DNA of 64,000 nucleotides, taken from assembly GCF_016612505.1 (NCBI RefSeq), contig NZ_JAENRR010000005.1, positions 62,001 through 126,000 on the forward strand, written 5' to 3'. This document shows positions 1 through 64,000 of this stretch, one piece after another. A program made the translations under genes and the position numbers. Within the stretch, counting starts at the first letter, position 1; every line of letters begins with the position of its first letter. Source of the stretch: Carboxylicivirga marina. Lineage in GTDB: Bacteria > Bacteroidota > Bacteroidia > Bacteroidales > Marinilabiliaceae. The notes below the pieces were generated by a model. It searched no databases. It had not been told where the DNA came from and saw only the letters and a program-made list of their open reading frames with translations.

Positions 1-678
1 AGCCAAATAATTGAATTCCTAGGATTCAAAGGGATGGATTTTATCCACTTTGTTGATATAACTCAACTGCCAGAAGAGCAAACTCAAGGGTATTGTTCGG
101 CTATCCTTTTTGGTAAAGCATTAACAAAGCCTTATTTGCAAAAAGTAGCAAGCACCAAAGATTATGTGGCGCAAATGATTCGACGAAATGAGATTGATAC
201 TGATGAATTTCACAATACTGAAATTACCACAGACAAAATAGCTGACGAATTAAGCATCTTTCTTGCTGATAGGAACACAAATGCATTCTCTCAATCAGAG
301 GCTAACATCGAACAAAGCGGCTTATATAACACTAATGAGCATCGTACGCCTCTCCCCCACAAAACCATTGCTTTATTGGCAGGCATGGGTTGGATAGGTA
401 AAAATGATTTATTAATAACACCCCATTATGGCAGCGCAATTAGTATGTGTTCTGTCTTGACAGATACACCACTAGATACAACCAATAAAACAAGCCCTCA
501 ACCAACATGCGGCACCTGCTCTATTTGTCAGGATAATTGTAAAACCGGCGCGATTAAAGGTCACACATGGACTAAACTAAGTAATCGAGACATGCTCATT
601 AATGTCCATCAATGTAAGCCTTGTTTACAATGTATGGTAACATGCCCACATACGGTTAAGTATTTTAACAAAAAATAG
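1..678 (+). CDS. QueG-like 4Fe-4S protein (5' end outside window)
   Basis: The reading frame is open from base 1. The residues before the first ATG (position 34) look like ordinary protein (IIEFLGFKG), so the true start probably lies upstream of the window. The C-terminus carries two ferredoxin-type cysteine clusters, CGTCSICQDNC and, about 50 residues later, CKPCLQCMVTCP, as expected for two [4Fe-4S] clusters. The preceding region (LLAGMGWIGKNDLLITPHYG) resembles the segment before the clusters in epoxyqueuosine reductase (QueG) and its relatives. True QueG makes queuosine in tRNA and is usually longer than 300 residues. The visible part here is only 225 residues, so this may be one of the shorter QueG-like proteins of unknown substrate. 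It ends just before a terminator. Confidence 0.7.
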   Translation, partial: SQIIEFLGFKGMDFIHFVDITQLPEEQTQGYCSAILFGKALTKPYLQKVASTKDYVAQMIRRNEIDTDEFHNTEITTDKIADELSIFLADRNTNAFSQSEANIEQSGLYNTNEHRTPLPHKTIALLAGMGWIGKNDLLITPHYGSAISMCSVLTDTPLDTTNKTSPQPTCGTCSICQDNCKTGAIKGHTWTKLSNRDMLINVHQCKPCLQCMVTCPHTVKYFNKK

Positions 679-751
679 CGTCCTAAATGATTTGTAGATA
701 TGAACCGCACTGATATGAAATAAAGTTCGATATTAGTATTTTGTTAAAAAC

Positions 752-792
752 AGAGGCCCTAATAAGCATCTTGCCTTGTGGCCTCTCTTTTA
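752..792 (+). terminator. Rho-independent terminator after the QueG-like gene
   Basis: The arms AGAGGCC (752-758) and GGCCTCT (780-786) form a perfect 7-bp stem with a long loop, followed by CTTTT. It lies about 75 bases past the stop codon of the Fe-S protein. Confidence 0.55.
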
Positions 793-1309
793 AATAGCTT
801 ACGTTTTATCGAAAGCTTTAGTAAGACCGGGAAGCTTAGAACTTGTTCGAAGATCACCCGGCCACACTTAAGATTGAGATTAATAAGAAAGCAATTTAAA
901 AGGTAGCCTTGAACTTTTTTCCTTAGTTTTTTAGGTCAAGCTAAAAAAGTAAGTCCGGTTTGGGCGGATAGCCCAATTGATAAAATGAATTAGTTCAACA
1001 TTGTTTATACTAATAAAGCACGTATTACCTAATGCTCGTTAACACATAAGTTATACCATTCAAGTAGAATTGTATAGCAATGAAACAAACTTATTACTCA
1101 AAAAACTCTTTGAGCATTGAACTTTTTTTCGCTTCCTCTGTCTTTTTATTACAATTGATTATATGGTTCTAAAAAAACTCATTTACTTTGTTTTTTTACG
1201 ACCATATGGCAGTCATCATGAATCATTGTCAGTTATATGTAATTGGCCTGGTAATTGATATAATATAGACCATTAGATAAGAAATAATAACAATACTAAA
1301 TTTTATAAA
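793..1309. other. intergenic region, no gene recognised
   Basis: No convincing ORF is present. A short inverted repeat TTGGGC/GCCCAA lies at 960-976, and an imperfect one (TAGCCTTGA/TCAAGCTA) spans about 904-944. No clear TAnnTTTG promoter was found for the downstream slyD-like gene. Confidence 0.5.
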
Positions 1310-1846
1310 ATGGAAATAGGAAGAAATAAATTTGTTACCCTTTCCTACGAATTGCGTGCAAACAGTGCTGAAGGCGAAGTTGTTGAGAAAACAGAAGCTG
1401 CAGCACCACTAGGTTTTGTATTTGGCGCAGGCAAAATGTTGGAAATGTTTGAAACTAAGCTGGAAGGATTAGCTAAAGGTTCAGCCTTCGATTTTGAATT
1501 GAAAGCTGCAGAAGCTTATGGCGAAGTTAACCCAAATGCTGTTGTTGAAATTCCAAAGAACATTTTCGAGGTAGAAGGACAAATTGATGAGAATCTTCTA
1601 ACTGTTGGGAATCATGTTCCTATGCAAGATGCACACGGTAATCGCTTAAACGGACTTGTTCTTGAAGTTGGCGACGAAAAAGTAAAAATGGATTTCAATC
1701 ACCCATTAGCTGGTGATAATCTTTTCTTTAAAGGTGAAGTACTTGAAATTCGTGAAGCATCTGAAGATGAATTAACCGAAGCATGTGGTTCAGGAAGTTG
1801 TGGCACTGGTTCTGGTGGCTGCGGTGGCGGTTGCTCATGCGGATAA
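1310..1846 (+). CDS. FKBP-type peptidyl-prolyl isomerase, SlyD-like
   Basis: This 178-residue cytoplasmic protein fits the SlyD family of prolyl isomerases and chaperones. The N-terminal FKBP part contains PLGFVFGAGKMLEMFE and the family-typical AYGEVNP. An insert-in-flap region (about residues 70-125) follows, and the FKBP fold closes with HPLAGDNLFFKGEVLEI. The tail (from about residue 158) is Cys/Gly-rich (CGSGSCGTGSGGCGGGCSCG), matching the metal-binding tails of SlyD proteins that handle nickel or other divalent metals. It has no signal peptide. The gene stands alone and ends in a strong terminator. Isomerase/chaperone identity is secure by motif; metal delivery is inferred from the tail. 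Confidence 0.9.
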   Translation: MEIGRNKFVTLSYELRANSAEGEVVEKTEAAAPLGFVFGAGKMLEMFETKLEGLAKGSAFDFELKAAEAYGEVNPNAVVEIPKNIFEVEGQIDENLLTVGNHVPMQDAHGNRLNGLVLEVGDEKVKMDFNHPLAGDNLFFKGEVLEIREASEDELTEACGSGSCGTGSGGCGGGCSCG

Positions 1847-1868
1847 TCAATCGAATACAATAGATATA

Positions 1869-1900
1869 AAGGGAGGTGCTATAGCACTTCCCTTTTTTTT
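1869..1900 (+). terminator. Rho-independent terminator of the SlyD-like gene
   Basis: GGGAGGTGCT (1871-1880) pairs with AGCACTTCCC (1883-1892; one G-T pair), followed by a run of T. It lies about 25 bases after the stop codon. Confidence 0.9.
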
Positions 1901-1951
1901 CATTAAATCAATACTAAACACATGTTCTTTTTAACTCTTCAACATATCTAC

Positions 1952-1982
1952 TTGGGCAATCACTTATAAACAACTATTTTTA
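1952..1982 (+). promoter_or_regulatory. candidate promoter of aroC
   Basis: TTGG at 1952-1955, 19 bases of spacer, then TATTTTTA at 1975-1982. This resembles the Bacteroidota pattern TTTG-N19-TAnnTTTG with one mismatch in each box. It lies about 40 bases before the aroC start. Confidence 0.4.
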
Positions 1983-2021
1983 CGCTTCATTTTTTAACAA
2001 TCTCTAAATTTAACTCTACAT

Positions 2022-3098
2022 ATGTCTGCAAATTCATTTGGCACATTATTTAAACTAACTTCTTTTGGTGAATCCCATGGTAAAGCTGTTGGAGGAATTA
2101 TTGAAGGTGTATTACCCAATACAATAATAGATGAAGATTTTATCCAAAGTGAACTTAATCGACGTCGACCAGGCCAATCAGCCATTACCACGCCACGTGA
2201 TGAAAAAGATAGAGTTGAGTTTCTTTCGGGTATTTTTGAAGGAAAAGCAACCGGTACACCCATAGCTTTTGTTATTTGGAACAAAGACCAGCGTTCTAAA
2301 GACTATGGAAACATAGCAGACGTCTATCGCCCATCGCATGCTGATTATACCTATCAAAGGAAATATGGTATTCGTGATTATCGTGGTGGTGGTCGTTCAT
2401 CGGCACGTGAAACTATTGCTCGGGTAGTTGCAGGAGCTATCGCCAAATTAATGCTGCAACAGCAAGGCATCACGATACACGCTTTTACTTCTAAAGTTGG
2501 TTCTATTCAGCTTGACAAAGATTATACTGCATTAGATCTGTCAAATACAGAAAACAACATTGTACGTTGCCCTGATTCGGATACTGCAGATAAAATGATT
2601 AACTACATCGATGATGTACGCAAAAACAAAGACTCGGTTGGTGGCATCATAAGCTGTGTGATTAAAAATGCGCCAGTTGGTTTAGGTGATCCTGTCTTTA
2701 ATAAGTTACACGCAACACTTGGGCAAGCCATGCTATCCATTAATGCCGTTAAAGGCTTTGACTATGGTTTAGGATTTGGAGCAACCGAACTAAAAGGCTC
2801 AGAACACAACGATGAGTTTTACATGGAAGGTGACAGAGTTAGAACAAAAACGAATCGTTCAGGCGGCATACAAGGAGGAATCAGTAATGGTGAGGATATT
2901 TACTTTAATGTAGCTTTTAAACCAATTGCGACAATATTAATGGAACAAAATACGGTTAACAAAGATGGTGAAGAAATCAAATCAACCACCCAAGGCCGAC
3001 ACGACCCCTGTGTACTTCCACGAGCAGTACCAATTGTTGAGGCAATGGCTGCCATTACAATAGCCGACCATTGGTTAGTAAATAAAATGTATCGATAA
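2022..3098 (+). CDS. aroC: chorismate synthase
   Basis: Chorismate synthase performs the last step of the shikimate pathway, converting 5-enolpyruvylshikimate-3-phosphate to chorismate with reduced FMN as cofactor. The 358-residue length is normal. Family signatures are visible in order: the start [54 protein letters not shown] near residue 130, [14 protein letters not shown] near residue 285, and [17 protein letters not shown] near the C-terminus. It is monocistronic here, with no other shikimate gene nearby. Confidence 0.98.
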
Positions 3099-3575
3099 GC
3101 TTGATGTGTTATGTATTGTTCTGATTCAGCATCTCATTCACTTAGCCATTTTACTCGAATGCCTACTTTTGTTCGATAAGTTTCTCCGCATTTTGAAGAT
3201 ACTTCAATAGAATTAAGAGATAAAGCTTTGGTTTTTTTTTACAAAGACCTGTGAAAATCAGAGGAGTTTCTGCTTATTAGTTAGGACTTTTTGAAAAAAA
3301 GCCAGACTTTTTCACAACTTTTCCAGATGGAGGAACAAAAAAAGAAGGTGATTACCACAATATATCAGGTAAACGAGGCACGAAACAAGAATAGATATAT
3401 CGTCTATTCAGACATTTTCGTTTAGTAGTTTGTTTTTGAGGTATAAATGTAACTTATAGAGAATCATGGCTTGAATACATATCACATCAAGGTAATTGTC
3501 CTGTAATTGTACCAGTTTTTTGATACCGGTATTCCAAAGTTTTAACACCGATTGTAGCAATAATATGTACTCAGA
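3099..3575. other. intergenic region with a possible gene fossil
   Basis: No intact gene is seen between the convergent aroC and the nuclease. On the plus strand, 3281-3394 reads as a 37-codon open stretch ending in TAG, preceded directly by an in-frame stop and lacking a start codon. Its translation (ending NISGKRGTKQE) has protein-like composition, so it may be the tail of a decayed gene; I do not recognise a family. Confidence 0.3.
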
Positions 3576-4943
3576 TTAATACGGAATCAATTTCTTGTAC
3601 TTCTTGTTGCGAAGGTAGCCTGAAATAATTGAACGTGTATTACCGTTATCGTCAAACATGCTAATATGCTCTTTAAATTGCTGAGGTGATTCAATACAAG
3701 CATCTTCATCAAGATATCCCCATCCGAGATAACGACCATTTTCAATAACAACAAGTGAAACTTCCGAATCATTTCGACCTTTGTCCATAATTACAAGGTT
3801 ATTATGTCCGTATGATAACTTTTTAAGCAAATCCGATACACGATTATTATAACCCACATTAGATTCCTCGCCAACACATGCACCCTTACAGGTCTTTAAT
3901 TGGTATTGAAAACAACCATGGTTACCATCATACAATCCACAAAGCTGCTGACATAGTTCATATTCTTCTATCCATTGAAAAAGCCTCTCCCGAGCCTCCT
4001 GCATGCTCTCAAACGTTGCACTTGGAATTTCTACCCCACTATTAGGTTTTAACATCAAACGAATGTAACCTCTCCTATCGGTATAATTATATAAACCTAT
4101 TTTAGTTTTCGAACGACGTTGTGCACGGTTATATCGTGGTTTATCCTGCTTAATTTCATGAGATTCTTTTAATAAGGCTATCAATTCACTTCCGGTCATA
4201 TTAAAACTAATATCAGCCGTATTTTGCTTCATTTCAATACCTTTTTTTGTACGAGGATTACCAAGGTGAGTAATAATACGGTTTCTGATGTTTTTACTTT
4301 TTCCGATATATATCAGTTCACCGTTTTCATTATGCAAATAATAAACACCCGTTTGTGTTGGCAGTTTTTTTATTGTATCAATTGACAAATTAGGGTGAAG
4401 ACCATTAGCAGAGAACTCTTTATAAGGATCCTCCGGATTAAGAATACCATTATTCCTTTCAAGTAAAATTTCAAATAATTCTACGGTTGCTAATGCATCA
4501 CCAGCGGCTCTATGTCGGGCATCATTACCAATACCAAGGTCGGGGCATATTTTACCCAGGCTATAGGATGCATGACCGGGTAATAATTTGCGCGACAGTT
4601 TTACTGTACAAATAGTTGGCATTTCGAAATTAAAGCCTAAGTTGCGAAACTCCTCTTTAATGAAGTTGTAGTCAAAAGCCGCATTGTGTGCTACAAATAC
4701 AGCATCCTTACATATTTCAACTATGTCTTTGGCTATTTGATAGAATAAAGGTGCAGAAGCAACCATTTCGTTGGTAATACCAGTTAATGATGTGATAAAC
4801 GGCGGAATATAGCTTTCTGGATTTACTAAACTTACAAATTCATCTACAACTTTCTCTCCATCATGACGGTAAATGGCCACTTCAGTTATCTTGCCATTTT
4901 TCATGTTTCCACCCGTTGTTTCAATATCTACAATTACATACAT
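3576..4943 (-). CDS. DEDDh 3'-5' exonuclease fused to a GIY-YIG (UvrC-like) nuclease
   Basis: Residues 1-165 form a DnaQ-type exonuclease: DIETTGG at residues 6-12 supplies the first two acidic residues, HNAAFDYNF the next motif, and HRAAGDA the last His/Asp pair. A GIY-YIG domain follows near residue 198 (GVYYLHNENGELIYIGKSK), as in UvrC and Cho. After it comes a cysteine-rich segment (CQQLCGLYDGNHGCFQYQLK, then CKGAC) like the Cys cluster in UvrC/Cho. This exonuclease/GIY-YIG fusion is a known family, probably acting in DNA repair; its exact role is unclear. I start at the ATG at 4943: the frame extends 30 bases further but only reaches a TTG, and the DEDD motif normally sits at the very N-terminus. 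Confidence 0.85.
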   Translation of the reverse strand: MYVIVDIETTGGNMKNGKITEVAIYRHDGEKVVDEFVSLVNPESYIPPFITSLTGITNEMVASAPLFYQIAKDIVEICKDAVFVAHNAAFDYNFIKEEFRNLGFNFEMPTICTVKLSRKLLPGHASYSLGKICPDLGIGNDARHRAAGDALATVELFEILLERNNGILNPEDPYKEFSANGLHPNLSIDTIKKLPTQTGVYYLHNENGELIYIGKSKNIRNRIITHLGNPRTKKGIEMKQNTADISFNMTGSELIALLKESHEIKQDKPRYNRAQRRSKTKIGLYNYTDRRGYIRLMLKPNSGVEIPSATFESMQEARERLFQWIEEYELCQQLCGLYDGNHGCFQYQLKTCKGACVGEESNVGYNNRVSDLLKKLSYGHNNLVIMDKGRNDSEVSLVVIENGRYLGWGYLDEDACIESPQQFKEHISMFDDNGNTRSIISGYLRNKKYKKLIPY

Positions 4944-5071
4944 GCACCCCTTTGTTTTTAAAACCAACACCAACTTTTAGCTCGGTGTTAAAGTAATGGT
5001 AAAAGTACACATTTTAATTTTTTATCAATCAATATCTTCCGATGTAAAACATGTAAAACCCTTATATTTTC

Positions 5072-5102
5072 TTGGATACAGACACATAAAAAGCTATATT
5101 TG
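5072..5102 (+). promoter_or_regulatory. promoter of the structured RNA candidate
   Basis: TATATTTG at 5095-5102 is a perfect TAnnTTTG -7 box, with TTG at 5072-5074 twenty bases upstream as -33 box. No plus-strand protein gene lies downstream before the convergent yihY gene, which points to a non-coding transcript. Confidence 0.55.
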
Positions 5103-5107
5103 TAATA

Positions 5108-5315
5108 CAATCATTGAAACTAAAATATACCGCATCAGTCGTATTTAGATTGTTAAACTCAACACTAAAAAAGCACCGAGTGACGCTATGTTTTTAAAGA
5201 GCGGGCCTCGCCCTTGTGGTTACTACTTATAGTACGGAGGATTATCGATAATTACATGCACTCAATTCCTGTTTTCAGGAGTTTAAATAATCCCGATTGA
5301 TGCGGTTCTTTTATT
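5108..5315 (+). ncRNA. candidate structured non-coding RNA, about 200 nt, possibly 6S-like
   Basis: The interval lies between a consensus promoter (-7 box at 5095-5102) and the 3' end of the convergent yihY gene. Its ends pair: 5129-5141 (ACCGCATCAGTCG) with 5294-5306 (CGATTGATGCGGT) gives 13 consecutive pairs including one G-U. Further inward, GATT (5148-5151) can pair with AATC (5289-5292), TTAAACTC (5153-5160) with GAGTTTAA (5279-5286), and GAGTG (5178-5182) with CACTC (5259-5263). Small internal hairpins include GGGC/GCCC (5203-5213). The closing stem is followed by a U-rich tail, TCTTTTATTT. A long rod closed by its two ends, with loops in the middle, is the architecture of 6S RNA, but identity with 6S or a known Bacteroidota RNA family is not established by eye. 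Confidence 0.6.
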
Positions 5316-5322
5316 TACTTCC

Positions 5323-6630
5323 CTACAAATCCTTTAATAGTAAGTTAGCTTTACTTGTGGCTACTTTTTCCCTCAGAATAGACAAGGCCTCTTTAAGCTT
5401 AATAAGATCTTCAGTATCCTCGTAATGAAGATCATGAGTACCATGTTGATCGATCATATTAATGACCTTGCCAATACTCAGCTGATGTATTGCCAATGCA
5501 GGTTGGAAGTAGGTGTCTTTTGAAGCATTATAGGCAATTTCATTAAACACTTCACTTTCTACTAGCTTAGTGAGTAATTCGTTTACTAACCTAAGAGGTA
5601 ATTTAAGTTCTAACGATAATTCCAGGTTATTATATGGTTTATCGCCCCTATTGAAACGCTTAACAACCCTTTCAACCAGCAATAGTAGTAAGAGCCTTTT
5701 ATAAGAGTGACTTATATTTCTTATATCTGAATCAAATTCATAGCTATGTGCATTTTGATGTGCATAAGTTAGCTCCGCTCCAAATAATACAATTAGCCAA
5801 CTGAGATTCATCCACATCATGAATAAAGGTAATGCGGCAAAGGCGCCATAAATAGCATTATAGCTTGTAACCATTTTTTGGAAGTGGAAATAACCAAACT
5901 GCAGTAGTTGAAACATTGTTCCGGCCAAAATACCGCCGAATAAAGCCGATAAAGGTTTAACACGGGCATTGGGCATAATTGACAGCAAAAGGGCAAATAC
6001 GGCCCACGCTATAACGTAGGAAGCCACAGGTAACAACCACTGAACATTAATACCAAAGTCTGATAAACGATTAGTTATTAAAATAATCATACCACCCGAA
6101 GAAGCAACGGTTAAAATACCAACGAACATTAATGACATAAAGTCACTGAATTTTCGTAACATACTTCGCGAGTGTTTTACTTTCCAGATTTGATTAAAAG
6201 AGAATTCAATATTACTAAACACCTGTAAAACAGACCAAAGTAATATTGCTAAACCTATACCAGCTAAATTACCTCCTGGAGTAGCCTCAAGATAACTAGT
6301 TGCAAACTTGCTTACACGTTGCACAACTTCTGTTTGCCCTTCCATATGTGATTCCAGAAATGAAGTCAGACGACGATCAAGTCCGAATCCCTTAGCAATA
6401 CCAAACCCTAATGCAGCAACAGGAACAATTGAAATAAGTGAGTAGAAGGATAAAGAAGCAGCTTTCTGAACGCAGTTATCTTGAATAAACCCCTTAAAAG
6501 CAAGGTAAAAAGTCCGAATCAAGCGAATTAAAAAGAACTGTTGACGAGGCGTTTGATCGGCTCTAATTCGCCAAATTTCTTCATTTAGATAATGGATCAC
6601 CTTTGATATCAGCCCCTTCATATTCATCAT
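5323..6630 (-). CDS. YihY/BrkB family inner-membrane protein
   Basis: A 435-residue polytopic membrane protein of the YihY (formerly ribonuclease BN/BrkB) family. The N-terminus holds the family signature KAASLSFYSLISIVPVAALG (about residues 61-80). Roughly six hydrophobic segments follow, including AGIGLAILLWSVLQVFSN and a conserved segment around GAFAALPLFMMWMNLSWLIVL. The last 130 residues are soluble and cytoplasmic, a common extension resembling a winged-helix region (LELSLELKLPLRLVNELLTK). Its molecular function is not known; the old nuclease assignment for the family was withdrawn. The gene lies directly downstream of rnpB on the same strand. Confidence 0.85.
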   Translation of the reverse strand: MMNMKGLISKVIHYLNEEIWRIRADQTPRQQFFLIRLIRTFYLAFKGFIQDNCVQKAASLSFYSLISIVPVAALGFGIAKGFGLDRRLTSFLESHMEGQTEVVQRVSKFATSYLEATPGGNLAGIGLAILLWSVLQVFSNIEFSFNQIWKVKHSRSMLRKFSDFMSLMFVGILTVASSGGMIILITNRLSDFGINVQWLLPVASYVIAWAVFALLLSIMPNARVKPLSALFGGILAGTMFQLLQFGYFHFQKMVTSYNAIYGAFAALPLFMMWMNLSWLIVLFGAELTYAHQNAHSYEFDSDIRNISHSYKRLLLLLLVERVVKRFNRGDKPYNNLELSLELKLPLRLVNELLTKLVESEVFNEIAYNASKDTYFQPALAIHQLSIGKVINMIDQHGTHDLHYEDTEDLIKLKEALSILREKVATSKANLLLKDL

Positions 6631-6650
6631 TGCGTAGGTTTAAAAGAAAA

Positions 6651-7013
6651 TAGCAAGCCTATAAGCCGGGTCCTGTCCTCCCAAGGGAGTGTCTATCATT
6701 TATCTAGAATAGCAGTTACCCACTAATTCGAGCGACCTACCCCTCACAACTTCTTGCGAAACAAAGCGAGCAGCTCTGCTCCAAATGGAATTATGATATA
6801 CATGGTCTTGCAACCCGTAAGACGTACAACTAAGATAGTTACCTACCTCATTGGTGAGCTCTTACCTCACCTTTTCACCCTTACCCGAAGGCGGTTATTT
6901 TCTGCTACGTTACTAAACCCTCACGAGCTTCTTCCTATTCAGAAGTACGGTGCTCTTCATTGCCCAGACTTTCCTCTCCAACCCTTCAGTTGCAGCGATA
7001 GACCGGCTTGCTA
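6651..7013 (-). ncRNA. rnpB: RNase P RNA (catalytic RNA subunit)
   Basis: Read on the minus strand, this 363-base interval carries the hallmark conserved stretches of bacterial RNase P RNA: GAGGAAAGTCTGGGC near the 5' end, GCAGAAAATAACCGCC in the middle, and GACAGGACCCGGCTTAT near the 3' end. The two ends pair perfectly as helix P1: TAGCAAGCC (7013-7005) with GGCTTGCTA (6659-6651), which fixes the boundaries. The RNA trims 5' leaders from tRNA precursors. Its promoter lies inside the 3' end of the upstream SPOR-like gene. The gene has no overlap with real proteins; an ORF on the opposite strand is incidental. Confidence 0.97.
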
Positions 7014-7019
7014 TTGTTG

Positions 7020-7049
7020 CAAAGCTACAATATTTTATTCAATCTTAAA
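7020..7049 (-). promoter_or_regulatory. rnpB promoter
   Basis: On the minus strand TTTA (7049-7046), 18 bases, then TAGCTTTG (7027-7020), a perfect TAnnTTTG box 7 bases before the P1 helix of rnpB. The -33 box lies within the last codons of the upstream CDS. Confidence 0.75.
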
Positions 7050-7667
7050 CGGTAAGTATTTATCTAACTCAACAAGGTGTGCACCTTTATAGCCAAGTGC
7101 TTTAATTCTATCTAATTCCTGTTCAGCGACATCTCCCTTAAACTCACCAGTTGTGTAGCGAAAGATTTTATCTTTCATTCTGAACTCCATGACATCATCT
7201 ATATTTTCAAAGTGTGACAGGTATACGGGAAAACGAAAAGCACTTAACTGAATAGTATACAACTTGTTAGGATCTATCTTTTTTGAACTACTCTTTCCTG
7301 CAACAGTGCCAGCTTGATTTTTGAAACTATAGTCACGCGTATTGACTACAAAGGCCTGCTCGTATCCTTTTCCTTTAACACCATCTATTGCTGCTTTTGC
7401 ATCTTCATAAGAATTAAACTCTCCTACGCAAAATCGAAGGTATCCGTCATTACAAGGATATTCACGCACGACATCCACATTTGTAAAAAATTCAGGTACC
7501 TGAGGTGGTAGTTTTAACGCAATTATCTGAATCGCAAAATACGGCGCTCTTGCCTCACTCATTCTAATAATCTTCTTATTAGTTCTGAGTGCTTCCAACT
7601 TATCGGCCTGTGCAACTGTAAATGTTGCCATCAGCAGAGAAAATATGATAAAATATTTAAGTTTCAT
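7035..7667 (-). CDS. secreted protein with two SPOR-like domains
   Basis: A 210-residue protein with a signal peptide (hydrophobic core FIIFSLLMATFTVAQA). Two similar segments follow, about residues 43-108 and 135-205. Each begins with a strand such as YFAIQIIAL or LYTIQLSAF, contains a Y-x-x-G-E-F element (LRFCVGEF, FRYTTGEF), and ends with ALGYKGAHLV or KGYEQAFVV. This is the layout of SPOR (peptidoglycan-binding) domains, though divergent. It follows the OmpA-like gene by 37 bases and is the last gene of the surface-adhesin operon, so an envelope or peptidoglycan anchoring role for that system is a reasonable inference. Confidence 0.7.
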   Translation of the reverse strand: MKLKYFIIFSLLMATFTVAQADKLEALRTNKKIIRMSEARAPYFAIQIIALKLPPQVPEFFTNVDVVREYPCNDGYLRFCVGEFNSYEDAKAAIDGVKGKGYEQAFVVNTRDYSFKNQAGTVAGKSSSKKIDPNKLYTIQLSAFRFPVYLSHFENIDDVMEFRMKDKIFRYTTGEFKGDVAEQELDRIKALGYKGAHLVELDKYLPFKIE

Positions 7668-7704
7668 TATTGATACGATGTTATCGTTAAACTTATCAAT
7701 TTAC

Positions 7705-9744
7705 TTATTCTAATATACGCCAAACAACAATTTCAATACGACGATTAATCAGATGTTCGCTATCAGAGCAATAGACGCCACGTTTACACTTATTCTTCAG
7801 GTAACGTTCACCATAACCACGGGGTATCATTTGATCATCATTAATACCTTTCGTAATCATAATTTGCTCAGCTTTATCAGCCATATCCTGCGAAACATTT
7901 AGGTTGTTATACCTATTTCCTTTGGCTTCAGTATGGCCATTTAATTTCACCACTATATTAGGATTCTGTAATAAATAAACGGCTAACTCGTCTAATACAG
8001 CCAATCCTTCCTTAGTTATCTTATTGCCTTCATAAGGCACTATCATCGTACCAATATCATCTAAAACAGTATCATCAAAATTAGGTGTAAGTGTCAAACC
8101 ATTATTGTTAATATCTTCAAGCTCCATAATATTAACAATCATCCGTTTAGAATTGAACTCACTACCTTTTGAGAAAACAATTTCAAACTCTTGCTCTTCA
8201 TTCTTGTATTCATCAGGAATAACAATCGATACTTTTCCATTATCTCCTGTTTCTCCCGAAGCAACCATCGTTCCATTATTAGCATCACGAATAACAACCG
8301 AGACTCCTGGAATAACACCGCCATTAAATGTGGATGTTATTTTTGTTTCTAAACTAGCCGGGAACATTGATATATCAACCGCAGGCACTACCACTTTTGG
8401 TGTTGTATCAACCGGTACTTCATTCTGCATGTCAACAACAGGGACTTCGTCCAAACCAAAAATTGGTGGTGCGTCTTCTTCTTCTTTCTGAATAACAGGA
8501 GGTGCTATTGTAAAAATTGCATCATCCCTACCTGAACCTAATCGGTTAGACGAAAGATAACCACGTGTATTATCTGAAGGGTCAAGAACATATCCAAAAT
8601 CATCTTTACCACTATTGATCGGCTGACGAAGATTAACGACACCTGTAAAGCTATCACCAGCTTTATCAGCTTTAAATATATCCAAACCACCAAAACCCAA
8701 GTGACCGTCAGATGCAAATATTAAATTGCCTTCTTTATCAATATAAGGCCACTCTTCATCACCAAACGTATTAATGTTTGGGCCAAGATTTTCACCTCTC
8801 CCAACATCACCAGAAGACTTAATCAATGCTCTGTATAGGTCTTTTCCTCCTTGACTTCCACTTCCACCTTGATTTGATGTATAATACAAATACATATTAT
8901 CAGGCGAAACAGCAGGGTAAGCCACATCAAAATCATTAGAATTAATAGCTAACTCGCGCTCATTCACCCATTCACTTCCATCATAGTCAGATACAAATAT
9001 TTTAATTCGACTGGCACCTCCTTTAATCCTGACTACTTTAGTATAATAAATACGTTTAAAGTCTGATGTAAAAGCGGTTGCTCCAACATGGTAATCCGAT
9101 TCCAGGTTCTTAGAAAAAACGGTACTTCCTTCCTGTACCTCTCCATTAACGACTTTAGCAAAAGCCAAATTTAGAAAACCCTTCCCTGAACGATCAACTT
9201 CCTTACTTCGACCTTGTTTTTCTGCCGAATAAACGACTCCATCTTTATAATACTGAATACCAAAAGAAACATCTCCTACTAACTGAATTTCCGGGTTAAC
9301 TACAACAGCGGGATCAAGACGACCATTTTCCATTGCCCACTCACAAGCTTTTATCAGCTTGTTCATATCAATAGGATTAACACCTTGCACTTTTTTGGCT
9401 TTTTCGTACCACTCAATGGCAACATCAAAACCACCTTGCATGTGCCAACAAGCTGCATAATTAACGACATCAATACTAGTGAGTTGTTGCTCGAGTTCGG
9501 CATAACTATCGAATGCCGCCTGAATATCCTTTAAGCCAAAATAACATCTGGCAATTTCAAGCTTTGTTTGGGTATTAAATACAGCACCTCTTTCCTCAGC
9601 CTGATTATAATACTCTAGAGCCATGAAATACTCTTCGTTGGCTAAAAATTCCTGAGCTTTCTTCAATTCACTACGTTGAGCGAATGCCGAAGCAAATGCC
9701 ATAAGCATGAAAAGAAGAAGTGATATTCGAGAATTAGGTTTCAT
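7705..9744 (-). CDS. TPR / PD40 beta-propeller / OmpA-family protein, PorE-like
   Basis: A 679-residue exported protein (signal peptide to about residue 22, cleavage near AFAQ; no lipobox Cys). Domain order: TPR-like helices (about 25-135), PD40/WD40-like propeller (about 155-420; AVSPDNMYLYYTSN, GGKDLYRA, GGLDIFKA), a carboxypeptidase-regulatory-like beta domain (about 465-545), and an OmpA C-terminal peptidoglycan-binding domain (about 555-679; VKLNGHTEAKGN, then NRRIEI). This order matches PorE, which links the type IX secretion machinery to peptidoglycan in Porphyromonas, although PorE is a lipoprotein. Position behind PorP/SprF and a giant CTD protein supports a type IX or adhesin-anchoring role. 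Confidence 0.85.
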   Translation of the reverse strand: MKPNSRISLLLFMLMAFASAFAQRSELKKAQEFLANEEYFMALEYYNQAEERGAVFNTQTKLEIARCYFGLKDIQAAFDSYAELEQQLTSIDVVNYAACWHMQGGFDVAIEWYEKAKKVQGVNPIDMNKLIKACEWAMENGRLDPAVVVNPEIQLVGDVSFGIQYYKDGVVYSAEKQGRSKEVDRSGKGFLNLAFAKVVNGEVQEGSTVFSKNLESDYHVGATAFTSDFKRIYYTKVVRIKGGASRIKIFVSDYDGSEWVNERELAINSNDFDVAYPAVSPDNMYLYYTSNQGGSGSQGGKDLYRALIKSSGDVGRGENLGPNINTFGDEEWPYIDKEGNLIFASDGHLGFGGLDIFKADKAGDSFTGVVNLRQPINSGKDDFGYVLDPSDNTRGYLSSNRLGSGRDDAIFTIAPPVIQKEEEDAPPIFGLDEVPVVDMQNEVPVDTTPKVVVPAVDISMFPASLETKITSTFNGGVIPGVSVVIRDANNGTMVASGETGDNGKVSIVIPDEYKNEEQEFEIVFSKGSEFNSKRMIVNIMELEDINNNGLTLTPNFDDTVLDDIGTMIVPYEGNKITKEGLAVLDELAVYLLQNPNIVVKLNGHTEAKGNRYNNLNVSQDMADKAEQIMITKGINDDQMIPRGYGERYLKNKCKRGVYCSDSEHLINRRIEIVVWRILE

Positions 9745-9792
9745 CGGTTAAATATTTAATCAATATTCATTTAAATTCTTAGGCAACTTTTC

Positions 9793-10725
9793 TTAGAAGT
9801 ACCTGATTGAACGCATTCCTGCTCGCTTATTAAACGAGAAATCAAACTGCAATCCTATTTCATGTGAACCATATGTTCCGTATTTCCCAATCGTAGAAAT
9901 CGAATAATCAAATGAGTAACGAACTGACCACTGCCTGTTAATGATGTACTCCGATAGAAATACCATTTCTGATATACTTCGGTAAGATAGGCCAACCCAT
10001 ACACGCTCATTAAGCAATACATTAGCAGAAATATCAAAGGTTAAAGGCGCTCCTACAACCGTTCTAATTAAGGCTGTTGGCTTCACTTTAACTTCGCCCC
10101 AATCGAAAATATATCCTCCATACCAATAAGAGTGTAAATCTTCGAAACTGACGGTATTTTTAAAGCTTCCACCATTACTGCTGGCTTCATCGAAACTAGG
10201 GCTAAAAAAACGTGGTACTGAGAACCCACCAAAGTAATTTTCGGCGTAGTAATAAGCTCCAATACCAAAGTTAAATCCTAAAACAGACTCTTTTCGCTGA
10301 AACATCGGATCGCCATATGTATTTGTTATGGCTTTGGTCCCATCATAAACGTTGGATGTAACACCAAGTTGTAAGCCAAGTGATAAAAAATCATTCCGAC
10401 CCATTTTTAATTTATAGGACCCTGCTGCCATAAAATTAAAATTGTTTGAGAAGCCTAAGTGGTCATTTTCCAACACAACCCCTACACCGAGGTTTGTATC
10501 CTCAATGGGTCCATGAACATTAATTGCCTGGTTCATTGGGGCATCGCTCATTCCAACCCATTGACTTCTATGGATCATTAAACCACTAATAACATCCCGG
10601 GTACCATTGTAGGCAGGGTTAAGCACCCCTTGATTTGAGATATAATGGTTATACTGCGCTTGGTTTTGGGCCTTTGTTCCCAAAGCCAATAGCAATAATA
10701 ACAGTATAGGAAATAGATTTTTCAT
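9793..10725 (-). CDS. PorP/SprF family outer-membrane protein (type IX secretion)
   Basis: A 310-residue outer-membrane beta-barrel with signal peptide. It has the typical opening of the family after cleavage (QNQAQYNHYISNQGVLNPAY) followed by SQWVGMSDAPMNQ, and ends in beta strands (EIGLQFDFSFN). PorP/SprF proteins are encoded next to large adhesins with type B C-terminal domains and are needed for their delivery to, or retention on, the cell surface by the type IX system (as SprF is for SprB). The gene starts 11 bases after the adhesin gene ends, consistent with a dedicated partner. Confidence 0.93.
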   Translation of the reverse strand: MKNLFPILLLLLLALGTKAQNQAQYNHYISNQGVLNPAYNGTRDVISGLMIHRSQWVGMSDAPMNQAINVHGPIEDTNLGVGVVLENDHLGFSNNFNFMAAGSYKLKMGRNDFLSLGLQLGVTSNVYDGTKAITNTYGDPMFQRKESVLGFNFGIGAYYYAENYFGGFSVPRFFSPSFDEASSNGGSFKNTVSFEDLHSYWYGGYIFDWGEVKVKPTALIRTVVGAPLTFDISANVLLNERVWVGLSYRSISEMVFLSEYIINRQWSVRYSFDYSISTIGKYGTYGSHEIGLQFDFSFNKRAGMRSIRYF

Positions 10726-10736
10726 GTTAAAATCTT

Positions 10737-13700
10737 TTATCGTCTTAATTCAATATAACCTGTGTATTGCTTCGTTTGAATATCTCCATCTATATTTACA
10801 TCAATAGTAAATACATAGAAGTATGTTCCACTTGGAAGTTTATCGCCTATTGACACCATTGCACCTGAGTTAGCGAGTCCATCCCAATAATTACCATCTT
10901 CTCCATAAAACTTACCTTGCGAACGATATATAACAGTTCCCCATCGGTTAAATACCTCAAGATTAGATTCCGCTACATCATTCTCAAAACTTCCGCTAAT
11001 TACAAACAAATCATTGATACCATCTCCATTTGGTGAAAAGGCGTTAGGTATTAACAAGTTATCGTCTTCAGACACATCTACATTACCAACAAAGAAATAT
11101 ACGCGCGCAGTATCTCGACGGTCAGGGTAATCAGTATTGTACACAACGTAATCAATCGAATCACTTCCATAGAAAGTAGGTAACTTCGTAAATATTAAAC
11201 TACCATCAGGGTATATTTCTACTTGATTTCCTATTGCGGTATTCATGGATAAGATATCCAACTTATCAGGCTGGGTTAAATCGACTAATCCAAAATGAAT
11301 ATTCTTATTACCTCCTGTTAAAACATCAATGACTTCATCTTTTTCGTCATTGTACCATACAGACGTATCTGCAGTGTTATTTCCATAATGAACAGCAACA
11401 ATATCGTCGATTGCTATTAATTGCTTCTCATATAACTGAACCTGCCCTATCATATCATTTTCACATCCATTCAAATCTATAGCTTTCACGCTATAGAAAC
11501 CTGGTTCAGATTTAGTTCCTAAACTCAACTCTTCTCCAGTTCCAGGCGCACCAATATCAGCAGGATCTGGCAAACCATCCTTGAAAAGATAGTAGCCTAC
11601 ATTTTCTTGAGAACTTACAAGTTTAAGTTCAGACACATTAGTCAATCCCACACAAAGTGGATCACAGGCATTCAGCATTCCTCCATCCAGGAATAGTTCG
11701 AATGCAGTTGGTATTGGATTTTCGGTTACAATAACATCGGTACTTGTTACATTACAACCTGATGCATAATTCCGGGCAAGAACTTTGTATGTTCCTTCCA
11801 TTACCGGATTAGCAAAACTTTTGCTAACACCATCGGTACCGTCAACAAAAGATATGGTGTTACCCATTTCATTTAATAACTGATATCCAATACCAGTTTG
11901 AGTTGCTTCGACAGTCAATTCAATACCCTCAGAACCAGCGCAATATTCAGCATTTGTAACATTTAGACTTATTGCATTTGGTGCAGTCCTGGTTATGATA
12001 CGGATAACGCCTAACAGCACATCACAAGCACTACCATCGCCCTCGGCATATACTTCATACATGGCATCGGTTGGTGCATCTGGAGTAAATCGAATCTGAA
12101 CAGGACTGCCACTATTATCAGCATCATCAACTTTATGGAAAGAAATCTCAACACCAAGATCGTCTTTTAGGCTATAACGACGTCCCATTTCACTTCCATC
12201 AAGGTTAATAACGATTTCTTCGTTTAAGCAAATATTGAATTCGCGCTCTGCTACATTAAAGGCAACCGGACTGAGATCTTCTGTGACAACAATCGAGTTT
12301 CCATCATTCATAACCGTAACACATCCTAAACCACCATAAGAAGCCTGAATAACATATGTTCCAGCTATCACTTCACCAAGTATTAGAGCAGTACCTGAAG
12401 CATCACCTGTTGTTTCAGCAACAACATTCATAGCTTCATCAACTACCTGATACAATATTCCTTCTTCCTGGTTTTGAAGTTCAAGTGTAGCACCACCATC
12501 TGAAGAGCAATATTGCATAGCACTTTCTGTTGCCAATTGCATAGCTATTTCAGCTCCTGAACTTACACTTACTGTATCCCTCATACTCGATGTACAGCCA
12601 TACGGCGAAATACTGTATACTGTATAATTTCCTGATACAGTAATCGGCATGAATTCTAAAGGATTACCATCACCAATTTTTGTTTCAACAGGCACATTAC
12701 CGGTACCATCATCTTGCAATAAAATATAGGTATAACCATCTTCAGAACCATCTAAAGTTAGAATAGCAGGGTCAGAAGAGCAATACTTATCTGCTCCTAT
12801 TAATTTATATGAGCTTGGTAGCGGATTATACTTGATAGTCACCTCATTCAGCATACTGTTACTACAGCCAGAAGGATCATTGATAAGATCATCGTAGCCC
12901 CTTACACGGTAATTTCCTTCCGCATATAAAGGTTCAAACTCAATCGGATCTGTTAAATGTGTCGCCAGTATGGTATCTACTGCGGTTTCACTATTCATAG
13001 CATCGACACGATATAAGACATAGTCCACTTCAGCCTCAGGGTTTTGCACCTGAATGGCAATGGTACCCGAACCAATACAAATAGGCCCTGAAGGAATATA
13101 GGTGATATCTTTCTTACCAACCACTCCGGTTATCTGAACGTGAATAGGATCTATATACGTATCATCAATTATTACAGAACAAGAACCACGATAGGCTTCC
13201 ACTCGGTAATAACCATCTGCATCAAATACTTCATCAAAAGATGCTGAACTACCATCTCCGACACCGATAATTTCATACCCCGGTATTGGGAGATCCGTTG
13301 CCATACTTACAAGTACATAGCGAACATCAAGTTCGGTATTTGGAATTGTGATGACAATTCCTTTATTACAATCCGCATCAGCAGGCACATCAATTATTAA
13401 TGAACGATCTTCCGGCAAGCTTATCATGCTTACTGCTATGGCATTGTTCATTACAACAGGGCCACAACTTGTATTGGTATTATTCTTGATGGCTTGCACA
13501 GTGTAATCGCCCGCGTTGGCAACATCCCAAACAATCTGACCGCCAGTTACAAGTCCCATGTCTCCAGTAGAAACACCGTCCACCAGTAACTCGTAACTAA
13601 CATCACTCTCAGGATTGTTTATATATAACCTTGCAGTTCCACCGCCTTCACAGAATTCTGTTTCACCCTGAAGGTCAAGTATTATTGCTTCAGGATCTTC

Positions 13701-16700
13701 AACTATTAAAATTGTATTTAGCATATCAACTTCACAGCTGATACCTTCAACATTTGCTTTTACAGAGTAGCTTCCAGCGAGGTATGTACCAGTAAATACC
13801 AACTGACCACCATCAGTAACAGACAAGATATCTTCTACCGGATTTCCATCCTGATATAAGGTATATCTATTTCCAGACTGTTGATTATCAATCATTAGCT
13901 GAACACCCGCATCACCAGGACAATAGCTCTCAATTCCATTTAGGGTCAATAAGTTAAACGGCGTTGGTAATGCTTCTTCAACCAAAGTAGCAATACCTTC
14001 CATTGGATAATAACACCCACTTGCAGTTTTAACACTAACGGTATAGTCTCCAGCCTGATCATAAGGCCCAAATGTATGTGCATTACCATCACCAGTCCAG
14101 TCAGAACCGATGATTTCGGCACCATTATAATTTACCACATAGACTGTTCCATCGTCAGCTGAACCACCCAGTATTAGCTCAACTCCTGTACTTCCTGTAC
14201 AGAATCGGCCATGAGCAGGATTAGGATTCACATTAAATAATGCTCCACTCCAGTCTGACTTAATCGTAAATGTTCCGGCCATATCAATAGAACATCCATT
14301 GCGCTCACCAATTATGGTGTAAGTCCCTGTCGTTAACTGATTCCCAAAAGGTATTGCATTACCATCACCAGCAACAGGCACTCCAATCTGAATTCCATCA
14401 ACATATAAGGTGTAATTAACTCCAACTTCAGAAGCATCTAATGAAATTGCATGACCAGCGCCATCGTTACATCCATCCACTTCTCCAGTTGGTTGTATTG
14501 AGAATGTATTATTCGGAAGTGGCGTTTCTATAACTTCAACTGAGTTAGACATTACAATGCGATCAGCTGGAACCGACGCCCAATAAGCCTCAACTTTATA
14601 AGTTGCTGTACCAAAATACTCAAGATCAACACCGTTAACACCATGAGTCCATCGAATTTCTTCAGTAGGATCGGCGATAACAATCGTTCCGATAGACTGT
14701 GCATCTTCATTTCTGATCAATTCATAAGTGACACCAGTCATAACAGGTGGTACCACGTAAATTGAAACAGATTCTGGTGAACCTTCACAATAGCTTTGAC
14801 TCGCAGGCTCAAGCACTGATGGGAATAAACCTTCGAACACACTAATTACCAGATCAGTACTATCTTTACAACCATTACTTGTTGTTGCAATGACTCTAAC
14901 AACACTGTTATTAGCACTTACATCGGCAGGCGTCCAACTAAATGTTTCGGAGCCATCGTGTGATGTCTGTAAGGAGCCGTTTATCTTATAATCATAATTA
15001 ACGACGTCTGTTCCGCTTGCAGTAAATATAACTTCAGTACCGGCAATTACGCTCGTACCTGGTGTGGCTACTAAACCCACTCCAGATAATGGATTAACAG
15101 TTACATCTAGTGTTGCAGCACTTAGAGCTGTACAATTAAATGCATTTTCATAATTGACACTAATGGCATGGTTACCAGCAGTATTCCAAAGTACTTCTAT
15201 GGTTTCTGTTCCTACTCCATTGACGATAGTTCCATCAGCTGGTACAATCCAATTGTAATTTAAGAAACCTGCTTCTGTCGTATATACTTCAACATTATCA
15301 ATACAAGCAGTTTCATTACCTATAATAGTTGGCACAGGAGTCACATTAACAGTAACATCTAGCAACTGTGGAGTAGCAGGGTCACAACTATTTGCATCTG
15401 TATAACTTACAGAGATTGATTGCGCTCCTTCATTATTCCATACTACTTCAATTCTACCATTATTGTCGTCGACATCAATGGTTCCACCTGTCACTATCCA
15501 ACTATAATTGGTCATACCTGTTTCGGTAGTATATACCTCGCGGTAAGTATTACAAACCACATCGTTACCAGATAATGTAACAACAGGTAGAGGGTGCACG
15601 GTTACATTTTGAACCGTTGGGTTTACGGCCGGACAGCCACCAGAGTTATCATAATTAACCGAGACTGATCCCGCTCCTTCAGTATCCCATGTAACTATAA
15701 TCTCTTCAGGGCCTGCACCAGCAGCATAAGTACCACCAGTAACATTCCATGTGTAGTTATTTTGGCCTGACTCTGTGGTATATACATGTCCACTTGTGTT
15801 GATACAAGCTTCTGTTGGACCATTTAATGATACACTTGGAACAGAGTTAACTGTTACCGGAAGAACAAATGGCGCAGTTGCAGGACAAGAGCCTAACTCA
15901 TAGTTAACACTAATTTCTCTTGCCGCACCTAAAGTCCAAACGACATCAACTACATGCGCATCGGCAGTTGGAATAATTGTTCCACCATTTATCTGCCAAT
16001 CATAATTAGAGGCTCCAGCCTGTGTTGTATAAGTTATCGTGTGCCCTTCACACACATCATCCAAACCAGTAATGGTTGGATTTGGTAAATCGACAACCGT
16101 AATATTTGTCGACGATGGAGTTGCTGCATCGCAACCTTCAATATCTTTGTAAGCTACAGTGATTGTTTGTGTACTATTCATAGTCCAGTCAACAACAATC
16201 TCATTAGTACCCTGACCACTTGATATGCTACCACCTGCACTTACAGTCCATACATAGTCAGACATACCAGATTCAGTTGTATATGTATCTGATGTAAAGT
16301 TACATACTGTACTTGCTCCAGCAATACTTGGTACTGGCAATGGATTCACAGTTACCGGATAAACTGTTGGAATAATCGGGTTACAATTATTCGCATCCAG
16401 ATAAGTAACACTTATTATTCTCGCTCCAGCTGAAGTCCATGTTACAGACACCGACTCAGATCCGGCACCAGAATCAATAGTACCACCAGTTATCGTCCAT
16501 ACGTAATTTGACATACCAGCTTCAGTGGCATATACATTTCCGGATGAATTTTGACATACTTCTGCCGGACCATCAATCGTTGGAACCGATAAGCTATTTA
16601 CAAATACAGGTAATACAAAAGGTGCGGCGGCAGCACAATTTCCTGCACTGGCTTCATAATTTACACTGACACTTTGTGCTCCAGGGGTAGTCCATAGAAC

Positions 16701-19700
16701 ATCAATAATATGTGGATCAGCTGTTGGAATCATAGAACCGCCCACAACATTCCATGTATAATTATTATATCCACCTTCGGTCGTATACCGTTCTGTTGAA
16801 TTCAGACAAACCGGATCGTTTCCTAAAATACCAGGTGTTGGAAGTGGGTGAACGATAACGGCTAGTTGTTCAGGATTAGTTGCATCACAACCTGCAGCAT
16901 TATCATAATTGACGCTTACTGAACCATTTCCTTCAGTATCCCAAAGAACAGTTACGGTTCCATTACCATCATTTGTTTGTTCTGTTCCACCAACAATAGT
17001 CCAAACATAGTTACTCATTCCTGCTTGCGTACTGTACGTTTCAACACTATTCAAACATACGTCTTCTTTACCAACTGTAAATGAGATAGCAGGTAAAGAG
17101 TTAACTGTAATATTTGCAACGGTTGGCGCTAAAGGATCACAACCATCAATACTTTTGTAAGTAACAGAAACAGTTTGAGCACCCGTGTTATCCCATCTGA
17201 TATCTATAAAATCATTTCCATTTCCACCACCTTGAATAGTTCCACCGGTAAAGGTCCAAACATATCCATTTTCACCAGCTCCTGAATCAGTGGTATAATG
17301 AATCACCTCATTTTGACAAGGTGTCAGTTCACCACTAATGCTTGGTGTTGGCAAAGGATGTACATCAATAATAACAGGAGGAACAGAACTTGCCGTACAA
17401 CCTTTATCGGAAGTAGCAGTTACATAAACCTGATCGTTATCATTAAAAGTATTAGTAATATAAGAGTTCGAAGCACCATTCTGAACTGGTGTTCCCGAAC
17501 CATTTACATAAAAAGCATAATTTGAAAATCCTGTTGTAGCCGTCAATGTAACATCTTGTCCCTGACAAACAGGATTCGGATTAGCTACTAAGCTAACGGC
17601 CGGATTATCATTAACAGTAATTGTAATACTTGATGAAGTATGGCTACAGCCTGAATTCGTTTCAGTAACCACAACATAAATCACATCTCCATTAACCAAT
17701 GCATTGTCGGTATAAACCGCTGATGCACCATTTTGTACGACATCATTGGCAACACCACGCAAGCGATGGAACTCATAGTTAAAGTTGGCTGATGGATCGT
17801 TTGGAATCTTAACACCACTGGCATTAAATGTGACTGGGGTACCGGCACAAATCTCAGTACCTCCAACAACCGGAGCTGTTACACTAATACCTGCTGTTAC
17901 TTCATTAACAGTTACAGCAACACTTGCAGTTGCGTTACAATCTGTTGCATAATCAGTATCGTAACCAATAACAACAACTACATCTCCATCGGTTAATATG
18001 TCTGTATTAAAAGTGTTATCAACACCACGCCCTTGTAGCAAGGTACCTGATACACTTCCCAGGTAGAATGCATATTCATCTGCACCTCCAGCTGTAAATT
18101 CCACATCTGTTCCTACACAAAATTCAGCACTCACCGGATTACAACTTAAAGTAACATTTGGCACCGGATTAACCGTCACAACGGAGGCACCAGTCATATC
18201 GCCCACTATAGCACTACAAGCAGCATCACTTAATGCTGTAACTGAATAATTATATACTGTCTGAACACCTGCAGGATTTGTAGCAGGTGTTACATTAATT
18301 TCATAAGGACTTGCATTAGCAGTTACATTATAAGTGCTAAAACCATCGGAATATTCAATATTCCATGGAGCAACACCGGTTAAATCAATTGAAACGGTTG
18401 TTGCATCACCTTCACACAAATCAACAGCTCCTGCCATAACCGAAGTAGGTCTTGTATTCACAGTAATATCAGCAACACCAGTTAAAGTACTTGCTGAACA
18501 AACCGGCACATTGGCATCCGTTAAGGATGTAATGGTATAAGTTGTATTTATAATTGGTGAAACACTAACCGTATGCGGGCTAGTGGCTATATTGTTTTCA
18601 TTAAATGTATTACCGAAGTTATCCTGATAAACCAAATCCCATGGCCCAACACCTGTTAGGTTAAAAGTCAAATTTGTACTTTCTCCTTCACAAATTGTAG
18701 TTGTACCAACTATTTCACCTGTTGGTACTTCATTGACAATGACTGTAGCTTCACCTGTCATTTCAGGAGCTCCAGCAGAACAAGTACCATTTGATAATGC
18801 AGTAACAGTATACTTGACAGGACTTAATGCAACATCAGGCACGACGGCTTCAATATGTGCAGCATCACTGGTTGTTATTGAATAGGTAGTTGTACCATCG
18901 GTATATTCAATACTCCATGGTGCCTGACCTGTTAAAGCAAAAGACAAATCAGTTGTCTGACCATCACATACAGTATTATCTCCTGATAAAACAACTGTAG
19001 GTAGTTCATCTACAGATACTGCCACGCTAGCTGTAGCTCCACAGCTTGTAATCGCAGAAGTGCTGGTGTCAAATCCTTCAACAACAACAACATCACCATC
19101 AGTTAATGTTGTAGTGTTATAGGTATCGTCAGTACTACGAGCCTGCACAATGTTTGCAGGATCAACAGTTCCCAGATAAAAGGTGTATTCATCGGCACCA
19201 CTGGCTGTGAAAGTCACATCCGTTCCCGCACAAAATCTGTCACCTGTTTGATCACTATTTAGATCAACATTTGGCACATCATTTACTTTAACCTTCCATC
19301 CGTTAGCTGGATCTGCATCTGGCATGGTCGATGAACATGTACCATTATCGGCGATAACATAGAAATTATAATCACCTGCTGTAAAAGCTGTTTGATCAAA
19401 ACTTATCGGCCCATTTTCACCATTCCCTATGGTCAGTTCATTGGCAGCACTTCCGACTAAGCCACCCCATAATGCATAACTTGTAGTTGAAGCCTCTGTA
19501 TCATCCAACTGTAATGAAAATATTTCACCTCTACATACTTCATCTGGTCCGGTCAATGCAAAACGTTCCGGTGATTTAAATACACGAACTCGCTTTGCAT
19601 ATTGCCCTAAACTGGATGCATTAGAAGTCCCTTCAATTAAAACCAGACTTACCTCCACTCCATTAAGGCCATCAGTTACACCCCCTGGCGTAAAATAGTA

Positions 19701-19943
19701 ATCACCAGTACCTGAATCATAGCGAATTAATTCAGGAATTGTAGCTAAAGGGTTAGATTCTTGTCCTAGGGTTCTTACATCCCAGAAATAATCTGTCCAT
19801 GCCCCAATATCCGGACAATCTAATAAAATTTCAGGATCGCTACTACAATTACTTGCAGGAACGCAACTTTGGGCATTACTCTTTTGAGCTACCCAAGTCA
19901 TTGCTAATATAAGAAGTATGAATGTATGTAAAAATCTTTTCAT
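10737..19943 (-). CDS. giant repeat-rich surface adhesin with gliding-type (type B) C-terminal domain
   Basis: A 3068-residue secreted protein: signal peptide (FLHTFILLILAMTWVAQ), mosaic of Ig/PKD-like repeats, and a C-terminal domain (about 2960-3068) starting PNAFSPNGDGINDLF and containing VFNRWGTVIY. This is the gliding-motility-associated C-terminal domain that directs proteins to the type IX secretion system. Repeats fall into blocks: two copies of a FCxGTDVxFTAxGADEYxFYLG unit (about 225-315, 590-680) flanking three LTGxxPWxxxY units; nine 84-residue units with YTTEAGxxNYxW (about 864-1623); then some 14 units of a CxGxxGVxLxL...GxYTVxA type (about 1710-2840). Related to SprB-type adhesins by architecture; the ligand is unknown. 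Part of a five-gene operon with PorP/SprF. Confidence 0.93.
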   Translation of the reverse strand: MKRFLHTFILLILAMTWVAQKSNAQSCVPASNCSSDPEILLDCPDIGAWTDYFWDVRTLGQESNPLATIPELIRYDSGTGDYYFTPGGVTDGLNGVEVSLVLIEGTSNASSLGQYAKRVRVFKSPERFALTGPDEVCRGEIFSLQLDDTEASTTSYALWGGLVGSAANELTIGNGENGPISFDQTAFTAGDYNFYVIADNGTCSSTMPDADPANGWKVKVNDVPNVDLNSDQTGDRFCAGTDVTFTASGADEYTFYLGTVDPANIVQARSTDDTYNTTTLTDGDVVVVEGFDTSTSAITSCGATASVAVSVDELPTVVLSGDNTVCDGQTTDLSFALTGQAPWSIEYTDGTTTYSITTSDAAHIEAVVPDVALSPVKYTVTALSNGTCSAGAPEMTGEATVIVNEVPTGEIVGTTTICEGESTNLTFNLTGVGPWDLVYQDNFGNTFNENNIATSPHTVSVSPIINTTYTITSLTDANVPVCSASTLTGVADITVNTRPTSVMAGAVDLCEGDATTVSIDLTGVAPWNIEYSDGFSTYNVTANASPYEINVTPATNPAGVQTVYNYSVTALSDAACSAIVGDMTGASVVTVNPVPNVTLSCNPVSAEFCVGTDVEFTAGGADEYAFYLGSVSGTLLQGRGVDNTFNTDILTDGDVVVVIGYDTDYATDCNATASVAVTVNEVTAGISVTAPVVGGTEICAGTPVTFNASGVKIPNDPSANFNYEFHRLRGVANDVVQNGASAVYTDNALVNGDVIYVVVTETNSGCSHTSSSITITVNDNPAVSLVANPNPVCQGQDVTLTATTGFSNYAFYVNGSGTPVQNGASNSYITNTFNDNDQVYVTATSDKGCTASSVPPVIIDVHPLPTPSISGELTPCQNEVIHYTTDSGAGENGYVWTFTGGTIQGGGNGNDFIDIRWDNTGAQTVSVTYKSIDGCDPLAPTVANITVNSLPAISFTVGKEDVCLNSVETYSTQAGMSNYVWTIVGGTEQTNDGNGTVTVLWDTEGNGSVSVNYDNAAGCDATNPEQLAVIVHPLPTPGILGNDPVCLNSTERYTTEGGYNNYTWNVVGGSMIPTADPHIIDVLWTTPGAQSVSVNYEASAGNCAAAAPFVLPVFVNSLSVPTIDGPAEVCQNSSGNVYATEAGMSNYVWTITGGTIDSGAGSESVSVTWTSAGARIISVTYLDANNCNPIIPTVYPVTVNPLPVPSIAGASTVCNFTSDTYTTESGMSDYVWTVSAGGSISSGQGTNEIVVDWTMNSTQTITVAYKDIEGCDAATPSSTNITVVDLPNPTITGLDDVCEGHTITYTTQAGASNYDWQINGGTIIPTADAHVVDVVWTLGAAREISVNYELGSCPATAPFVLPVTVNSVPSVSLNGPTEACINTSGHVYTTESGQNNYTWNVTGGTYAAGAGPEEIIVTWDTEGAGSVSVNYDNSGGCPAVNPTVQNVTVHPLPVVTLSGNDVVCNTYREVYTTETGMTNYSWIVTGGTIDVDDNNGRIEVVWNNEGAQSISVSYTDANSCDPATPQLLDVTVNVTPVPTIIGNETACIDNVEVYTTEAGFLNYNWIVPADGTIVNGVGTETIEVLWNTAGNHAISVNYENAFNCTALSAATLDVTVNPLSGVGLVATPGTSVIAGTEVIFTASGTDVVNYDYKINGSLQTSHDGSETFSWTPADVSANNSVVRVIATTSNGCKDSTDLVISVFEGLFPSVLEPASQSYCEGSPESVSIYVVPPVMTGVTYELIRNEDAQSIGTIVIADPTEEIRWTHGVNGVDLEYFGTATYKVEAYWASVPADRIVMSNSVEVIETPLPNNTFSIQPTGEVDGCNDGAGHAISLDASEVGVNYTLYVDGIQIGVPVAGDGNAIPFGNQLTTGTYTIIGERNGCSIDMAGTFTIKSDWSGALFNVNPNPAHGRFCTGSTGVELILGGSADDGTVYVVNYNGAEIIGSDWTGDGNAHTFGPYDQAGDYTVSVKTASGCYYPMEGIATLVEEALPTPFNLLTLNGIESYCPGDAGVQLMIDNQQSGNRYTLYQDGNPVEDILSVTDGGQLVFTGTYLAGSYSVKANVEGISCEVDMLNTILIVEDPEAIILDLQGETEFCEGGGTARLYINNPESDVSYELLVDGVSTGDMGLVTGGQIVWDVANAGDYTVQAIKNNTNTSCGPVVMNNAIAVSMISLPEDRSLIIDVPADADCNKGIVITIPNTELDVRYVLVSMATDLPIPGYEIIGVGDGSSASFDEVFDADGYYRVEAYRGSCSVIIDDTYIDPIHVQITGVVGKKDITYIPSGPICIGSGTIAIQVQNPEAEVDYVLYRVDAMNSETAVDTILATHLTDPIEFEPLYAEGNYRVRGYDDLINDPSGCSNSMLNEVTIKYNPLPSSYKLIGADKYCSSDPAILTLDGSEDGYTYILLQDDGTGNVPVETKIGDGNPLEFMPITVSGNYTVYSISPYGCTSSMRDTVSVSSGAEIAMQLATESAMQYCSSDGGATLELQNQEEGILYQVVDEAMNVVAETTGDASGTALILGEVIAGTYVIQASYGGLGCVTVMNDGNSIVVTEDLSPVAFNVAEREFNICLNEEIVINLDGSEMGRRYSLKDDLGVEISFHKVDDADNSGSPVQIRFTPDAPTDAMYEVYAEGDGSACDVLLGVIRIITRTAPNAISLNVTNAEYCAGSEGIELTVEATQTGIGYQLLNEMGNTISFVDGTDGVSKSFANPVMEGTYKVLARNYASGCNVTSTDVIVTENPIPTAFELFLDGGMLNACDPLCVGLTNVSELKLVSSQENVGYYLFKDGLPDPADIGAPGTGEELSLGTKSEPGFYSVKAIDLNGCENDMIGQVQLYEKQLIAIDDIVAVHYGNNTADTSVWYNDEKDEVIDVLTGGNKNIHFGLVDLTQPDKLDILSMNTAIGNQVEIYPDGSLIFTKLPTFYGSDSIDYVVYNTDYPDRRDTARVYFFVGNVDVSEDDNLLIPNAFSPNGDGINDLFVISGSFENDVAESNLEVFNRWGTVIYRSQGKFYGEDGNYWDGLANSGAMVSIGDKLPSGTYFYVFTIDVNIDGDIQTKQYTGYIELRR
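15075..17350 (-). repeat. nine tandem ~250-bp repeats inside the adhesin gene
   Basis: Nine consecutive units of about 84 codons, each starting with a Pro-rich linker, a xGxxxVC segment, YTTExGxxNYxW, a Gly/Asn-rich turn and W...G...SVxYxxxxGC. Units are diverged at DNA level, so they are not a recent slippage product, but remain recombination-prone in principle. Confidence 0.85.
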
Positions 19944-19965
19944 GCTCTAGAAATTAAGGTTTAGG

Positions 19966-20373
19966 TTAATCTTCTGTTACAACTTTAATTTGATAATAAA
20001 GTGTAAGCACACTTCCGTCAGCAGATAATTGCTTGTATACAACGACTACTTGTTTGTCTTTAACCTTCTTAAATATTTCGGATGGGTTCAAATAGAACTT
20101 TCCATTCTTTTTTTCAATACAGCCTTTTAATTCAGCGCCCGCTTTATTATTAGCAGAATACTTATTGACAGTCCATTCATAATTTTTGTGAGCAATATAG
20201 CGACTCTCCTCTGGCTTACAATCAAGCAAAACGTCACCATCACTAACTAGGTATACCTTTTTAAGACAAGGTAAATGCTGTTCATTACTTTGACTAAATG
20301 CATTAAATGCTCCACTAAAGCCAAGCATCATGACAGTAACAAATAAAACCTTAATAAATTGTACTCTCTTCAT
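19966..20373 (-). CDS. small secreted protein of unknown function, first gene of the adhesin operon
   Basis: A 135-residue protein with a clear signal peptide (FIKVLFVTVMMLGFSGAFNAFSQ). The mature part has three cysteines (LPCLKK, LLDCKPEE, LKGCIEKK) and a beta-rich pattern ending in DGSVLTLYYQIKVV, which looks like a single Ig/PKD-type domain, but I do not recognise a family. It lies 22 bases upstream of the giant adhesin and probably shares its transcript, so it may be a partner or periplasmic accessory of that protein. No lipobox. Confidence 0.7.
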   Translation of the reverse strand: MKRVQFIKVLFVTVMMLGFSGAFNAFSQSNEQHLPCLKKVYLVSDGDVLLDCKPEESRYIAHKNYEWTVNKYSANNKAGAELKGCIEKKNGKFYLNPSEIFKKVKDKQVVVVYKQLSADGSVLTLYYQIKVVTED

Positions 20374-20463
20374 AAACCTATGTTTCTTTCAGTCCCCAAC
20401 TGCACACCCCGTCTACACGGTTAATACTATCAATCAATTATCTCACAAACTAACCTTCACGTA

Positions 20464-20471
20464 CAAACGTA
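20464..20471 (-). promoter_or_regulatory. candidate promoter of the adhesin operon
   Basis: On the minus strand TACGTTTG (20471-20464) is a perfect TAnnTTTG box. A TTTG lies 24 bases further upstream (20499-20496), slightly long spacing. The predicted leader is about 85 bases. Confidence 0.5.
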
Positions 20472-20663
20472 CATAAATCTTAATTATTACATATGCAAAT
20501 ACACAAATTAGAACATTAAAATTCCCTTTTATAGAATCCTAACACTCTAGTACTTTTTTTTAACAGAAATATCTGCCCCAAATAATTATTGTTTCTACGA
20601 CAATGCACCTTAGTTGTTTCATATAATCAAACTTTATTTATTATAATCTGCATTTTTTATCAC

Positions 20664-21323
20664 TCATCCGGTTTTAACATTTATACCAAGACTTACCAGA
20701 AGTTTCGGCTTCTCTTCGAAGGCTATTCGAACCACTTTCACGTAGTCACTTACGTAAGCCTGAAGTTTGACCAATAACTTCTTTTTATATACAGTAAGAC
20801 TACGCACCTCTCCTTGCGCTTCTAAGCACACTCTGTTCCTTTGTACCAACTGCTCCAAATCCGACTGGAGCTTCTTAACATCAGCCACACTAACATTATA
20901 CACCCCTAAGGCCTCTAACCACACCTTACTATTCAAAAGATTAGAAACAAAGGCCCTAATCTGAAGCTCCAGTGCATTATTTGTTCGCGCCCTTGCTCCT
21001 TCCAATAACAATGCTGCAGAAGCACCTGCATCATCAGCCAATGCAATCCTTGTGAGCTTCAAGTAGCGCATATAGTCTTTCTTTAACTGCGCAAAAAGCT
21101 GATTCTTTTGATCATAAACAAGCACCTTCTGATGCTTTGCCACTTCTAAGCGCCCCAGCAGTTCTCTCAACTCCTTGTTTAGGTTATACATCAAACTTAA
21201 CTGCGCTTCATCGTAACCATACTTGTCTACGATACTCTTCACAAGTTCCTGATCCATACTGTTTTTAAACAACAGCTCAACACCAGATTGATATTCACTT
21301 ATTCTATTCTTTGTATAATGCAT
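20664..21323 (-). CDS. helical protein of unknown function, paralogue of the next gene upstream
   Basis: A 219-residue protein without signal peptide or membrane segment, predicted mostly helical (KELRELLGRLEVAKHQKV, LQSDLEQLVQRNRV). It is related to the protein at 21918-22577: both have a KYGYDEAQL / EFGYDASAM segment near the N-terminus and end in the same motif (VKVVRIAFEEKPKLLVSLGI here). A second, weaker copy of that motif occurs mid-protein (LKLTRIALADDAGASAALLL), suggesting an internal duplication. The frame extends to a TTG at 21335, but the first ATG is at 21323, which I use. Function unknown. Confidence 0.7.
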   Translation of the reverse strand: MHYTKNRISEYQSGVELLFKNSMDQELVKSIVDKYGYDEAQLSLMYNLNKELRELLGRLEVAKHQKVLVYDQKNQLFAQLKKDYMRYLKLTRIALADDAGASAALLLEGARARTNNALELQIRAFVSNLLNSKVWLEALGVYNVSVADVKKLQSDLEQLVQRNRVCLEAQGEVRSLTVYKKKLLVKLQAYVSDYVKVVRIAFEEKPKLLVSLGINVKTG

Positions 21324-21854
21324 TCTGAACAGCAAATAGATTATTCAACTTTTAATTAACATGAATCTATGTATAATAAACATCATCAATATTCAAAATT
21401 ATTTTTAAATTATGCAACTATTATTAAATCTTTTTTTAGTTCGTTGTTATCTATTTATAATTTGTATTATTAATTTTATACAATAGGTTATAACATTTCT
21501 TAAATAGGTATACACTTTAACCTTATTGATGGTAACATATCAAAATGATATTCCTTATAATTTATAATAGATGAATGCATTTATAAAATAGGTTAATTAA
21601 AGATAAAATCATAATTCTACCTTTATAAATAAGAAATGGATAACTTTATCCAGTGGAAAACAATTGATTTCTATTGGGGATCTGCTCACACTAAAACATG
21701 GATAACAAATTCTGAAATGGAGATGACAGCAGTGGAAAAAAGTGGTGTGGTAACAAATAAGCAAAAGTGAGCTTAACAAGCAGCTTCACCGTAGAACAAC
21801 GGGTATTCTTCTTTACTAATTGCGCATGTGCTATTTTTGAGGGATGTAAGGGGG
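21324..21854. other. AT-rich spacer between the two paralogues, with one possible small ORF
   Basis: The stretch 21340-21640 is strongly AT-rich and holds no gene I can support. On the plus strand 21636-21770 encodes a possible 44-residue peptide (starts MDNFIQWKTIDFYWGS), preceded by TACCTTTA, a near match to the -7 box. No homologue is recognised, so it is not called as a gene. Confidence 0.35.
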
Positions 21855-21894
21855 CAAAAAAAAGGTCCGCTCTCCATTAAGGAGTGCGAACCTT
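21855..21894 (-). terminator. Rho-independent terminator
   Basis: On the minus strand AAGGTTCGCACTCC pairs with GGAGAGCGGACCTT (two mismatches; 21894-21862) and is followed by a run of eight T. It ends the transcript of the gene at 21918-22577 and separates it from the downstream paralogue. Confidence 0.88.
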
Positions 21895-21917
21895 TAGTTA
21901 TTGAATTGAAAGATAGT

Positions 21918-22577
21918 TTATCGTTTCACAACCAGCCCCAAAGTCTCGAGTAATTGTGGTTGATCTTCAAAAGCAATCTTGGCAACCGCATAGAACTTTC
22001 GCATCCATTTATCAAGGCGTGCCATGGCTTCATCTTTAAGTTGAGTGGCATGCTGTGCTTCTCCCCGTTCTTTTATATAACCAGCACGTGAGGCTTGAAG
22101 TGCCTTAATATCGGCCTGTGTTTCCTCTACTTCAGCCATTGTCACTTTCAGACGGGCCAGTTCTTGTTGCACTTCTTCAGAAGCCACAAATACACTGCAG
22201 TATTGTTGCACACTTTCAAGCAAATTTAGGTATGCCTCTGGAGCATCACCGCTTACTTGAAGTTTTTGCAGCATAAGTGGTTCATCCTGGTATACTACCT
22301 TTGCTTTCTTGCGAAGCATACGGTAATGAACATTTATCTTCTCTTTATTCTCAGAAAACAAACGATAAGCCTCTTTTGACTCCATGGCTTCCTGGTGACT
22401 GACATCATATTGCAGGCGAGCCTCCGCATAAATGGCTTTGCCTACATCCATAGCAGATGCGTCATATCCAAATTCTGCCATCGTGCTTGCGACAGAAGGT
22501 TGATTGTCGATATTTGTAAATGCGTTTTGACTCCTTTCTAAAATAGCCAACTCTGAATTTGATTTAGGGTTACTCAT
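21918..22577 (-). CDS. helical protein of unknown function, paralogue of 20664-21323
   Basis: A 219-residue soluble, largely helical and charged protein with no signal peptide. It has two copies of one motif, YRMLRKKAKVVYQDEPLMLQ in the middle and MRKFYAVAKIAFEDQPQLLE at the C-terminus, matching the pair of motifs in the neighbouring protein. This points to an ancestral internal duplication followed by gene duplication. Between the motifs it is coiled-coil-like (LARLKVTMAEVEETQADIKA). It has its own terminator, so the paralogues are probably transcribed separately. Function unknown. Confidence 0.72.
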   Translation of the reverse strand: MSNPKSNSELAILERSQNAFTNIDNQPSVASTMAEFGYDASAMDVGKAIYAEARLQYDVSHQEAMESKEAYRLFSENKEKINVHYRMLRKKAKVVYQDEPLMLQKLQVSGDAPEAYLNLLESVQQYCSVFVASEEVQQELARLKVTMAEVEETQADIKALQASRAGYIKERGEAQHATQLKDEAMARLDKWMRKFYAVAKIAFEDQPQLLETLGLVVKR

Positions 22578-22802
22578 TTTTAATAATTTAAGTTTATAAT
22601 TAATTAATAAATCGTTGGTTGTTAACTAGCACAAATGTTGACAACCAGCTTTTGCATGAATCAAATTACAAAGATTTGAATACCTTATCCAGAGAAAAAA
22701 ATCTGATTTTTGTCAGCTTTTTATTTCAATCTGAGTTTTAAAAAATTGATTCGAATCCACGCGGATTCCTCTTTAAAAATTAAATAGATAACACCTTTAA
22801 CC

Positions 22803-22837
22803 AAATAAAAACCCGCTTACAAAATTGCAAGCGGGTT
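22803..22837 (-). terminator. Rho-independent terminator of the DUF4097 gene
   Basis: Perfect 9-bp stem AACCCGCTT/AAGCGGGTT (22810-22818 with 22829-22837); on the minus strand it runs into TTTTTATTT. It is 22 bases beyond the stop codon. Confidence 0.9.
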
Positions 22838-22859
22838 AGATAAATTTTAGCGTTTGTAC

Positions 22860-23489
22860 TTACCTGATACTGCCAGAGAGTGTACTTATTTCGCGATTAC
22901 CTTTAAGATTGACAATTCTAAAACTACCAGACACCGAATTCCCTTTTAAATTACCATCAATATTTAGTAATTCGGCATCACCCGATACCGTATTTGATTT
23001 AGCGCTTCCTTTAACTCCATCCAATACAATATCACCAGAAACGGTATTAGCTGACACATCGCTACCAATTTTGTGCGCTACAATATCTCCTGAAACGGTA
23101 TTACACTTTACTTTTCGCTGCCCCACTCCTGTAACTTTAATATCGCCACTTACACTGTTAACATCAGCATCTGTCATGGCAGGCATTGTAATATAAAATT
23201 GCCCCGAAGCACTTCCTTTTGAGTTACGCGGATGATCAACTTCAACAATAAGGGTTGTGCCAGATTGGCGCGTGATAATGTCATATACATCCTTATCCCG
23301 ACTCCAAGTCACTGAGCCAGTAACATGCACGCCACTCCCTGATGCCTGCTCAATCACCACATCGCTGAAAACCACATTTATTTCAACATCAGTAATATTC
23401 TTAAATTTTTTATCAACTTCTACTTTTCTATCCTGAGCAAAAGTCAAGGTAAATCCCACAAGTCCGATAAGTATCAATAGTTTTTTCAT
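22860..23489 (-). CDS. DUF4097-type secreted beta-repeat protein
   Basis: A 209-residue exported protein (signal peptide LLILIGLVGFTLTFAQ). The C-terminal half contains six regularly spaced copies of an N-[ST]-V-S-G-[DS] motif (NSVSGDI, NTVSGDI twice, NTVSGDA, NSVSGSF, STLSGSI), about 18-20 residues apart. This is the repeating strand pattern of DUF4097, thought to build a beta-helix-like rod in the periplasm or on the surface. Its biochemical role is unknown. It lies 65 bases downstream of the response regulator gene on the same strand with no terminator between, so it may be co-transcribed with, and could act in, that envelope-sensing system. Confidence 0.85.
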   Translation of the reverse strand: MKKLLILIGLVGFTLTFAQDRKVEVDKKFKNITDVEINVVFSDVVIEQASGSGVHVTGSVTWSRDKDVYDIITRQSGTTLIVEVDHPRNSKGSASGQFYITMPAMTDADVNSVSGDIKVTGVGQRKVKCNTVSGDIVAHKIGSDVSANTVSGDIVLDGVKGSAKSNTVSGDAELLNIDGNLKGNSVSGSFRIVNLKGNREISTLSGSIR

Positions 23490-23554
23490 AACATATTATT
23501 TTTCGAGTTATAAAGTTATGACGCTTACATGGCCTCTTTAGTTACAAAACCATT

Positions 23555-24244
23555 TTAATCAATTCTTAACTGATACCCACTGCCATGGATATTTACAATT
23601 TCAACACCTCCTACTTCTCTCAAATACTTACGTAATTTAGTAATGTATACATCCATGCTTCGGGTAGTGAAATACCCTGTTTCGCCCCATACCTGTTTTA
23701 AAGCAATATCGCGCGGCAACACTTTGTTTTCATTTTGACACAATAATAATAGCAAGTCAGCTTCTTTGGGCGATAAATTTTGTTTTGCCTCATTAATTGT
23801 AATGGTTCGGAATTCACTATTAAAAATCGCCTCCCCAATTTGATATTCAGTCTGCACTTCAGCTTGCGCACGCTTATTTCGATTTAATATCGCTTTTATC
23901 TTACAAATCAATATTTCCGAATCAAAAGGTTTAGTAATATAATCATCGGCTCCTGTACTAAAGCCTTCTAACATATCCTCCTTCATTACTTTAGCTGTCA
24001 GAAAAATAACTGGAATATCCTGATTTAACTCTTTAATCTCACGCGCTATAGTGAATCCATCAACATTGGGTAGCATGACATCCAATATGCAAATATCAAA
24101 CTGGCTTTCTTTAAATCGTTTTACAGCCAACATGCCATCTTTAACCCAGGTAACTACAAACTTATTAATCTCTAAATAGGCTTTCATGACCGTTCCAAAA
24201 TTACGGTCATCTTCCACCATAAATACTCTATTATTTTGTTCCAT
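23555..24244 (-). CDS. rprY: OmpR-family response regulator, RprY-like
   Basis: A 229-residue two-domain regulator. The receiver domain (1-120) shows the acidic pair MVEDDRNF, the phospho-acceptor Asp in ICILDVMLPNVDGF, the switch Thr in FLTAK and the Lys in DDYITKPF. The C-terminal winged helix (about 130-229; LSPKEADLLLLLCQNENKVL, RSMDVYITKLRKYL) is the OmpR/PhoB DNA-binding type. It is encoded 4 bases after the kinase gene. The pair resembles RprX/RprY of Bacteroides; the symbol is given on that basis and not on a proven orthology. OmpR-type regulators bind direct repeats about 10-11 bp apart, matching the array at 25923-25968. Confidence 0.85.
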   Translation of the reverse strand: MEQNNRVFMVEDDRNFGTVMKAYLEINKFVVTWVKDGMLAVKRFKESQFDICILDVMLPNVDGFTIAREIKELNQDIPVIFLTAKVMKEDMLEGFSTGADDYITKPFDSEILICKIKAILNRNKRAQAEVQTEYQIGEAIFNSEFRTITINEAKQNLSPKEADLLLLLCQNENKVLPRDIALKQVWGETGYFTTRSMDVYITKLRKYLREVGGVEIVNIHGSGYQLRID

Positions 24245-24248
24245 TGCT

Positions 24249-25874
24249 TTATTTGTAAGGTATCTGAATGATGAATTCGGTTCCTACATTCAATTTACTT
24301 TTTACACTAATCCTACCCTGGTGAGCATCTATGACAGCTTTCACATAACTTAAGCCTAACCCAAACCCTTTGACATTGTGAACATTTCCACCAGTTGCCC
24401 GGTAGAACTTCTCGAATATCTTACTCTGCTGATCTCTGCTCATCCCAATACCATTATCTTTTATTGATATCTGAAGACCATAACCTGTATTTACAGTTGA
24501 TATTATAACTTCAGGCTGTTTATTGGCATACTTTAGGGCATTTTCAAGCAAGTTAACGATTACATTGGTAATGTGAATTTCATCCACCATAAAAACACTC
24601 AATTCGGCTTTTAATGATGTATGTATCTTTCCGCCTGTTTCGTTGGCTAATAATTGCATATTATCAACAGCTCTGAATATTAGTTCATGTAAATCCTTGG
24701 AAGCTTTAACAACAGAAAAATCTTTCTTCTCAATTTGCGACATCTGCAACACACGCTCTACATGACTATTCATGCGAGTATTTTCTTCCTTTATTATTCT
24801 CAAGAAATTTCTAATATGATCTTCGTTGTTAATAATGGTTGGCGTTAATATGCTATCAGTCGCAAGACTGATAGTGGCAATTGGTGTTTTAAACTCGTGT
24901 GTCATATTATTAATAAAGTCGGTCTTTATTTGCGACACTTTCTTTTGATTGAGAATGGTACGTATTGTAATAAAGAATGTAACCAATATAAACAATGTAA
25001 ATACAGTTGACAAAGACACCATCCACCCTTGTGTTTTTATCAAGTAGGAAGCCATGTCAGGGAAATACATCATTAACTCAAAAGAGGAAATACCACGAAA
25101 AATATCACGTGGAAATAGTTTTATCCGAAACGGCGTATAATCACTGATATTACCAATGCTAAAATTACCAGATTGGTAATTTGTTAGCTCTCTGGAATAT
25201 TGATCAAAAACGCCAAATTCGAATTTCGTATCAATACCATTTTGTTTCAATTCTTCGCGAAGAACATCATTAAGATGATCTAAATCAAGTCGATATTGCA
25301 ATGGGTTATGCCGGGCTTCAATTTCCCTTTTCATTTGGTTAAATACTTCTTTTAGCTCACGATTCTTGCTTTCCATGGCATCCATCACCACCTCAATTGA
25401 ATCTTCCATATGCAACAAACGCTCTTCCAGCTCAATAACATCAATCTTCTCCCCCGTCGCATCAATCCATACCTGATGTTCACTATGATTACCGTTTACT
25501 TCGGTATGCACTTCAATACGTGTTCCTCCTTGCGTTATCACCGTATCTTTTTTGTGATATACTATCTTTGGCTTACTTGCATTTATATTTTGCTGTCGAA
25601 TAATGGCAACATTACCATTGGCATCCTTACGGTACGTGGTGTTACCAAGCGTATGTGGCCGTCGAAAGAACTCTTCAAAAATATAATCTGCATTTTGTTC
25701 TTTTTCCAGACGCTGTACGGTATTATCCAAAGAACGATATACTGATGCCTGAAACTTTTCTTTCTGTACTTTAATTGATTGCTGTATCCACAAGTACTGC
25801 GCGGCAATAATCCCTAACATCGAGAGACTCATCAAAAGTATTAAACCAAGTATTGATTTGCGTTTCATAGTCAT
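24249..25874 (-). CDS. rprX: membrane sensor histidine kinase, RprX-like
   Basis: A 541-residue kinase: TM1 (about residues 10-27), a roughly 250-residue extracytoplasmic region with a helical stretch, TM2 (about 283-302), then HisKA with the phospho-acceptor His in NNMTHEFKTPIATISL and a HATPase domain (LLENALKYANKQPE as N box, IKDNGIGMS as G1, GFGLGLSYVKAVID as G2). The sensor region has no domain I recognise. It is co-transcribed with the response regulator. An array of TTAAC boxes starts 49 bases upstream of the ATG, which suggests autoregulation. Confidence 0.88.
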   Translation of the reverse strand: MTMKRKSILGLILLMSLSMLGIIAAQYLWIQQSIKVQKEKFQASVYRSLDNTVQRLEKEQNADYIFEEFFRRPHTLGNTTYRKDANGNVAIIRQQNINASKPKIVYHKKDTVITQGGTRIEVHTEVNGNHSEHQVWIDATGEKIDVIELEERLLHMEDSIEVVMDAMESKNRELKEVFNQMKREIEARHNPLQYRLDLDHLNDVLREELKQNGIDTKFEFGVFDQYSRELTNYQSGNFSIGNISDYTPFRIKLFPRDIFRGISSFELMMYFPDMASYLIKTQGWMVSLSTVFTLFILVTFFITIRTILNQKKVSQIKTDFINNMTHEFKTPIATISLATDSILTPTIINNEDHIRNFLRIIKEENTRMNSHVERVLQMSQIEKKDFSVVKASKDLHELIFRAVDNMQLLANETGGKIHTSLKAELSVFMVDEIHITNVIVNLLENALKYANKQPEVIISTVNTGYGLQISIKDNGIGMSRDQQSKIFEKFYRATGGNVHNVKGFGLGLSYVKAVIDAHQGRISVKSKLNVGTEFIIQIPYK

Positions 25875-25922
25875 TTAATTACCTTGTAAAGATAAAGCTT
25901 TGACTGAAAGCACTGAAACACA

Positions 25923-25968
25923 TTAACTTTTCCTTAACTGTTTTTAACCGCACCTTAACCGATTTAAC
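25923..25968. promoter_or_regulatory. five phased TTAAC boxes, candidate response-regulator operator
   Basis: TTAAC occurs at 25923, 25934, 25944, 25955 and 25964: five direct copies at steps of 11, 10, 11 and 9 bases, so on one face of the helix. Three are extended to TTAAC(C/T)G. The array sits between the divergent kinase/regulator operon and the secreted-protein gene, and ends 13 bases before a perfect TAATTTTG -7 box (25982-25989), where it would replace a -33 element. This resembles OmpR/PhoB-family operators in layout. Binding by the adjacent regulator is inferred. Confidence 0.65.
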
Positions 25969-25981
25969 ATCAGTGTATTTG

Positions 25982-25989
25982 TAATTTTG
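25982..25989 (+). promoter_or_regulatory. -7 box of the 26054 gene
   Basis: TAATTTTG is a perfect TAnnTTTG match, 64 bases before the start codon. No good -33 TTTG is found; the TTAAC array occupies that position, as expected for an activator-dependent promoter. Confidence 0.55.
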
Positions 25990-26053
25990 AAATTGCAAAT
26001 ACTGCATTAAAACTTCATGAAAAAAATAATACTAACTCATTAATTGGGAAACT

Positions 26054-27013
26054 ATGAAATCAGGAACTTTTGCATCAAAACTTATTCTTTCGGGAATACT
26101 AATGACATCAATAGGTTTTGGGATAACTGCCCAAACGAAAAAGAAAAACCAGGTTAAAATAAAAGTAATTAGCAGCGAAGGCGAAAAAGTAGTTGAAATG
26201 GATACTACTTTCAACCACGATGTATTTGTCTTTCAATCGGGTGATGAAACAAAGATCGTTAATATCGATAGCATTATGGAAGCTCATCATCACGGAATGG
26301 ACAAGCAGATGCGCGTAATGGCCTACAAAATGGATTCACTAAATGATTTTCATTTCGAATTTGATGGTGACATGGAAAAAATGCACATTGAAATGGAAAA
26401 AATACTCAAAGAGAAAGGCATTGAGTTGAAAGAACTTGAAGAGCTTCACAAGGCCCATAAAAATCGCATCGTAATTATGCAAGGCGAAGATGGTGAAGTT
26501 GATATTGAGGAGTTTATTAATGAAGATGGTGATCATGTTAAAATAATTAAGAAAGAAATCCATGACATGGAAGATCACGAACCAGGTGTAAAAACCTTTA
26601 TAATTGCGTCTGACTCTCACGATATTCCAGTGCACTGGAAAGAAAAACATGAACATCGAACAACAGTGCAAGTCGAGTCAATACCTATGGAAGATATCGC
26701 CTTCTTGAAGGAAATAGGTGTTTCAGCAAAAAAACTAACGGCGAGTCCGCTGGAACTACAAGACCTGAAAGTAAAAATTGAGAAAATAATGGAAGACGAA
26801 AAACTTCAAACATTAATGCATATTGAGTGTGAATTACCAGAAGGCAGCTATCAACTTGAGATGTTCAATCAGGCTGGCAGTAAAGTAAAGGAAAAGAAAG
26901 CCCTAAAAGCTGGCCCACTAAAAGAAGAGTTTGATTTAAAAGAAGAAGAAGCTCCATACTATTTTATACTTTCGAAGAATAACCAACTCTTTGGGCGAAA
27001 AATTATTTTATAA
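26054..27013 (+). CDS. secreted acidic protein divergent from the two-component genes
   Basis: A 319-residue protein with a signal peptide (LILSGILMTSIGFGITAQ). The mature part is highly charged and rich in Asp, Glu, His, Met and Lys (for example MEAHHHGMDKQMRVMAYKMD and a DMEDHEP segment), predicted helical in the middle. The C-terminal 70 residues look like a beta domain (LPEGSYQLEMFNQAG, APYYFILSKNNQLFGRKIIL) similar in pattern to type-IX-like sorting or fibronectin-like ends, but no firm family is recognised. Divergent placement from the kinase/regulator genes across a shared operator array suggests it is a target, or a periplasmic feedback partner, of that system. A strong terminator follows. 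Confidence 0.7.
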   Translation: MKSGTFASKLILSGILMTSIGFGITAQTKKKNQVKIKVISSEGEKVVEMDTTFNHDVFVFQSGDETKIVNIDSIMEAHHHGMDKQMRVMAYKMDSLNDFHFEFDGDMEKMHIEMEKILKEKGIELKELEELHKAHKNRIVIMQGEDGEVDIEEFINEDGDHVKIIKKEIHDMEDHEPGVKTFIIASDSHDIPVHWKEKHEHRTTVQVESIPMEDIAFLKEIGVSAKKLTASPLELQDLKVKIEKIMEDEKLQTLMHIECELPEGSYQLEMFNQAGSKVKEKKALKAGPLKEEFDLKEEEAPYYFILSKNNQLFGRKIIL

Positions 27014-27039
27014 GCATTAAACATTAGTTTTATAATCTG

Positions 27040-27075
27040 GCGGATTCATTTGAATAAAATGTATCCGCTTTTTTC
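27040..27075 (+). terminator. Rho-independent terminator of the 26054 gene
   Basis: GCGGATTCATT (27040-27050) pairs with AATGTATCCGC (27058-27068), one mismatch, followed by TTTTTT. It is 27 bases after the stop codon. Confidence 0.9.
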
Positions 27076-27215
27076 ACATCATCATATTCCATTTGTTACA
27101 CGTTACTCCATTATTTGGACATAAGTAAATAACTCATTTCTACTTTCTCCTTGATTAACAGCAATTTTCATTTTTTGGCAAAGTGATTGGTGTTATAATA
27201 TCAAAGAAACAAAGA

Positions 27216-27311
27216 ATGATAGTAATTGAAATAGTTGGCGCATCATTAACGCTATTATATAGTTGGTTTATACTTGATAAGTATGTAATAAGACAGAATG
27301 ATGAGCTATAA
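27216..27311 (+). CDS. possible 31-residue membrane peptide
   Basis: ATG at 27216 opens a 31-codon frame whose product (starts MIVIEIVGASLTLLYSWFIL) is one hydrophobic segment followed by a charged tail (DKYVIRQNDEL), the usual layout of a small membrane protein. The upstream bases AAAGAAACAAAGA are A-rich, as is common before Bacteroidota start codons. It sits between two terminators (27040-27075 and 27380-27416), so it would form its own transcript. No homologue is known to me; it could be chance. Confidence 0.35.
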   Translation: MIVIEIVGASLTLLYSWFILDKYVIRQNDEL

Positions 27312-27379
27312 AATATACATGATTGGTGCTTCATTTCTCAAATGAAGATGAGCCAATCAGTAGTTTGGGTGTTTATAAC

Positions 27380-27416
27380 AAAAAAGCTCTTTATCAACGG
27401 ATAAAGAGCTTTTTTT
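27380..27416. terminator. bidirectional terminator
   Basis: Perfect stem GCTCTTTATC/GATAAAGAGC (27386-27395 and 27400-27409, loop AACG), flanked by A6 on the left and T7 on the right. It can end the Bat operon (minus strand, stop codon at 27431) and any plus-strand transcript from 27216. Confidence 0.93.
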
Positions 27417-27430
27417 ATGACGTTTTACGA

Positions 27431-28183
27431 TTAAATAATCGTTATAGATGTTTCTTCAACCCAACCAACAGTGCCATCTGCAATCTCAATCTCTTTCCAT
27501 TGTCCCAAAGTACTAACAATCTTCACCTTCGTGCCTTCATGAAGTATAAATATCTCTGTACCACTAGCATCGGGTGAACTTTTAACAGTTAGAGATGGAC
27601 TAAATACAATCGCATAATTTCTATTGACTAACTTACTTTTTTGACGGTAACTAAAAGTTAATGTCACCAAACTACCAACTAACAAGCCAACTCCAAGGTA
27701 AAATCCTGCTTTTTTAAGTATCACTGATCGTGAAAAGAAGAACAGTGCGCCCATTATTAGTGTAAGAATGAAACATGCCACACCAATGAATGCCCAGGTA
27801 TCAGAGGTTGCTTTATTTCTAAAGTCAATCACCCATTTACTCAGAAAGAATTCATCAACAGACTCAATCTTATCAGTCGTTTGAGAGTATGCCAATTCTA
27901 AGTTATACTTGATATCCTTATCATGTGGCTTTAATAATAATGCACGCTCGTAATTTAAAATGGCATTAGATAATTCGCCATTTTTGTAGTAAGCATTTCC
28001 AAGGTTAAAATACAGTGTTCCACTTTCAACACCCGTTGACAATATACCTTTATAAGTATCTATTGCCATCTGAAAATTACCATCACTGTATTGTGCATTC
28101 CCTTCCTGTAAGCGGTCATCTTGCCCATAAACAGCTCCAACCGACAGGCAAACCAAGAACAATATATATAGTTGTTTCATCAT
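27431..28183 (-). CDS. batE: BatE: TPR and SH3 protein of the Bat operon
   Basis: A 250-residue protein: signal peptide, TPR repeats (about 20-105; LQEGNAQYSDGNFQMAIDTY, LYFNLGNAYYKNGELSNAIL), two membrane segments (about 133-150 and 157-175), and a C-terminal bacterial SH3 domain (about 190-250; LTVKSSPDASGTEIFILHEG, WVEETSI). This is the standard BatE layout. In Bacteroides the Bat genes were linked to aerotolerance; in Leptospira to stress response; the mechanism is unknown. Its ATG overlaps the batD stop codon by one base (TAATG), so the two are translationally coupled. It is the last gene of the operon. Confidence 0.88.
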   Translation of the reverse strand: MMKQLYILFLVCLSVGAVYGQDDRLQEGNAQYSDGNFQMAIDTYKGILSTGVESGTLYFNLGNAYYKNGELSNAILNYERALLLKPHDKDIKYNLELAYSQTTDKIESVDEFFLSKWVIDFRNKATSDTWAFIGVACFILTLIMGALFFFSRSVILKKAGFYLGVGLLVGSLVTLTFSYRQKSKLVNRNYAIVFSPSLTVKSSPDASGTEIFILHEGTKVKIVSTLGQWKEIEIADGTVGWVEETSITII

Positions 28184-30003
28184 TATCGTTTTATCTGGTT
28201 TTCAAGCTTACTAATAGTAGAAATCGTTTGATTGTACAACTTATCCATTTCGTCAGCTCCTGACGCTGGCGCATAACGTGCAAATTCACACGTATCAAGA
28301 ATATCCATTATTTCTGCAATAACCTCTTTTGAAACATTTGAATTACTCAGTATTTCACCAGCATTATCTTTTGATAATTCACTCAATGGTAAACTTAACT
28401 TATCACTTAAATACCCATACAAAGCTCTCAACACCTCTTCATAAAAAGCTTCTTTATCTCGAGATTTGAGGAATTGAGCTGATTTCTTAAGACGCTTAAT
28501 GGCCACCTTGTTTGCTTTTTTCGTTTTCATTAATGTCACATTGGCATTATCCTTAATGCGTTTTTGATTAATGATGAACAACAAAATAAACAAGGATAAA
28601 GGTACTAGAAGCGATAAATAGTAAATTAAACTACCAATAAAGAAGGTACCTGTAGGCTTTAGGTTCGTTTCACCCGTTTTAATAAAGCGAATATCTTTAC
28701 CAATAAACTTCACATTTTCCTTAGATACATTCGCACGTACAACACCACTGTTTGTTTCTTCGCCACCTTCACCCTTTTCAACAGTAATGGTTAAAGGTCC
28801 AGATTCACTTGTTTGGAATTTCCCCTTAGCTGTATCAAAGTACGCAAATTTTACAGAAGGAATGGTAAACGTACCAGCATGACGAGGTATCATCAAGTAC
28901 TCGTAGGTTTTTGACCCTTTCATACCTCTCGCTGTATTGCTGATACTATTTGAAATCTTAGCATCAAAATCATCAAAATCAGCCGGAAACTGAATTTTTG
29001 GATCTTCGATAAACTTATGATTTCCTGTACCGCTAACCACTACTTTTAAAGTAATACCGTCATTAACTTTGACGTCATTCTTATTGACACTAGCCTTTAG
29101 GCTTAGCTGCCCAACCCCACCTGTATACCCATCCGGTTTAGATGATGGCAGAGGCTTAACATTAACGGTTATTGGTTTTGACTTAACACGTTTTTTAACT
29201 GTTCGGTAATTTGATTCAAAGAAATCATCAAATATACTTCGCGAACGGTTTCGGGCCACACGCTGGCGAACCATAAATTCAATTTCGGTAGGTTGTATGG
29301 TTATCTTCCCCGATTTTTGAGGAAACAATAACTTTTGCTCATAAGTACCAACATTATAAGTACGACCATTAACATTTTCCATGGTCCATTTTATGCCTTC
29401 CTGATCACGCAATGTTTGTGTAATAAAGGATGATAGTTCTGGTTGCTTAATATCTGATAATCCGTCGAGTTGAACCTTTGTATAAATTCGAGTTGTTAAC
29501 ACCATTGATTCACCCTGATACAAGTTCTTTTTTGATGGTGTTACACGAATAAATAAATCATCATCGCTCGGCGTAGTACCCGCGGTTTGAGTTTGCTGAT
29601 TTTGTTGCTGTGCCTGAGCTTCTCCTTTTACAACTTTAACACTAACAGCATTGGAACTCACTTTCTTGTCATCAACCTTAATAGTCGCTGCAGGTATCGT
29701 ATATTGTCCTTCTTTAAGTGCCTTTAATATAAAGGTGAAAGTATATGACGTTTCGCGGCTCACCTTGCCATTAACAATTGAAGTACTCGTTGAATATGAA
29801 GTACTGGGCCCCATCAGAATCTGAAAATCCTGTAAAGCAGGTAAGCGAATATCACTACCTTCTTTATTGAGAGTATAAACTAATTTAAATTTATCTCCTG
29901 CAACTACTGCCGACTGAGCTCGCCCGGTGAAGCTCACATCTTGTGCTTGTGCATTGACAATGCTCGTGACAAATAGAGTTAGGAAAAGTATTAATTGTCG
30001 CAT
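28183..30003 (-). CDS. batD: BatD: oxygen-tolerance-type protein
   Basis: A 606-residue membrane-anchored exported protein. After the signal peptide (LILFLTLFVTSIVNAQAQ) come several Ig-like beta domains that define the BatD family: the segment DVSFTGRAQSAVVAGDKFKL, then RVTPSKKNLYQGESMVLTTR and YDGG-like TGGVGQLSLKASVNKNDVKV. One strong membrane segment lies near residue 455 (GSLIYYLSLLVPLSLFILLF), followed by a cytoplasmic helical tail (KLSLPLSELSKDNAGEIL). BatD is thought to act with the vWA proteins BatA and BatB in the inner membrane. It lies between batC and batE. Confidence 0.9.
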   Translation of the reverse strand: MRQLILFLTLFVTSIVNAQAQDVSFTGRAQSAVVAGDKFKLVYTLNKEGSDIRLPALQDFQILMGPSTSYSTSTSIVNGKVSRETSYTFTFILKALKEGQYTIPAATIKVDDKKVSSNAVSVKVVKGEAQAQQQNQQTQTAGTTPSDDDLFIRVTPSKKNLYQGESMVLTTRIYTKVQLDGLSDIKQPELSSFITQTLRDQEGIKWTMENVNGRTYNVGTYEQKLLFPQKSGKITIQPTEIEFMVRQRVARNRSRSIFDDFFESNYRTVKKRVKSKPITVNVKPLPSSKPDGYTGGVGQLSLKASVNKNDVKVNDGITLKVVVSGTGNHKFIEDPKIQFPADFDDFDAKISNSISNTARGMKGSKTYEYLMIPRHAGTFTIPSVKFAYFDTAKGKFQTSESGPLTITVEKGEGGEETNSGVVRANVSKENVKFIGKDIRFIKTGETNLKPTGTFFIGSLIYYLSLLVPLSLFILLFIINQKRIKDNANVTLMKTKKANKVAIKRLKKSAQFLKSRDKEAFYEEVLRALYGYLSDKLSLPLSELSKDNAGEILSNSNVSKEVIAEIMDILDTCEFARYAPASGADEMDKLYNQTISTISKLENQIKR

Positions 30004-30039
30004 ATTGTTAGATTATGTTTTTTTGCAAAAATAGTACTT

Positions 30040-30783
30040 CTACCAGTTTTTTTCAGTTTTAGTTTGTTCTGCAGCCTTCGCTTTCCTCAATTTCTTTTGC
30101 AACTCGTTCTCATCTTGCTGAATAGCATTTAATAAACGCTGAGCATCTTCCTTTGACATTTGCTCCTGAGGTTGCTCCTGCTGTTGTTGATTTTGTTGTT
30201 GCTGCTGATTTTGATCTTGCTGCTGTTCTTGTTGATCCTGATTTTGTTGTTCCTGCTGTTGCTGCTCTTGTTGCTGATCCTGATTTTGCTGTTGATCCTG
30301 ATTCTGGTCCTGATTCTGGTCCTGATTCTGCTGCTCTTGCTCCTGCTGTTGCAACATTTTTTGAGCCGCAATTAAGTTATATCGCGTATCATTATCTTCC
30401 GGATTATTTCTCAGCGCATCTTTATAAGCATCTACACTCTCCTGGTATTTTTGCATAGCGAAATAACTATTACCAATGTTATGATGTACCTGAGCCAGTC
30501 GTTGGGGATCTTTTTCTGTGCCAGCTAATATTTGAAATTGGTCTAATGCATCATTAAACTTCTCTTGCTTAAACAAAGCGTCGCCAAGATTAAATTGCCC
30601 CTCAAAAGAATCACCTGTTTTATCAAGTGCTTTACGGTATTCAATTTCGGACTCCAGATAAGCAGAATCAGCAAAATGACTATTACCGCTGCGTATAAAA
30701 CGACGCTCATTTTGAGCTTCTGCCTGAAATACACCAAGCAAAACAATGGCGGTAAAAAGTATATATTTTAATTTCATCATCAT
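30040..30783 (-). CDS. batC: BatC: TPR protein with a glutamine-rich tail
   Basis: A 247-residue protein: signal peptide (ILFTAIVLLGVFQAEAQ), three or four TPR units (about 30-140; GDSFEGQFNLGDALFKQEKF, HHNIGNSYFAMQKYQESVDA), then a low-complexity region of about 65 residues made almost only of Gln, Asp, Asn and Glu (about 143-208), and a short charged helix (SKEDAQRLLNAIQQDENELQ). TPR plus a Q/E/N-rich tail is common in BatC. It lies 8 bases downstream of batB. Opposite-strand ORFs through the Q tract (poly-Leu) are shadows. Confidence 0.85.
   Translation of the reverse strand: MMMKLKYILFTAIVLLGVFQAEAQNERRFIRSGNSHFADSAYLESEIEYRKALDKTGDSFEGQFNLGDALFKQEKFNDALDQFQILAGTEKDPQRLAQVHHNIGNSYFAMQKYQESVDAYKDALRNNPEDNDTRYNLIAAQKMLQQQEQEQQNQDQNQDQNQDQQQNQDQQQEQQQQEQQNQDQQEQQQDQNQQQQQNQQQQEQPQEQMSKEDAQRLLNAIQQDENELQKKLRKAKAAEQTKTEKNW
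30155..30355 (-). repeat. CAG/CAA-type low-complexity tract in batC
   Basis: On the minus strand the tract is built from CAG, CAA, GAT, AAT and GAA codons in irregular short repeats (for example repeated CAGAATCAGGAC units at 30295-30330). Mixed synonymous codons suggest selection on the protein as well as slippage. Confidence 0.8.
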
Positions 30784-30791
30784 CTAAAGCT

Positions 30792-31844
30792 TTACTTGTT
30801 TTTCTCTTCTTTCACTTCAAAAATATTGATATGTTTCAAACGTCGGTTCTTACGCTCTAATATCAAGAACTCAATGAATATCAACAATAGGGCCAAAGCC
30901 GCAAAATATTGAAATTGATCATTGTAGTCGGTATATACCTTAGCTTCCAGCTCTGACTTTTCCAGTTCACCCAATTCATCAACCAAATTATTGATGCCAT
31001 TACGAATATTATTAGCCGGTATGTAAGCCCCATTGCCTGTAATTGCTATTTTCTGTAAGGTATTCTCATCCAATTTTGATATAACAACATTTCCATCTTT
31101 ATCCTTCATAAAATCATTACTACGGCCTCCTGTTACTGGAATTGGAGCACCTTTGGGCAATCCCATTCCTACGGTATAAATTTTAATACCTCGTTCGGCC
31201 GCCATACCGGCAGCAGCAATTGGATCATCCTCATGGTTTTCGCCATCGGTAATCACAATTATTGCACGGTTAATATCCTCTTGAGTTGTAAATGATTTAA
31301 TTCCTTTATCAATTGCCGCTCCAATAGCTGTTCCTTGCTTACCTACGATATCGGTATTAATTGAATTCAGAAACATCTTTGCCGATGGATAATCAGTTGT
31401 GATTGGTAATTGCACATAGGCTTCACCCGCAAAAACGATAAAGCCAACCCTATCATTTTGTAGCTTATCAATTAAACGCGAAATAGCTCTTTTAGCTCGC
31501 TCCAAACGATTTGGTTCAATATCTTGCGCCATCATACTATTTGATACATCAAGCGCCACAATCAACTCAATACCTTTTCGTTTTACAGTTTGCAACTTAC
31601 TACCATACTGTGGCCCTGCAATGGTCACAATCAATAGAATAAAGGCAAAAAGCATAATGTAAAACTTTACCGTTGGTCGCTTGAACGATACGTTCGGCAT
31701 TAATTCAGTTAGTAATTCGGTATTTCCAAATGCCTCTAAAGCTTTCTTTCGCCTCTTTGCCAAGTAGAGATGTATAAATGCTAATACCGGAATCAGTAGC
31801 AGCAAAAATAAGGCATCTGGATGTTCAAACCTGAATATATTCAT
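30792..31844 (-). CDS. batB: BatB: membrane-anchored vWA-domain protein
   Basis: A 350-residue protein. Two N-terminal membrane segments (about 10-26 and 60-77) are followed by a von Willebrand A domain (about 88-290) with an intact MIDAS start DVSNSM, ITTDYPS and ITDGENHEDD, and a third membrane segment near residue 320 (FQYFAALALLLIFIEFLIL). This is the standard BatA/BatB layout: the metal-binding vWA domain is exposed to the periplasm. It is paralogous to the batA product next to it. MoxR-type ATPases and vWA proteins work together as chaperone-like systems. Confidence 0.9.
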   Translation of the reverse strand: MNIFRFEHPDALFLLLLIPVLAFIHLYLAKRRKKALEAFGNTELLTELMPNVSFKRPTVKFYIMLFAFILLIVTIAGPQYGSKLQTVKRKGIELIVALDVSNSMMAQDIEPNRLERAKRAISRLIDKLQNDRVGFIVFAGEAYVQLPITTDYPSAKMFLNSINTDIVGKQGTAIGAAIDKGIKSFTTQEDINRAIIVITDGENHEDDPIAAAGMAAERGIKIYTVGMGLPKGAPIPVTGGRSNDFMKDKDGNVVISKLDENTLQKIAITGNGAYIPANNIRNGINNLVDELGELEKSELEAKVYTDYNDQFQYFAALALLLIFIEFLILERKNRRLKHINIFEVKEEKNK

Positions 31845-31908
31845 TTGTATTAATCTTTATAATCATTAAAAATACTGAGTGATTCAACACTAAATACTTC
31901 CCATGCCT

Positions 31909-32904
31909 TTATGGCAGATTACGGAAAACTGTGCTTCTCATAAATATCTCAAGCATTAAAAATAAGCCTGCAAATGCTGCGAACCACCAATATTCCTCTT
32001 TACGCTTAGTGTATTCGCGCACTTCAATTCGCGTCTTTTCCAGCTGATCAATCTCTTTATAGATCTCGTCTAACTTCTGCTTATCGGTTGCCCTAAAGTA
32101 TTTTGCATCGGTCATATCAGCAATACCCTGCAATAGTTCTTCATCAATCTTTACTTCCATTTGTTGATACTGCTTACCAAACACCGTTTGCATCGGGTAT
32201 GGTGCCATACCATTCGTACCAACTCCAATGGTGTACACTCGAACACCAAATGTTTTCGCAATTTCAGCTGCTGTCATTGGAGCTATCTCGCCTCGGTTAT
32301 TTTCACCATCGGTTAGTAAGATAATGACCTTACTTTTAGCCTCACTATCTTTAATCCTCTGCACAGCTGTTGCTAATCCCATACCTATGGCTGTACCATC
32401 TTCCAATAATCCAAGTTGTATATCCTTGAACAGGTTTTGCAGTACGTTATGATCGGTCGTTAGTGGACATTGTGTAAAACTCTCAGCTGCATAAATAACT
32501 AAACCAATTTTATCATTAGGTCGCCCTTTTATAAACTCAGCAGCCACATCTTTAGCAGCTTCCAATCGGTTGGGCTTAAAGTCTTCTGCCATCATACTAC
32601 CCGAAATATCGAGCGCCATGATAATATCAATCCCTTCGGTTATTTCATTTCGAAAATTATTGCTTGATTGAGGTCTGGCCAAAACAGTAATTAGCAAGAC
32701 AATACTTAAAACCCTAAAAACAAATAACAGATGACGTAAGTACACCTTATTTGACTTAGGTGCATTAGCAAAACCTTTAAGTGTAGAAATCTTTAGTGAT
32801 GCTTGCATGCCTTTCTGCTTCCAGACATACCATGCAATGTAGCCAGGCACGATCAGCAAAAGCCAGAAAAAATATGGTTGCGAAAATGTTATATCATTCA
32901 TCAT
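31909..32904 (-). CDS. batA: BatA: membrane-anchored vWA-domain protein
   Basis: A 331-residue paralogue of BatB: membrane segments near residues 12-28 and 58-76, a vWA domain (about 90-285) with MIDAS residues DISGSM, LTTDHN and LTDGENNRGE, and a C-terminal membrane segment (EYWWFAAFAGLFLMLEIFM). The gap of 64 bases to batB is the widest inside the operon but has no terminator. Order moxR, DUF58, membrane protein, batA, batB, batC, batD, batE is typical of Bacteroidota. Confidence 0.9.
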   Translation of the reverse strand: MMNDITFSQPYFFWLLLIVPGYIAWYVWKQKGMQASLKISTLKGFANAPKSNKVYLRHLLFVFRVLSIVLLITVLARPQSSNNFRNEITEGIDIIMALDISGSMMAEDFKPNRLEAAKDVAAEFIKGRPNDKIGLVIYAAESFTQCPLTTDHNVLQNLFKDIQLGLLEDGTAIGMGLATAVQRIKDSEAKSKVIILLTDGENNRGEIAPMTAAEIAKTFGVRVYTIGVGTNGMAPYPMQTVFGKQYQQMEVKIDEELLQGIADMTDAKYFRATDKQKLDEIYKEIDQLEKTRIEVREYTKRKEEYWWFAAFAGLFLMLEIFMRSTVFRNLP

Positions 32905-32917
32905 TTCATTTGCTGTT

Positions 32918-33943
32918 TTATTCCTTAACTGCTTCGTTTTGTTCGCTCTTTAACATCTCTTCCTTTTCCTCTTCAAGCGTTTTCATCTCCTCTTCTTTTG
33001 TTTGATTAACAAAGAAGTAAGCATTTATCATACTTAGATCATTTTCATCAGGAAGTGGTTCGTGCTTAGCGAATTTTACTAAATCGGCTGTTAATAATAT
33101 TTGCTTTAAGTTCTCAATTGACTTAACATCCCTTACATCCACACCTTTGAATGATTCCATAATTTCATCGGTGGTTTGTTCCATGGCACCAATTTCAAAT
33201 CGCTCCTCAATATAATGCCTTAAGGTATCTGTTACACCTGAGTAATAATCTTTTACACGATTACTTTGCCACAGTTTTTCAAGCTTAATACGCTCTAATT
33301 CATCCAAAGCTCTTTGATGAGGAGGAATGATGGGCTCTTCCTTCTTAAAAATCCTAACCGGAACGTCTTTGCCAAAAAACTTTAGCGCGATAAAAGTGAC
33401 AATTCCAGATAATAATAGAAGCCCTAGTACCCATGGCAAATATTTATACAACTCAGACAAATGAAAAGGTGTATCCTGAGGTCGCTTGATATCAACAATC
33501 CCTTTTTGTGGATCAACCTCTTCAAACGGATTGACCACCATTAACGCCATTGGTTCAGTTTGTATCACCTGACCTAATTTCTCACTTGCTTGTTCAAAAA
33601 CGATTGGCGGCACAAAATGTAAACCACTATCAAAAGATGTAATTCTATAGTTCTGCTCAATTAACAAACGACCATTTTCTTTACTAAGAGTATCCAGGTC
33701 ATTCATTCGCACAATTTCGATATTACCAGTTATGGTATCGGTCAATAGAGGAAATGCCAGTTCTAATTCCTCAGGCTGGCTCAATTGTAACTTTAAGTCA
33801 ATTTGTCCTCCAATAAAAATAATTGTCGAATCCATTTTGGCCGATACAGTAACATTTTGCGCACTAATCCCATGTGAGCTACACAATAAAACGAGCATCA
33901 AAAATGAACTCATTAGCCAATATATAGTTGAATTTTTATTCAT
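32918..33943 (-). CDS. membrane protein of the MoxR/Bat operon
   Basis: A 341-residue protein: signal peptide (LMSSFLMLVLLCSSHGISAQ), a beta-rich exported domain (about 28-150; VTVSAKMDSTIIFIGGQIDL, similar in pattern to BatD modules), one membrane segment (about 169-187; LPWVLGLLLLSGIVTFIALK), and a cytoplasmic helical part with PPHQRALDELERIKLEKLWQ and DTLRHYIEERFEIGAMEQTT, a pattern shared with DUF4381-like proteins found between DUF58 and vWA genes. The tail is very rich in Glu and Lys. Precise function unknown. It overlaps the DUF58 gene by one base. Confidence 0.75.
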   Translation of the reverse strand: MNKNSTIYWLMSSFLMLVLLCSSHGISAQNVTVSAKMDSTIIFIGGQIDLKLQLSQPEELELAFPLLTDTITGNIEIVRMNDLDTLSKENGRLLIEQNYRITSFDSGLHFVPPIVFEQASEKLGQVIQTEPMALMVVNPFEEVDPQKGIVDIKRPQDTPFHLSELYKYLPWVLGLLLLSGIVTFIALKFFGKDVPVRIFKKEEPIIPPHQRALDELERIKLEKLWQSNRVKDYYSGVTDTLRHYIEERFEIGAMEQTTDEIMESFKGVDVRDVKSIENLKQILLTADLVKFAKHEPLPDENDLSMINAYFFVNQTKEEEMKTLEEEKEEMLKSEQNEAVKE

Positions 33944-34809
33944 TATATACGTTTTTTAAATAACGAAATGAGTGCCTTCACATAGTCCTCATCTGTGCTT
34001 ACAGATACGTTATCAACACCGCACTTGCTAAACAATCGACGTGTTGCATCATCAGTTTCTCGCCACCATTTGTTATAAGACTCACGAACAGCTCTATTAG
34101 ATGTATCGGCCCAATAGTACTCGCCTGTTTCTGCGTCCTTTAGCTTTATCATTCCAATAGATGGAATCTCCGTTTCACGCTTGTCAAATACTTTTAAAGC
34201 CACTACATCGTGTTTCTGATTGGCAATTTTCAAAGCATCTTCAAAATCGTCATCAATAAAATCAGAAATCACAAAGGTTGTACATCTCTTTTTAATGGCA
34301 TTTGTCAGGTACTTTAAAGCTTCTGATATATTGGTTTCGCGATGCTCCGGGGTAAAAGTGATAAACTCACGAATAATGTGAAGAATATGCTTTCGTCCCT
34401 TTTTAGGTGGAATGAATTTCTCTATCCTGTCACTAAAAAAGATAACGCCAATTTTATCATTGTTCTGAATTGCCGAGAAAGCCAATACTGCTGCAATCTC
34501 AGTAATTACATTCTTTTTAAACTTATATGATGTACCAAACTCACGTGAACCTGAAACGTCAATCATTAACAAGACTGTTAGCTCACGCTCTTCTTCAAAA
34601 ATCTTTATATAAGGATGATTAAAGCGAGCGGTTACATTCCAGTCAATGTTACGAATATCGTCGCCATATTGATATTCACGCACTTCGCTAAAAGTCATAC
34701 CTCGACCCTTAAACGCCGAATGATACTCACCTGCAAATATATTTGCAGATAGCCCACGCGTTTTAATTTCAATCTGTCGTACTTTTTTTAATAAATCGGT
34801 TGCTTCCAA
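33943..34809 (-). CDS. DUF58-domain protein of the MoxR/Bat operon
   Basis: A 288-residue cytoplasmic protein with the DUF58 signature YGDDIRNIDWNVTARFN (about residues 48-64) and a vWA-like core beginning LLMIDVSGSREFGTS. These proteins accompany MoxR ATPases and are probable vWA-type adaptors. The start codon is TTG at 34809: the N-terminus EATDLLKKVRQIEIKTRGLS fits the family's usual start, no in-frame ATG occurs upstream before a stop, and the first internal Met is near residue 38, after conserved sequence. Confidence 0.9.
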   Translation of the reverse strand: MEATDLLKKVRQIEIKTRGLSANIFAGEYHSAFKGRGMTFSEVREYQYGDDIRNIDWNVTARFNHPYIKIFEEERELTVLLMIDVSGSREFGTSYKFKKNVITEIAAVLAFSAIQNNDKIGVIFFSDRIEKFIPPKKGRKHILHIIREFITFTPEHRETNISEALKYLTNAIKKRCTTFVISDFIDDDFEDALKIANQKHDVVALKVFDKRETEIPSIGMIKLKDAETGEYYWADTSNRAVRESYNKWWRETDDATRRLFSKCGVDNVSVSTDEDYVKALISLFKKRI

Positions 34810-34888
34810 TCTAATCAGTTTAGAAGTTAAACAAGTAATTATGCTTGAACGAAAGACTAAGTCTTTACATTGTATCTATAGCAATAGC

Positions 34889-35884
34889 TTAAGGCACTTC
34901 AACCTGATTTAAAATTTCGCTGATAATCTCCTCCGATGTTACATTATTCGCTTCCGCTTCATATGATAAGCCGATACGATGACGTAGTACATCATGACAA
35001 ATAGCACGTACATCTTCAGGAATAACATAACCGCGACGCTTGATAAAGGCAAAGGCTTTTGATGCCATCGACAAGCTAATACTTGCACGCGGCGAAGCCC
35101 CAAACGATATCATATCCTTGAATTTCTCTAATCCATATTGCTCAGGATAACGAGTCGCAAAAGTGATATCAACAATGTATTTTTCGATTTTTTCGTCCAT
35201 ATAAACATCTTTCACGACCTGACGGGCACGAATGATATCTTCTGGTTTAAGTATACATGATGCTTTAGGAAATGTCTTGGCCAGGTTATGGCGAATAATC
35301 ATTTGTTCTTCATCCTTTTTAGGATAATCCAATACCAGCTTAAGCATAAAACGGTCAACTTGCGCTTCAGGTAATGGGTATGTTCCTTCTTGTTCCACCG
35401 GGTTTTGTGTAGCCATTACCAAAAATGGCTCTTCCAACGGGTATGTTGTTTCACCAATAGTCACCTGACGCTCCTGCATGGCCTCTAATAAAGCACTCTG
35501 CACCTTTGCTGGAGCACGGTTAATCTCATCAGCTAATACAAAGTTTGTGAAGATAGGGCCTTGTTTTACAATAAATTCTTCCTTCTTCTGACTGTAAATC
35601 ATAGTACCAAGTAAATCGGCCGGTAATAAATCAGGCGTAAACTGAATACGGGAAAACTTAGCATCTACAATGGTTGCCAAAGTATTAATTGCTAATGTCT
35701 TTGCTAATCCTGGAACACCTTCTAATAAAATATGACCATCAGATAATAAACCAATTAACAGGCCTTCGACAAGATGTTTCTGACCCACAATTACTTTATT
35801 CATCTCCATTGTTAACAAATCAACAAAAGAGCTTTCTTCCTTTATACGTTCGTTTATTGCTTTTATATCTACGGATTGTTCCAT
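34889..35884 (-). CDS. moxR: MoxR-family AAA+ ATPase
   Basis: A 331-residue AAA+ ATPase. The Walker A has the MoxR variant GVPGLAKT (about residues 56-63), Walker B is FVLADEINRAP, sensor I lies at MATQNPVEQEGTYPLPEAQ with the following arginine DRF, and sensor II at GASPRAS. MoxR ATPases act as chaperones for assembly or metal-cofactor insertion, with vWA-domain partners, here the DUF58 protein and BatA/BatB. It is the first gene of the eight-gene operon. Confidence 0.95.
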   Translation of the reverse strand: MEQSVDIKAINERIKEESSFVDLLTMEMNKVIVGQKHLVEGLLIGLLSDGHILLEGVPGLAKTLAINTLATIVDAKFSRIQFTPDLLPADLLGTMIYSQKKEEFIVKQGPIFTNFVLADEINRAPAKVQSALLEAMQERQVTIGETTYPLEEPFLVMATQNPVEQEGTYPLPEAQVDRFMLKLVLDYPKKDEEQMIIRHNLAKTFPKASCILKPEDIIRARQVVKDVYMDEKIEKYIVDITFATRYPEQYGLEKFKDMISFGASPRASISLSMASKAFAFIKRRGYVIPEDVRAICHDVLRHRIGLSYEAEANNVTSEEIISEILNQVEVP

Positions 35885-36211
35885 AATTATTAATTTATCT
35901 TGTTTTATATTTTTCGACTATTTATTTTCTTCGTTTCATTCAAATAAACACAAACTTGTTAAATTCGAATATTTCCATTTCGTTAATTTTTGTTAAGCCA
36001 AAGCAACTTTAACTATCCTTTAACGATTTTTATTGTCAAACTTTAAGGTTTGTATGGCCCCATTACAAATGAGGCAAGAACAAAAATAACACGTTTTTTA
36101 AGACTATCCACATAAAAAGACGAACTGCTTTATTTGAATTCAAACGGATCGTTTAATCATTGGTGCTTTAAGAAAATATTAACACTTTTGACGCAACTTA
36201 AAAATGTATAG
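35885..36211. other. divergent intergenic region upstream of moxR and the PHP gene
   Basis: No ORF. GTTAA occurs at 35958, 35982 and 35992, and TTAAC at 36009 and 36020. The last two are 11 bases apart, as in the array at 25923-25968. CAAAC/GTTTG form a small inverted repeat at about 36036-36051. I found no clean TAnnTTTG box on either strand. Confidence 0.4.
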
Positions 36212-37069
36212 ATGCAATATTTTAGCTACCATACTCACTCCAATTTTTGCGATGGAAAAACATCCGTTGAAAAGGTATGTATTGAAGCAATCGAAAAAGG
36301 CCTCATAGTAGTCGGGTTCTCAAGTCACGCACCCGTACCCTTTGAAACCGAATGGGCCATGCAATTCCATAATTTGGAAGAGTACGTTAGAGAGCTTGAG
36401 CGATGCCGTATTAAATTCAGCAATAAACTAAAAATTTATCGCTCCTTAGAAGCTGATTTTATAGCACAAAATCGAAGTATACCATTTGATACATGGCGAA
36501 AACTGGGTCAATTAGACTACATCATTGGCTCCGTTCACTTAGTCTCAAATGCTCAAAAAGATGCAATTTGGTTTCTTGATGGCCCAGCAGAGAATTATGA
36601 AAAGGGACTAAATACCTGCTTTGATGGAGATATTAAAGCCGGAGTAACGCAATACTATAAGCAAATTCAAGAGATGGTACTAACGCAAAAGCCAGATGTT
36701 ATTGCACATATAGATAAGGTCGTTATGAACAATAAAGGTCGGTTCTTTAATGAAGATGAACTCTGGTATAAGGATATTATCGATGAAACATTACAGGTAA
36801 TTGCCAAAACCGATACGATTATAGAAGTTAATACCAGAGGTATTTACCGCGGAAAATATCCTACTTTTTTCCCGAATGAAGCAATTATCAAACGCTGTAT
36901 TGAACTGGGAATTCCATTAACAATTTCGGTTGATGCACACCATCCGGATGAGCTAACGGCTGAGTTTGACAATGCCTTTAAAGCTATTAAAGATGCTGGC
37001 GCTCAGTATTTAAGTATTTTTGAAGATAATAAATGGCAACAAAAATCAATTGATGCTGTTATGTCATAG
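36212..37069 (+). CDS. PHP-family phosphatase, histidinol-phosphatase-like
   Basis: A 285-residue PHP-fold metalloenzyme. Metal-binding motifs are in the expected order: HTHSNFCDGK at residues 7-16, FSSHAPV near 37, the conserved Glu in SLEADF, GSVHLVS near 110, AHIDKV near 171, and SVDAHHPDEL near 247. The family includes HisK/HisJ histidinol-phosphatase, which makes histidinol in histidine synthesis. The length agrees, but no his gene is nearby and PHP phosphatases have varied substrates, so the exact substrate is not certain. Confidence 0.85.
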   Translation: MQYFSYHTHSNFCDGKTSVEKVCIEAIEKGLIVVGFSSHAPVPFETEWAMQFHNLEEYVRELERCRIKFSNKLKIYRSLEADFIAQNRSIPFDTWRKLGQLDYIIGSVHLVSNAQKDAIWFLDGPAENYEKGLNTCFDGDIKAGVTQYYKQIQEMVLTQKPDVIAHIDKVVMNNKGRFFNEDELWYKDIIDETLQVIAKTDTIIEVNTRGIYRGKYPTFFPNEAIIKRCIELGIPLTISVDAHHPDELTAEFDNAFKAIKDAGAQYLSIFEDNKWQQKSIDAVMS

Positions 37070-37073
37070 ATAA

Positions 37074-37295
37074 ATGAAAATAGATTTTAAAATAGAATAT
37101 ATGTTTGATGATAATGACTTTGTGTGTCGACACATGCAGCTCACCAAGGCTGATATTGTAAAAGTAATTAAGGATAAGAATATTACTTCATTCGAGGATC
37201 TTCAGGATGAGACTGACGTTGCGACCATTTGTGGCAGTTGCGTAGCAGATATTGAAGAAATTTTAGAGGATGAAATTGCTAAGCGTGAAGTTTGA
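37074..37295 (+). CDS. BFD-like [2Fe-2S]-type small protein
   Basis: A 73-residue protein matching the BFD (bacterioferritin-associated ferredoxin) fold: FVCRHMQLTKADIVKVIKD, FEDLQDETDVATICGSC, and a closing helix IEEILEDEIA. The canonical pattern has four cysteines, CxC and later CxxC. Here the first pair reads C-R-H, so one Cys ligand is replaced by His at residue 20, while CGSC is intact. It may bind a cluster with mixed Cys/His ligands, or another metal, or none. It starts 4 bases after the PHP gene and is probably co-transcribed. Confidence 0.75.
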   Translation: MKIDFKIEYMFDDNDFVCRHMQLTKADIVKVIKDKNITSFEDLQDETDVATICGSCVADIEEILEDEIAKREV

Positions 37296-37312
37296 TATGA
37301 TTTAATTGTATA

Positions 37313-37361
37313 ACTGACAATTTGCTTAATTGAGATAAGCTCAACTCTTCAGTTTGTCAGT
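37313..37361. other. nested hairpin between convergent genes
   Basis: ACTGACAA (37313-37320) pairs with TTGTCAGT (37354-37361), and inside it TTGAG (37330-37334) with CTCAA (37340-37344). There is no T-run next to it; it may still act as a termination or transcript-end structure between the plus-strand BFD-like gene and minus-strand queA. Confidence 0.4.
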
Positions 37362-37385
37362 ATGCCAATTCATTCTTTAATTAAA

Positions 37386-38606
37386 CTATTCCTCAATCAT
37401 CAAGAGTGAACTATCGCCATAACTTAAGAAGCGAAAATCATTTTCAAGAGCATAATCGTAAATGGTTTTCCATTCTTTTCCTACGATAGCACCAATTAGA
37501 AGCAATAAGGTACTTTGTGGTTGATGAAAATTAGTAACTAATCCATTTATCACTTTAAACCCATAACCAGGAACAATAATAATAGCTGTTTTACCCGCAA
37601 GGTGCGACAGTTTTTTTGTTTCCATAAATTTCATTAAAGCCTCAAAAGCCTCTTTTTTAGAGTAATTTCCATTCAGATTATAAGCATCCCATTGTTCGAC
37701 ACCATTATCTATTGGTAGGCCCATTAACAGACGAACACCATACCAATACAAACTCTCCAAAGTACGCACCGAGGTGGTGCCAACTGCAATAAGCTTTTTA
37801 TTATGAGAAAGTAATCGTTCCAAAGCTACTTTTTCAATTACAAAATGCTCAGTATGCATGTCATGCTCGGCAATCACTTCAGACTTTACAGGCTTAAAAG
37901 TTCCCGCCCCAACATGCAATGTAACATTAAGCAATGGATGATTTCTTTGCTCTAAGGTTCTTAATATATCACCGGTAAAATGTAGTCCGGCCGTTGGTGC
38001 AGCCACCGAACCTTGGTGTTCAGAATAAACAGTTTGATAACGATCTTTATCAATATCTTCCGTTTCGCGATTTAAATAAGGTGGAATAGGCGTTAGGCCA
38101 ATCTCTTCAATAATTTCGGCAAACGAGAAATTAGCATTTTCCCAGTTAAAACTAATAGCAGAAGCATCGCCCATGCGCTCTCCCCTAACGATGGATAATT
38201 CAAACGACACGCCATTTATGCAAACTTCTTTGTTTAAAGCGCCACTTTTCCATTTTCTTGCATTACCAACAATACACTTCCAGGTCGTTTGTTTGCGACT
38301 GTCAAAAGCCATCTGAACTTCAGCTGGTGCCAACGGTTCCAAACAGAATATTTCAATTTCGGCTCCGGTTGCCTTTTGGAATTTTAAGCGGGCACGAATC
38401 ACCTTTGTATTATTGAACGCCAACATGCTCGACTCTGGCAACTCCTTTAATATATCAGGAAACTTTTGCTCACATATTCGTCCACCTTTATAAACTAATA
38501 ATTTCGATTCATCACGATTGGCTAATGGGTATTTAGCAATTCTCTCATCTGGCAAATTATAGGTGTAATCTCCGATTGATATATCTGGCTTTATCATCAT
38601 CTCCAT
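37386..38606 (-). CDS. queA: S-adenosylmethionine:tRNA ribosyltransferase-isomerase
   Basis: QueA adds the cyclopentane precursor from S-adenosylmethionine to preQ1 in tRNA, the step before epoxyqueuosine reductase. The 406-residue sequence shows IGDYTYNLPDERIAKYPLAN near the N-terminus, ARLKF, GSVAAPTAGLHFT, TLHVGAGTFKPV, and LVTNFHQPQSTLLLL near the C-terminus. It is longer than E. coli QueA (about 356) owing to a central insertion around residues 110-160, common in Bacteroidota. The predicted transcription start is only about 5 bases before the first ATG, so the real start may be Met3 or Met4. Confidence 0.96.
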   Translation of the reverse strand: MEMMIKPDISIGDYTYNLPDERIAKYPLANRDESKLLVYKGGRICEQKFPDILKELPESSMLAFNNTKVIRARLKFQKATGAEIEIFCLEPLAPAEVQMAFDSRKQTTWKCIVGNARKWKSGALNKEVCINGVSFELSIVRGERMGDASAISFNWENANFSFAEIIEEIGLTPIPPYLNRETEDIDKDRYQTVYSEHQGSVAAPTAGLHFTGDILRTLEQRNHPLLNVTLHVGAGTFKPVKSEVIAEHDMHTEHFVIEKVALERLLSHNKKLIAVGTTSVRTLESLYWYGVRLLMGLPIDNGVEQWDAYNLNGNYSKKEAFEALMKFMETKKLSHLAGKTAIIIVPGYGFKVINGLVTNFHQPQSTLLLLIGAIVGKEWKTIYDYALENDFRFLSYGDSSLLMIEE

Positions 38607-38635
38607 TTTTAGCGCGACAAATTTAATTAACTTTG
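38606..38635 (+). promoter_or_regulatory. promoter of the Smr-domain gene
   Basis: TAACTTTG at 38628-38635 is a perfect TAnnTTTG box with TTTT at 38606-38609 eighteen bases upstream. It overlaps the divergent queA promoter. Confidence 0.6.
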
Positions 38636-38650
38636 TTCATCTGTACCAAA
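38618..38650 (-). promoter_or_regulatory. queA promoter
   Basis: On the minus strand TTTG (38650-38647), 21 bases, then TAAATTTG (38625-38618): both boxes match consensus. The two divergent promoters share about 15 bases, so they may compete. Confidence 0.65.
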
Positions 38651-38705
38651 AATGCATTAGAAGTTGGTGCATATTTTCAAATTGTATAATAAAAACACGA
38701 TAAGA

Positions 38706-39716
38706 ATGAAGATAAAAGCAGGTGATACAGTACGTTTTTTAGATACCAATGGTGGAGGAACAGTTATTAGAGTTGAAGGCAAATTGGCATTTGTGGAAGA
38801 TCAGGATGGCTTTGAAGTTCCTGTTTTAACAAGCGAATGCGTGGTTATTAAAAGCGAATCATCAACTAATAAGGCAGAAGAAAGTGCTGAAAAAGAGACA
38901 GAAGAGAATTATGAATATAGCGAAGAAATTGGTGATGACTCAAATCCTCAATTTCACATCGCTTTTCTTCAAGGTGATAAACCCGGGCAAGCATCAGGTG
39001 ATTTGCGTATTCAAGCCATAAATGATAGTAATTACTTTATCTTTTATACGATTAGCAACTTACGTAAGGATGGCGATTTAGATCTTTTTTACAATGGAAC
39101 AATTGAGCCAAACACTAAGCTGGCCTTGGACAAACTGGCTATTATGCAGCTAGATGATCGTCAATGGCAAGTTAATTTATCGCTTTATAAAAAAGGTAAA
39201 ACCTATAAGAATATCCCGCCCGTTTCGGAGGTAATTAAAATTAAAGCACCACGCTTTTTAAAGGATAATGTTTTTGCCGATAATGATTACTACCACGAAA
39301 AAGCAGTTCTGCTTCCGGTTATTAAGGGTGAATTTGAACGCAAACTGGATGCTTTATCTGATAAAGAATTTAATAAGGTAATCAAGGAGAAAGAGGCTAA
39401 AGTACCGAAGAAAAAATACGCTCGTCGAGATGAGCCTTCTATACTGGAGGTAGACTTACATATTGATGAACTAATTGACTCAACAGCAGGTTTAAGCAAT
39501 GGGGAAATCATCACTATTCAATTAGATAAATTTAAGCAGGTAATGTTGGATAATGCCCAAAACAGAGGCAGAAAGCTTGTCTTCATCCACGGAGTTGGCA
39601 ATGGCAAGCTTAAAACAGAAGTGCGCAAATTACTCGATCGCCATTATAAAAACCACGTTTATCAGGATGCTTCTTTTCAGGAATATGGCTACGGAGCAAC
39701 AATGGTAATCATCTAA
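38706..39716 (+). CDS. DUF2027/Smr-domain protein, MutS2-like C-terminus
   Basis: A 336-residue cytoplasmic protein. The N-terminus (KIKAGDTVRFLDTNGGGTVI) and middle (FHIAFLQGDKPGQASGDLRI, YTISNLRKDGDLDLFYNGTI) match DUF2027, and residues from about 245 form a Smr domain: LEVDLHIDEL, then KLVFIHGVGNGKLKTEV and YGYGATMVII. Smr domains are small DNA or RNA nickases also found at the end of MutS2, with the HGxGxG loop as signature. The frame extends back to an ATG at 38664, but the added 14 residues (HIFKLYNKNTIR) look non-conserved and the first ATG with family-like sequence is 38706. Confidence 0.85.
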   Translation: MKIKAGDTVRFLDTNGGGTVIRVEGKLAFVEDQDGFEVPVLTSECVVIKSESSTNKAEESAEKETEENYEYSEEIGDDSNPQFHIAFLQGDKPGQASGDLRIQAINDSNYFIFYTISNLRKDGDLDLFYNGTIEPNTKLALDKLAIMQLDDRQWQVNLSLYKKGKTYKNIPPVSEVIKIKAPRFLKDNVFADNDYYHEKAVLLPVIKGEFERKLDALSDKEFNKVIKEKEAKVPKKKYARRDEPSILEVDLHIDELIDSTAGLSNGEIITIQLDKFKQVMLDNAQNRGRKLVFIHGVGNGKLKTEVRKLLDRHYKNHVYQDASFQEYGYGATMVII

Positions 39717-39720
39717 ACAA

Positions 39721-39765
39721 TAACATCAAAAATGCCTTCAATTTCAGAAGGCATTTTTGATGTTA
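39721..39765. terminator. bidirectional terminator with a perfect 19-bp stem
   Basis: 39721-39739 and 39747-39765 are exact reverse complements (core AAAAATGCCTTC/GAAGGCATTTTT) with a 7-base loop. A-rich and T-rich outer arms allow termination on both strands, between the convergent Smr and CPBP genes. Confidence 0.93.
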
Positions 39766-39802
39766 TAACAATTCAAGAAATTCCGGTACTAAATCACTAA
39801 CA

Positions 39803-40732
39803 TTAAACCTTCCCGACTTCAATTTTAGTGAATAAGGTTTTTATCTTCCATCGATATTTAAAGGCAATCGCAGCAAAAATAATGACCTGAACTATTATGA
39901 AAGGCAGTATTTCTTCTGGAACATTAACCTCTTTCAAAAACAGGAGTGCATCGGTTTTTAAAGCACTATCTTCTGTAGTTACAAAAACACTTGAAAATAC
40001 ATTATTAGCTGCATGCAAGCCAATGGCGATTTCAATGCCATCATCCAATACCGAAATTATCGCATAGCTCAATCCGACTATGGCGTAAAATGGCATCATC
40101 ATCCAAAAGCCATGTTTATCAACTTCAGGGTTAAAAGCATGAAGTAAGGCAAATAATATGGTAGGAATAATTATTACTGCCAGGCGATTTCTAGTGAGTC
40201 TGGCCACTCCCCTTGCAATGTAACCTCGAAACATGATTTCTTCATAAGCTGACTGAAAAGGAATTAACAGAAACGAAACAATGGCCAATGGAATTAATGC
40301 ATCCCAGTTAAGTCGCATTTCGTAATCATTGATATTCAAATAGTAGTCTGTAACCAGGAAAAATGCCTCCACAACAAAACATACAGCAAACCCAATAATT
40401 ATCCTTCTCCAGCGAATAGTATTTGTACCGTTTAATACGTTTTTAAAGCTCTGCCCATGAAAAGGTTTATATAGTACCACAAAAGCAATGAGCATACAAA
40501 TAAATACAAACACCATCAGAGCTAAGCCTACAGAAGAGTTTAAACCATAGGTTTCAGGAAGCATTAATGAGACATCCTCCTCTTTTACACCTTCAGGCAA
40601 ATCAGTGATGGCACGAGCAATCAAAAAAGGAATAGCAGCTGGCAATTGCGCAAAAAAGGGAATAATAGTTAGCATTAAAAGGTATTTCCACCATTCATTT
40701 TCTCCTTTAAAAGCACTTTCTAAATGTTTCAT
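39803..40732 (-). CDS. CPBP-family intramembrane glutamic-type protease
   Basis: A 309-residue protein with about eight membrane segments. The three motifs of the CPBP (Abi, Rce1-like) family are present: EEIMFRGYIARG (EExxxR) near residue 164, FALLHAFNPE (FxxxH) near 193, and HAANNVFSS (HxxxN) near 239. These form the metal or glutamate active site within the membrane. Bacterial members cleave membrane proteins or act in peptide maturation and stress, but the substrate here is unknown. It appears to be transcribed alone: terminators lie both 3' (39721-39765) and upstream. Confidence 0.9.
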   Translation of the reverse strand: MKHLESAFKGENEWWKYLLMLTIIPFFAQLPAAIPFLIARAITDLPEGVKEEDVSLMLPETYGLNSSVGLALMVFVFICMLIAFVVLYKPFHGQSFKNVLNGTNTIRWRRIIIGFAVCFVVEAFFLVTDYYLNINDYEMRLNWDALIPLAIVSFLLIPFQSAYEEIMFRGYIARGVARLTRNRLAVIIIPTILFALLHAFNPEVDKHGFWMMMPFYAIVGLSYAIISVLDDGIEIAIGLHAANNVFSSVFVTTEDSALKTDALLFLKEVNVPEEILPFIIVQVIIFAAIAFKYRWKIKTLFTKIEVGKV

Positions 40733-40754
40733 AGTTTGAGTAAAGTTTAGACTA

Positions 40755-40762
40755 CAAATTTA
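40755..40762 (-). promoter_or_regulatory. -7 box of the CPBP protease gene
   Basis: TAAATTTG on the minus strand, 23 bases before the start codon, is a perfect TAnnTTTG match; no clear -33 box is visible. Confidence 0.5.
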
Positions 40763-40952
40763 AATTATTCATAAGTGCAATCCTTACCATTAAAGTTTGT
40801 TTTAGGTTGGTTTATCAAAAAAACATATCGTTTGAAACCGAAGAGTAGACCATTTTCGAAACATCAGAAAATCTACAACAAAATCCTATAAACCTGTGAG
40901 AATAGTTTAACACTATTATAATTACCAATTTGGAATGACCATTTTAGCGAAC

Positions 40953-40984
40953 ACAAAAAACGCCCAAACTTTCGTTTGAGCGTT
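40953..40984 (-). terminator. Rho-independent terminator of the DUF3360 gene
   Basis: AACGCCCAAAC (40959-40969) pairs with GTTTGAGCGTT (40974-40984), one mismatch; on the minus strand it is followed by a run of six T. Confidence 0.9.
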
Positions 40985-41006
40985 GATATATAATGATTGC
41001 TAATAT

Positions 41007-42458
41007 CTAGAATATTCCTTTAATACCTGGTAATTGCCCCACTAAACCTAATGCAACTACACAAACAATAAACATTACACTAGGAATAACAAGCTTCTCA
41101 GTCCAACTAAGTTTGCTGGCTCTTTCACGATCACCAATTAATCCTAAGTTATCTAACAGCATCGTTAGAGCCCAACCAAATACTGGGTTTACCAATGCAC
41201 TTGCAAAAATACAAGTACCTGCACTTAACGAATCTTGTTGTTTCTGAATCATTTGCATACCAGCCTCAAGCAACGGCAAGAATACACCAACAATTAATGC
41301 AATACGCAATACAGGTTCCCACATGGCTAAATCCATTGGGTAACCTAAAACCCCAGCCAAGATACATAAGATACCTGTAAGAATTGCACCAGCAGGAATC
41401 GGACGTTTTGCTATTGCTGCAGGAATCATGTAGGTTCCCCACGAAGATGCGATATTACCTCCACCAAGAAAAGCTCCTATTGCCTGACGAATGGAAGCCA
41501 CAGTCATGGTATCATCAACATCCATCAATACATTCTTTGCCTGCTTAGGGTAGTTCATCTCCTGAAATACACGGTGCCCTAAATAATCAGGCGACCACAT
41601 AGCTACTGCTAAAATCGCAAAAGGAATTACTGCAATGTAGTGTTGCAAATTTGGCCATCCTAATTGCCAACCAGTAGTTTCACCCCACCACCAAAATGGA
41701 TTCATATGTGGTAATCCGGGTTTTGTGGTAAAAGCAAAATCAGCTCCCATTGAGAAGGCAACAATACCTGCAATGGCGGAACACAAAGGAATAGCTAACC
41801 AACGTTTACCGATACGAGCGAGGTATGCATATATTATAATGGTAATACCAATAACTACGAAAGAAACTGTACTTACACCACTGGCTTCGGCCCAGCCATT
41901 AAATTTACCTATCTGCCCAATTAAACCAACAGCACCAAGGTATATTAAAAGTCCACCACGTACTCCAACACCAGTAAGGGTCATTAACTTTGAACCTCCT
42001 TTAGTTATACTTAAAAGCAGACCAAAGAAACCGATTAACACGCCTAATGCTAGAGGGTGTCCGCCGGCTGCTGCAATTATAGGAATTAAGGGAATCATTG
42101 GACCATGAGTACCCGCCAGGTTAGCATTCGGATTAAGTATAGCAGAAAATAAAATAACGAAAATACCTCCCGCAATCAATAATTCAAAACGAACATTTTC
42201 GGCTACAAATTCAGGAGCCAATCCAAATTGCACAGCAAATGCTGCCACCATTGCCGTTACCATCACTACCTTACCAATTGTAGCGGCTAATGCCGGCACT
42301 AAATCTTCTAATTCAAAACTAAAATCCCTGAATGGCAAATTAAGTCGCCATTTTCTGAATTTCATAATGGTTAATTCGTGTTCCAGATACTCAGTTCTGT
42401 TATTAAATTCTTTAGAGTTTTTTCTTTGCTCTTTGTATGAGCGTTGCTTGTTTTCCAT
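41007..42458 (-). CDS. DUF3360-family polytopic membrane transporter
   Basis: A 483-residue protein with a charged N-terminus (YLEHELTIMKFRKWRLNLPF) and about twelve hydrophobic segments. Distinct family stretches are ANLAGTHGPMIPLIPIIAAA, SPDYLGHRVFQEMNYP, DDTMTVASIRQAIGAFLGGG, SWGTYMIPAAIAKRPIP and FASALVNPVFGWALTMLLDN. They match, from memory, DUF3360 proteins known from Vibrio and marine bacteria, which resemble SulP or nucleobase-type permeases. The substrate is unknown. The frame extends to a TTG at 42464, but the ATG at 42458 is preferred. Proximity to a Cache-type sensor and SatP suggests an organic acid as substrate. Confidence 0.85.
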   Translation of the reverse strand: MENKQRSYKEQRKNSKEFNNRTEYLEHELTIMKFRKWRLNLPFRDFSFELEDLVPALAATIGKVVMVTAMVAAFAVQFGLAPEFVAENVRFELLIAGGIFVILFSAILNPNANLAGTHGPMIPLIPIIAAAGGHPLALGVLIGFFGLLLSITKGGSKLMTLTGVGVRGGLLIYLGAVGLIGQIGKFNGWAEASGVSTVSFVVIGITIIIYAYLARIGKRWLAIPLCSAIAGIVAFSMGADFAFTTKPGLPHMNPFWWWGETTGWQLGWPNLQHYIAVIPFAILAVAMWSPDYLGHRVFQEMNYPKQAKNVLMDVDDTMTVASIRQAIGAFLGGGNIASSWGTYMIPAAIAKRPIPAGAILTGILCILAGVLGYPMDLAMWEPVLRIALIVGVFLPLLEAGMQMIQKQQDSLSAGTCIFASALVNPVFGWALTMLLDNLGLIGDRERASKLSWTEKLVIPSVMFIVCVVALGLVGQLPGIKGIF

Positions 42459-42533
42459 TTTCAACTATATCTTTATTAATCTTCTTACCAAAAAGAAACG
42501 ACAACAGGTTTACAATGATTGGTTAAAGCGGTG

Positions 42534-42564
42534 CAAAACTAACAAAATCATTTCGCAAAGCAAA
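42534..42564 (-). promoter_or_regulatory. promoter of the DUF3360 gene
   Basis: On the minus strand TTTG (42564-42561), exactly 19 bases, then TAGTTTTG (42541-42534): a full match to the Bacteroidota consensus. It runs into GCACCGCTTTAA, nearly the same start region as satP. Confidence 0.8.
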
Positions 42565-42736
42565 TGATTAAAATTTACGACTATCTATTGACTATGAATA
42601 CACTAAAGAAGTATTATACTTATGATTAAATTACTAATAACCAATAACGCTTTAATATTAAATATCCATAATCGATATACGTCAGATTCGACAAGAGTTA
42701 TACATAACTATGTATCAAAGCATAACAATCCTTTAA

Positions 42737-42763
42737 GATAGTGGTCATCCACTATCGAGTAGT
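42737..42763. other. two mutually exclusive hairpins in the spacer
   Basis: GATAGTGG (42737-42744) pairs with CCACTATC (42749-42756). The second arm can alternatively pair through CACTA (42750-42754) with TAGTG (42759-42763). The element lies between the sensor gene and the DUF3360 promoter. The rest of 42565-42860 holds no gene. Confidence 0.4.
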
Positions 42764-42860
42764 GATATTATTTTATATAATTTCTTTATGTAGATTTTAT
42801 TTAAACTGAGTCAAACACAAGGGTTGTTTGTTTACAAACCGAATGATTCAAGTATATAAT

Positions 42861-42892
42861 ACGAAAAGAGGAAACGAATTCGTTCCCTCTTT
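42861..42892 (-). terminator. Rho-independent terminator of the sensor gene
   Basis: AAAGAGGAAACG (42865-42876) pairs with CGTTCCCTCTTT (42881-42892), loop AATT, one mismatch; on the minus strand the stem ends in TTTTC. It lies 28 bases past the stop codon. Confidence 0.75.
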
Positions 42893-42919
42893 AAATCTTT
42901 TCAATCACTTATCTCTTTC

Positions 42920-45424
42920 TTAAAAGCTCTTGTAATCGGCATTTACTTTTGAAGGAATTGAGTTAACTTCCGAAAAGACTTTTTTCAATGTTCCAACTTC
43001 GATTTGAGTCAACTCTTCAATATCAATGTTATTATTGGGCTCACTACCCTTCAGCTGATCTGCTGCCTGAAATCTGAAACGTAGCTGCATCAGGTAATTA
43101 TAGGACAAACTTAATTCCTCATACATAATTTTAGGAATGTGTTCTTCTTCGTATAGCCTTTTAATTCGTGCTAAAGTGTTCGTTTCATCAAAGCCGTATG
43201 TTAATGTATATAATCTTGAGAACTTTATTACAGGCATTAATATCATTTTAACATCAATACTTTTGTTATTAGACGATAAATTATTGCCAACAATATTCCC
43301 AAACACACCAACTGGTGACTTATAATTACTTACTGATTGTGCCATATTAAACAAAAACTGCTTCTTATTTCGTACTTCATCGAGCATATAGCTTTTTAAT
43401 GAATCAACCAGTTCATGGCTACCATAAATACCTCGTAAATCAAAAAAGATGCTTGCTTCTACAACACTTTCTATATCGTTACTATTAATCCATTTCTCAA
43501 AGTAGTTCTTCCAGACCGACCATGGTTGATTCCATTTAGGATTACTGGCCATAATACCACCGGTGCAATAATTATAGCCTAAGTTATTTAACGAATCCGA
43601 GATAAAATCGCCTAATTCCTCAAAATATATTTTAACATTTGGTAGAAGCTCATCCGGCACATCTTCAAATATAATCGCATTATCCTGATCCGTTTTCAGA
43701 CTTTGTTCCATGCGGCCCTCACTTCCTAATACAATAAAAGCAAACGCACATGGAGCTTCCCCTACTCTCTCAATGCCCAATTCAATAATTCGTTTTGTTA
43801 TAGCATCAGTAATTGAGGTAATTATACGCGTAATATTGGCCGTATTATCACCACTTTGAACCAAAGCATTTACCAGCACAGGCACCTTTTTATGGATATC
43901 GATTAACTCTTCATTTGTTTCGGCGATGGCTATTTCTTTTATAAGATACCCTACCGTATTTTGTTGCATGCTTGTAACATCGTGATAGGTAATAAAGCCT
44001 GTGAACTCATTCTCATCACTGAGCGTAACAAGTGAAGTAACTTCTTCGCGATTAAACTGCAAATGCGTTTCATATAAGAGTGCATTCTCCGGAATTGTGA
44101 CAATTGGCGCTGTCATTATTTGTGCTGCAGGTATATTTATACTTTTATCCTTAGCTAACACTCTTTTCCTGATATCGCTATCAGTTATAACACCCATTAA
44201 ATACCCTTTATCCTTCACGAACATATAATGGCATTTCTTTTTCGTTATAAGATGAGCTACCTCTTTAACACTTGTATTGGGTGAACAACTTATTAATTCG
44301 CGAATTAAAGGTTTAATGGGTTGCTTCATTAACAATAGCGATGTTTGCAGCTCGCTTGCCAGTTTTTCAGCTTCCTTCTCAAGCCTAACTTTCTGCGATA
44401 CTTCTTTGGGAATAATGATGTAACCATCCTGATTATTGTAGTTAACCTGGGAAACAGCAATAACTACATTTTTCCTGACACCATTAGAACAAAGCAAATC
44501 TGTTTCAATTGATGCAGAAACCTTATTATTAATCAGAGATGTTTTAATGTCTTCCCAATTAATGGTAAACAAATCTGAGAGATTCTTTTGCTGAATATCA
44601 TAGGTATCGTATCCTGATAAGTCGCTGAATTTAGAATTACAAAAAATAATTCTCTTTTGTAAAAACATGATAGTACCTTCCGTTGAAGCGTCAACCAGTG
44701 TTTTGTATTTCTGTTGTGATAAACGCAATTCATCAGTCAACCTCATTCTTTTACGCTCAATCAAATGACTTTGCCTGATAACAAACAAAAGAATAAGCGT
44801 AATGATTGATGAAATAAGTAATGATATTCGAAGCAACCTACTTTTAAGTGTTTTTATTTCTGCTTCTACGTCATCCAGATAAATGCCCGTTCCAATAATC
44901 CAATCCCAGGGCTCAAATTCTTTAACGTATGATAATTTTGGCACAATCTGGCTCGCATCATCTTTCCATTGCCACATGTAGTTAATAAAGCCATTACTAT
45001 CATCCTCAACCACTTTCGTTGCTTCGACAAATAGTTTTTTGCCGTTGGCATCTTTATAGTCGTTTAAGTCGCTACCAACAAGTTCAGGAAGATATGGATG
45101 CATTATCATCTTTGGTTCCTGATTAATAATCCAAAAATAATCTTTACGTTCATTACCATATCTAATTTCCGAAACACGAGCAATAGCTTGAATCTGTGCC
45201 TCTTCCCTACTTAAATTAGACTTTTTGTATTCATTCTCATATTCTTCAAATAAACTCCAGGCCGTATTAGTAAGTTCAGATATCATTTCCTTCTTCTTAT
45301 TCATAATAGCACTTTCATAGGCAGGAATAAAAATAAAGTACAATGAAATAACGAATAGAATTACGGTAAGAAACGTTGGAACAACAATGCTTACGAAGAA
45401 GTTCTGGAACTTATTATTTGACAT
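42920..45424 (-). CDS. Cache-PAS-CBS-DUF294 membrane sensor/nucleotidyltransferase-like protein
   Basis: An 834-residue multidomain protein: TM1 (about 9-31); periplasmic single-Cache domain (about 35-195) with DYFWIINQEPKMIMHPY and FEPWDWIIGTGIYLDDV; TM2 (about 200-220); PAS domain (about 240-355; FCNSKFSDLSGYDTYDIQQK); a CBS pair (about 385-495); a DUF294 nucleotidyltransferase domain with GSEGRMEQSLKTDQD near 570; and a DUF294 C-terminal region (about 700-834). Cache domains of this type bind small carboxylates; CBS pairs bind adenine nucleotides. I start at the ATG at 45424, since the in-frame TTG at 45466 falls inside the T-tract of the upstream terminator. Likely linked to acetate or short-chain acid sensing by its neighbours. 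Confidence 0.88.
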   Translation of the reverse strand: MSNNKFQNFFVSIVVPTFLTVILFVISLYFIFIPAYESAIMNKKKEMISELTNTAWSLFEEYENEYKKSNLSREEAQIQAIARVSEIRYGNERKDYFWIINQEPKMIMHPYLPELVGSDLNDYKDANGKKLFVEATKVVEDDSNGFINYMWQWKDDASQIVPKLSYVKEFEPWDWIIGTGIYLDDVEAEIKTLKSRLLRISLLISSIITLILLFVIRQSHLIERKRMRLTDELRLSQQKYKTLVDASTEGTIMFLQKRIIFCNSKFSDLSGYDTYDIQQKNLSDLFTINWEDIKTSLINNKVSASIETDLLCSNGVRKNVVIAVSQVNYNNQDGYIIIPKEVSQKVRLEKEAEKLASELQTSLLLMKQPIKPLIRELISCSPNTSVKEVAHLITKKKCHYMFVKDKGYLMGVITDSDIRKRVLAKDKSINIPAAQIMTAPIVTIPENALLYETHLQFNREEVTSLVTLSDENEFTGFITYHDVTSMQQNTVGYLIKEIAIAETNEELIDIHKKVPVLVNALVQSGDNTANITRIITSITDAITKRIIELGIERVGEAPCAFAFIVLGSEGRMEQSLKTDQDNAIIFEDVPDELLPNVKIYFEELGDFISDSLNNLGYNYCTGGIMASNPKWNQPWSVWKNYFEKWINSNDIESVVEASIFFDLRGIYGSHELVDSLKSYMLDEVRNKKQFLFNMAQSVSNYKSPVGVFGNIVGNNLSSNNKSIDVKMILMPVIKFSRLYTLTYGFDETNTLARIKRLYEEEHIPKIMYEELSLSYNYLMQLRFRFQAADQLKGSEPNNNIDIEELTQIEVGTLKKVFSEVNSIPSKVNADYKSF

Positions 45425-45464
45425 GCTTATGGCTTTTGTTATTGCTAAAGTACCAAAGTATTTC

Positions 45465-45500
45465 AAAAAAAAGAGGGTCTCCTATTAAGGAATCCCTCTT
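45465..45500 (-). terminator. Rho-independent terminator of satP
   Basis: AAGAGGG (45471-45477) pairs with CCCTCTT (45494-45500) around an inner partial stem; on the minus strand a run of eight T follows. It separates the transporter from the sensor gene, so they are not one transcript by default. Confidence 0.85.
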
Positions 45501-45574
45501 ATTATTGAAATACTATGATAATATGCTTTAATAGTGTGCATATTTAACACACTATAATTGTACCAAGATAAATA

Positions 45575-46153
45575 TTAGTAAGGCATTGGCAATATTTGCT
45601 TTCCATACACTTCAACGAGTAATGTACCTATTGAAATGTATAGAGCTGTTGCACCACAAATAACCCCTTCTATGCCAGCTATTGTATGAATCAAGTGACT
45701 ACCAGTAAAATTGGCTATCGCTAATAAAGCAAATAACACTACAACAGTTGCGAACAAAAACATCATAGTTTTGGTCATTTTGAAGGTAGCAACCCAAAAA
45801 CCAACAGTATAAATACCCCACACTGTAAGGTAATAGCCCATTGCTGTTGCTGAAGGAGCTTCACCTAATCCCATTTTTGGGAATATCCAAATAAACACTA
45901 ACGAAATCCAAAATGCGCCATATGAACTAAAGGCCATCATACCAAACATGTTGTTTTTCTTCCATTCAAGCATGCCTACAAGAATCTGAATTAAACCACC
46001 CATCATGATTCCCATACCCATAATCATTGTATCCAGACCAAACAAACCAGCATTGTGCAGGTTTAATAGGATTGTTGTTAGTCCGAAACCGGCAAGTCCA
46101 AGAGGAGCCGGATTAGTTGTTACATCTTTAGCGATGAAAACTTTTTGTTCCAT
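45575..46153 (-). CDS. satP: acetate uptake transporter, SatP/YaaH (GPR1/FUN34) family
   Basis: A 192-residue protein with six membrane segments. The family motif NPAPLGLAGFGLTTILLNLH is at residues 14-33, and HTIAGIEGVICGATALYISI closes the protein. SatP-type proteins are hexameric channels or transporters for acetate and succinate. The gene is preceded by a promoter almost identical at its start region to that of the DUF3360 gene and lies upstream of the Cache-PAS sensor. Its first 13 residues are not signal-like. Confidence 0.93.
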   Translation of the reverse strand: MEQKVFIAKDVTTNPAPLGLAGFGLTTILLNLHNAGLFGLDTMIMGMGIMMGGLIQILVGMLEWKKNNMFGMMAFSSYGAFWISLVFIWIFPKMGLGEAPSATAMGYYLTVWGIYTVGFWVATFKMTKTMMFLFATVVVLFALLAIANFTGSHLIHTIAGIEGVICGATALYISIGTLLVEVYGKQILPMPY

Positions 46154-46237
46154 TTTTTCTGGTTTTTAGAATATTTCGTGTGCGTCATATTCTACTCATA
46201 AGGTTAAGTAAATACGCGCTTACTATTAAAAGCGGCG

Positions 46238-46245
46238 CAAAAATA
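46238..46245 (-). promoter_or_regulatory. -7 box of satP
   Basis: TATTTTTG on the minus strand is a perfect TAnnTTTG match, continuing into CGCCGCTTTTAA. This start region matches that of the DUF3360 gene (GCACCGCTTTAA). A clear -33 TTTG is not seen. Confidence 0.65.
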
Positions 46246-46400
46246 GATAAATACTGGGATTTATAAGCTTTTATAATTCATGACAAGCATCTTATTTTGT
46301 TAAATGATGTTAAGGAAAACAGGCGGAATTAAAAGCTATACTGAAGTTTTACGAATCTACATACTCAATGAGTAGTTAAACCTCAACCAGAAATAAGTAT

Positions 46401-46440
46401 AACAAAAAAAAGAAAGCCCGAAACATACGTTTCGAGCTTT
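46401..46440 (-). terminator. Rho-independent terminator of htpG
   Basis: AAAGCCCGAAAC (46413-46424) pairs with GTTTCGAGCTTT (46429-46440), loop ATAC, one mismatch; the minus strand continues into TTTCTTTTTTTT. Confidence 0.9.
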
Positions 46441-46463
46441 TCTCCTGCATTTATGATTACCTT

Positions 46464-48518
46464 TTAAATTAGGTCAATACTACGCTTAACAAACTTCGTT
46501 AAGGCTTCTCCTTTCAACATATTGTTAGAGAGAAGTGCTAAATCAATTAATTGAGAAACTAATTTATTGGATGATGCAAACGAAGCTAATTCTTCATCTT
46601 TTTTACCATTCAACTCAGTCAGCTTCTTATTGATATCATCTAACTCATCTTTATCGGCCTGAGGTATTTCTTCATCTTTCTTGCCTTCCTTCGCCTTTTC
46701 CAGTTCAGCACGCTTACCGTCTAAACCTTCAATCTTATGACGTAAAGATGATACCTTCTCTCCTACTTCTTTTTCTTCATCTTCGATGATGCGGTTAACC
46801 AATGGGTGATTACCGTTTACAACCAAGTTGTAGCTATCAGGCATTTCACCATAGAAGTTCATACCGCCACCACCTAATGCACTCATTTCTTTCATACGAC
46901 GCATAAACTCCTGCTGCGTAATCATCACTGGCGAATCTGTTTCTTCTAATGCTTCAAAAGTTACAATGAAGTTTTTCTTATCAACGTTTGGCACTTGTGA
47001 GCTAAAGATGCTAGTTAAGTCTTGCTTCTGTGCTTCAGTTAATTTTAACTCAAGGTTTTCAGCTTTTGGAATTAACTTTTCAGCAATATCACTATCTACA
47101 CGTACAAAGCGAGACTTCTCAAATTTACTTTCCAGGTGATTAACAAAGTGGCTGTCTAACTGACCATCCAGTACAATTACATCGTAACCTTTGTTTTTAG
47201 CTGCTTCAATAAAGCTAAATTGAGCATCAACATCCGTTGCATAAAGATAAACCAACTGATCATCTTTATCGGTTTGGTTATCTTTAATGATGGCTGCATA
47301 CTCATCAAAAGTGAAGCATTTACCATCAGTATTCTTCAACAAAGTGAATTTCTTAGCTCGATCGTAGAACTTCTCTTCTGTTAACATGCCATACTCAATG
47401 AAAATCTTCAAATCGTCCCACTTGGCTTCAAATCCTTCACGATCTTTTTTGAAAATATCTTCTAAACGGTCAGCAACTTTCTTGGTGATATGGCTCGAAA
47501 TTTTCTTCACATTACCATCGCTCTGCAGATATGAACGTGATACGTTCAATGGAATGTCTGGAGAATCGATAACACCATGTAACAATGTCAGAAATTCAGG
47601 TACAATTCCTTCAACTGAATCGGTTACATAAACCTGGTTGCAATAAAGCTGAATCTTATTCTTCTGAACCTCTACATTGTTCTTCAATTTTGGAAAGTAA
47701 AGAACACCTGTCAGGTTAAACGGATAATCTACATTTAAATGAATGTTGAATAATGGCTCATCAGTCATTGGGTATAAACCCTGATAGAATTTGTTGTAAT
47801 CTTCATCTTTTAACTCAGAAGGCGTACGCGTCCAAAGTGGCTTCGTTTCATTAACCACATTGTCTTTATCAGTCTGCTCTTCCTTACCATCTTTCCACTC
47901 TGTTTGTTTACCAAACACTACTTCTACCGGCAAGAAACGACAATACTTTTTCAAAAGACCATCAATCTCGCCTTTTGTTGCATACTGCTTATTATCTTCA
48001 TCAATGTAAAGAACAATGTCAGTACCTCTATCTTCTTTTTCAACTTCTTCAAGTGTGTACTCAGGACTACCATCACAACTCCACTTAACAGCTTGTGCAT
48101 CATCGCGGAAGGATTTGGTAATGATTTCGACCTTTTCAGACACCATAAACGATGAGTAGAAACCTAAACCGAAATGACCTATAATGGCATTGGCATCCTT
48201 TTTATATTTCTCCAGAAACTCATTAGCCCCAGAGAAAGCAACTTGGTTAATATACTTATCAATCTCTTCAGATGTCATACCGACACCGCGGTCAGAAATT
48301 GTAATGGTCTTTTTATCTTCATCAAGAATAATACGAACAGGAGCGTCGCCAATTTCACCTTTGAATTCGCCTACCGAAGCTAATGTTTTTAGCTTTTGAG
48401 TAGCATCTACAGCGTTGGAAACCAATTCGCGCAAGAAAATTTCATGATCTGAATAAAGATACTTTTTGATGATTGGGAAAATGTTCTCCGTAGTAACCCC
48501 AATATGTCCTTTTTGCAT
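46464..48518 (-). CDS. htpG: molecular chaperone HtpG (Hsp90)
   Basis: A 684-residue Hsp90. The N-terminal ATP-binding (GHKL) domain shows ELVSNAVDATQKLK, ISDRGVGMTSEEIDKYINQV and IGHFGLGFYSSFMV; the middle domain contains GVLYFPKL and NVSRSYLQ; the C-terminal dimerisation domain ends SIDLI without the eukaryotic MEEVD tail. It is longer than E. coli HtpG (624) because of a charged insertion near residues 590-640, usual in Bacteroidota. It is a stand-alone gene with its own promoter and terminator. Confidence 0.97.
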   Translation of the reverse strand: MQKGHIGVTTENIFPIIKKYLYSDHEIFLRELVSNAVDATQKLKTLASVGEFKGEIGDAPVRIILDEDKKTITISDRGVGMTSEEIDKYINQVAFSGANEFLEKYKKDANAIIGHFGLGFYSSFMVSEKVEIITKSFRDDAQAVKWSCDGSPEYTLEEVEKEDRGTDIVLYIDEDNKQYATKGEIDGLLKKYCRFLPVEVVFGKQTEWKDGKEEQTDKDNVVNETKPLWTRTPSELKDEDYNKFYQGLYPMTDEPLFNIHLNVDYPFNLTGVLYFPKLKNNVEVQKNKIQLYCNQVYVTDSVEGIVPEFLTLLHGVIDSPDIPLNVSRSYLQSDGNVKKISSHITKKVADRLEDIFKKDREGFEAKWDDLKIFIEYGMLTEEKFYDRAKKFTLLKNTDGKCFTFDEYAAIIKDNQTDKDDQLVYLYATDVDAQFSFIEAAKNKGYDVIVLDGQLDSHFVNHLESKFEKSRFVRVDSDIAEKLIPKAENLELKLTEAQKQDLTSIFSSQVPNVDKKNFIVTFEALEETDSPVMITQQEFMRRMKEMSALGGGGMNFYGEMPDSYNLVVNGNHPLVNRIIEDEEKEVGEKVSSLRHKIEGLDGKRAELEKAKEGKKDEEIPQADKDELDDINKKLTELNGKKDEELASFASSNKLVSQLIDLALLSNNMLKGEALTKFVKRSIDLI

Positions 48519-48559
48519 CGTTACAAATATTTATGTTTTTAACTTTCAAATTAACGGCA

Positions 48560-48591
48560 CAAAGTTATCAAAGGCTGTGCCATTAGTCAAT
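48560..48591 (-). promoter_or_regulatory. htpG promoter
   Basis: On the minus strand ATTG (48591-48588), 20 bases, then TAACTTTG (48567-48560), a perfect -7 box, followed by TGCCGTTAA. No CIRCE-type or other heat-shock inverted repeat is visible around it. Confidence 0.6.
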
Positions 48592-48771
48592 GTGTGACAA
48601 AGCGACAGCATGAGGTGACAGTGGGTTGAAATTTTGGCAGAGAAAATGAATTAGAGATTTATGATGAATGATTTATGATGTAAGAAAATAAGCACAGAGG
48701 CTTAGAGACACAGAGTTTTAATAGGCAAAGTTTTAGAGTGAAATGCATCGACATAAAAATAGTTTACGAAA

Positions 48772-49128
48772 GACTTAGAGGCATCGCCTGATGATTCGGA
48801 GGTACTTTCGTAAGCCATAGAGATATCTCCGAATGTTTCGAAGACGTTGCTGAAGAGCTTGGAGGTATCTCCATATGATTCATCGGCAGTGCCGAATAAT
48901 TCGGAAGTACTTTTGCATGCCATAGAGATATCTCTGAATGTTTTTGAGACGTTGTCGAAGAGTTTAAAGGTGTCTCTATACAATTCTGAGGTACCGCCGC
49001 ACGACTCGGCGACAGTTTCGCAAGCCTCAGAGGTGCCTTTGAATGATTCGGAGGCGTCGCTGAAGAGCTTGGAGCTATCTCTGAATGCTTTGGTGGTAAT
49101 GCCGAATCATTCGGCGATAGTTTTGTAA
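48772..49128. repeat. seventeen 21-bp tandem repeats, each near-palindromic
   Basis: The interval divides exactly into 17 units of 21 bases without gaps. A typical unit is gccatagagatatctccgaa plus one base; the consensus core ATTCGGAG..CTCCGAAT is close to its own reverse complement. Units 3-5 and 8-10 are the closest copies, giving a 105-bp (five-unit) higher-order repeat. Because 21 is a multiple of three, both strands read as heptad peptides: FGDTSKL-type on the minus strand (open 48702-48983 and degraded further upstream by an in-frame stop near 49107) and LNDSEAS-type on the plus strand (48847-49128). Neither has a convincing start, so I call a repeat and no gene. The flank 48680-48720 has the familiar intergenic CTCTGTGTCTCTAAGCCTC pattern. 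Confidence 0.85.
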
Positions 49129-49147
49129 GCTTGAATATAACAATGAA

Positions 49148-50161
49148 TCAATCCAGGGTAATCTGTTCTAGTAAATCCTCAATGGTTCTCAACTCATGTT
49201 TACTTCCATCTGTTTGGTGAAGAACATATGCTTTATTGGCTTCTTTATCAACTTCTATTTGCGGATAGTCACCTTCTGTTTCTGTTGTTTGATAGCCCTT
49301 GCGATTAAGGGCATGACTTAACCATTTGTATTCAATTCCAGCCCCAACAACCCGAATGGCTTTTAATTGCTTTTGCTGTACTTTAAATGAACCACGCTCA
49401 TTATCAAACAGAATGCCTTCTTTTTCGAAGAAGCGACGAAAGCCATCTGCCAACACCAAATCTTCAGGGATGCCTGATTCCAGTTCTCGCCCTTGACCCA
49501 ATAACCATATTTTATCGGCCAATTGAAGCGCCAGGTCTAAATCATGCGTTGAAAGCAAAATACCTTTTTGTTTTTCCTCAGCTAATTTTTTAAGCAATTG
49601 TACAATTTCAATCTTACTAGGTAAATCCAAAAAGGCGGTAGGTTCATCCAGAATAATTAACGGCGTATCCTGCACCAAAGCTTTTGCTATCATCGCTTTT
49701 TGTCGCTCACCATCACTCATACACACCAATTGACGATTGGCAAAACCCTGCAAACCAACATCATTTATCGCCTGCATCACCAGTTGCTTGTCATGTTTAC
49801 CAATGGTGCCAAAAAAATCGGTGTAAGGCGTTCGCCCCAGCGCCACTAAATCAAACACCGTCATGTTAGAGACCTGTAATTTTTCGGTCAATACTACACT
49901 CACCACCTTGGCCAATTGATTACGCTTGTATGATTCCAAATGTGTACCATCAACCAAAACATTACCTGATATTTTTGGAATAAAACCACTTAGGGTTTTA
50001 ATAAGCGTTGATTTACCAGCTCCATTAGGCCCCAATAAACAGGCAAACTCACCTCGATGTAATTGCACGTTTATTTTGCTATGCAAAACCAATTGCCTGC
50101 TACTGCCCTGATTGTATCCAACGGCCAAATTAACGGATTCTAATAGTGCTGTGTTATCCAT
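49148..50161 (-). CDS. btuD: vitamin B12 ABC importer, ATP-binding protein (BtuD-like, extended)
   Basis: A 337-residue protein. The ABC ATPase (1-250) has Walker A LLGPNGAGKST, the signature MSDGERQK (SDGE rather than SGGQ, usual in FecE/BtuD types), Walker B LIILDEPTAFLD and the switch STHDLDLA. About 85 extra residues follow (KAIRVVGAGIEYKWLSHALN, then a beta-like pattern), seen in other Bacteroidota homologues and of unknown use. It overlaps the permease gene by 8 bases. B12 specificity is inferred from the riboswitch upstream of the operon. Confidence 0.9.
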   Translation of the reverse strand: MDNTALLESVNLAVGYNQGSSRQLVLHSKINVQLHRGEFACLLGPNGAGKSTLIKTLSGFIPKISGNVLVDGTHLESYKRNQLAKVVSVVLTEKLQVSNMTVFDLVALGRTPYTDFFGTIGKHDKQLVMQAINDVGLQGFANRQLVCMSDGERQKAMIAKALVQDTPLIILDEPTAFLDLPSKIEIVQLLKKLAEEKQKGILLSTHDLDLALQLADKIWLLGQGRELESGIPEDLVLADGFRRFFEKEGILFDNERGSFKVQQKQLKAIRVVGAGIEYKWLSHALNRKGYQTTETEGDYPQIEVDKEANKAYVLHQTDGSKHELRTIEDLLEQITLD

Positions 50162-51200
50162 TCATATTTAATTTGCGACGTTTGATAATAACCGATATAA
50201 CAATGGGTGCACCTATTAAGCCCGTAACTACATTAATAGGCAGCGCACCTTCAAAACCAGGTAATCGGGCAATTAAATTACAAAATAAGGCCAATACCGA
50301 ACCAGCAACTATTACAGCTGGTAAGAGTACTTTTTGATTACTGGTTCTAAACAAGCCTTTGGTTAAATGGGGCACTGCCAGACCTAAGAATGCAATTGGC
50401 CCACAAAAGGCGGTAATAGATGCTGTTAGTAATCCTGTACAAAACAATATGGCTAAACGTGTATGTTTGATATTTATCCCAAGGTTTTCGGCATAGTTTT
50501 CACCTAAAACAAGCACATTTAAGGGTTTGATAAGCATTAAGCTGTATAGTAAGCCAATAAGCACAACCGGGATTAATACTATAAGATGCTCCCAAGTGAC
50601 ATTCGAAAAACTTCCCAAGCCCCAAATGACATAGGCATGAACATCTTCCTTCGGACTGTAAAACTTCATAACACCAATAATGGCAGAAGCGGCATAACCA
50701 ACCATAATTCCAACTATCAGAAGAATGGTATTATCGCGTAAGGCCTGTGCAAAAAATACGATTAACAACAAGATAAGGAAGGCACCAAGAAATGCAGCTC
50801 CAACAACTGTCATATGCCCTAATAAACCATAACCACTGATACTTACACCAAGTACATTACCGGCAAACAACAAAACTAATGCTACACCCAAACCAGCTCC
50901 ACTACTAATACCAAGTATAGATGGTCCGGCTAGAGGATTTCGAAATAGTGTCTGCATTTGCAAGCCTCCCACTGCTAAGCCAGCACCTGCCAAAACAGCA
51001 GTTATGGTTTGTGGTAATCGTGATTTAAGAATAATTGAATTATAGGCATTCCGTGATGCCTCTTCACCTAACAGTACCTTTAAAATATCTTCAAATGGGA
51101 TAGCTACAGAACCAACACCAATATTTAGGAGGAACAATACCAGAACAAGTGTTGCCAACAGCACAAAACCCATGATCCATTTATACCGATGCTCTTCCAT
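50154..51200 (-). CDS. btuC: vitamin B12 ABC importer, permease (FecCD family)
   Basis: A 348-residue membrane protein with about ten segments. Family motifs: LPQTITAVLAGAGLAVGGLQ, QTLFRNPLAGPSILGISSGA, ITAFCGPIAFLGLAVPHLTK and GALPINVVTGLIGAPIVI. FecCD permeases import siderophores, haem or cobalamin with a BtuF-type binding protein. The cobalamin riboswitch in front of the operon points to B12. Its ATG overlaps the btuF stop by one base, so translation is coupled. Confidence 0.92.
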   Translation of the reverse strand: MEEHRYKWIMGFVLLATLVLVLFLLNIGVGSVAIPFEDILKVLLGEEASRNAYNSIILKSRLPQTITAVLAGAGLAVGGLQMQTLFRNPLAGPSILGISSGAGLGVALVLLFAGNVLGVSISGYGLLGHMTVVGAAFLGAFLILLLIVFFAQALRDNTILLIVGIMVGYAASAIIGVMKFYSPKEDVHAYVIWGLGSFSNVTWEHLIVLIPVVLIGLLYSLMLIKPLNVLVLGENYAENLGINIKHTRLAILFCTGLLTASITAFCGPIAFLGLAVPHLTKGLFRTSNQKVLLPAVIVAGSVLALFCNLIARLPGFEGALPINVVTGLIGAPIVISVIIKRRKLNMNG

Positions 51201-52345
51201 TACTTTTTATCTAATTTATGAAAGTAAATCGCTTTGTGGTTTTCTATAATTCCTGGATAAACAGCATCAACTAAATCTGCAAGCACTATATGCGGTTGCA
51301 GCAGTCCTTTTTCAAAATACAATGAGTGCGAAGCGTTGGTCACCACCATGTTCTCACTTTTGAATGCTTCAAAATCGGTGTAACGTTTATCGATCTTTTC
51401 AATTTCGGTATAACTAATCGCCAGTGGATGGTTAATAATCAAAACCCAACAATCGGTATGTTCGGCTTTGTCAATTATTGTTTCATAATCGAGCGACAAC
51501 GATCCTGTTCCCTTGGTATCCTTATATATATAATCAAAGCCCGCATCGTTAAAGAAATTAGCCATATAACTTTCACCAGCTGGCGTATACCATATACCTT
51601 GATAGATATGCCCGGTAAAAACCGATTGACGTATTGAGATGTTTTGTACAGATTTTTTAACTGCCAGATATTCTCTTTCAATGGCATTAAATTGACGTTT
51701 GGCCTTTTCGCCTTTACCAAGCAACTCCCCAACAAACACGAGCCACTCGGCACGTCCAAGTGGTGTATGTTCTAGGTAATCGGCATTGGTTACAACTGGA
51801 ATGCCTGCACTTGTTATGGCCGAAAAATGATTGTCTTTAAATGGAGATACCATCATAAAATCTGGTTCGACATCGACCACCACTTCAATATCAGGCGCAA
51901 CAGCCATTCCTACATTACGAATGCTGCCTTTTTCAATACTGCTTTGAATAAAGTCATCGGAAATATACTGAGGCTCAGCAACTGCCGAAATAGTATTTTT
52001 CATTTCAAGCTTATCGGCATAATTAACCATCGTAGATGAAAGCGCAATCCATTTAATGGCCGGATAATCCAACACATAATCATTCGTTTGTTGGAGTTTT
52101 GCTTTTAACTCAGCCGTTTCAACCAGGGCAATGCTTTCAAATTTAGTTTTATCACCCCAAGGGTCATTTAGTACCAACTGTCGGTATCCATCATAATACT
52201 TTATAAGAAAACCTTTAGCGTATTTTGGTTGATATATACTATCAGGCTCAGCAACAGAAAGTCGTTCTTGATTGCCTTTGTTATTTGACTGACACCCAAA
52301 TAGAAGTAGTAATGCAGCGAATAGTAATGTCGATATTTTAACCAT
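51200..52345 (-). CDS. btuF: vitamin B12 ABC importer, substrate-binding lipoprotein
   Basis: A 381-residue exported lipoprotein: signal peptide ending in the lipobox LLFGC (Cys at residue 17), then a helical-backbone periplasmic-binding fold typical of BtuF/FecB: IKWIALSSTMVNYADKLEMK, VDVEPDFMMVSPF, GRAEWLVFVGELLGKGEKAK, and VVTNASHSLYFEKGL. It is the first gene of the btuFCD operon and lies just behind a cobalamin riboswitch, which would repress it when B12 is plentiful. Without the riboswitch a siderophore or haem ligand would be equally possible. Confidence 0.88.
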   Translation of the reverse strand: MVKISTLLFAALLLLFGCQSNNKGNQERLSVAEPDSIYQPKYAKGFLIKYYDGYRQLVLNDPWGDKTKFESIALVETAELKAKLQQTNDYVLDYPAIKWIALSSTMVNYADKLEMKNTISAVAEPQYISDDFIQSSIEKGSIRNVGMAVAPDIEVVVDVEPDFMMVSPFKDNHFSAITSAGIPVVTNADYLEHTPLGRAEWLVFVGELLGKGEKAKRQFNAIEREYLAVKKSVQNISIRQSVFTGHIYQGIWYTPAGESYMANFFNDAGFDYIYKDTKGTGSLSLDYETIIDKAEHTDCWVLIINHPLAISYTEIEKIDKRYTDFEAFKSENMVVTNASHSLYFEKGLLQPHIVLADLVDAVYPGIIENHKAIYFHKLDKK

Positions 52346-52378
52346 CTCTTTTTCTCCCGAAAGATTTATGTTTGAATA

Positions 52379-52537
52379 GCATTACGCACAAGGTTTTCCG
52401 ACTTTCCTTCTTTATTGCTCCTTCCCATTAATCGAAATTAACAGTGGATGATTACAACAAAGTTCCTGACTAAAGGTGCGGATTACGGCTGCGGGTACAG
52501 TTCAGGCCTTACACCTGATTCCCTTATTGTGTAATGC
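52379..52537 (-). ncRNA. cobalamin riboswitch
   Basis: On the minus strand the 5' part reads GGGAATCAGGTG, then GGCCTGAACTGTACCCGCAG, the highly conserved core of cobalamin riboswitches. CCACTG and GGGAAGG follow in the peripheral domain, and the B12-box relative AGTCGGAAAACCTTGTG sits at the 3' end. The outer helix P1 pairs exactly: GCATTAC (52537-52531) with GTAATGC (52385-52379), which sets the limits (159 bases). The btuF start codon is 34 bases further on, so control of translation by masking is possible; a terminator hairpin is not evident. Confidence 0.93.
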
Positions 52538-52539
52538 TG

Positions 52540-52547
52540 CAAAAGTA
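52540..52547 (-). promoter_or_regulatory. -7 box of the btuFCD operon
   Basis: TACTTTTG on the minus strand is a perfect TAnnTTTG, 2 bases before helix P1 of the riboswitch, so transcription would begin inside or just before P1. No clear -33 box is seen. Confidence 0.6.
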
Positions 52548-52655
52548 ATGTTTATATTGGAATAATCTTAACACATTGGGTTCATAGATCACAGATACAA
52601 AACGTCAAACACTTCGCCTCCTACTTATTGCCAATCACTATGCTGGATTTTCCAG

Positions 52656-54605
52656 TTAAAGTTCAAAACTATACTCTCGATTATAACGACGCATTTGCTC
52701 AATAAACCCTTCAGAATAATCAATACTCACATCAATAACTGAATCATCATCATCTTTAAGGAGTGATAACTTAGGATTTAAAAAACCTGAATACGGGGCA
52801 ATCTTTAGTTTAGCATACCGTTCTAGCACGCCCTTATGCATAGTACTATCTACCTTTACTCCATATTGCTCAACGAGTTCTCTGGCGGCCTCGTAATCTC
52901 CTTGCGATTTTATACGTTGCACCTCCTTTAATAGCTTTCCAAATAGCTTACGAAGCTTGCTGTAATCGTTTATTTTAAAATACGATTTACCATCCTTTGA
53001 TACATGCTCAATAACGTTCTCACCAGCTCCTTCTTTAAAGGCCCACGAACTTATCAATTGTCGATTGCGCATATGCGTCTGTTCGATATTAGCGCCATGC
53101 TTAACTCGAGCCAACTGAACCATTAAACCGTTTCGGATATATGAGTTATACTGTGCTTTATAAACATCCATATCTGGAACCAGATCTAACTCCAACATTT
53201 TATTATCAGCCATAAAATAAAGGCCAAATAAATCGGCACGCGCTTCTTCAATAACCGAACCATAAGCTTTTAAATCATCTGAACGAATACCTGATTCTAA
53301 TTTACCTGAACCGTGTCCTAAACACTCATGCAAATGCGTATGTAAATTATCTGCAATGGCGCCATATTGTTTATGCAGTTTAATTTCTTCTGTAGAGAAG
53401 GCAAATTCCTCCACCACTCCTGAAGTCAAGGACGCCATTTCATAGGCCTGACTTATATTTTGTAAAGAAACAGATTTAGAACCATGTTTTTCGCGAATCC
53501 ATTCTGAATTAGGAAGATTAATACCCAATGGTGATGCCGGATAGCAATCGCCACCAAGCATGATGGCATTAATTACCTTCATGCTAACACCTTTCACCGT
53601 TTCTTTTTTATGATCTGCCAAAACAGGAGAATGATTTTCAAACCATTGAGCATGATCGCTTATGATTGATACTTTTTCCGTTTCCTCTTTATCGCTAATG
53701 TTTACCAGGCTTTCCCAGGCACCTTTGTAACCAAGCGCATCGCCATACACTTCGATAAAACCATTGATAAAATCAACTTCGCCAGATTGCTCTTTTATCC
53801 ATTCAATACTGTACTCATCAAATAGAGTTAAATCGCCTGAACGATAATAATTGCATAAGGTATTAATCAATGCTTTTTGCTGTTTGTTTTCACACACTTC
53901 TGCAGCTTTACCTAAGCAATAGGTGATTTTTTCTATTGAATTGGAATACTTACCATTAATACAGTATGTTTCTTCTGAGATTTTATTGTTAGATTTTATT
54001 AATCGAGAATTTAATCCATATGAAACAGGCTCAAGATCTTCTGCTTCTAACTTTGACTTATAGAAATCCTCAGCTTCGGCCTGATTAATGTTTTTATAAA
54101 AGTTATTGGCCGAATTAATAATCAAATCTTTGCCCTCATCCTGACACACCATTTTGTTAAGATATTGATTATCGAACAGCAACTTCACTGTTTTTTTTAC
54201 AATATCCTGAATGGAATCACATTGTAGTTCCTTTACATCATCCGCACTTAAATAATTAATCCAATTATTAAGCTCATTGGCAGCAAAATTCGGCTGTAAT
54301 TTATCGGTACTATAATGATGATGAATGCCATTGGCGAATAAAACACGTTTATAAAACTCCTCAAGCTTACCAAAGCCATCACTATTACTATCAACCACAC
54401 AATACAACTTATCCAAAACCTTACGAATCCATAGGTTAGCCTCACAATTCTGATCCCAAATGATATCTCGTCCACAAAGGCCTGCCTCAGATAAATAGTA
54501 GATATATAGTTTTTTTTTGAGTGGTAACTCACTGAAACCAGGAATCTGATATCGCAAAATTCTTAAGTCGGCAAACTGCTCCACAAAATGTTTAAAATCT
54601 GTCAT
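52656..54605 (-). CDS. dipeptidyl peptidase III family zinc metallopeptidase (M49)
   Basis: A 649-residue cytoplasmic protein (no signal peptide). The M49 zinc motif HECLGH (HExxGH) is near residue 427 and the third-ligand motif EEARADLFGLYF near residue 454. M49 enzymes release dipeptides from the N-terminus of oligopeptides. The rest of the sequence fits in length. It lies 12 bases after the gene at 54617, as a probable two-gene transcript. The actual peptide substrate is not known; many Bacteroidota members are intracellular. Confidence 0.9.
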   Translation of the reverse strand: MTDFKHFVEQFADLRILRYQIPGFSELPLKKKLYIYYLSEAGLCGRDIIWDQNCEANLWIRKVLDKLYCVVDSNSDGFGKLEEFYKRVLFANGIHHHYSTDKLQPNFAANELNNWINYLSADDVKELQCDSIQDIVKKTVKLLFDNQYLNKMVCQDEGKDLIINSANNFYKNINQAEAEDFYKSKLEAEDLEPVSYGLNSRLIKSNNKISEETYCINGKYSNSIEKITYCLGKAAEVCENKQQKALINTLCNYYRSGDLTLFDEYSIEWIKEQSGEVDFINGFIEVYGDALGYKGAWESLVNISDKEETEKVSIISDHAQWFENHSPVLADHKKETVKGVSMKVINAIMLGGDCYPASPLGINLPNSEWIREKHGSKSVSLQNISQAYEMASLTSGVVEEFAFSTEEIKLHKQYGAIADNLHTHLHECLGHGSGKLESGIRSDDLKAYGSVIEEARADLFGLYFMADNKMLELDLVPDMDVYKAQYNSYIRNGLMVQLARVKHGANIEQTHMRNRQLISSWAFKEGAGENVIEHVSKDGKSYFKINDYSKLRKLFGKLLKEVQRIKSQGDYEAARELVEQYGVKVDSTMHKGVLERYAKLKIAPYSGFLNPKLSLLKDDDDSVIDVSIDYSEGFIEQMRRYNREYSFEL

Positions 54606-54616
54606 AGCTTAATCTG

Positions 54617-55822
54617 TTAATTCAGCTTTGGGTTTCGAAGGTCGACGTCTTTTCGTAATTGCCAGACACCCTTTGTAAATTTCAGGGCGTTATATGAAAA
54701 ATCGGGCCCATAATATTGATAAACACCTCGGAACATTGGTTCTGTTGGTGCCAAATTATCGAATACAATCATTTTTTCACGAGAATCATAACGCACCATC
54801 ATGGTAGCTTTTGCTGAATATTTAAACACCAGGCGATTACGCGTAATTCTATCAGATTTGAAAATAGGGCCACCAAAACGTAAGCGCCCATTTTGAACAA
54901 TCAATACATCAATCACCCTTGTTTTTACAAATTCTCCGTGACCTTTATAGCCCAACAGCGTATAGTAAGTTTTGTTGCCACTTTGATTTTGTATCAAATC
55001 AAGATAGATAGCACCATACCATTTCTTATCAGACAGTGTTGAACGCTCTGGTGATTTAATCTTAGGCGACGTATCGTTTAATGGTATAACCTTTAAATCA
55101 CCATCATTTAGAATTACGGCTCCATAAAACAACTGATTAAAGCCTTCCTTTTGAATATTATAGGTGCATATTTTCACTTTCTCATCATCCGAAATCAAAG
55201 TCTTCATCCTTTTTAGTTGCTTAAAAGATGTTTCGAACTTGCTTTTATCAGACCATAGGAAGTTTAATCGTTTTAGTAGTACCGTATTTAAAGAATCCTT
55301 TTGCTCATTGCCTTGCATCTGTTGCAATTCTTCAAACTTACATTTGGTAACAACATCTATCGCATCCACAATTTCTTGTTTCCCATCATTTATTTGAAAA
55401 CTGTACAAATCTGCATCAGAACCTGATAATGTATAAGTAAAGTCACTTGAGCTTTTAGAACCGTTATAATTAAATTTTTCCGAAAATGACCAAATCCTAT
55501 TATCATACTGCACCAGCCATTCAAGTTGAAAAACACCTTGGTAAGTTGAATTACCAAATGCGGCTATTGTCATTTTTTTATCCGCCGACTTAGATACCGT
55601 TAGCTTATTGGTATGATGAAGAACTTCATTGATATCATTTTCATCACGCCATATTTCTTTTAAGCCTTTACTTAATTCCAGCAAATCAAAACGTTTATTG
55701 TTAGGATCTGTTTTCTGCTCGAGCTTATTTAACTGTTCTCCCCACTGTTTCAACGACTGAGAGTTTACAACTAGAGAACCTGCGAGTAAACTAACAATTA
55801 TATAAAGTTTAACTTTTACCAT
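54617..55822 (-). CDS. exported protein of unknown function
   Basis: A 401-residue protein with a signal peptide (KLYIIVSLLAGSLVVNSQ). The mature part alternates beta-like segments (MTIAAFGNSTYQGVFQLEWL, KTYYTLLGYKGHGEFVKTRV, MIVFDNLAPTEPMFRGVYQY) and looks like a soluble periplasmic or surface protein. I know no named domain. The start is the ATG at 55822; the upstream extension reaches only a TTG that overlaps the -7 promoter box (55841-55848). It is probably co-transcribed with the M49 peptidase. Confidence 0.7.
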   Translation of the reverse strand: MVKVKLYIIVSLLAGSLVVNSQSLKQWGEQLNKLEQKTDPNNKRFDLLELSKGLKEIWRDENDINEVLHHTNKLTVSKSADKKMTIAAFGNSTYQGVFQLEWLVQYDNRIWSFSEKFNYNGSKSSSDFTYTLSGSDADLYSFQINDGKQEIVDAIDVVTKCKFEELQQMQGNEQKDSLNTVLLKRLNFLWSDKSKFETSFKQLKRMKTLISDDEKVKICTYNIQKEGFNQLFYGAVILNDGDLKVIPLNDTSPKIKSPERSTLSDKKWYGAIYLDLIQNQSGNKTYYTLLGYKGHGEFVKTRVIDVLIVQNGRLRFGGPIFKSDRITRNRLVFKYSAKATMMVRYDSREKMIVFDNLAPTEPMFRGVYQYYGPDFSYNALKFTKGVWQLRKDVDLRNPKLN

Positions 55823-55840
55823 ATTTAGCGTATTATCTGC

Positions 55841-55848
55841 CAAATTTA
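55841..55848 (-). promoter_or_regulatory. -7 box for the 54617 / M49 peptidase genes
   Basis: TAAATTTG on the minus strand, a perfect TAnnTTTG match 19 bases before the chosen start. No good -33 box. Confidence 0.5.
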
Positions 55849-55873
55849 AGAATAAATGTAAACAAGCAGATAT

Positions 55874-55901
55874 AAAAAAAGGTAGCCATAACGGCTACCT
55901 T
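55874..55901 (-). terminator. Rho-independent terminator of tdh
   Basis: AAGGTAGCC (55879-55887) pairs with GGCTACCTT (55893-55901); seven T follow on the minus strand. Confidence 0.92.
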
Positions 55902-55923
55902 CAATTTATATGGTGCGAATTAA

Positions 55924-56955
55924 TTAATTCCAGTTTAAAAGTACTTTTCCGCAGTTCCCTTCTTCCATCACATCAAATCCTTTCTGAAAGTCGTTAATGC
56001 TGTATTGATGCGTAATAATTGGAGTTAAATCAAGTCCTGACATTAACATTTGTTCCATGTGGTACCATGTTTCGTACATCTCACGTCCGTAGATACCTTT
56101 TAAGGTAAGACCTTTAAATATAATGCGGTTCCAGTCCACTTGTGTTGATGAAGGTAATATGCCGAGCATTGAGATTTTACCTGAATTATACATATGCTCT
56201 ACTAATTGGTTAAACGCAGCCGGAGCACCAGAACATTCTAAACCAATATCAAAGCCAATCATACCCAAATCATCCATCACTTCGCGTAAGTTTTCGGTGA
56301 TTGGATTGACTACACGTGTAGCTCCCATCTTACGTGCCAGTTCGGCTCTAAACTCGTTAGTTTCAGTAGCAACAACATATCGAGCGCCTGCAAATTTAGC
56401 GACAGCTACAGCCATACTACCAATAAGTCCCGAACCTGTTATCAATACATCCTCGCCAATCAATGGGAATGATAATGCAGTGTGAGTCGCATTACCAAAC
56501 GGATCCATAATAGCCAATACTTCATCAGGAATTGATGCATTAATCTTCATCACATTGGCTGAAGGTACTTTAACATACTCGGCAAATGAGCCATCAATGT
56601 TAACACCAATACCAACTGTTCTTTCGCATATGTGCTGGCGTCCGCGACGACAATTACGACAATGACCACAAGCAATATGACCTTCGCCTGTTACTCGATC
56701 ACCTTCTTTAAATTCCTTAACTTCACTTCCAACCCGAGCCACATGCCCCACATATTCGTGACCAATTGTCATGCCTACAGGAATGGTGTTTTGTGCCCAT
56801 TCATCCCATTTATAAATATGCAGGTCAGTTCCACAAATGGCAGATTTTGATACTTTAATCAACACATCATTAGGCCCAATTTCTGGTATCTTAACCTCTT
56901 CCAACCAAATACCTTTTTCGGCTTTTGATTTTACAAGTGCTTTCATCATCGTCAT
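55924..56955 (-). CDS. tdh: L-threonine 3-dehydrogenase
   Basis: A 343-residue zinc-dependent medium-chain dehydrogenase that oxidises threonine to 2-amino-3-oxobutyrate with NAD. Catalytic zinc motifs: [18 protein letters not shown] and GHEYVGHV; structural zinc loop [15 protein letters not shown]; nucleotide site [14 protein letters not shown]; the threonine-dehydrogenase-typical [11 protein letters not shown]. The next step enzyme (kbl) is not in the window. Several Met codons at the start (MTMMKALVK) leave the exact start open by up to three residues. It has its own terminator. Confidence 0.93.
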
Positions 56956-57063
56956 TATGCAGTATTTTTTAGCGTGTAATTATGTTCCTATCTATCTTTA
57001 TTCTAAATAACAAAAGTGCGAAAGGTATTTGAATTATACCTATGATTAATGTCAGGTAGTTAA

Positions 57064-57096
57064 AATAAAAAAAGGCTGACACAATTGCCAGCCTTT
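57064..57096 (-). terminator. Rho-independent terminator of the SusC/SusD operon
   Basis: AAAGGCTG (57071-57078) pairs with CAGCCTTT (57089-57096); the minus strand continues into TTTTTTT. It lies 23 bases after the SusD stop codon. Confidence 0.9.
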
Positions 57097-57118
57097 CTAT
57101 AATGAATAATGAGTTTAA

Positions 57119-59059
57119 TTACTTCTTCGACCACCAAAGTGGTGTCAATACGTCATCTTCACCTCCTAAGAACTGAAGTGCCTGATTATAACTATCAGGA
57201 TTCGTATTTTGTAATGAAACAGGATATCTCAGACGTTGCGGGAAAAATTCCTTCCTACTTTCCAAAATAGTTGTTTCATTGGCATTCGGCATATCTGGTA
57301 ATAACCGTTCAGCTGCGGGGTTGACGAAAAATGGCAAACCTAACCTTCTGTGATCATTCCATGCTTCCATTGGAACCCATGGACAATTGGCAATCCATTT
57401 TTGAGTGATAATTTTTGTTAGAACGTCATTATTGGTTGGTAAACCAAAATTAGTCGGATACTCGTATGTAGTTGTTCCTGCTGTTTCTGTATATGGGTCA
57501 TAATTATTAATGGTATAATCAACCGCCTCATCAGTATGGTCAAAACTCACACTTGTACCAACTCTATTATATTCAGCAGACAATACATATTCGCTAGCAA
57601 ACTGACTCAATCCATGATAATCAAAACTTTGAGCTACACCTTCTTCATAATGCTGTTTGGCCGAACCTAAAGCATTCCAACCATAAGATGCAGCTTCGGC
57701 CAATAAGAAGTATGTTTCCCAACTCCCAAACCAAACTCTTTCCGTTGGACCATCATGATATACTTTAGATTTACATGGTTGGTTATATGACCAATATAAT
57801 TTATCAGTTCTCGACGATTTTTCACCATGATCACCATTAGTCCATGAGTTAAAACTATATCTAGAATTCAACCTAACTGTATCTGCAGGTTCCTTTTCAT
57901 CCCATGCTTTAATATCGTAAGCATCGCCAGTATCATCATATCTAAACATGACTGTACCATCGTCATAACCAACTAACCCAAACATTTTCCATATACGTGG
58001 ATCTAATTTATCTGGTATTCCGTCGAAAAAGTGTCCTTTAGCAGGATCGTTGACTGCAGTAGCAATATTTTCAGGCATATACAAACCTAAATAACTCTGA
58101 ACAGATTTAACGTGGTCATCAAAAACAGCTTCATCAAGATTAGATAATGCTACGCCATCTACAGAGAGTAAATTACGACTTTCAACACCGCCAAGACCAA
58201 AAGTAATATTAGACATAGTTGCTGTCATATACTGTCTGTTCCAAGGACGTGACATTACTCGAGTCAAATCATTCCAACCTCCATCTTCAGGGACAGTTGG
58301 CATTTCATCTAATGACATCACAAAACCTGCTATACCCCCAGCATCAGCAACAGCCTTTTCAAATTTAGTCTGTGCGTACCCATTATCGGCTTCTGACAAA
58401 CGCATTGCAAATCTTAAACGTAATGAATTTGCATACTTTTTCCATAATACCACATCAAACCCAAGCATATAATCAAACTCAGTTACAGGTGACATATCCA
58501 CACCTTCATCCAATTTACCAACTGCATCCTCGAGCTCGTCAAGAATGTAATGGTAAGTATCTTCTAAACTGTATGAATCAGGATTTTCTCCCTGAAATGC
58601 ATTAATTGCAGGATTTGGGCCAAAATTATCACTCACTTCACTAATTAAATACGCTTTCCAAATTCGGGCAATCTGAACTAAATTATTAGTATATGAATAC
58701 CCAGTTCCACTTTCAATCTGCTCATTACCAATATTAATCGCTTGTTGAGCAAGATTAATCCATGACCCTACATAATCTTTCCAATAATCTTCAGACCAAC
58801 CATTAATATCCCCCCCGGTAATTGCATAATAGCCTCGTTCGTAATGTGCACATCCTTTCCAATTAAGAATGAACATACGTTCAGCAATGTGTGGGTTTTG
58901 TTGAGCCTTTATAATAGAATTATTGATAAAGTATTCAACTTGTACTTTATCTGGTCCAACAGCAGTTGGACTAATATTTATTTCATCGAAATCGCTGCAA
59001 GAATATGATATTGTTGTTAACAGCGTTAGAACTAATATATATATTTTAAATTGTCTCAT
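57119..59059 (-). CDS. SusD/RagB-family nutrient-binding lipoprotein (SusD-like_2)
   Basis: A 646-residue outer-membrane lipoprotein: signal peptide with the lipobox ISYSC (Cys near residue 21), then TPR-type helical repeats with family segments VQIARIWKAYLISEVSDNFG, EDTYHYILDELEDAVGKLDE, YANSLRLRFAMRLSEADNGY, and near the end KWIANCPWVPMEAWNDHRR and RLRYPVSLQNTN. SusD-like proteins cap the SusC barrel and bind the substrate. The SusD-like_2 subgroup is often peptide- or unknown-specific. It lies 14 bases downstream of its susC gene. No glycosidase lies in view, so the substrate is unknown. Confidence 0.92.
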   Translation of the reverse strand: MRQFKIYILVLTLLTTISYSCSDFDEINISPTAVGPDKVQVEYFINNSIIKAQQNPHIAERMFILNWKGCAHYERGYYAITGGDINGWSEDYWKDYVGSWINLAQQAINIGNEQIESGTGYSYTNNLVQIARIWKAYLISEVSDNFGPNPAINAFQGENPDSYSLEDTYHYILDELEDAVGKLDEGVDMSPVTEFDYMLGFDVVLWKKYANSLRLRFAMRLSEADNGYAQTKFEKAVADAGGIAGFVMSLDEMPTVPEDGGWNDLTRVMSRPWNRQYMTATMSNITFGLGGVESRNLLSVDGVALSNLDEAVFDDHVKSVQSYLGLYMPENIATAVNDPAKGHFFDGIPDKLDPRIWKMFGLVGYDDGTVMFRYDDTGDAYDIKAWDEKEPADTVRLNSRYSFNSWTNGDHGEKSSRTDKLYWSYNQPCKSKVYHDGPTERVWFGSWETYFLLAEAASYGWNALGSAKQHYEEGVAQSFDYHGLSQFASEYVLSAEYNRVGTSVSFDHTDEAVDYTINNYDPYTETAGTTTYEYPTNFGLPTNNDVLTKIITQKWIANCPWVPMEAWNDHRRLGLPFFVNPAAERLLPDMPNANETTILESRKEFFPQRLRYPVSLQNTNPDSYNQALQFLGGEDDVLTPLWWSKK

Positions 59060-59073
59060 TGTAAGTCCTCCTA

Positions 59074-62000
59074 TTAGAATTTAAGTGATAGATTAAACGT
59101 CCAAGATTTCATTGTTGGAGGCGAGCCCATTTCCATACCGATGGCATTAGTACCTACTCCTATTACTGATTCCGGATCGATACCTGGTGTATCACTGTCA
59201 ATTAACCAAACATTATTACCAATAATAGATACATCAGCACCTACAATTGGAATGTCGTTAAACCATTTAGTTGGTAACTTATATCCTAATTTTAAATTAC
59301 GAATTCTGATACTTGAAGCATCATAAGTAAACTCATCGGTTATACCTAAATTACCTTGCGAGGCAACTCGCCCCCAATATAACTCAGGAGATACTGCTGT
59401 ACTATTCTGAGCATATGTACCATCTCCATTATCAACGACACCTTCATATACAAACTCTTCTCGTTCTCCATTAACGACAGTACCGGCTGCTACACCTCGG
59501 CCATGGGTAAATGCAGTTGTTCCTGAGAAAATTTTACCTCCAAACTTCATATCAAGCAAGAAACTTAACATCAAATTCTTATATGAGAACGAATTTGTAA
59601 TACCCACCATCCAATCTGGCTGTTGATTACCCAAATATTCCCATTCATCTCCTTTAATTGGCAGTCCACTCTCATCAACAATCACTTGACCAAAATATTG
59701 ACTTACCTCATCTTCAACGCGAAGCATTTTCTTACCATACATCTCTCCATAGTCGCCACCAACCATGGCAACAATTTTAAGATCATCTACAGCTCCTAAA
59801 GAATATTCTTCCACATCTCCTTCTAATTCAAGAATCTTATTCTCATTCTGGGACATATTTGCAGTAACGGTCCAGTTAAATCCATCAGGATTTCTGAATA
59901 TATCAGCATCCAACATTATTTCAATACCTTTATTTTGAATATTACCAGCGTTCACTATCTTATTCTTATATCCACTAAATGAATCTAAAGGCAGTTTAAT
60001 TAATTGATTAGTTGCATTTGTTTTATACCATGTAAAATCTAACCCAAATCGATTGTTTATAAATCGAATATCAAAACCTAGTTCATATGATTTGATTAAC
60101 TCATTAACAACACCTGAGTCATAAAGAGTAGAACCAGGCTGTGCTGTTGTTTGCTCATGAGGAGATGGTGATTTACCAATACTATAAGTATTATATAACT
60201 CATAAGGATTTAAATCATTACCAACTTCTGCATATGATCCTCGAACTTTAGCATAAGTAATCCAACTTGGTACATCAATACCGTTTTTATCTAACATATC
60301 AGTAACAATTCCCGATAAACTGATTGATGGGTAAAGGAAAGAACGATTATCCTCACTTAAAGTAGAAGACCAGTCATTACGCATCGTAGCATCCAAGAAT
60401 AAATAACCATCCCAATTTAGCTGTAGAGAGCCATAAAGAGAATTCATTTTCCTTTCTGAAAAACGCTCTGATACAGTTGGTGGATTTTCACCGTTATTCA
60501 AAGCAAATAAATTAGGAACAACCAAATCACCTGAGTTTCCACCCATTCCTTGTGATTTTTGATGCATTAGATTTCCTCCAAAAGTCAAGAAAGTTCCAAG
60601 ACGATCAATAATATCATCTTTTTGCATTTTTACTAAAAAACTAAGGTTATTCTCATATACCTCGTCAAAATTTTTAGAATATACACCTGCAGGGCGAACA
60701 ATACCTCCGGTATGGATCTTCTCTTCTTTCTTGGTGGTATAAAAATCTGTACCTCCCTTAATTTCTGCGCTTAACCATGGATTAAATTCATATGCCAGCA
60801 TCATAAATCCCATGAAACGATCGCGTGTATCAGTGTTCTTTCCATATTGAAGGTTCCACCATGGGTTTCCTTGAGGAGTATTACCGTCGTCCCACCAAAT
60901 TTGATTCCCATCTTCATCAATTGAAGGATTAAATTCTCTGATATCAATCGAACGAGGTAATGTCCAGATGGTAAAGAATGTATTATTCTGTGCTGCAATT
61001 CCAGGTAATGGTCTGTTTTCAGAATTAGAATTGATATACGATACCTTTGAGTCAAATTTCCATCGTTCATTTTCCCCAAATTCAGTATTAACACGTACTG
61101 TAAATGTGGTTCTATCAACATCTGTTTCAGGAATCATGCTCTTATTATCAAATCTTGTGAGAGATGCAAATACGGAAGTCTTATTATACTGTTGAGAAAA
61201 CGAAATATTATGATTCGAAATCGTACCGGTACGGAAAAAATTCTCAACATTATCATATGTTTGCAAAGGTACTTGTTTTCCTTCCCAGTTATCAACCATT
61301 TGACCTTCTGCTTTAGGCCCCCACGAACTTCCCGACATACGATCGTATATACCATCAGATCCTTGACCAAATTCATCCTGAAGTTCAGGCTGCGTCAATA
61401 AACTTTCGACTCCAAATCTAGAATTGATTGTAAAACCAGCTCCCTTTCCTTTAGTTCCTTTTTTCGTAGTAATTAAGATAACTCCATTCCCAGCACGCGA
61501 GCCATATAAGGCAGCTGCAGAGGCACCTTTCAAGACTGACATTGATTCAATGTCATCAGCATTTAAATCACCAATACCGCTACCAAAATCACGACCATCA
61601 CCAGATCCCCACTGATCTACCTCTGCACCATCGGTAAAGTTATTAATAGGCATACCATCTACAACAATTAAAGGCTGGTTATCTCCTGTTAATGAGTTGT
61701 TACCACGAAGTATAATCTTCGAGGAACCCGATGGCCCTCCTGCTCCTCGAACAACCTGTAAACCTGAAACCTTACCTGACAATGTATTTGCTAAGTTTTG
61801 TTCTCGGGCATCAACTACAGCATTACCCTCAACTTCTTGCATGGCATACCCCAAGGACTTTTTTTCTCTCTCTATACCAAGAGCAGTAACTACAACTTCA
61901 TCAAGGCCCTCAGTTTCTGATTGCATTTCAATATCATATGGACCTACTGAAGTGACGGTTACTTCCTCTGATGCCATACCGATAAAAGAAAACACCAAAA

Positions 62001-62223
62001 CTGAACCTTGAGGAACTGTTATATTATACATACCGCTTATATCGGTAATTGTTCCATTAGAAGTTCCTTTTTGAAGTACGGAAACACCCGGTATTGGTTG
62101 TCCGTCTTCTGTACTTGTTACTGTACCTGTAACATTTAAATCCTGAGCGTATATAAACGCTCCGAAAATGAGTGTTGGTATAAGCAACAAACACCTTTTA
62201 AACCAACTTACATTTTTTTTCAT
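59074..62223 (-). CDS. SusC/RagA-family TonB-linked outer-membrane transporter
   Basis: A 1049-residue TonB-dependent receptor. Order: signal peptide; carboxypeptidase-regulatory-like domain (about 28-105; VTGTVTSTEDGQPIPGVSVL); the SusC/RagA box LDEVVVTALGIEREKKSLGY (about 107-126); plug domain (about 135-255; IILRGNNSLTGDNQPLIVVD, VLKGASAAALYGSRAGNGVI); then a 22-strand barrel ending WTFNLSLKF. Forms a nutrient pump with the SusD lipoprotein encoded next, energised by TonB. A terminator lies upstream, so this operon is separate from the next one. Confidence 0.95.
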   Translation of the reverse strand: MKKNVSWFKRCLLLIPTLIFGAFIYAQDLNVTGTVTSTEDGQPIPGVSVLQKGTSNGTITDISGMYNITVPQGSVLVFSFIGMASEEVTVTSVGPYDIEMQSETEGLDEVVVTALGIEREKKSLGYAMQEVEGNAVVDAREQNLANTLSGKVSGLQVVRGAGGPSGSSKIILRGNNSLTGDNQPLIVVDGMPINNFTDGAEVDQWGSGDGRDFGSGIGDLNADDIESMSVLKGASAAALYGSRAGNGVILITTKKGTKGKGAGFTINSRFGVESLLTQPELQDEFGQGSDGIYDRMSGSSWGPKAEGQMVDNWEGKQVPLQTYDNVENFFRTGTISNHNISFSQQYNKTSVFASLTRFDNKSMIPETDVDRTTFTVRVNTEFGENERWKFDSKVSYINSNSENRPLPGIAAQNNTFFTIWTLPRSIDIREFNPSIDEDGNQIWWDDGNTPQGNPWWNLQYGKNTDTRDRFMGFMMLAYEFNPWLSAEIKGGTDFYTTKKEEKIHTGGIVRPAGVYSKNFDEVYENNLSFLVKMQKDDIIDRLGTFLTFGGNLMHQKSQGMGGNSGDLVVPNLFALNNGENPPTVSERFSERKMNSLYGSLQLNWDGYLFLDATMRNDWSSTLSEDNRSFLYPSISLSGIVTDMLDKNGIDVPSWITYAKVRGSYAEVGNDLNPYELYNTYSIGKSPSPHEQTTAQPGSTLYDSGVVNELIKSYELGFDIRFINNRFGLDFTWYKTNATNQLIKLPLDSFSGYKNKIVNAGNIQNKGIEIMLDADIFRNPDGFNWTVTANMSQNENKILELEGDVEEYSLGAVDDLKIVAMVGGDYGEMYGKKMLRVEDEVSQYFGQVIVDESGLPIKGDEWEYLGNQQPDWMVGITNSFSYKNLMLSFLLDMKFGGKIFSGTTAFTHGRGVAAGTVVNGEREEFVYEGVVDNGDGTYAQNSTAVSPELYWGRVASQGNLGITDEFTYDASSIRIRNLKLGYKLPTKWFNDIPIVGADVSIIGNNVWLIDSDTPGIDPESVIGVGTNAIGMEMGSPPTMKSWTFNLSLKF

Positions 62224-62319
62224 ACGTGTGATTTTTTAGGTTATTAATAATCATGATTGTTATTTATTGTTAATATTTAGATTATACATGTCATACATCT
62301 TATAATATTAATTCACCAG

Positions 62320-62349
62320 CAAAAATGATTTAGTTTAATAATTATCAAA
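62320..62349 (-). promoter_or_regulatory. candidate promoter of the SusC/SusD operon
   Basis: On the minus strand TTTG (62349-62346), 18 bases, then CATTTTTG (62327-62320), one mismatch to TAnnTTTG. The leader to the SusC start would be about 90 bases. The rest of 62224-62462 shows nothing else. Confidence 0.45.
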
Positions 62350-62462
62350 CGGTTGAATGTAGGCATAGCACAAATGATAATCAAGTATTATTTTACATTT
62401 CTTTACAATTAGGAACATGTTTAATCATTTTGAAACATATTTACACCTTTGTAATTGCCCAT

Positions 62463-62492
62463 AAAAAAAGAGCCCTGCCTTAGCAGAGCTCT
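62463..62492 (-). terminator. Rho-independent terminator of the upstream SusD gene
   Basis: AGAGCCCTGC (62469-62478) pairs with GCAGAGCTCT (62483-62492), loop CTTA, one mismatch; seven T follow on the minus strand. Confidence 0.92.
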
Positions 62493-62547
62493 TCTTCATT
62501 AATCGCACTTATATAATAGTTTGGTTTTAGAGACTAAAATTATAAGA

Positions 62548-64000
62548 TTAGTAATTTGCCCACCATACTTTATTCATCATGTCCTTACTTTCTTCTGGTA
62601 CATTATCATTAATGGCCACTTCACTTTCAGGCACTCTCATTCGCTGAGGCAGTTTAAAATTTGTACTACCTTGGGCATATTTCTCAATAGTTCTTTCCTC
62701 AGTTGCCCCATCAGGATTTACCCATGTACCTGTTATTGTCATGTCCTTATCAAGATAAACAAACTCAGGATGGCCTGTACGACGAAGAATTGAAAACGCC
62801 TGATGAGGCATTGTGTAAGCTGACACCCAGCGTTCGGTAGCAATTATAGCTTCTTTATCGTCCGCATCGCCACTGTTGAATTTGGCTACTACATCATCAG
62901 CAAAAGTACCAACTTCAGCACCCCACTTCTCGCAACTTGCTTCTAAGCCCGCTTTTAGCCACTCAGCATCTGATTGTCCGTACGATACTAAATTACGGTT
63001 AACGGCTTCGGCTAAGGCTAAACAAACTTCGGCATAATCGAGGCTTACCGGACTCCATGTCCCACCATCGTACCATATCGATGGGTGCATCCAAGAGTAA
63101 TTATGAACTTCTCCCTCTACATCATCATTCTGAATATTTGTAATCACACCATCTTTAAGGAAGTATTCAGCTCTTCCTGGTCGACCTTTATGCTCATGCC
63201 CTTCCTTACCAAAAGGTTTCATAAAATACTTATCGAGGCGTGGATCATAAATACCAGACAAAGCATTAATATCATCTGTCGATGACCCACCTTCTTTGAC
63301 TTGTGATGCAAATAATGCGCTCCCTTTCATCACTTCAACGATTTCACGAGCAGGAATAAATGCTCCTGGACCAGGTCCCCAAGACAAGTTATATCCATCC
63401 CACTGGTATTCGCCATTTGGCATTGAACCAGGCCATGTTTTGAAGAAACCATAATATTGATTGTGAAGATCGGTTGATGATTGTGTTCGTTCTACCATAA
63501 CATTATCATCGTTCCCTTCTAACAACGGATATTTTACGATATCTGCTAAAATAGTTTTAGCTCCATCGGCATCGGCATTTGAACGACGTAAAGCCATGCG
63601 TAAACGAAGTGAATTAGCAAACTTTCTCCATTTTGAAACATCTCCACCGTAAACTAAATCATAGTCAGACATTGTTCCAATATTTACATCAGCGGCCAAA
63701 TAGTCCTCCACAGCCATTTTTAATTTAGCTTCAATATCGTCATAGATATCTTTTTGAGCATCAAATTTTGGCGTTGGAATATCAATATTACCATGTTCTG
63801 AATAGGGTGCATCCCCAAATAAATCGGTTATTTTAAGAAACTGAAATGAACGTAATACATGACATATTCCTGTAAATTCTTTTGCAAACTCATCCTCAGG
63901 ATTTTGTTCGTAATACTCTAAAAGAACATTGGTATTAGCAAATAACGCTCCTCCATAGTGATTGACGAAAGAAGAAGAATTATAAGAATCCCAGGCAGCT
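62548..64000 (-). CDS. SusD/RagB-family lipoprotein, second system (5' end outside window)
   Basis: The frame stays open to the window edge; the ATG at 63717 lies inside conserved sequence and is not the start. Upstream residues such as LRSFQFLKITDLFGDAPYSE and FDAQKDIYDDIEAKLKMAVE, followed by WRKFANSLRLRMALR and, near the end, ATERWVSAYTMPHQAFSILR and KLPQRMRVP, are typical of SusD-like_2 proteins. At least 484 residues are visible. A partner susC gene is expected just beyond the window. It is a diverged paralogue of the SusD at 57119-59059. Confidence 0.93.
   Translation of the reverse strand, partial: AAWDSYNSSSFVNHYGGALFANTNVLLEYYEQNPEDEFAKEFTGICHVLRSFQFLKITDLFGDAPYSEHGNIDIPTPKFDAQKDIYDDIEAKLKMAVEDYLAADVNIGTMSDYDLVYGGDVSKWRKFANSLRLRMALRRSNADADGAKTILADIVKYPLLEGNDDNVMVERTQSSTDLHNQYYGFFKTWPGSMPNGEYQWDGYNLSWGPGPGAFIPAREIVEVMKGSALFASQVKEGGSSTDDINALSGIYDPRLDKYFMKPFGKEGHEHKGRPGRAEYFLKDGVITNIQNDDVEGEVHNYSWMHPSIWYDGGTWSPVSLDYAEVCLALAEAVNRNLVSYGQSDAEWLKAGLEASCEKWGAEVGTFADDVVAKFNSGDADDKEAIIATERWVSAYTMPHQAFSILRRTGHPEFVYLDKDMTITGTWVNPDGATEERTIEKYAQGSTNFKLPQRMRVPESEVAINDNVPEESKDMMNKVWWANY

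Follow-up and report, generated by a model that had tools for sequence, protein, structure and literature searches.

A probable 6S RNA gene of the Bacteroidales-1 family in Carboxylicivirga marina and a boxA-like element in the leaders of its homologues

6S RNA mimics an open promoter and thereby sequesters RNA polymerase. RNAs of this class share a layout of long closing helix, central bubble, internal stem and apical loop; a hairpin in the 3' strand of the bubble occurs among them but is not universal, and linkage of the gene to zapA is common, not defining. In Bacteroides thetaiotaomicron, a 6S RNA and two classes of product RNA (pRNA) have been detected by sequencing (PMC7366714), a result that is not tied here to an RF01693 locus. 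Rfam entitles its family RF01693, Bacteroidales-1, "6S-Bacteroidales RNA suggested", a wording under which 6S identity is only suggested, and the passages on this family in Weinberg et al. (2010) give no function (PMC2864571). In Bacteroidota, the -7 box that goes with the primary sigma factor reads TAnnTTTG (PMC7366714, PMC9723704); it lies at -12 to -5 in Flavobacterium psychrophilum (PMC9723704), and the consensus for Bacteroides fragilis features TTTG near -33 (PMC7366714). For boxA, the published gamma-proteobacterial sequence is GYTCTTTAANA (PMC5725501). Prevention of Rho-dependent termination is ascribed to the boxA complex (PMC5725501, PMC4807359) and, in the case of rRNA, NusB-bound boxA has been proposed to keep the strand of the leader close to the polymerase until the trailer has emerged and pairs with it (PMC10250234). 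In the literature searched, boxA, 6S RNA and antitermination were not found together, nor did any of the papers listed contain both boxA and 6S RNA.

The window analyzed here is a stretch of 64,000 nucleotides from contig NZ_JAENRR010000005.1 of Carboxylicivirga marina, and its features of interest are collected in Table 1. A first-pass annotation had pointed out some 210 bases free of open reading frames and had proposed a 6S-type RNA, naming Bacteroidales-1 as a candidate family. The former holds, open reading frames of at least 60 amino acids being absent between 4973 and 5323, and the latter is supported: the region is matched by RF01693 over the full length of the model (1-179 of 179) with 88.5 bits against a cut-off of 60 and an E-value of 5.6e-13. 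The gene is present in single copy in the host genome. At the same place, the 6S-Flavo model RF01685 finds a weak match of 31.1 bits, far under its cut-off of 85, and the general 6S model RF00013 has no match in the host genome even at an E-value of 10. The control genome of Bacteroides ihuae is likewise unmatched by RF00013.

Table 1. Coordinates of the RNA gene, its parts and its flanking genes in the window
Feature	Position	Strand	Basis
Flanking gene, exonuclease and GIY-YIG domains	3576..4973	-	PF00929, PF01541
TTG, possible -33 element	5072..5074	+	20 bases ahead of -7 box; inferred
-7 promoter box TATATTTG	5095..5102	+	sequence; TAnnTTTG in 36/38 homologous loci
6S RNA transcript, predicted start, end from Rfam match	5107..5313	+	RF01693 and -7 box spacing
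Degenerate boxA-like leader element AATCATTGAA	5109..5118	+	rRNA-leader matrix, p 0.027 per 80-base stretch
Closing helix P1, 5' strand (partner 5294-5306)	5129..5141	+	pairing, covariation
RF01693 Bacteroidales-1 match	5137..5313	+	88.5 bits, model 1-179
Inner closing helices, 5' strand (5148-5151, 5153-5160)	5148..5160	+	38-sequence pairing
Central bubble, 5' strand; predicted pRNA template start	5161..5177	+	unpaired in consensus fold; template role predicted
Internal stem and apical stem-loops	5178..5263	+	helix 5 covariation
Central bubble, 3' strand; rival hairpin 5264-5271/5276-5283	5264..5278	+	hairpin tests, folding
Inner closing helices, 3' strand (5279-5286, 5289-5292)	5279..5292	+	38-sequence pairing
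Closing helix P1, 3' strand	5294..5306	+	pairing, covariation
Flanking gene, YihY/BrkB family membrane protein	5323..6630	-	PF03631

RF01693 was found in 38 of the 60 genomes of a set of relatives, with the host included in both figures, and each of the 13 remaining genomes of the genus has it. A covariance model, termed R1, was made from 26 of these 38 sequences; its E-values are rough. R1 detects the RNA in 54 of the 60 relatives, in 45 of the 149 genomes of a class set and in 109 of the 395 genomes of a larger class set (the host is counted in all of these numbers), with one match in each genome that has any. It thus widens detection by 16 further genomes of the relatives set in which RF01693 found none, and the possibility raised at the outset, that the region might prove unconserved, has not materialized. 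Sub-threshold matches to 6S-Flavo fall on RF01693 or R1 sites in all seven genomes concerned in the relatives set and in four of five in the class set, the fifth (G193) being without an R1 match. At loci L047-L053 and L055-L058, RF01685 and either RF01693 or R1 mark the same places, and no clan is displayed for either family. RF01693 and RF01685 appear to be one RNA, and the shared sites provide evidence for uniting two Rfam families that lack a displayed clan.

The ends of the transcript had been predicted to pair over 13 consecutive positions, and all 13 positions of 5129-5141 do pair with 5294-5306, 12 of them as Watson-Crick pairs and one as G-U. Further nested helices are found at 5148-5151/5289-5292, 5153-5160/5279-5286, 5178-5200/5245-5263 (interrupted) and 5206-5209/5237-5240. 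When positions 5105-5320 are folded, as had been recommended, -52 kcal/mol is reached versus a mean of -38.6 (sd 3.6, z -3.75) for 200 shuffles, one of which was equally good. An alignment of the 38 loci yields a consensus of 48 pairs in 8 helices, in which the long closing helix, the central bubble and the internal stem with apical loop of 6S RNA are all present, in agreement with the rod with internal loops described initially. Standard pairs fill 94.3% of the cells versus 84.0% with partners shuffled, two-sided changes occur in 33 of the 48 pairs versus 17.5 in shuffles and the covariation score is 0.373 versus 0.177, values to be read with the facts that the sequences are related and that the structure, for all that the alignment was built without one, was mostly derived from the same alignment, which favours it. 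Sliding the partners by one to three columns lets pairing fall to 31.8-43.9%. Covariation among relatives extends to the outer closing helix, where 11 of 12 pairs show two-sided changes in at least one of the 38 sequences each, and to helix 5, the internal stem, where all 11 pairs do; in the inner closing helices starting at 5148 and 5153, 94.0% and 97.7% of the cells are paired across the 38 sequences. We reject a chance fold on the z value against shuffles and the covariation in the 38 loci.

The hairpin in the 3' strand of the bubble makes a less consistent picture, with 85.2% of its cells paired versus 84.2% in shuffles and two pairs with two-sided change. Folding of the free window RNA favours the hairpin over the inner closing helix (up to 0.96 versus 0.15 at best), while among six folded relatives the inner closing helix is favoured in five and the hairpin in one. 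Since covariation of the hairpin is weak and the hairpin is already favoured in the free RNA, a switch between the two is not clearly supported for the window sequence. A likeness of the bubble strand to the -7 box was judged by eye only, and we make no claim on it.

A consensus promoter had been proposed upstream of the RNA, and the box is indeed there. TAnnTTTG is present within 110 bases upstream of the RF01693 match in 36 of the 38 loci (it is missing within this distance at L010 and L045) and within 60 bases in 34, at distances of 24-51 bases; L040 and L006 have it farther out. From the position of the box and the spacing in Flavobacterium psychrophilum, a transcription start at about 5107 is predicted. 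A scan for sigma-70 type promoters, which does not model those of Bacteroidota, gave 3 promoter-like sites versus 2.6 in shuffles. As for the 3' end, the tail is U-rich as described, though only moderately so, and a single terminator-like site was found, located on the opposite strand.

The exonuclease/GIY-YIG neighbour was matched in 25 and the YihY-type neighbour in 21 of the 38 loci, the host included in both counts. With flanks of 1.5 kb or less considered, both were matched in 17 loci, one or both in 29 and neither in 9. For the YihY-type protein, identity amounts to 82% with a protein from Carboxylicivirga sp. M1479 and to 81% with one from a Saccharicrinis assembly. The same protein shares 82% identity with its counterpart in genome G007 and only 55-57% with those of most other genomes of the genus, in contrast to the exonuclease neighbour with 72-87% across these genomes; the YihY-type gene may have been replaced in one lineage. 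Just upstream of it, at 6646-7014 on the minus strand and about 1.3 kb from the 6S RNA, resides a class A RNase P RNA (RF00010, 220.5 bits). Elsewhere in the window, a cobalamin riboswitch (RF00174, 59.9 bits) is located at 52371-52569 (minus strand), and a reading frame of 3068 amino acids with many repeated stretches spans 10737-19943 (minus strand), the ending of which we take, by eye, to resemble those of proteins of the gliding-motility/type IX secreted kind.

A zapA gene is absent beside the window RNA. Of the 60 R1 loci not belonging to the first set, 41 have a ZapA frame ahead of the RNA, and so do 34 of 65 further loci from new genomes, as detected with an HMM from ten Pfam-confirmed proteins at an E-value of 1e-4 in the longest frame ending no more than 220 bases upstream; all ten upstream ZapA proteins checked against Pfam match PF05164. 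The one E. coli record inspected has the gene order zapA, ssrS, fau. At L061 and L062, from two genomes of the host's order, the RNA follows a frame with an L20-like product, presumably ribosomal protein L20 as recognized by eye.

Many loci feature an element resembling boxA between the promoter and the closing helix. The exact sequence GTTCTTT, which had been noticed in leaders before it was counted, is present in the 120 bases ahead of the RNA at 39 of 57 distant loci; 2 of 57 have it in the next 120 bases and none on the opposite strand, and 0.8 is the expected number. L069, L075 and L081, which sit at contig ends, were dropped from these leader counts and kept in the zapA count of 60. With the pattern fixed, new genomes gave 32 of 65 loci versus none in the next stretch and 3 on the other strand, some of them from genera already represented in the first set. 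The control stretches, taken 120-240 bases upstream, differ from the non-coding leader in that many of them are coding. The exact sequence is missing in 18 of the 57 and 33 of the 65 loci, some of which have near variants, and [TA]TC[TA]TTGA is missing in 13 of the 38 loci of the first set, a count slightly affected by overlap of the pattern with the promoter box at L007 and L044, which inflates its occurrence. The rRNA leaders of the clade contain GTTCTTTGAAAA or variants in 16 of 20 genomes; if more than one match was present in a leader, the site was chosen by eye. In three of the remaining four genomes the leader comprised 64 bases or less, and G124 was without a match. A matrix built from rRNA leaders only, applied at a 99% background threshold to up to 80 bases, accepts 24 of 38 first-set loci (perhaps also inflated by the overlap) and 23 of 57 second-set loci; controls farther upstream gave 0 and 1 of 38 and 6 and 1 of 57, and the other strand 0 and 2.

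Where zapA is linked, the distance from its stop codon to the start of the element is 0 to 18 bases in 29 of 35 cases, and 0 to 12 bases in 22 of 25 cases from new genomes. L104, L118 and L122 are among the zapA-linked loci in which it begins within a few bases of the stop. The element is also found at loci without a detected zapA (5 in the first count and 7 in new genomes) and in the window family, and it thus goes with the RNA. In genome G002, the rRNA boxA and the 6S leader have a common variant, CGATCTTTGA.

The copy in the window itself differs from the rRNA boxA of the host genome, GTTCTTTGAA, at three of ten positions, and better copies are present in sister loci; it may have decayed. 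This degenerate copy, with a p value of just 0.027, is the main weakness of the leader reading for the window. Seven loci, all of the host's order (L002, L003, L005, L060-L063), have no element near the RNA; at L060 and L004 a match lies about 91-92 bases out. Loci of the host's order that resemble the RF01693 consensus are without the element near the RNA, and GTTCTTT occurs in none of six new loci of this order, one of which (L209) is zapA-linked. These absences, like the loci elsewhere that are without the exact pattern, speak against extending the leader reading to the whole class.

What, then, is the RNA? It could be a structured Bacteroidales-1 RNA of another kind, binding the polymerase core like Ms1 or acting on some other target, as the cautious Rfam title, the failure of RF00013 to match in the host genome and the description by Weinberg et al. 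(2010) would allow. The arrangement of closing helix, bubble and apical stem, the sites common with 6S-Flavo, a zapA linkage like that of E. coli ssrS and the detection of 6S RNA and pRNAs in B. thetaiotaomicron (PMC7366714) all speak against this, and we consider it improbable. A regulator of the neighbours, antisense or derived from a 3' untranslated region and with either the convergent YihY-type gene or the exonuclease gene as target, might be imagined from the direction of the RNA, which runs toward the 3' end of gene 5323-6630, and from the recurrence of the neighbours in the first set. We reject this idea and rate its chances as minute: the structure model still matches distant homologues with other neighbours, and the RNA as matched overlaps neither gene. 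The R1/6S-Flavo site sharing, the zapA linkage and the 6S RNA and pRNAs of B. thetaiotaomicron make 6S RNA the best reading, which is also backed by the RF01693 match, the two-sided changes in the 38 loci and the recurring promoter box. On the opposite side stand the missing RF00013 match, the low 6S-Flavo score, the weakly covarying hairpin and the position of the window RNA away from zapA. The window region is very probably a 6S RNA gene with its own primary-sigma promoter and a bubble that would act by analogy with known 6S RNA.

Turning to the leader, it is conceivable that GTTCTTT is a 5' processing or promoter element that resembles boxA by chance. In favour of this, the element is close to the 5' end of the RNA, with the window copy at about +3 of the predicted transcript, and most 6S leaders have not retained the wider context GAAAATATT of rRNA. 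A fixed part of the promoter it is unlikely to be, since TAnnTTTG is found within 60 bases ahead in only 3 of 35 zapA-linked loci with the element. Furthermore, the element fits a matrix derived solely from rRNA leaders as well as the published gamma-proteobacterial boxA (PMC5725501), and RNase P leaders of the same genomes rarely have it (GTTCTTT in 1 of 30, with 2 of 30 passing the matrix). We give the chance resemblance somewhat less than an even prospect. We regard it as evenly poised whether, across much of the class Bacteroidia, an rRNA-type boxA antitermination signal, either at the zapA stop or just behind the gene's own promoter, governs transcription of 6S RNA.

On the 6S reading, a primary-sigma promoter of its own would give rise to an RNA of about 205 bases, the two ends of which would pair as closing helix, with further helices leading to a central bubble of about 17 plus 15 unpaired bases and an internal stem bearing two apical stem-loops. 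From what known 6S RNAs do, we infer that the bubble mimics an open promoter, holds RNA polymerase with the primary sigma factor and serves as template for a short product RNA. Extension of this product through 5163-5148 would break helix 5153-5160/5279-5286 and favour the hairpin 5264-5283, whereupon the polymerase would be released. Being untranslated and having a 5' end that must pair with its 3' end, 6S RNA has needs like those of rRNA. A gene for NusB is present in the host genome, and the boxA-like element in the leaders of the clade may recruit NusB/S10, so that the untranslated RNA is made to its end. Bound there, NusB/S10 would shield the RNA from Rho, hold the 5' end until its 3' partner emerges and bring the two ends together, in line with the proposal for rRNA; with boxA at the zapA stop codon, this action would begin at the point of ribosome release. 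A functional leader would connect 6S RNA with the machinery that transcribes rRNA and with the supply of ribosomal proteins. If the whole scheme is true, a global transcription brake would be made by the same machinery as rRNA and be tied to free S10.

Compared with described systems, the window RNA has the conserved bubble and stem sequences of RF01693 along its full length; it differs in that the outer closing helix, left unpaired in the Rfam structure line, is supported here by covariation, and in that the leader element falls outside the Rfam model. With 6S-Flavo it has the bubble sequences ACUCAACACUAA and GUUUU...AGGAGUUU in common, and the genomic places coincide in several genomes, whereas its score stays far below the RF01685 cut-off. 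It resembles E. coli 6S RNA in the rod with closing helix, central bubble and internal stem, and many of its distant homologues sit behind zapA as ssrS does; the host genome, however, is without a match to the E. coli-type family RF00013, and in the single E. coli record inspected GYTCTTT does not occur over the 500 bases ahead of ssrS. Many 6S leaders share the GTTCTTTGA core with rRNA boxA and its placement upstream of a helix that joins both transcript ends (PMC10250234), but the sequence past the core differs in most 6S loci, and the transcript concerned is not rRNA but a small regulatory RNA. Taken as a 6S RNA, the window gene adds one ordinary member to a known family; what may be new is the boxA-like leader found across much of the class.
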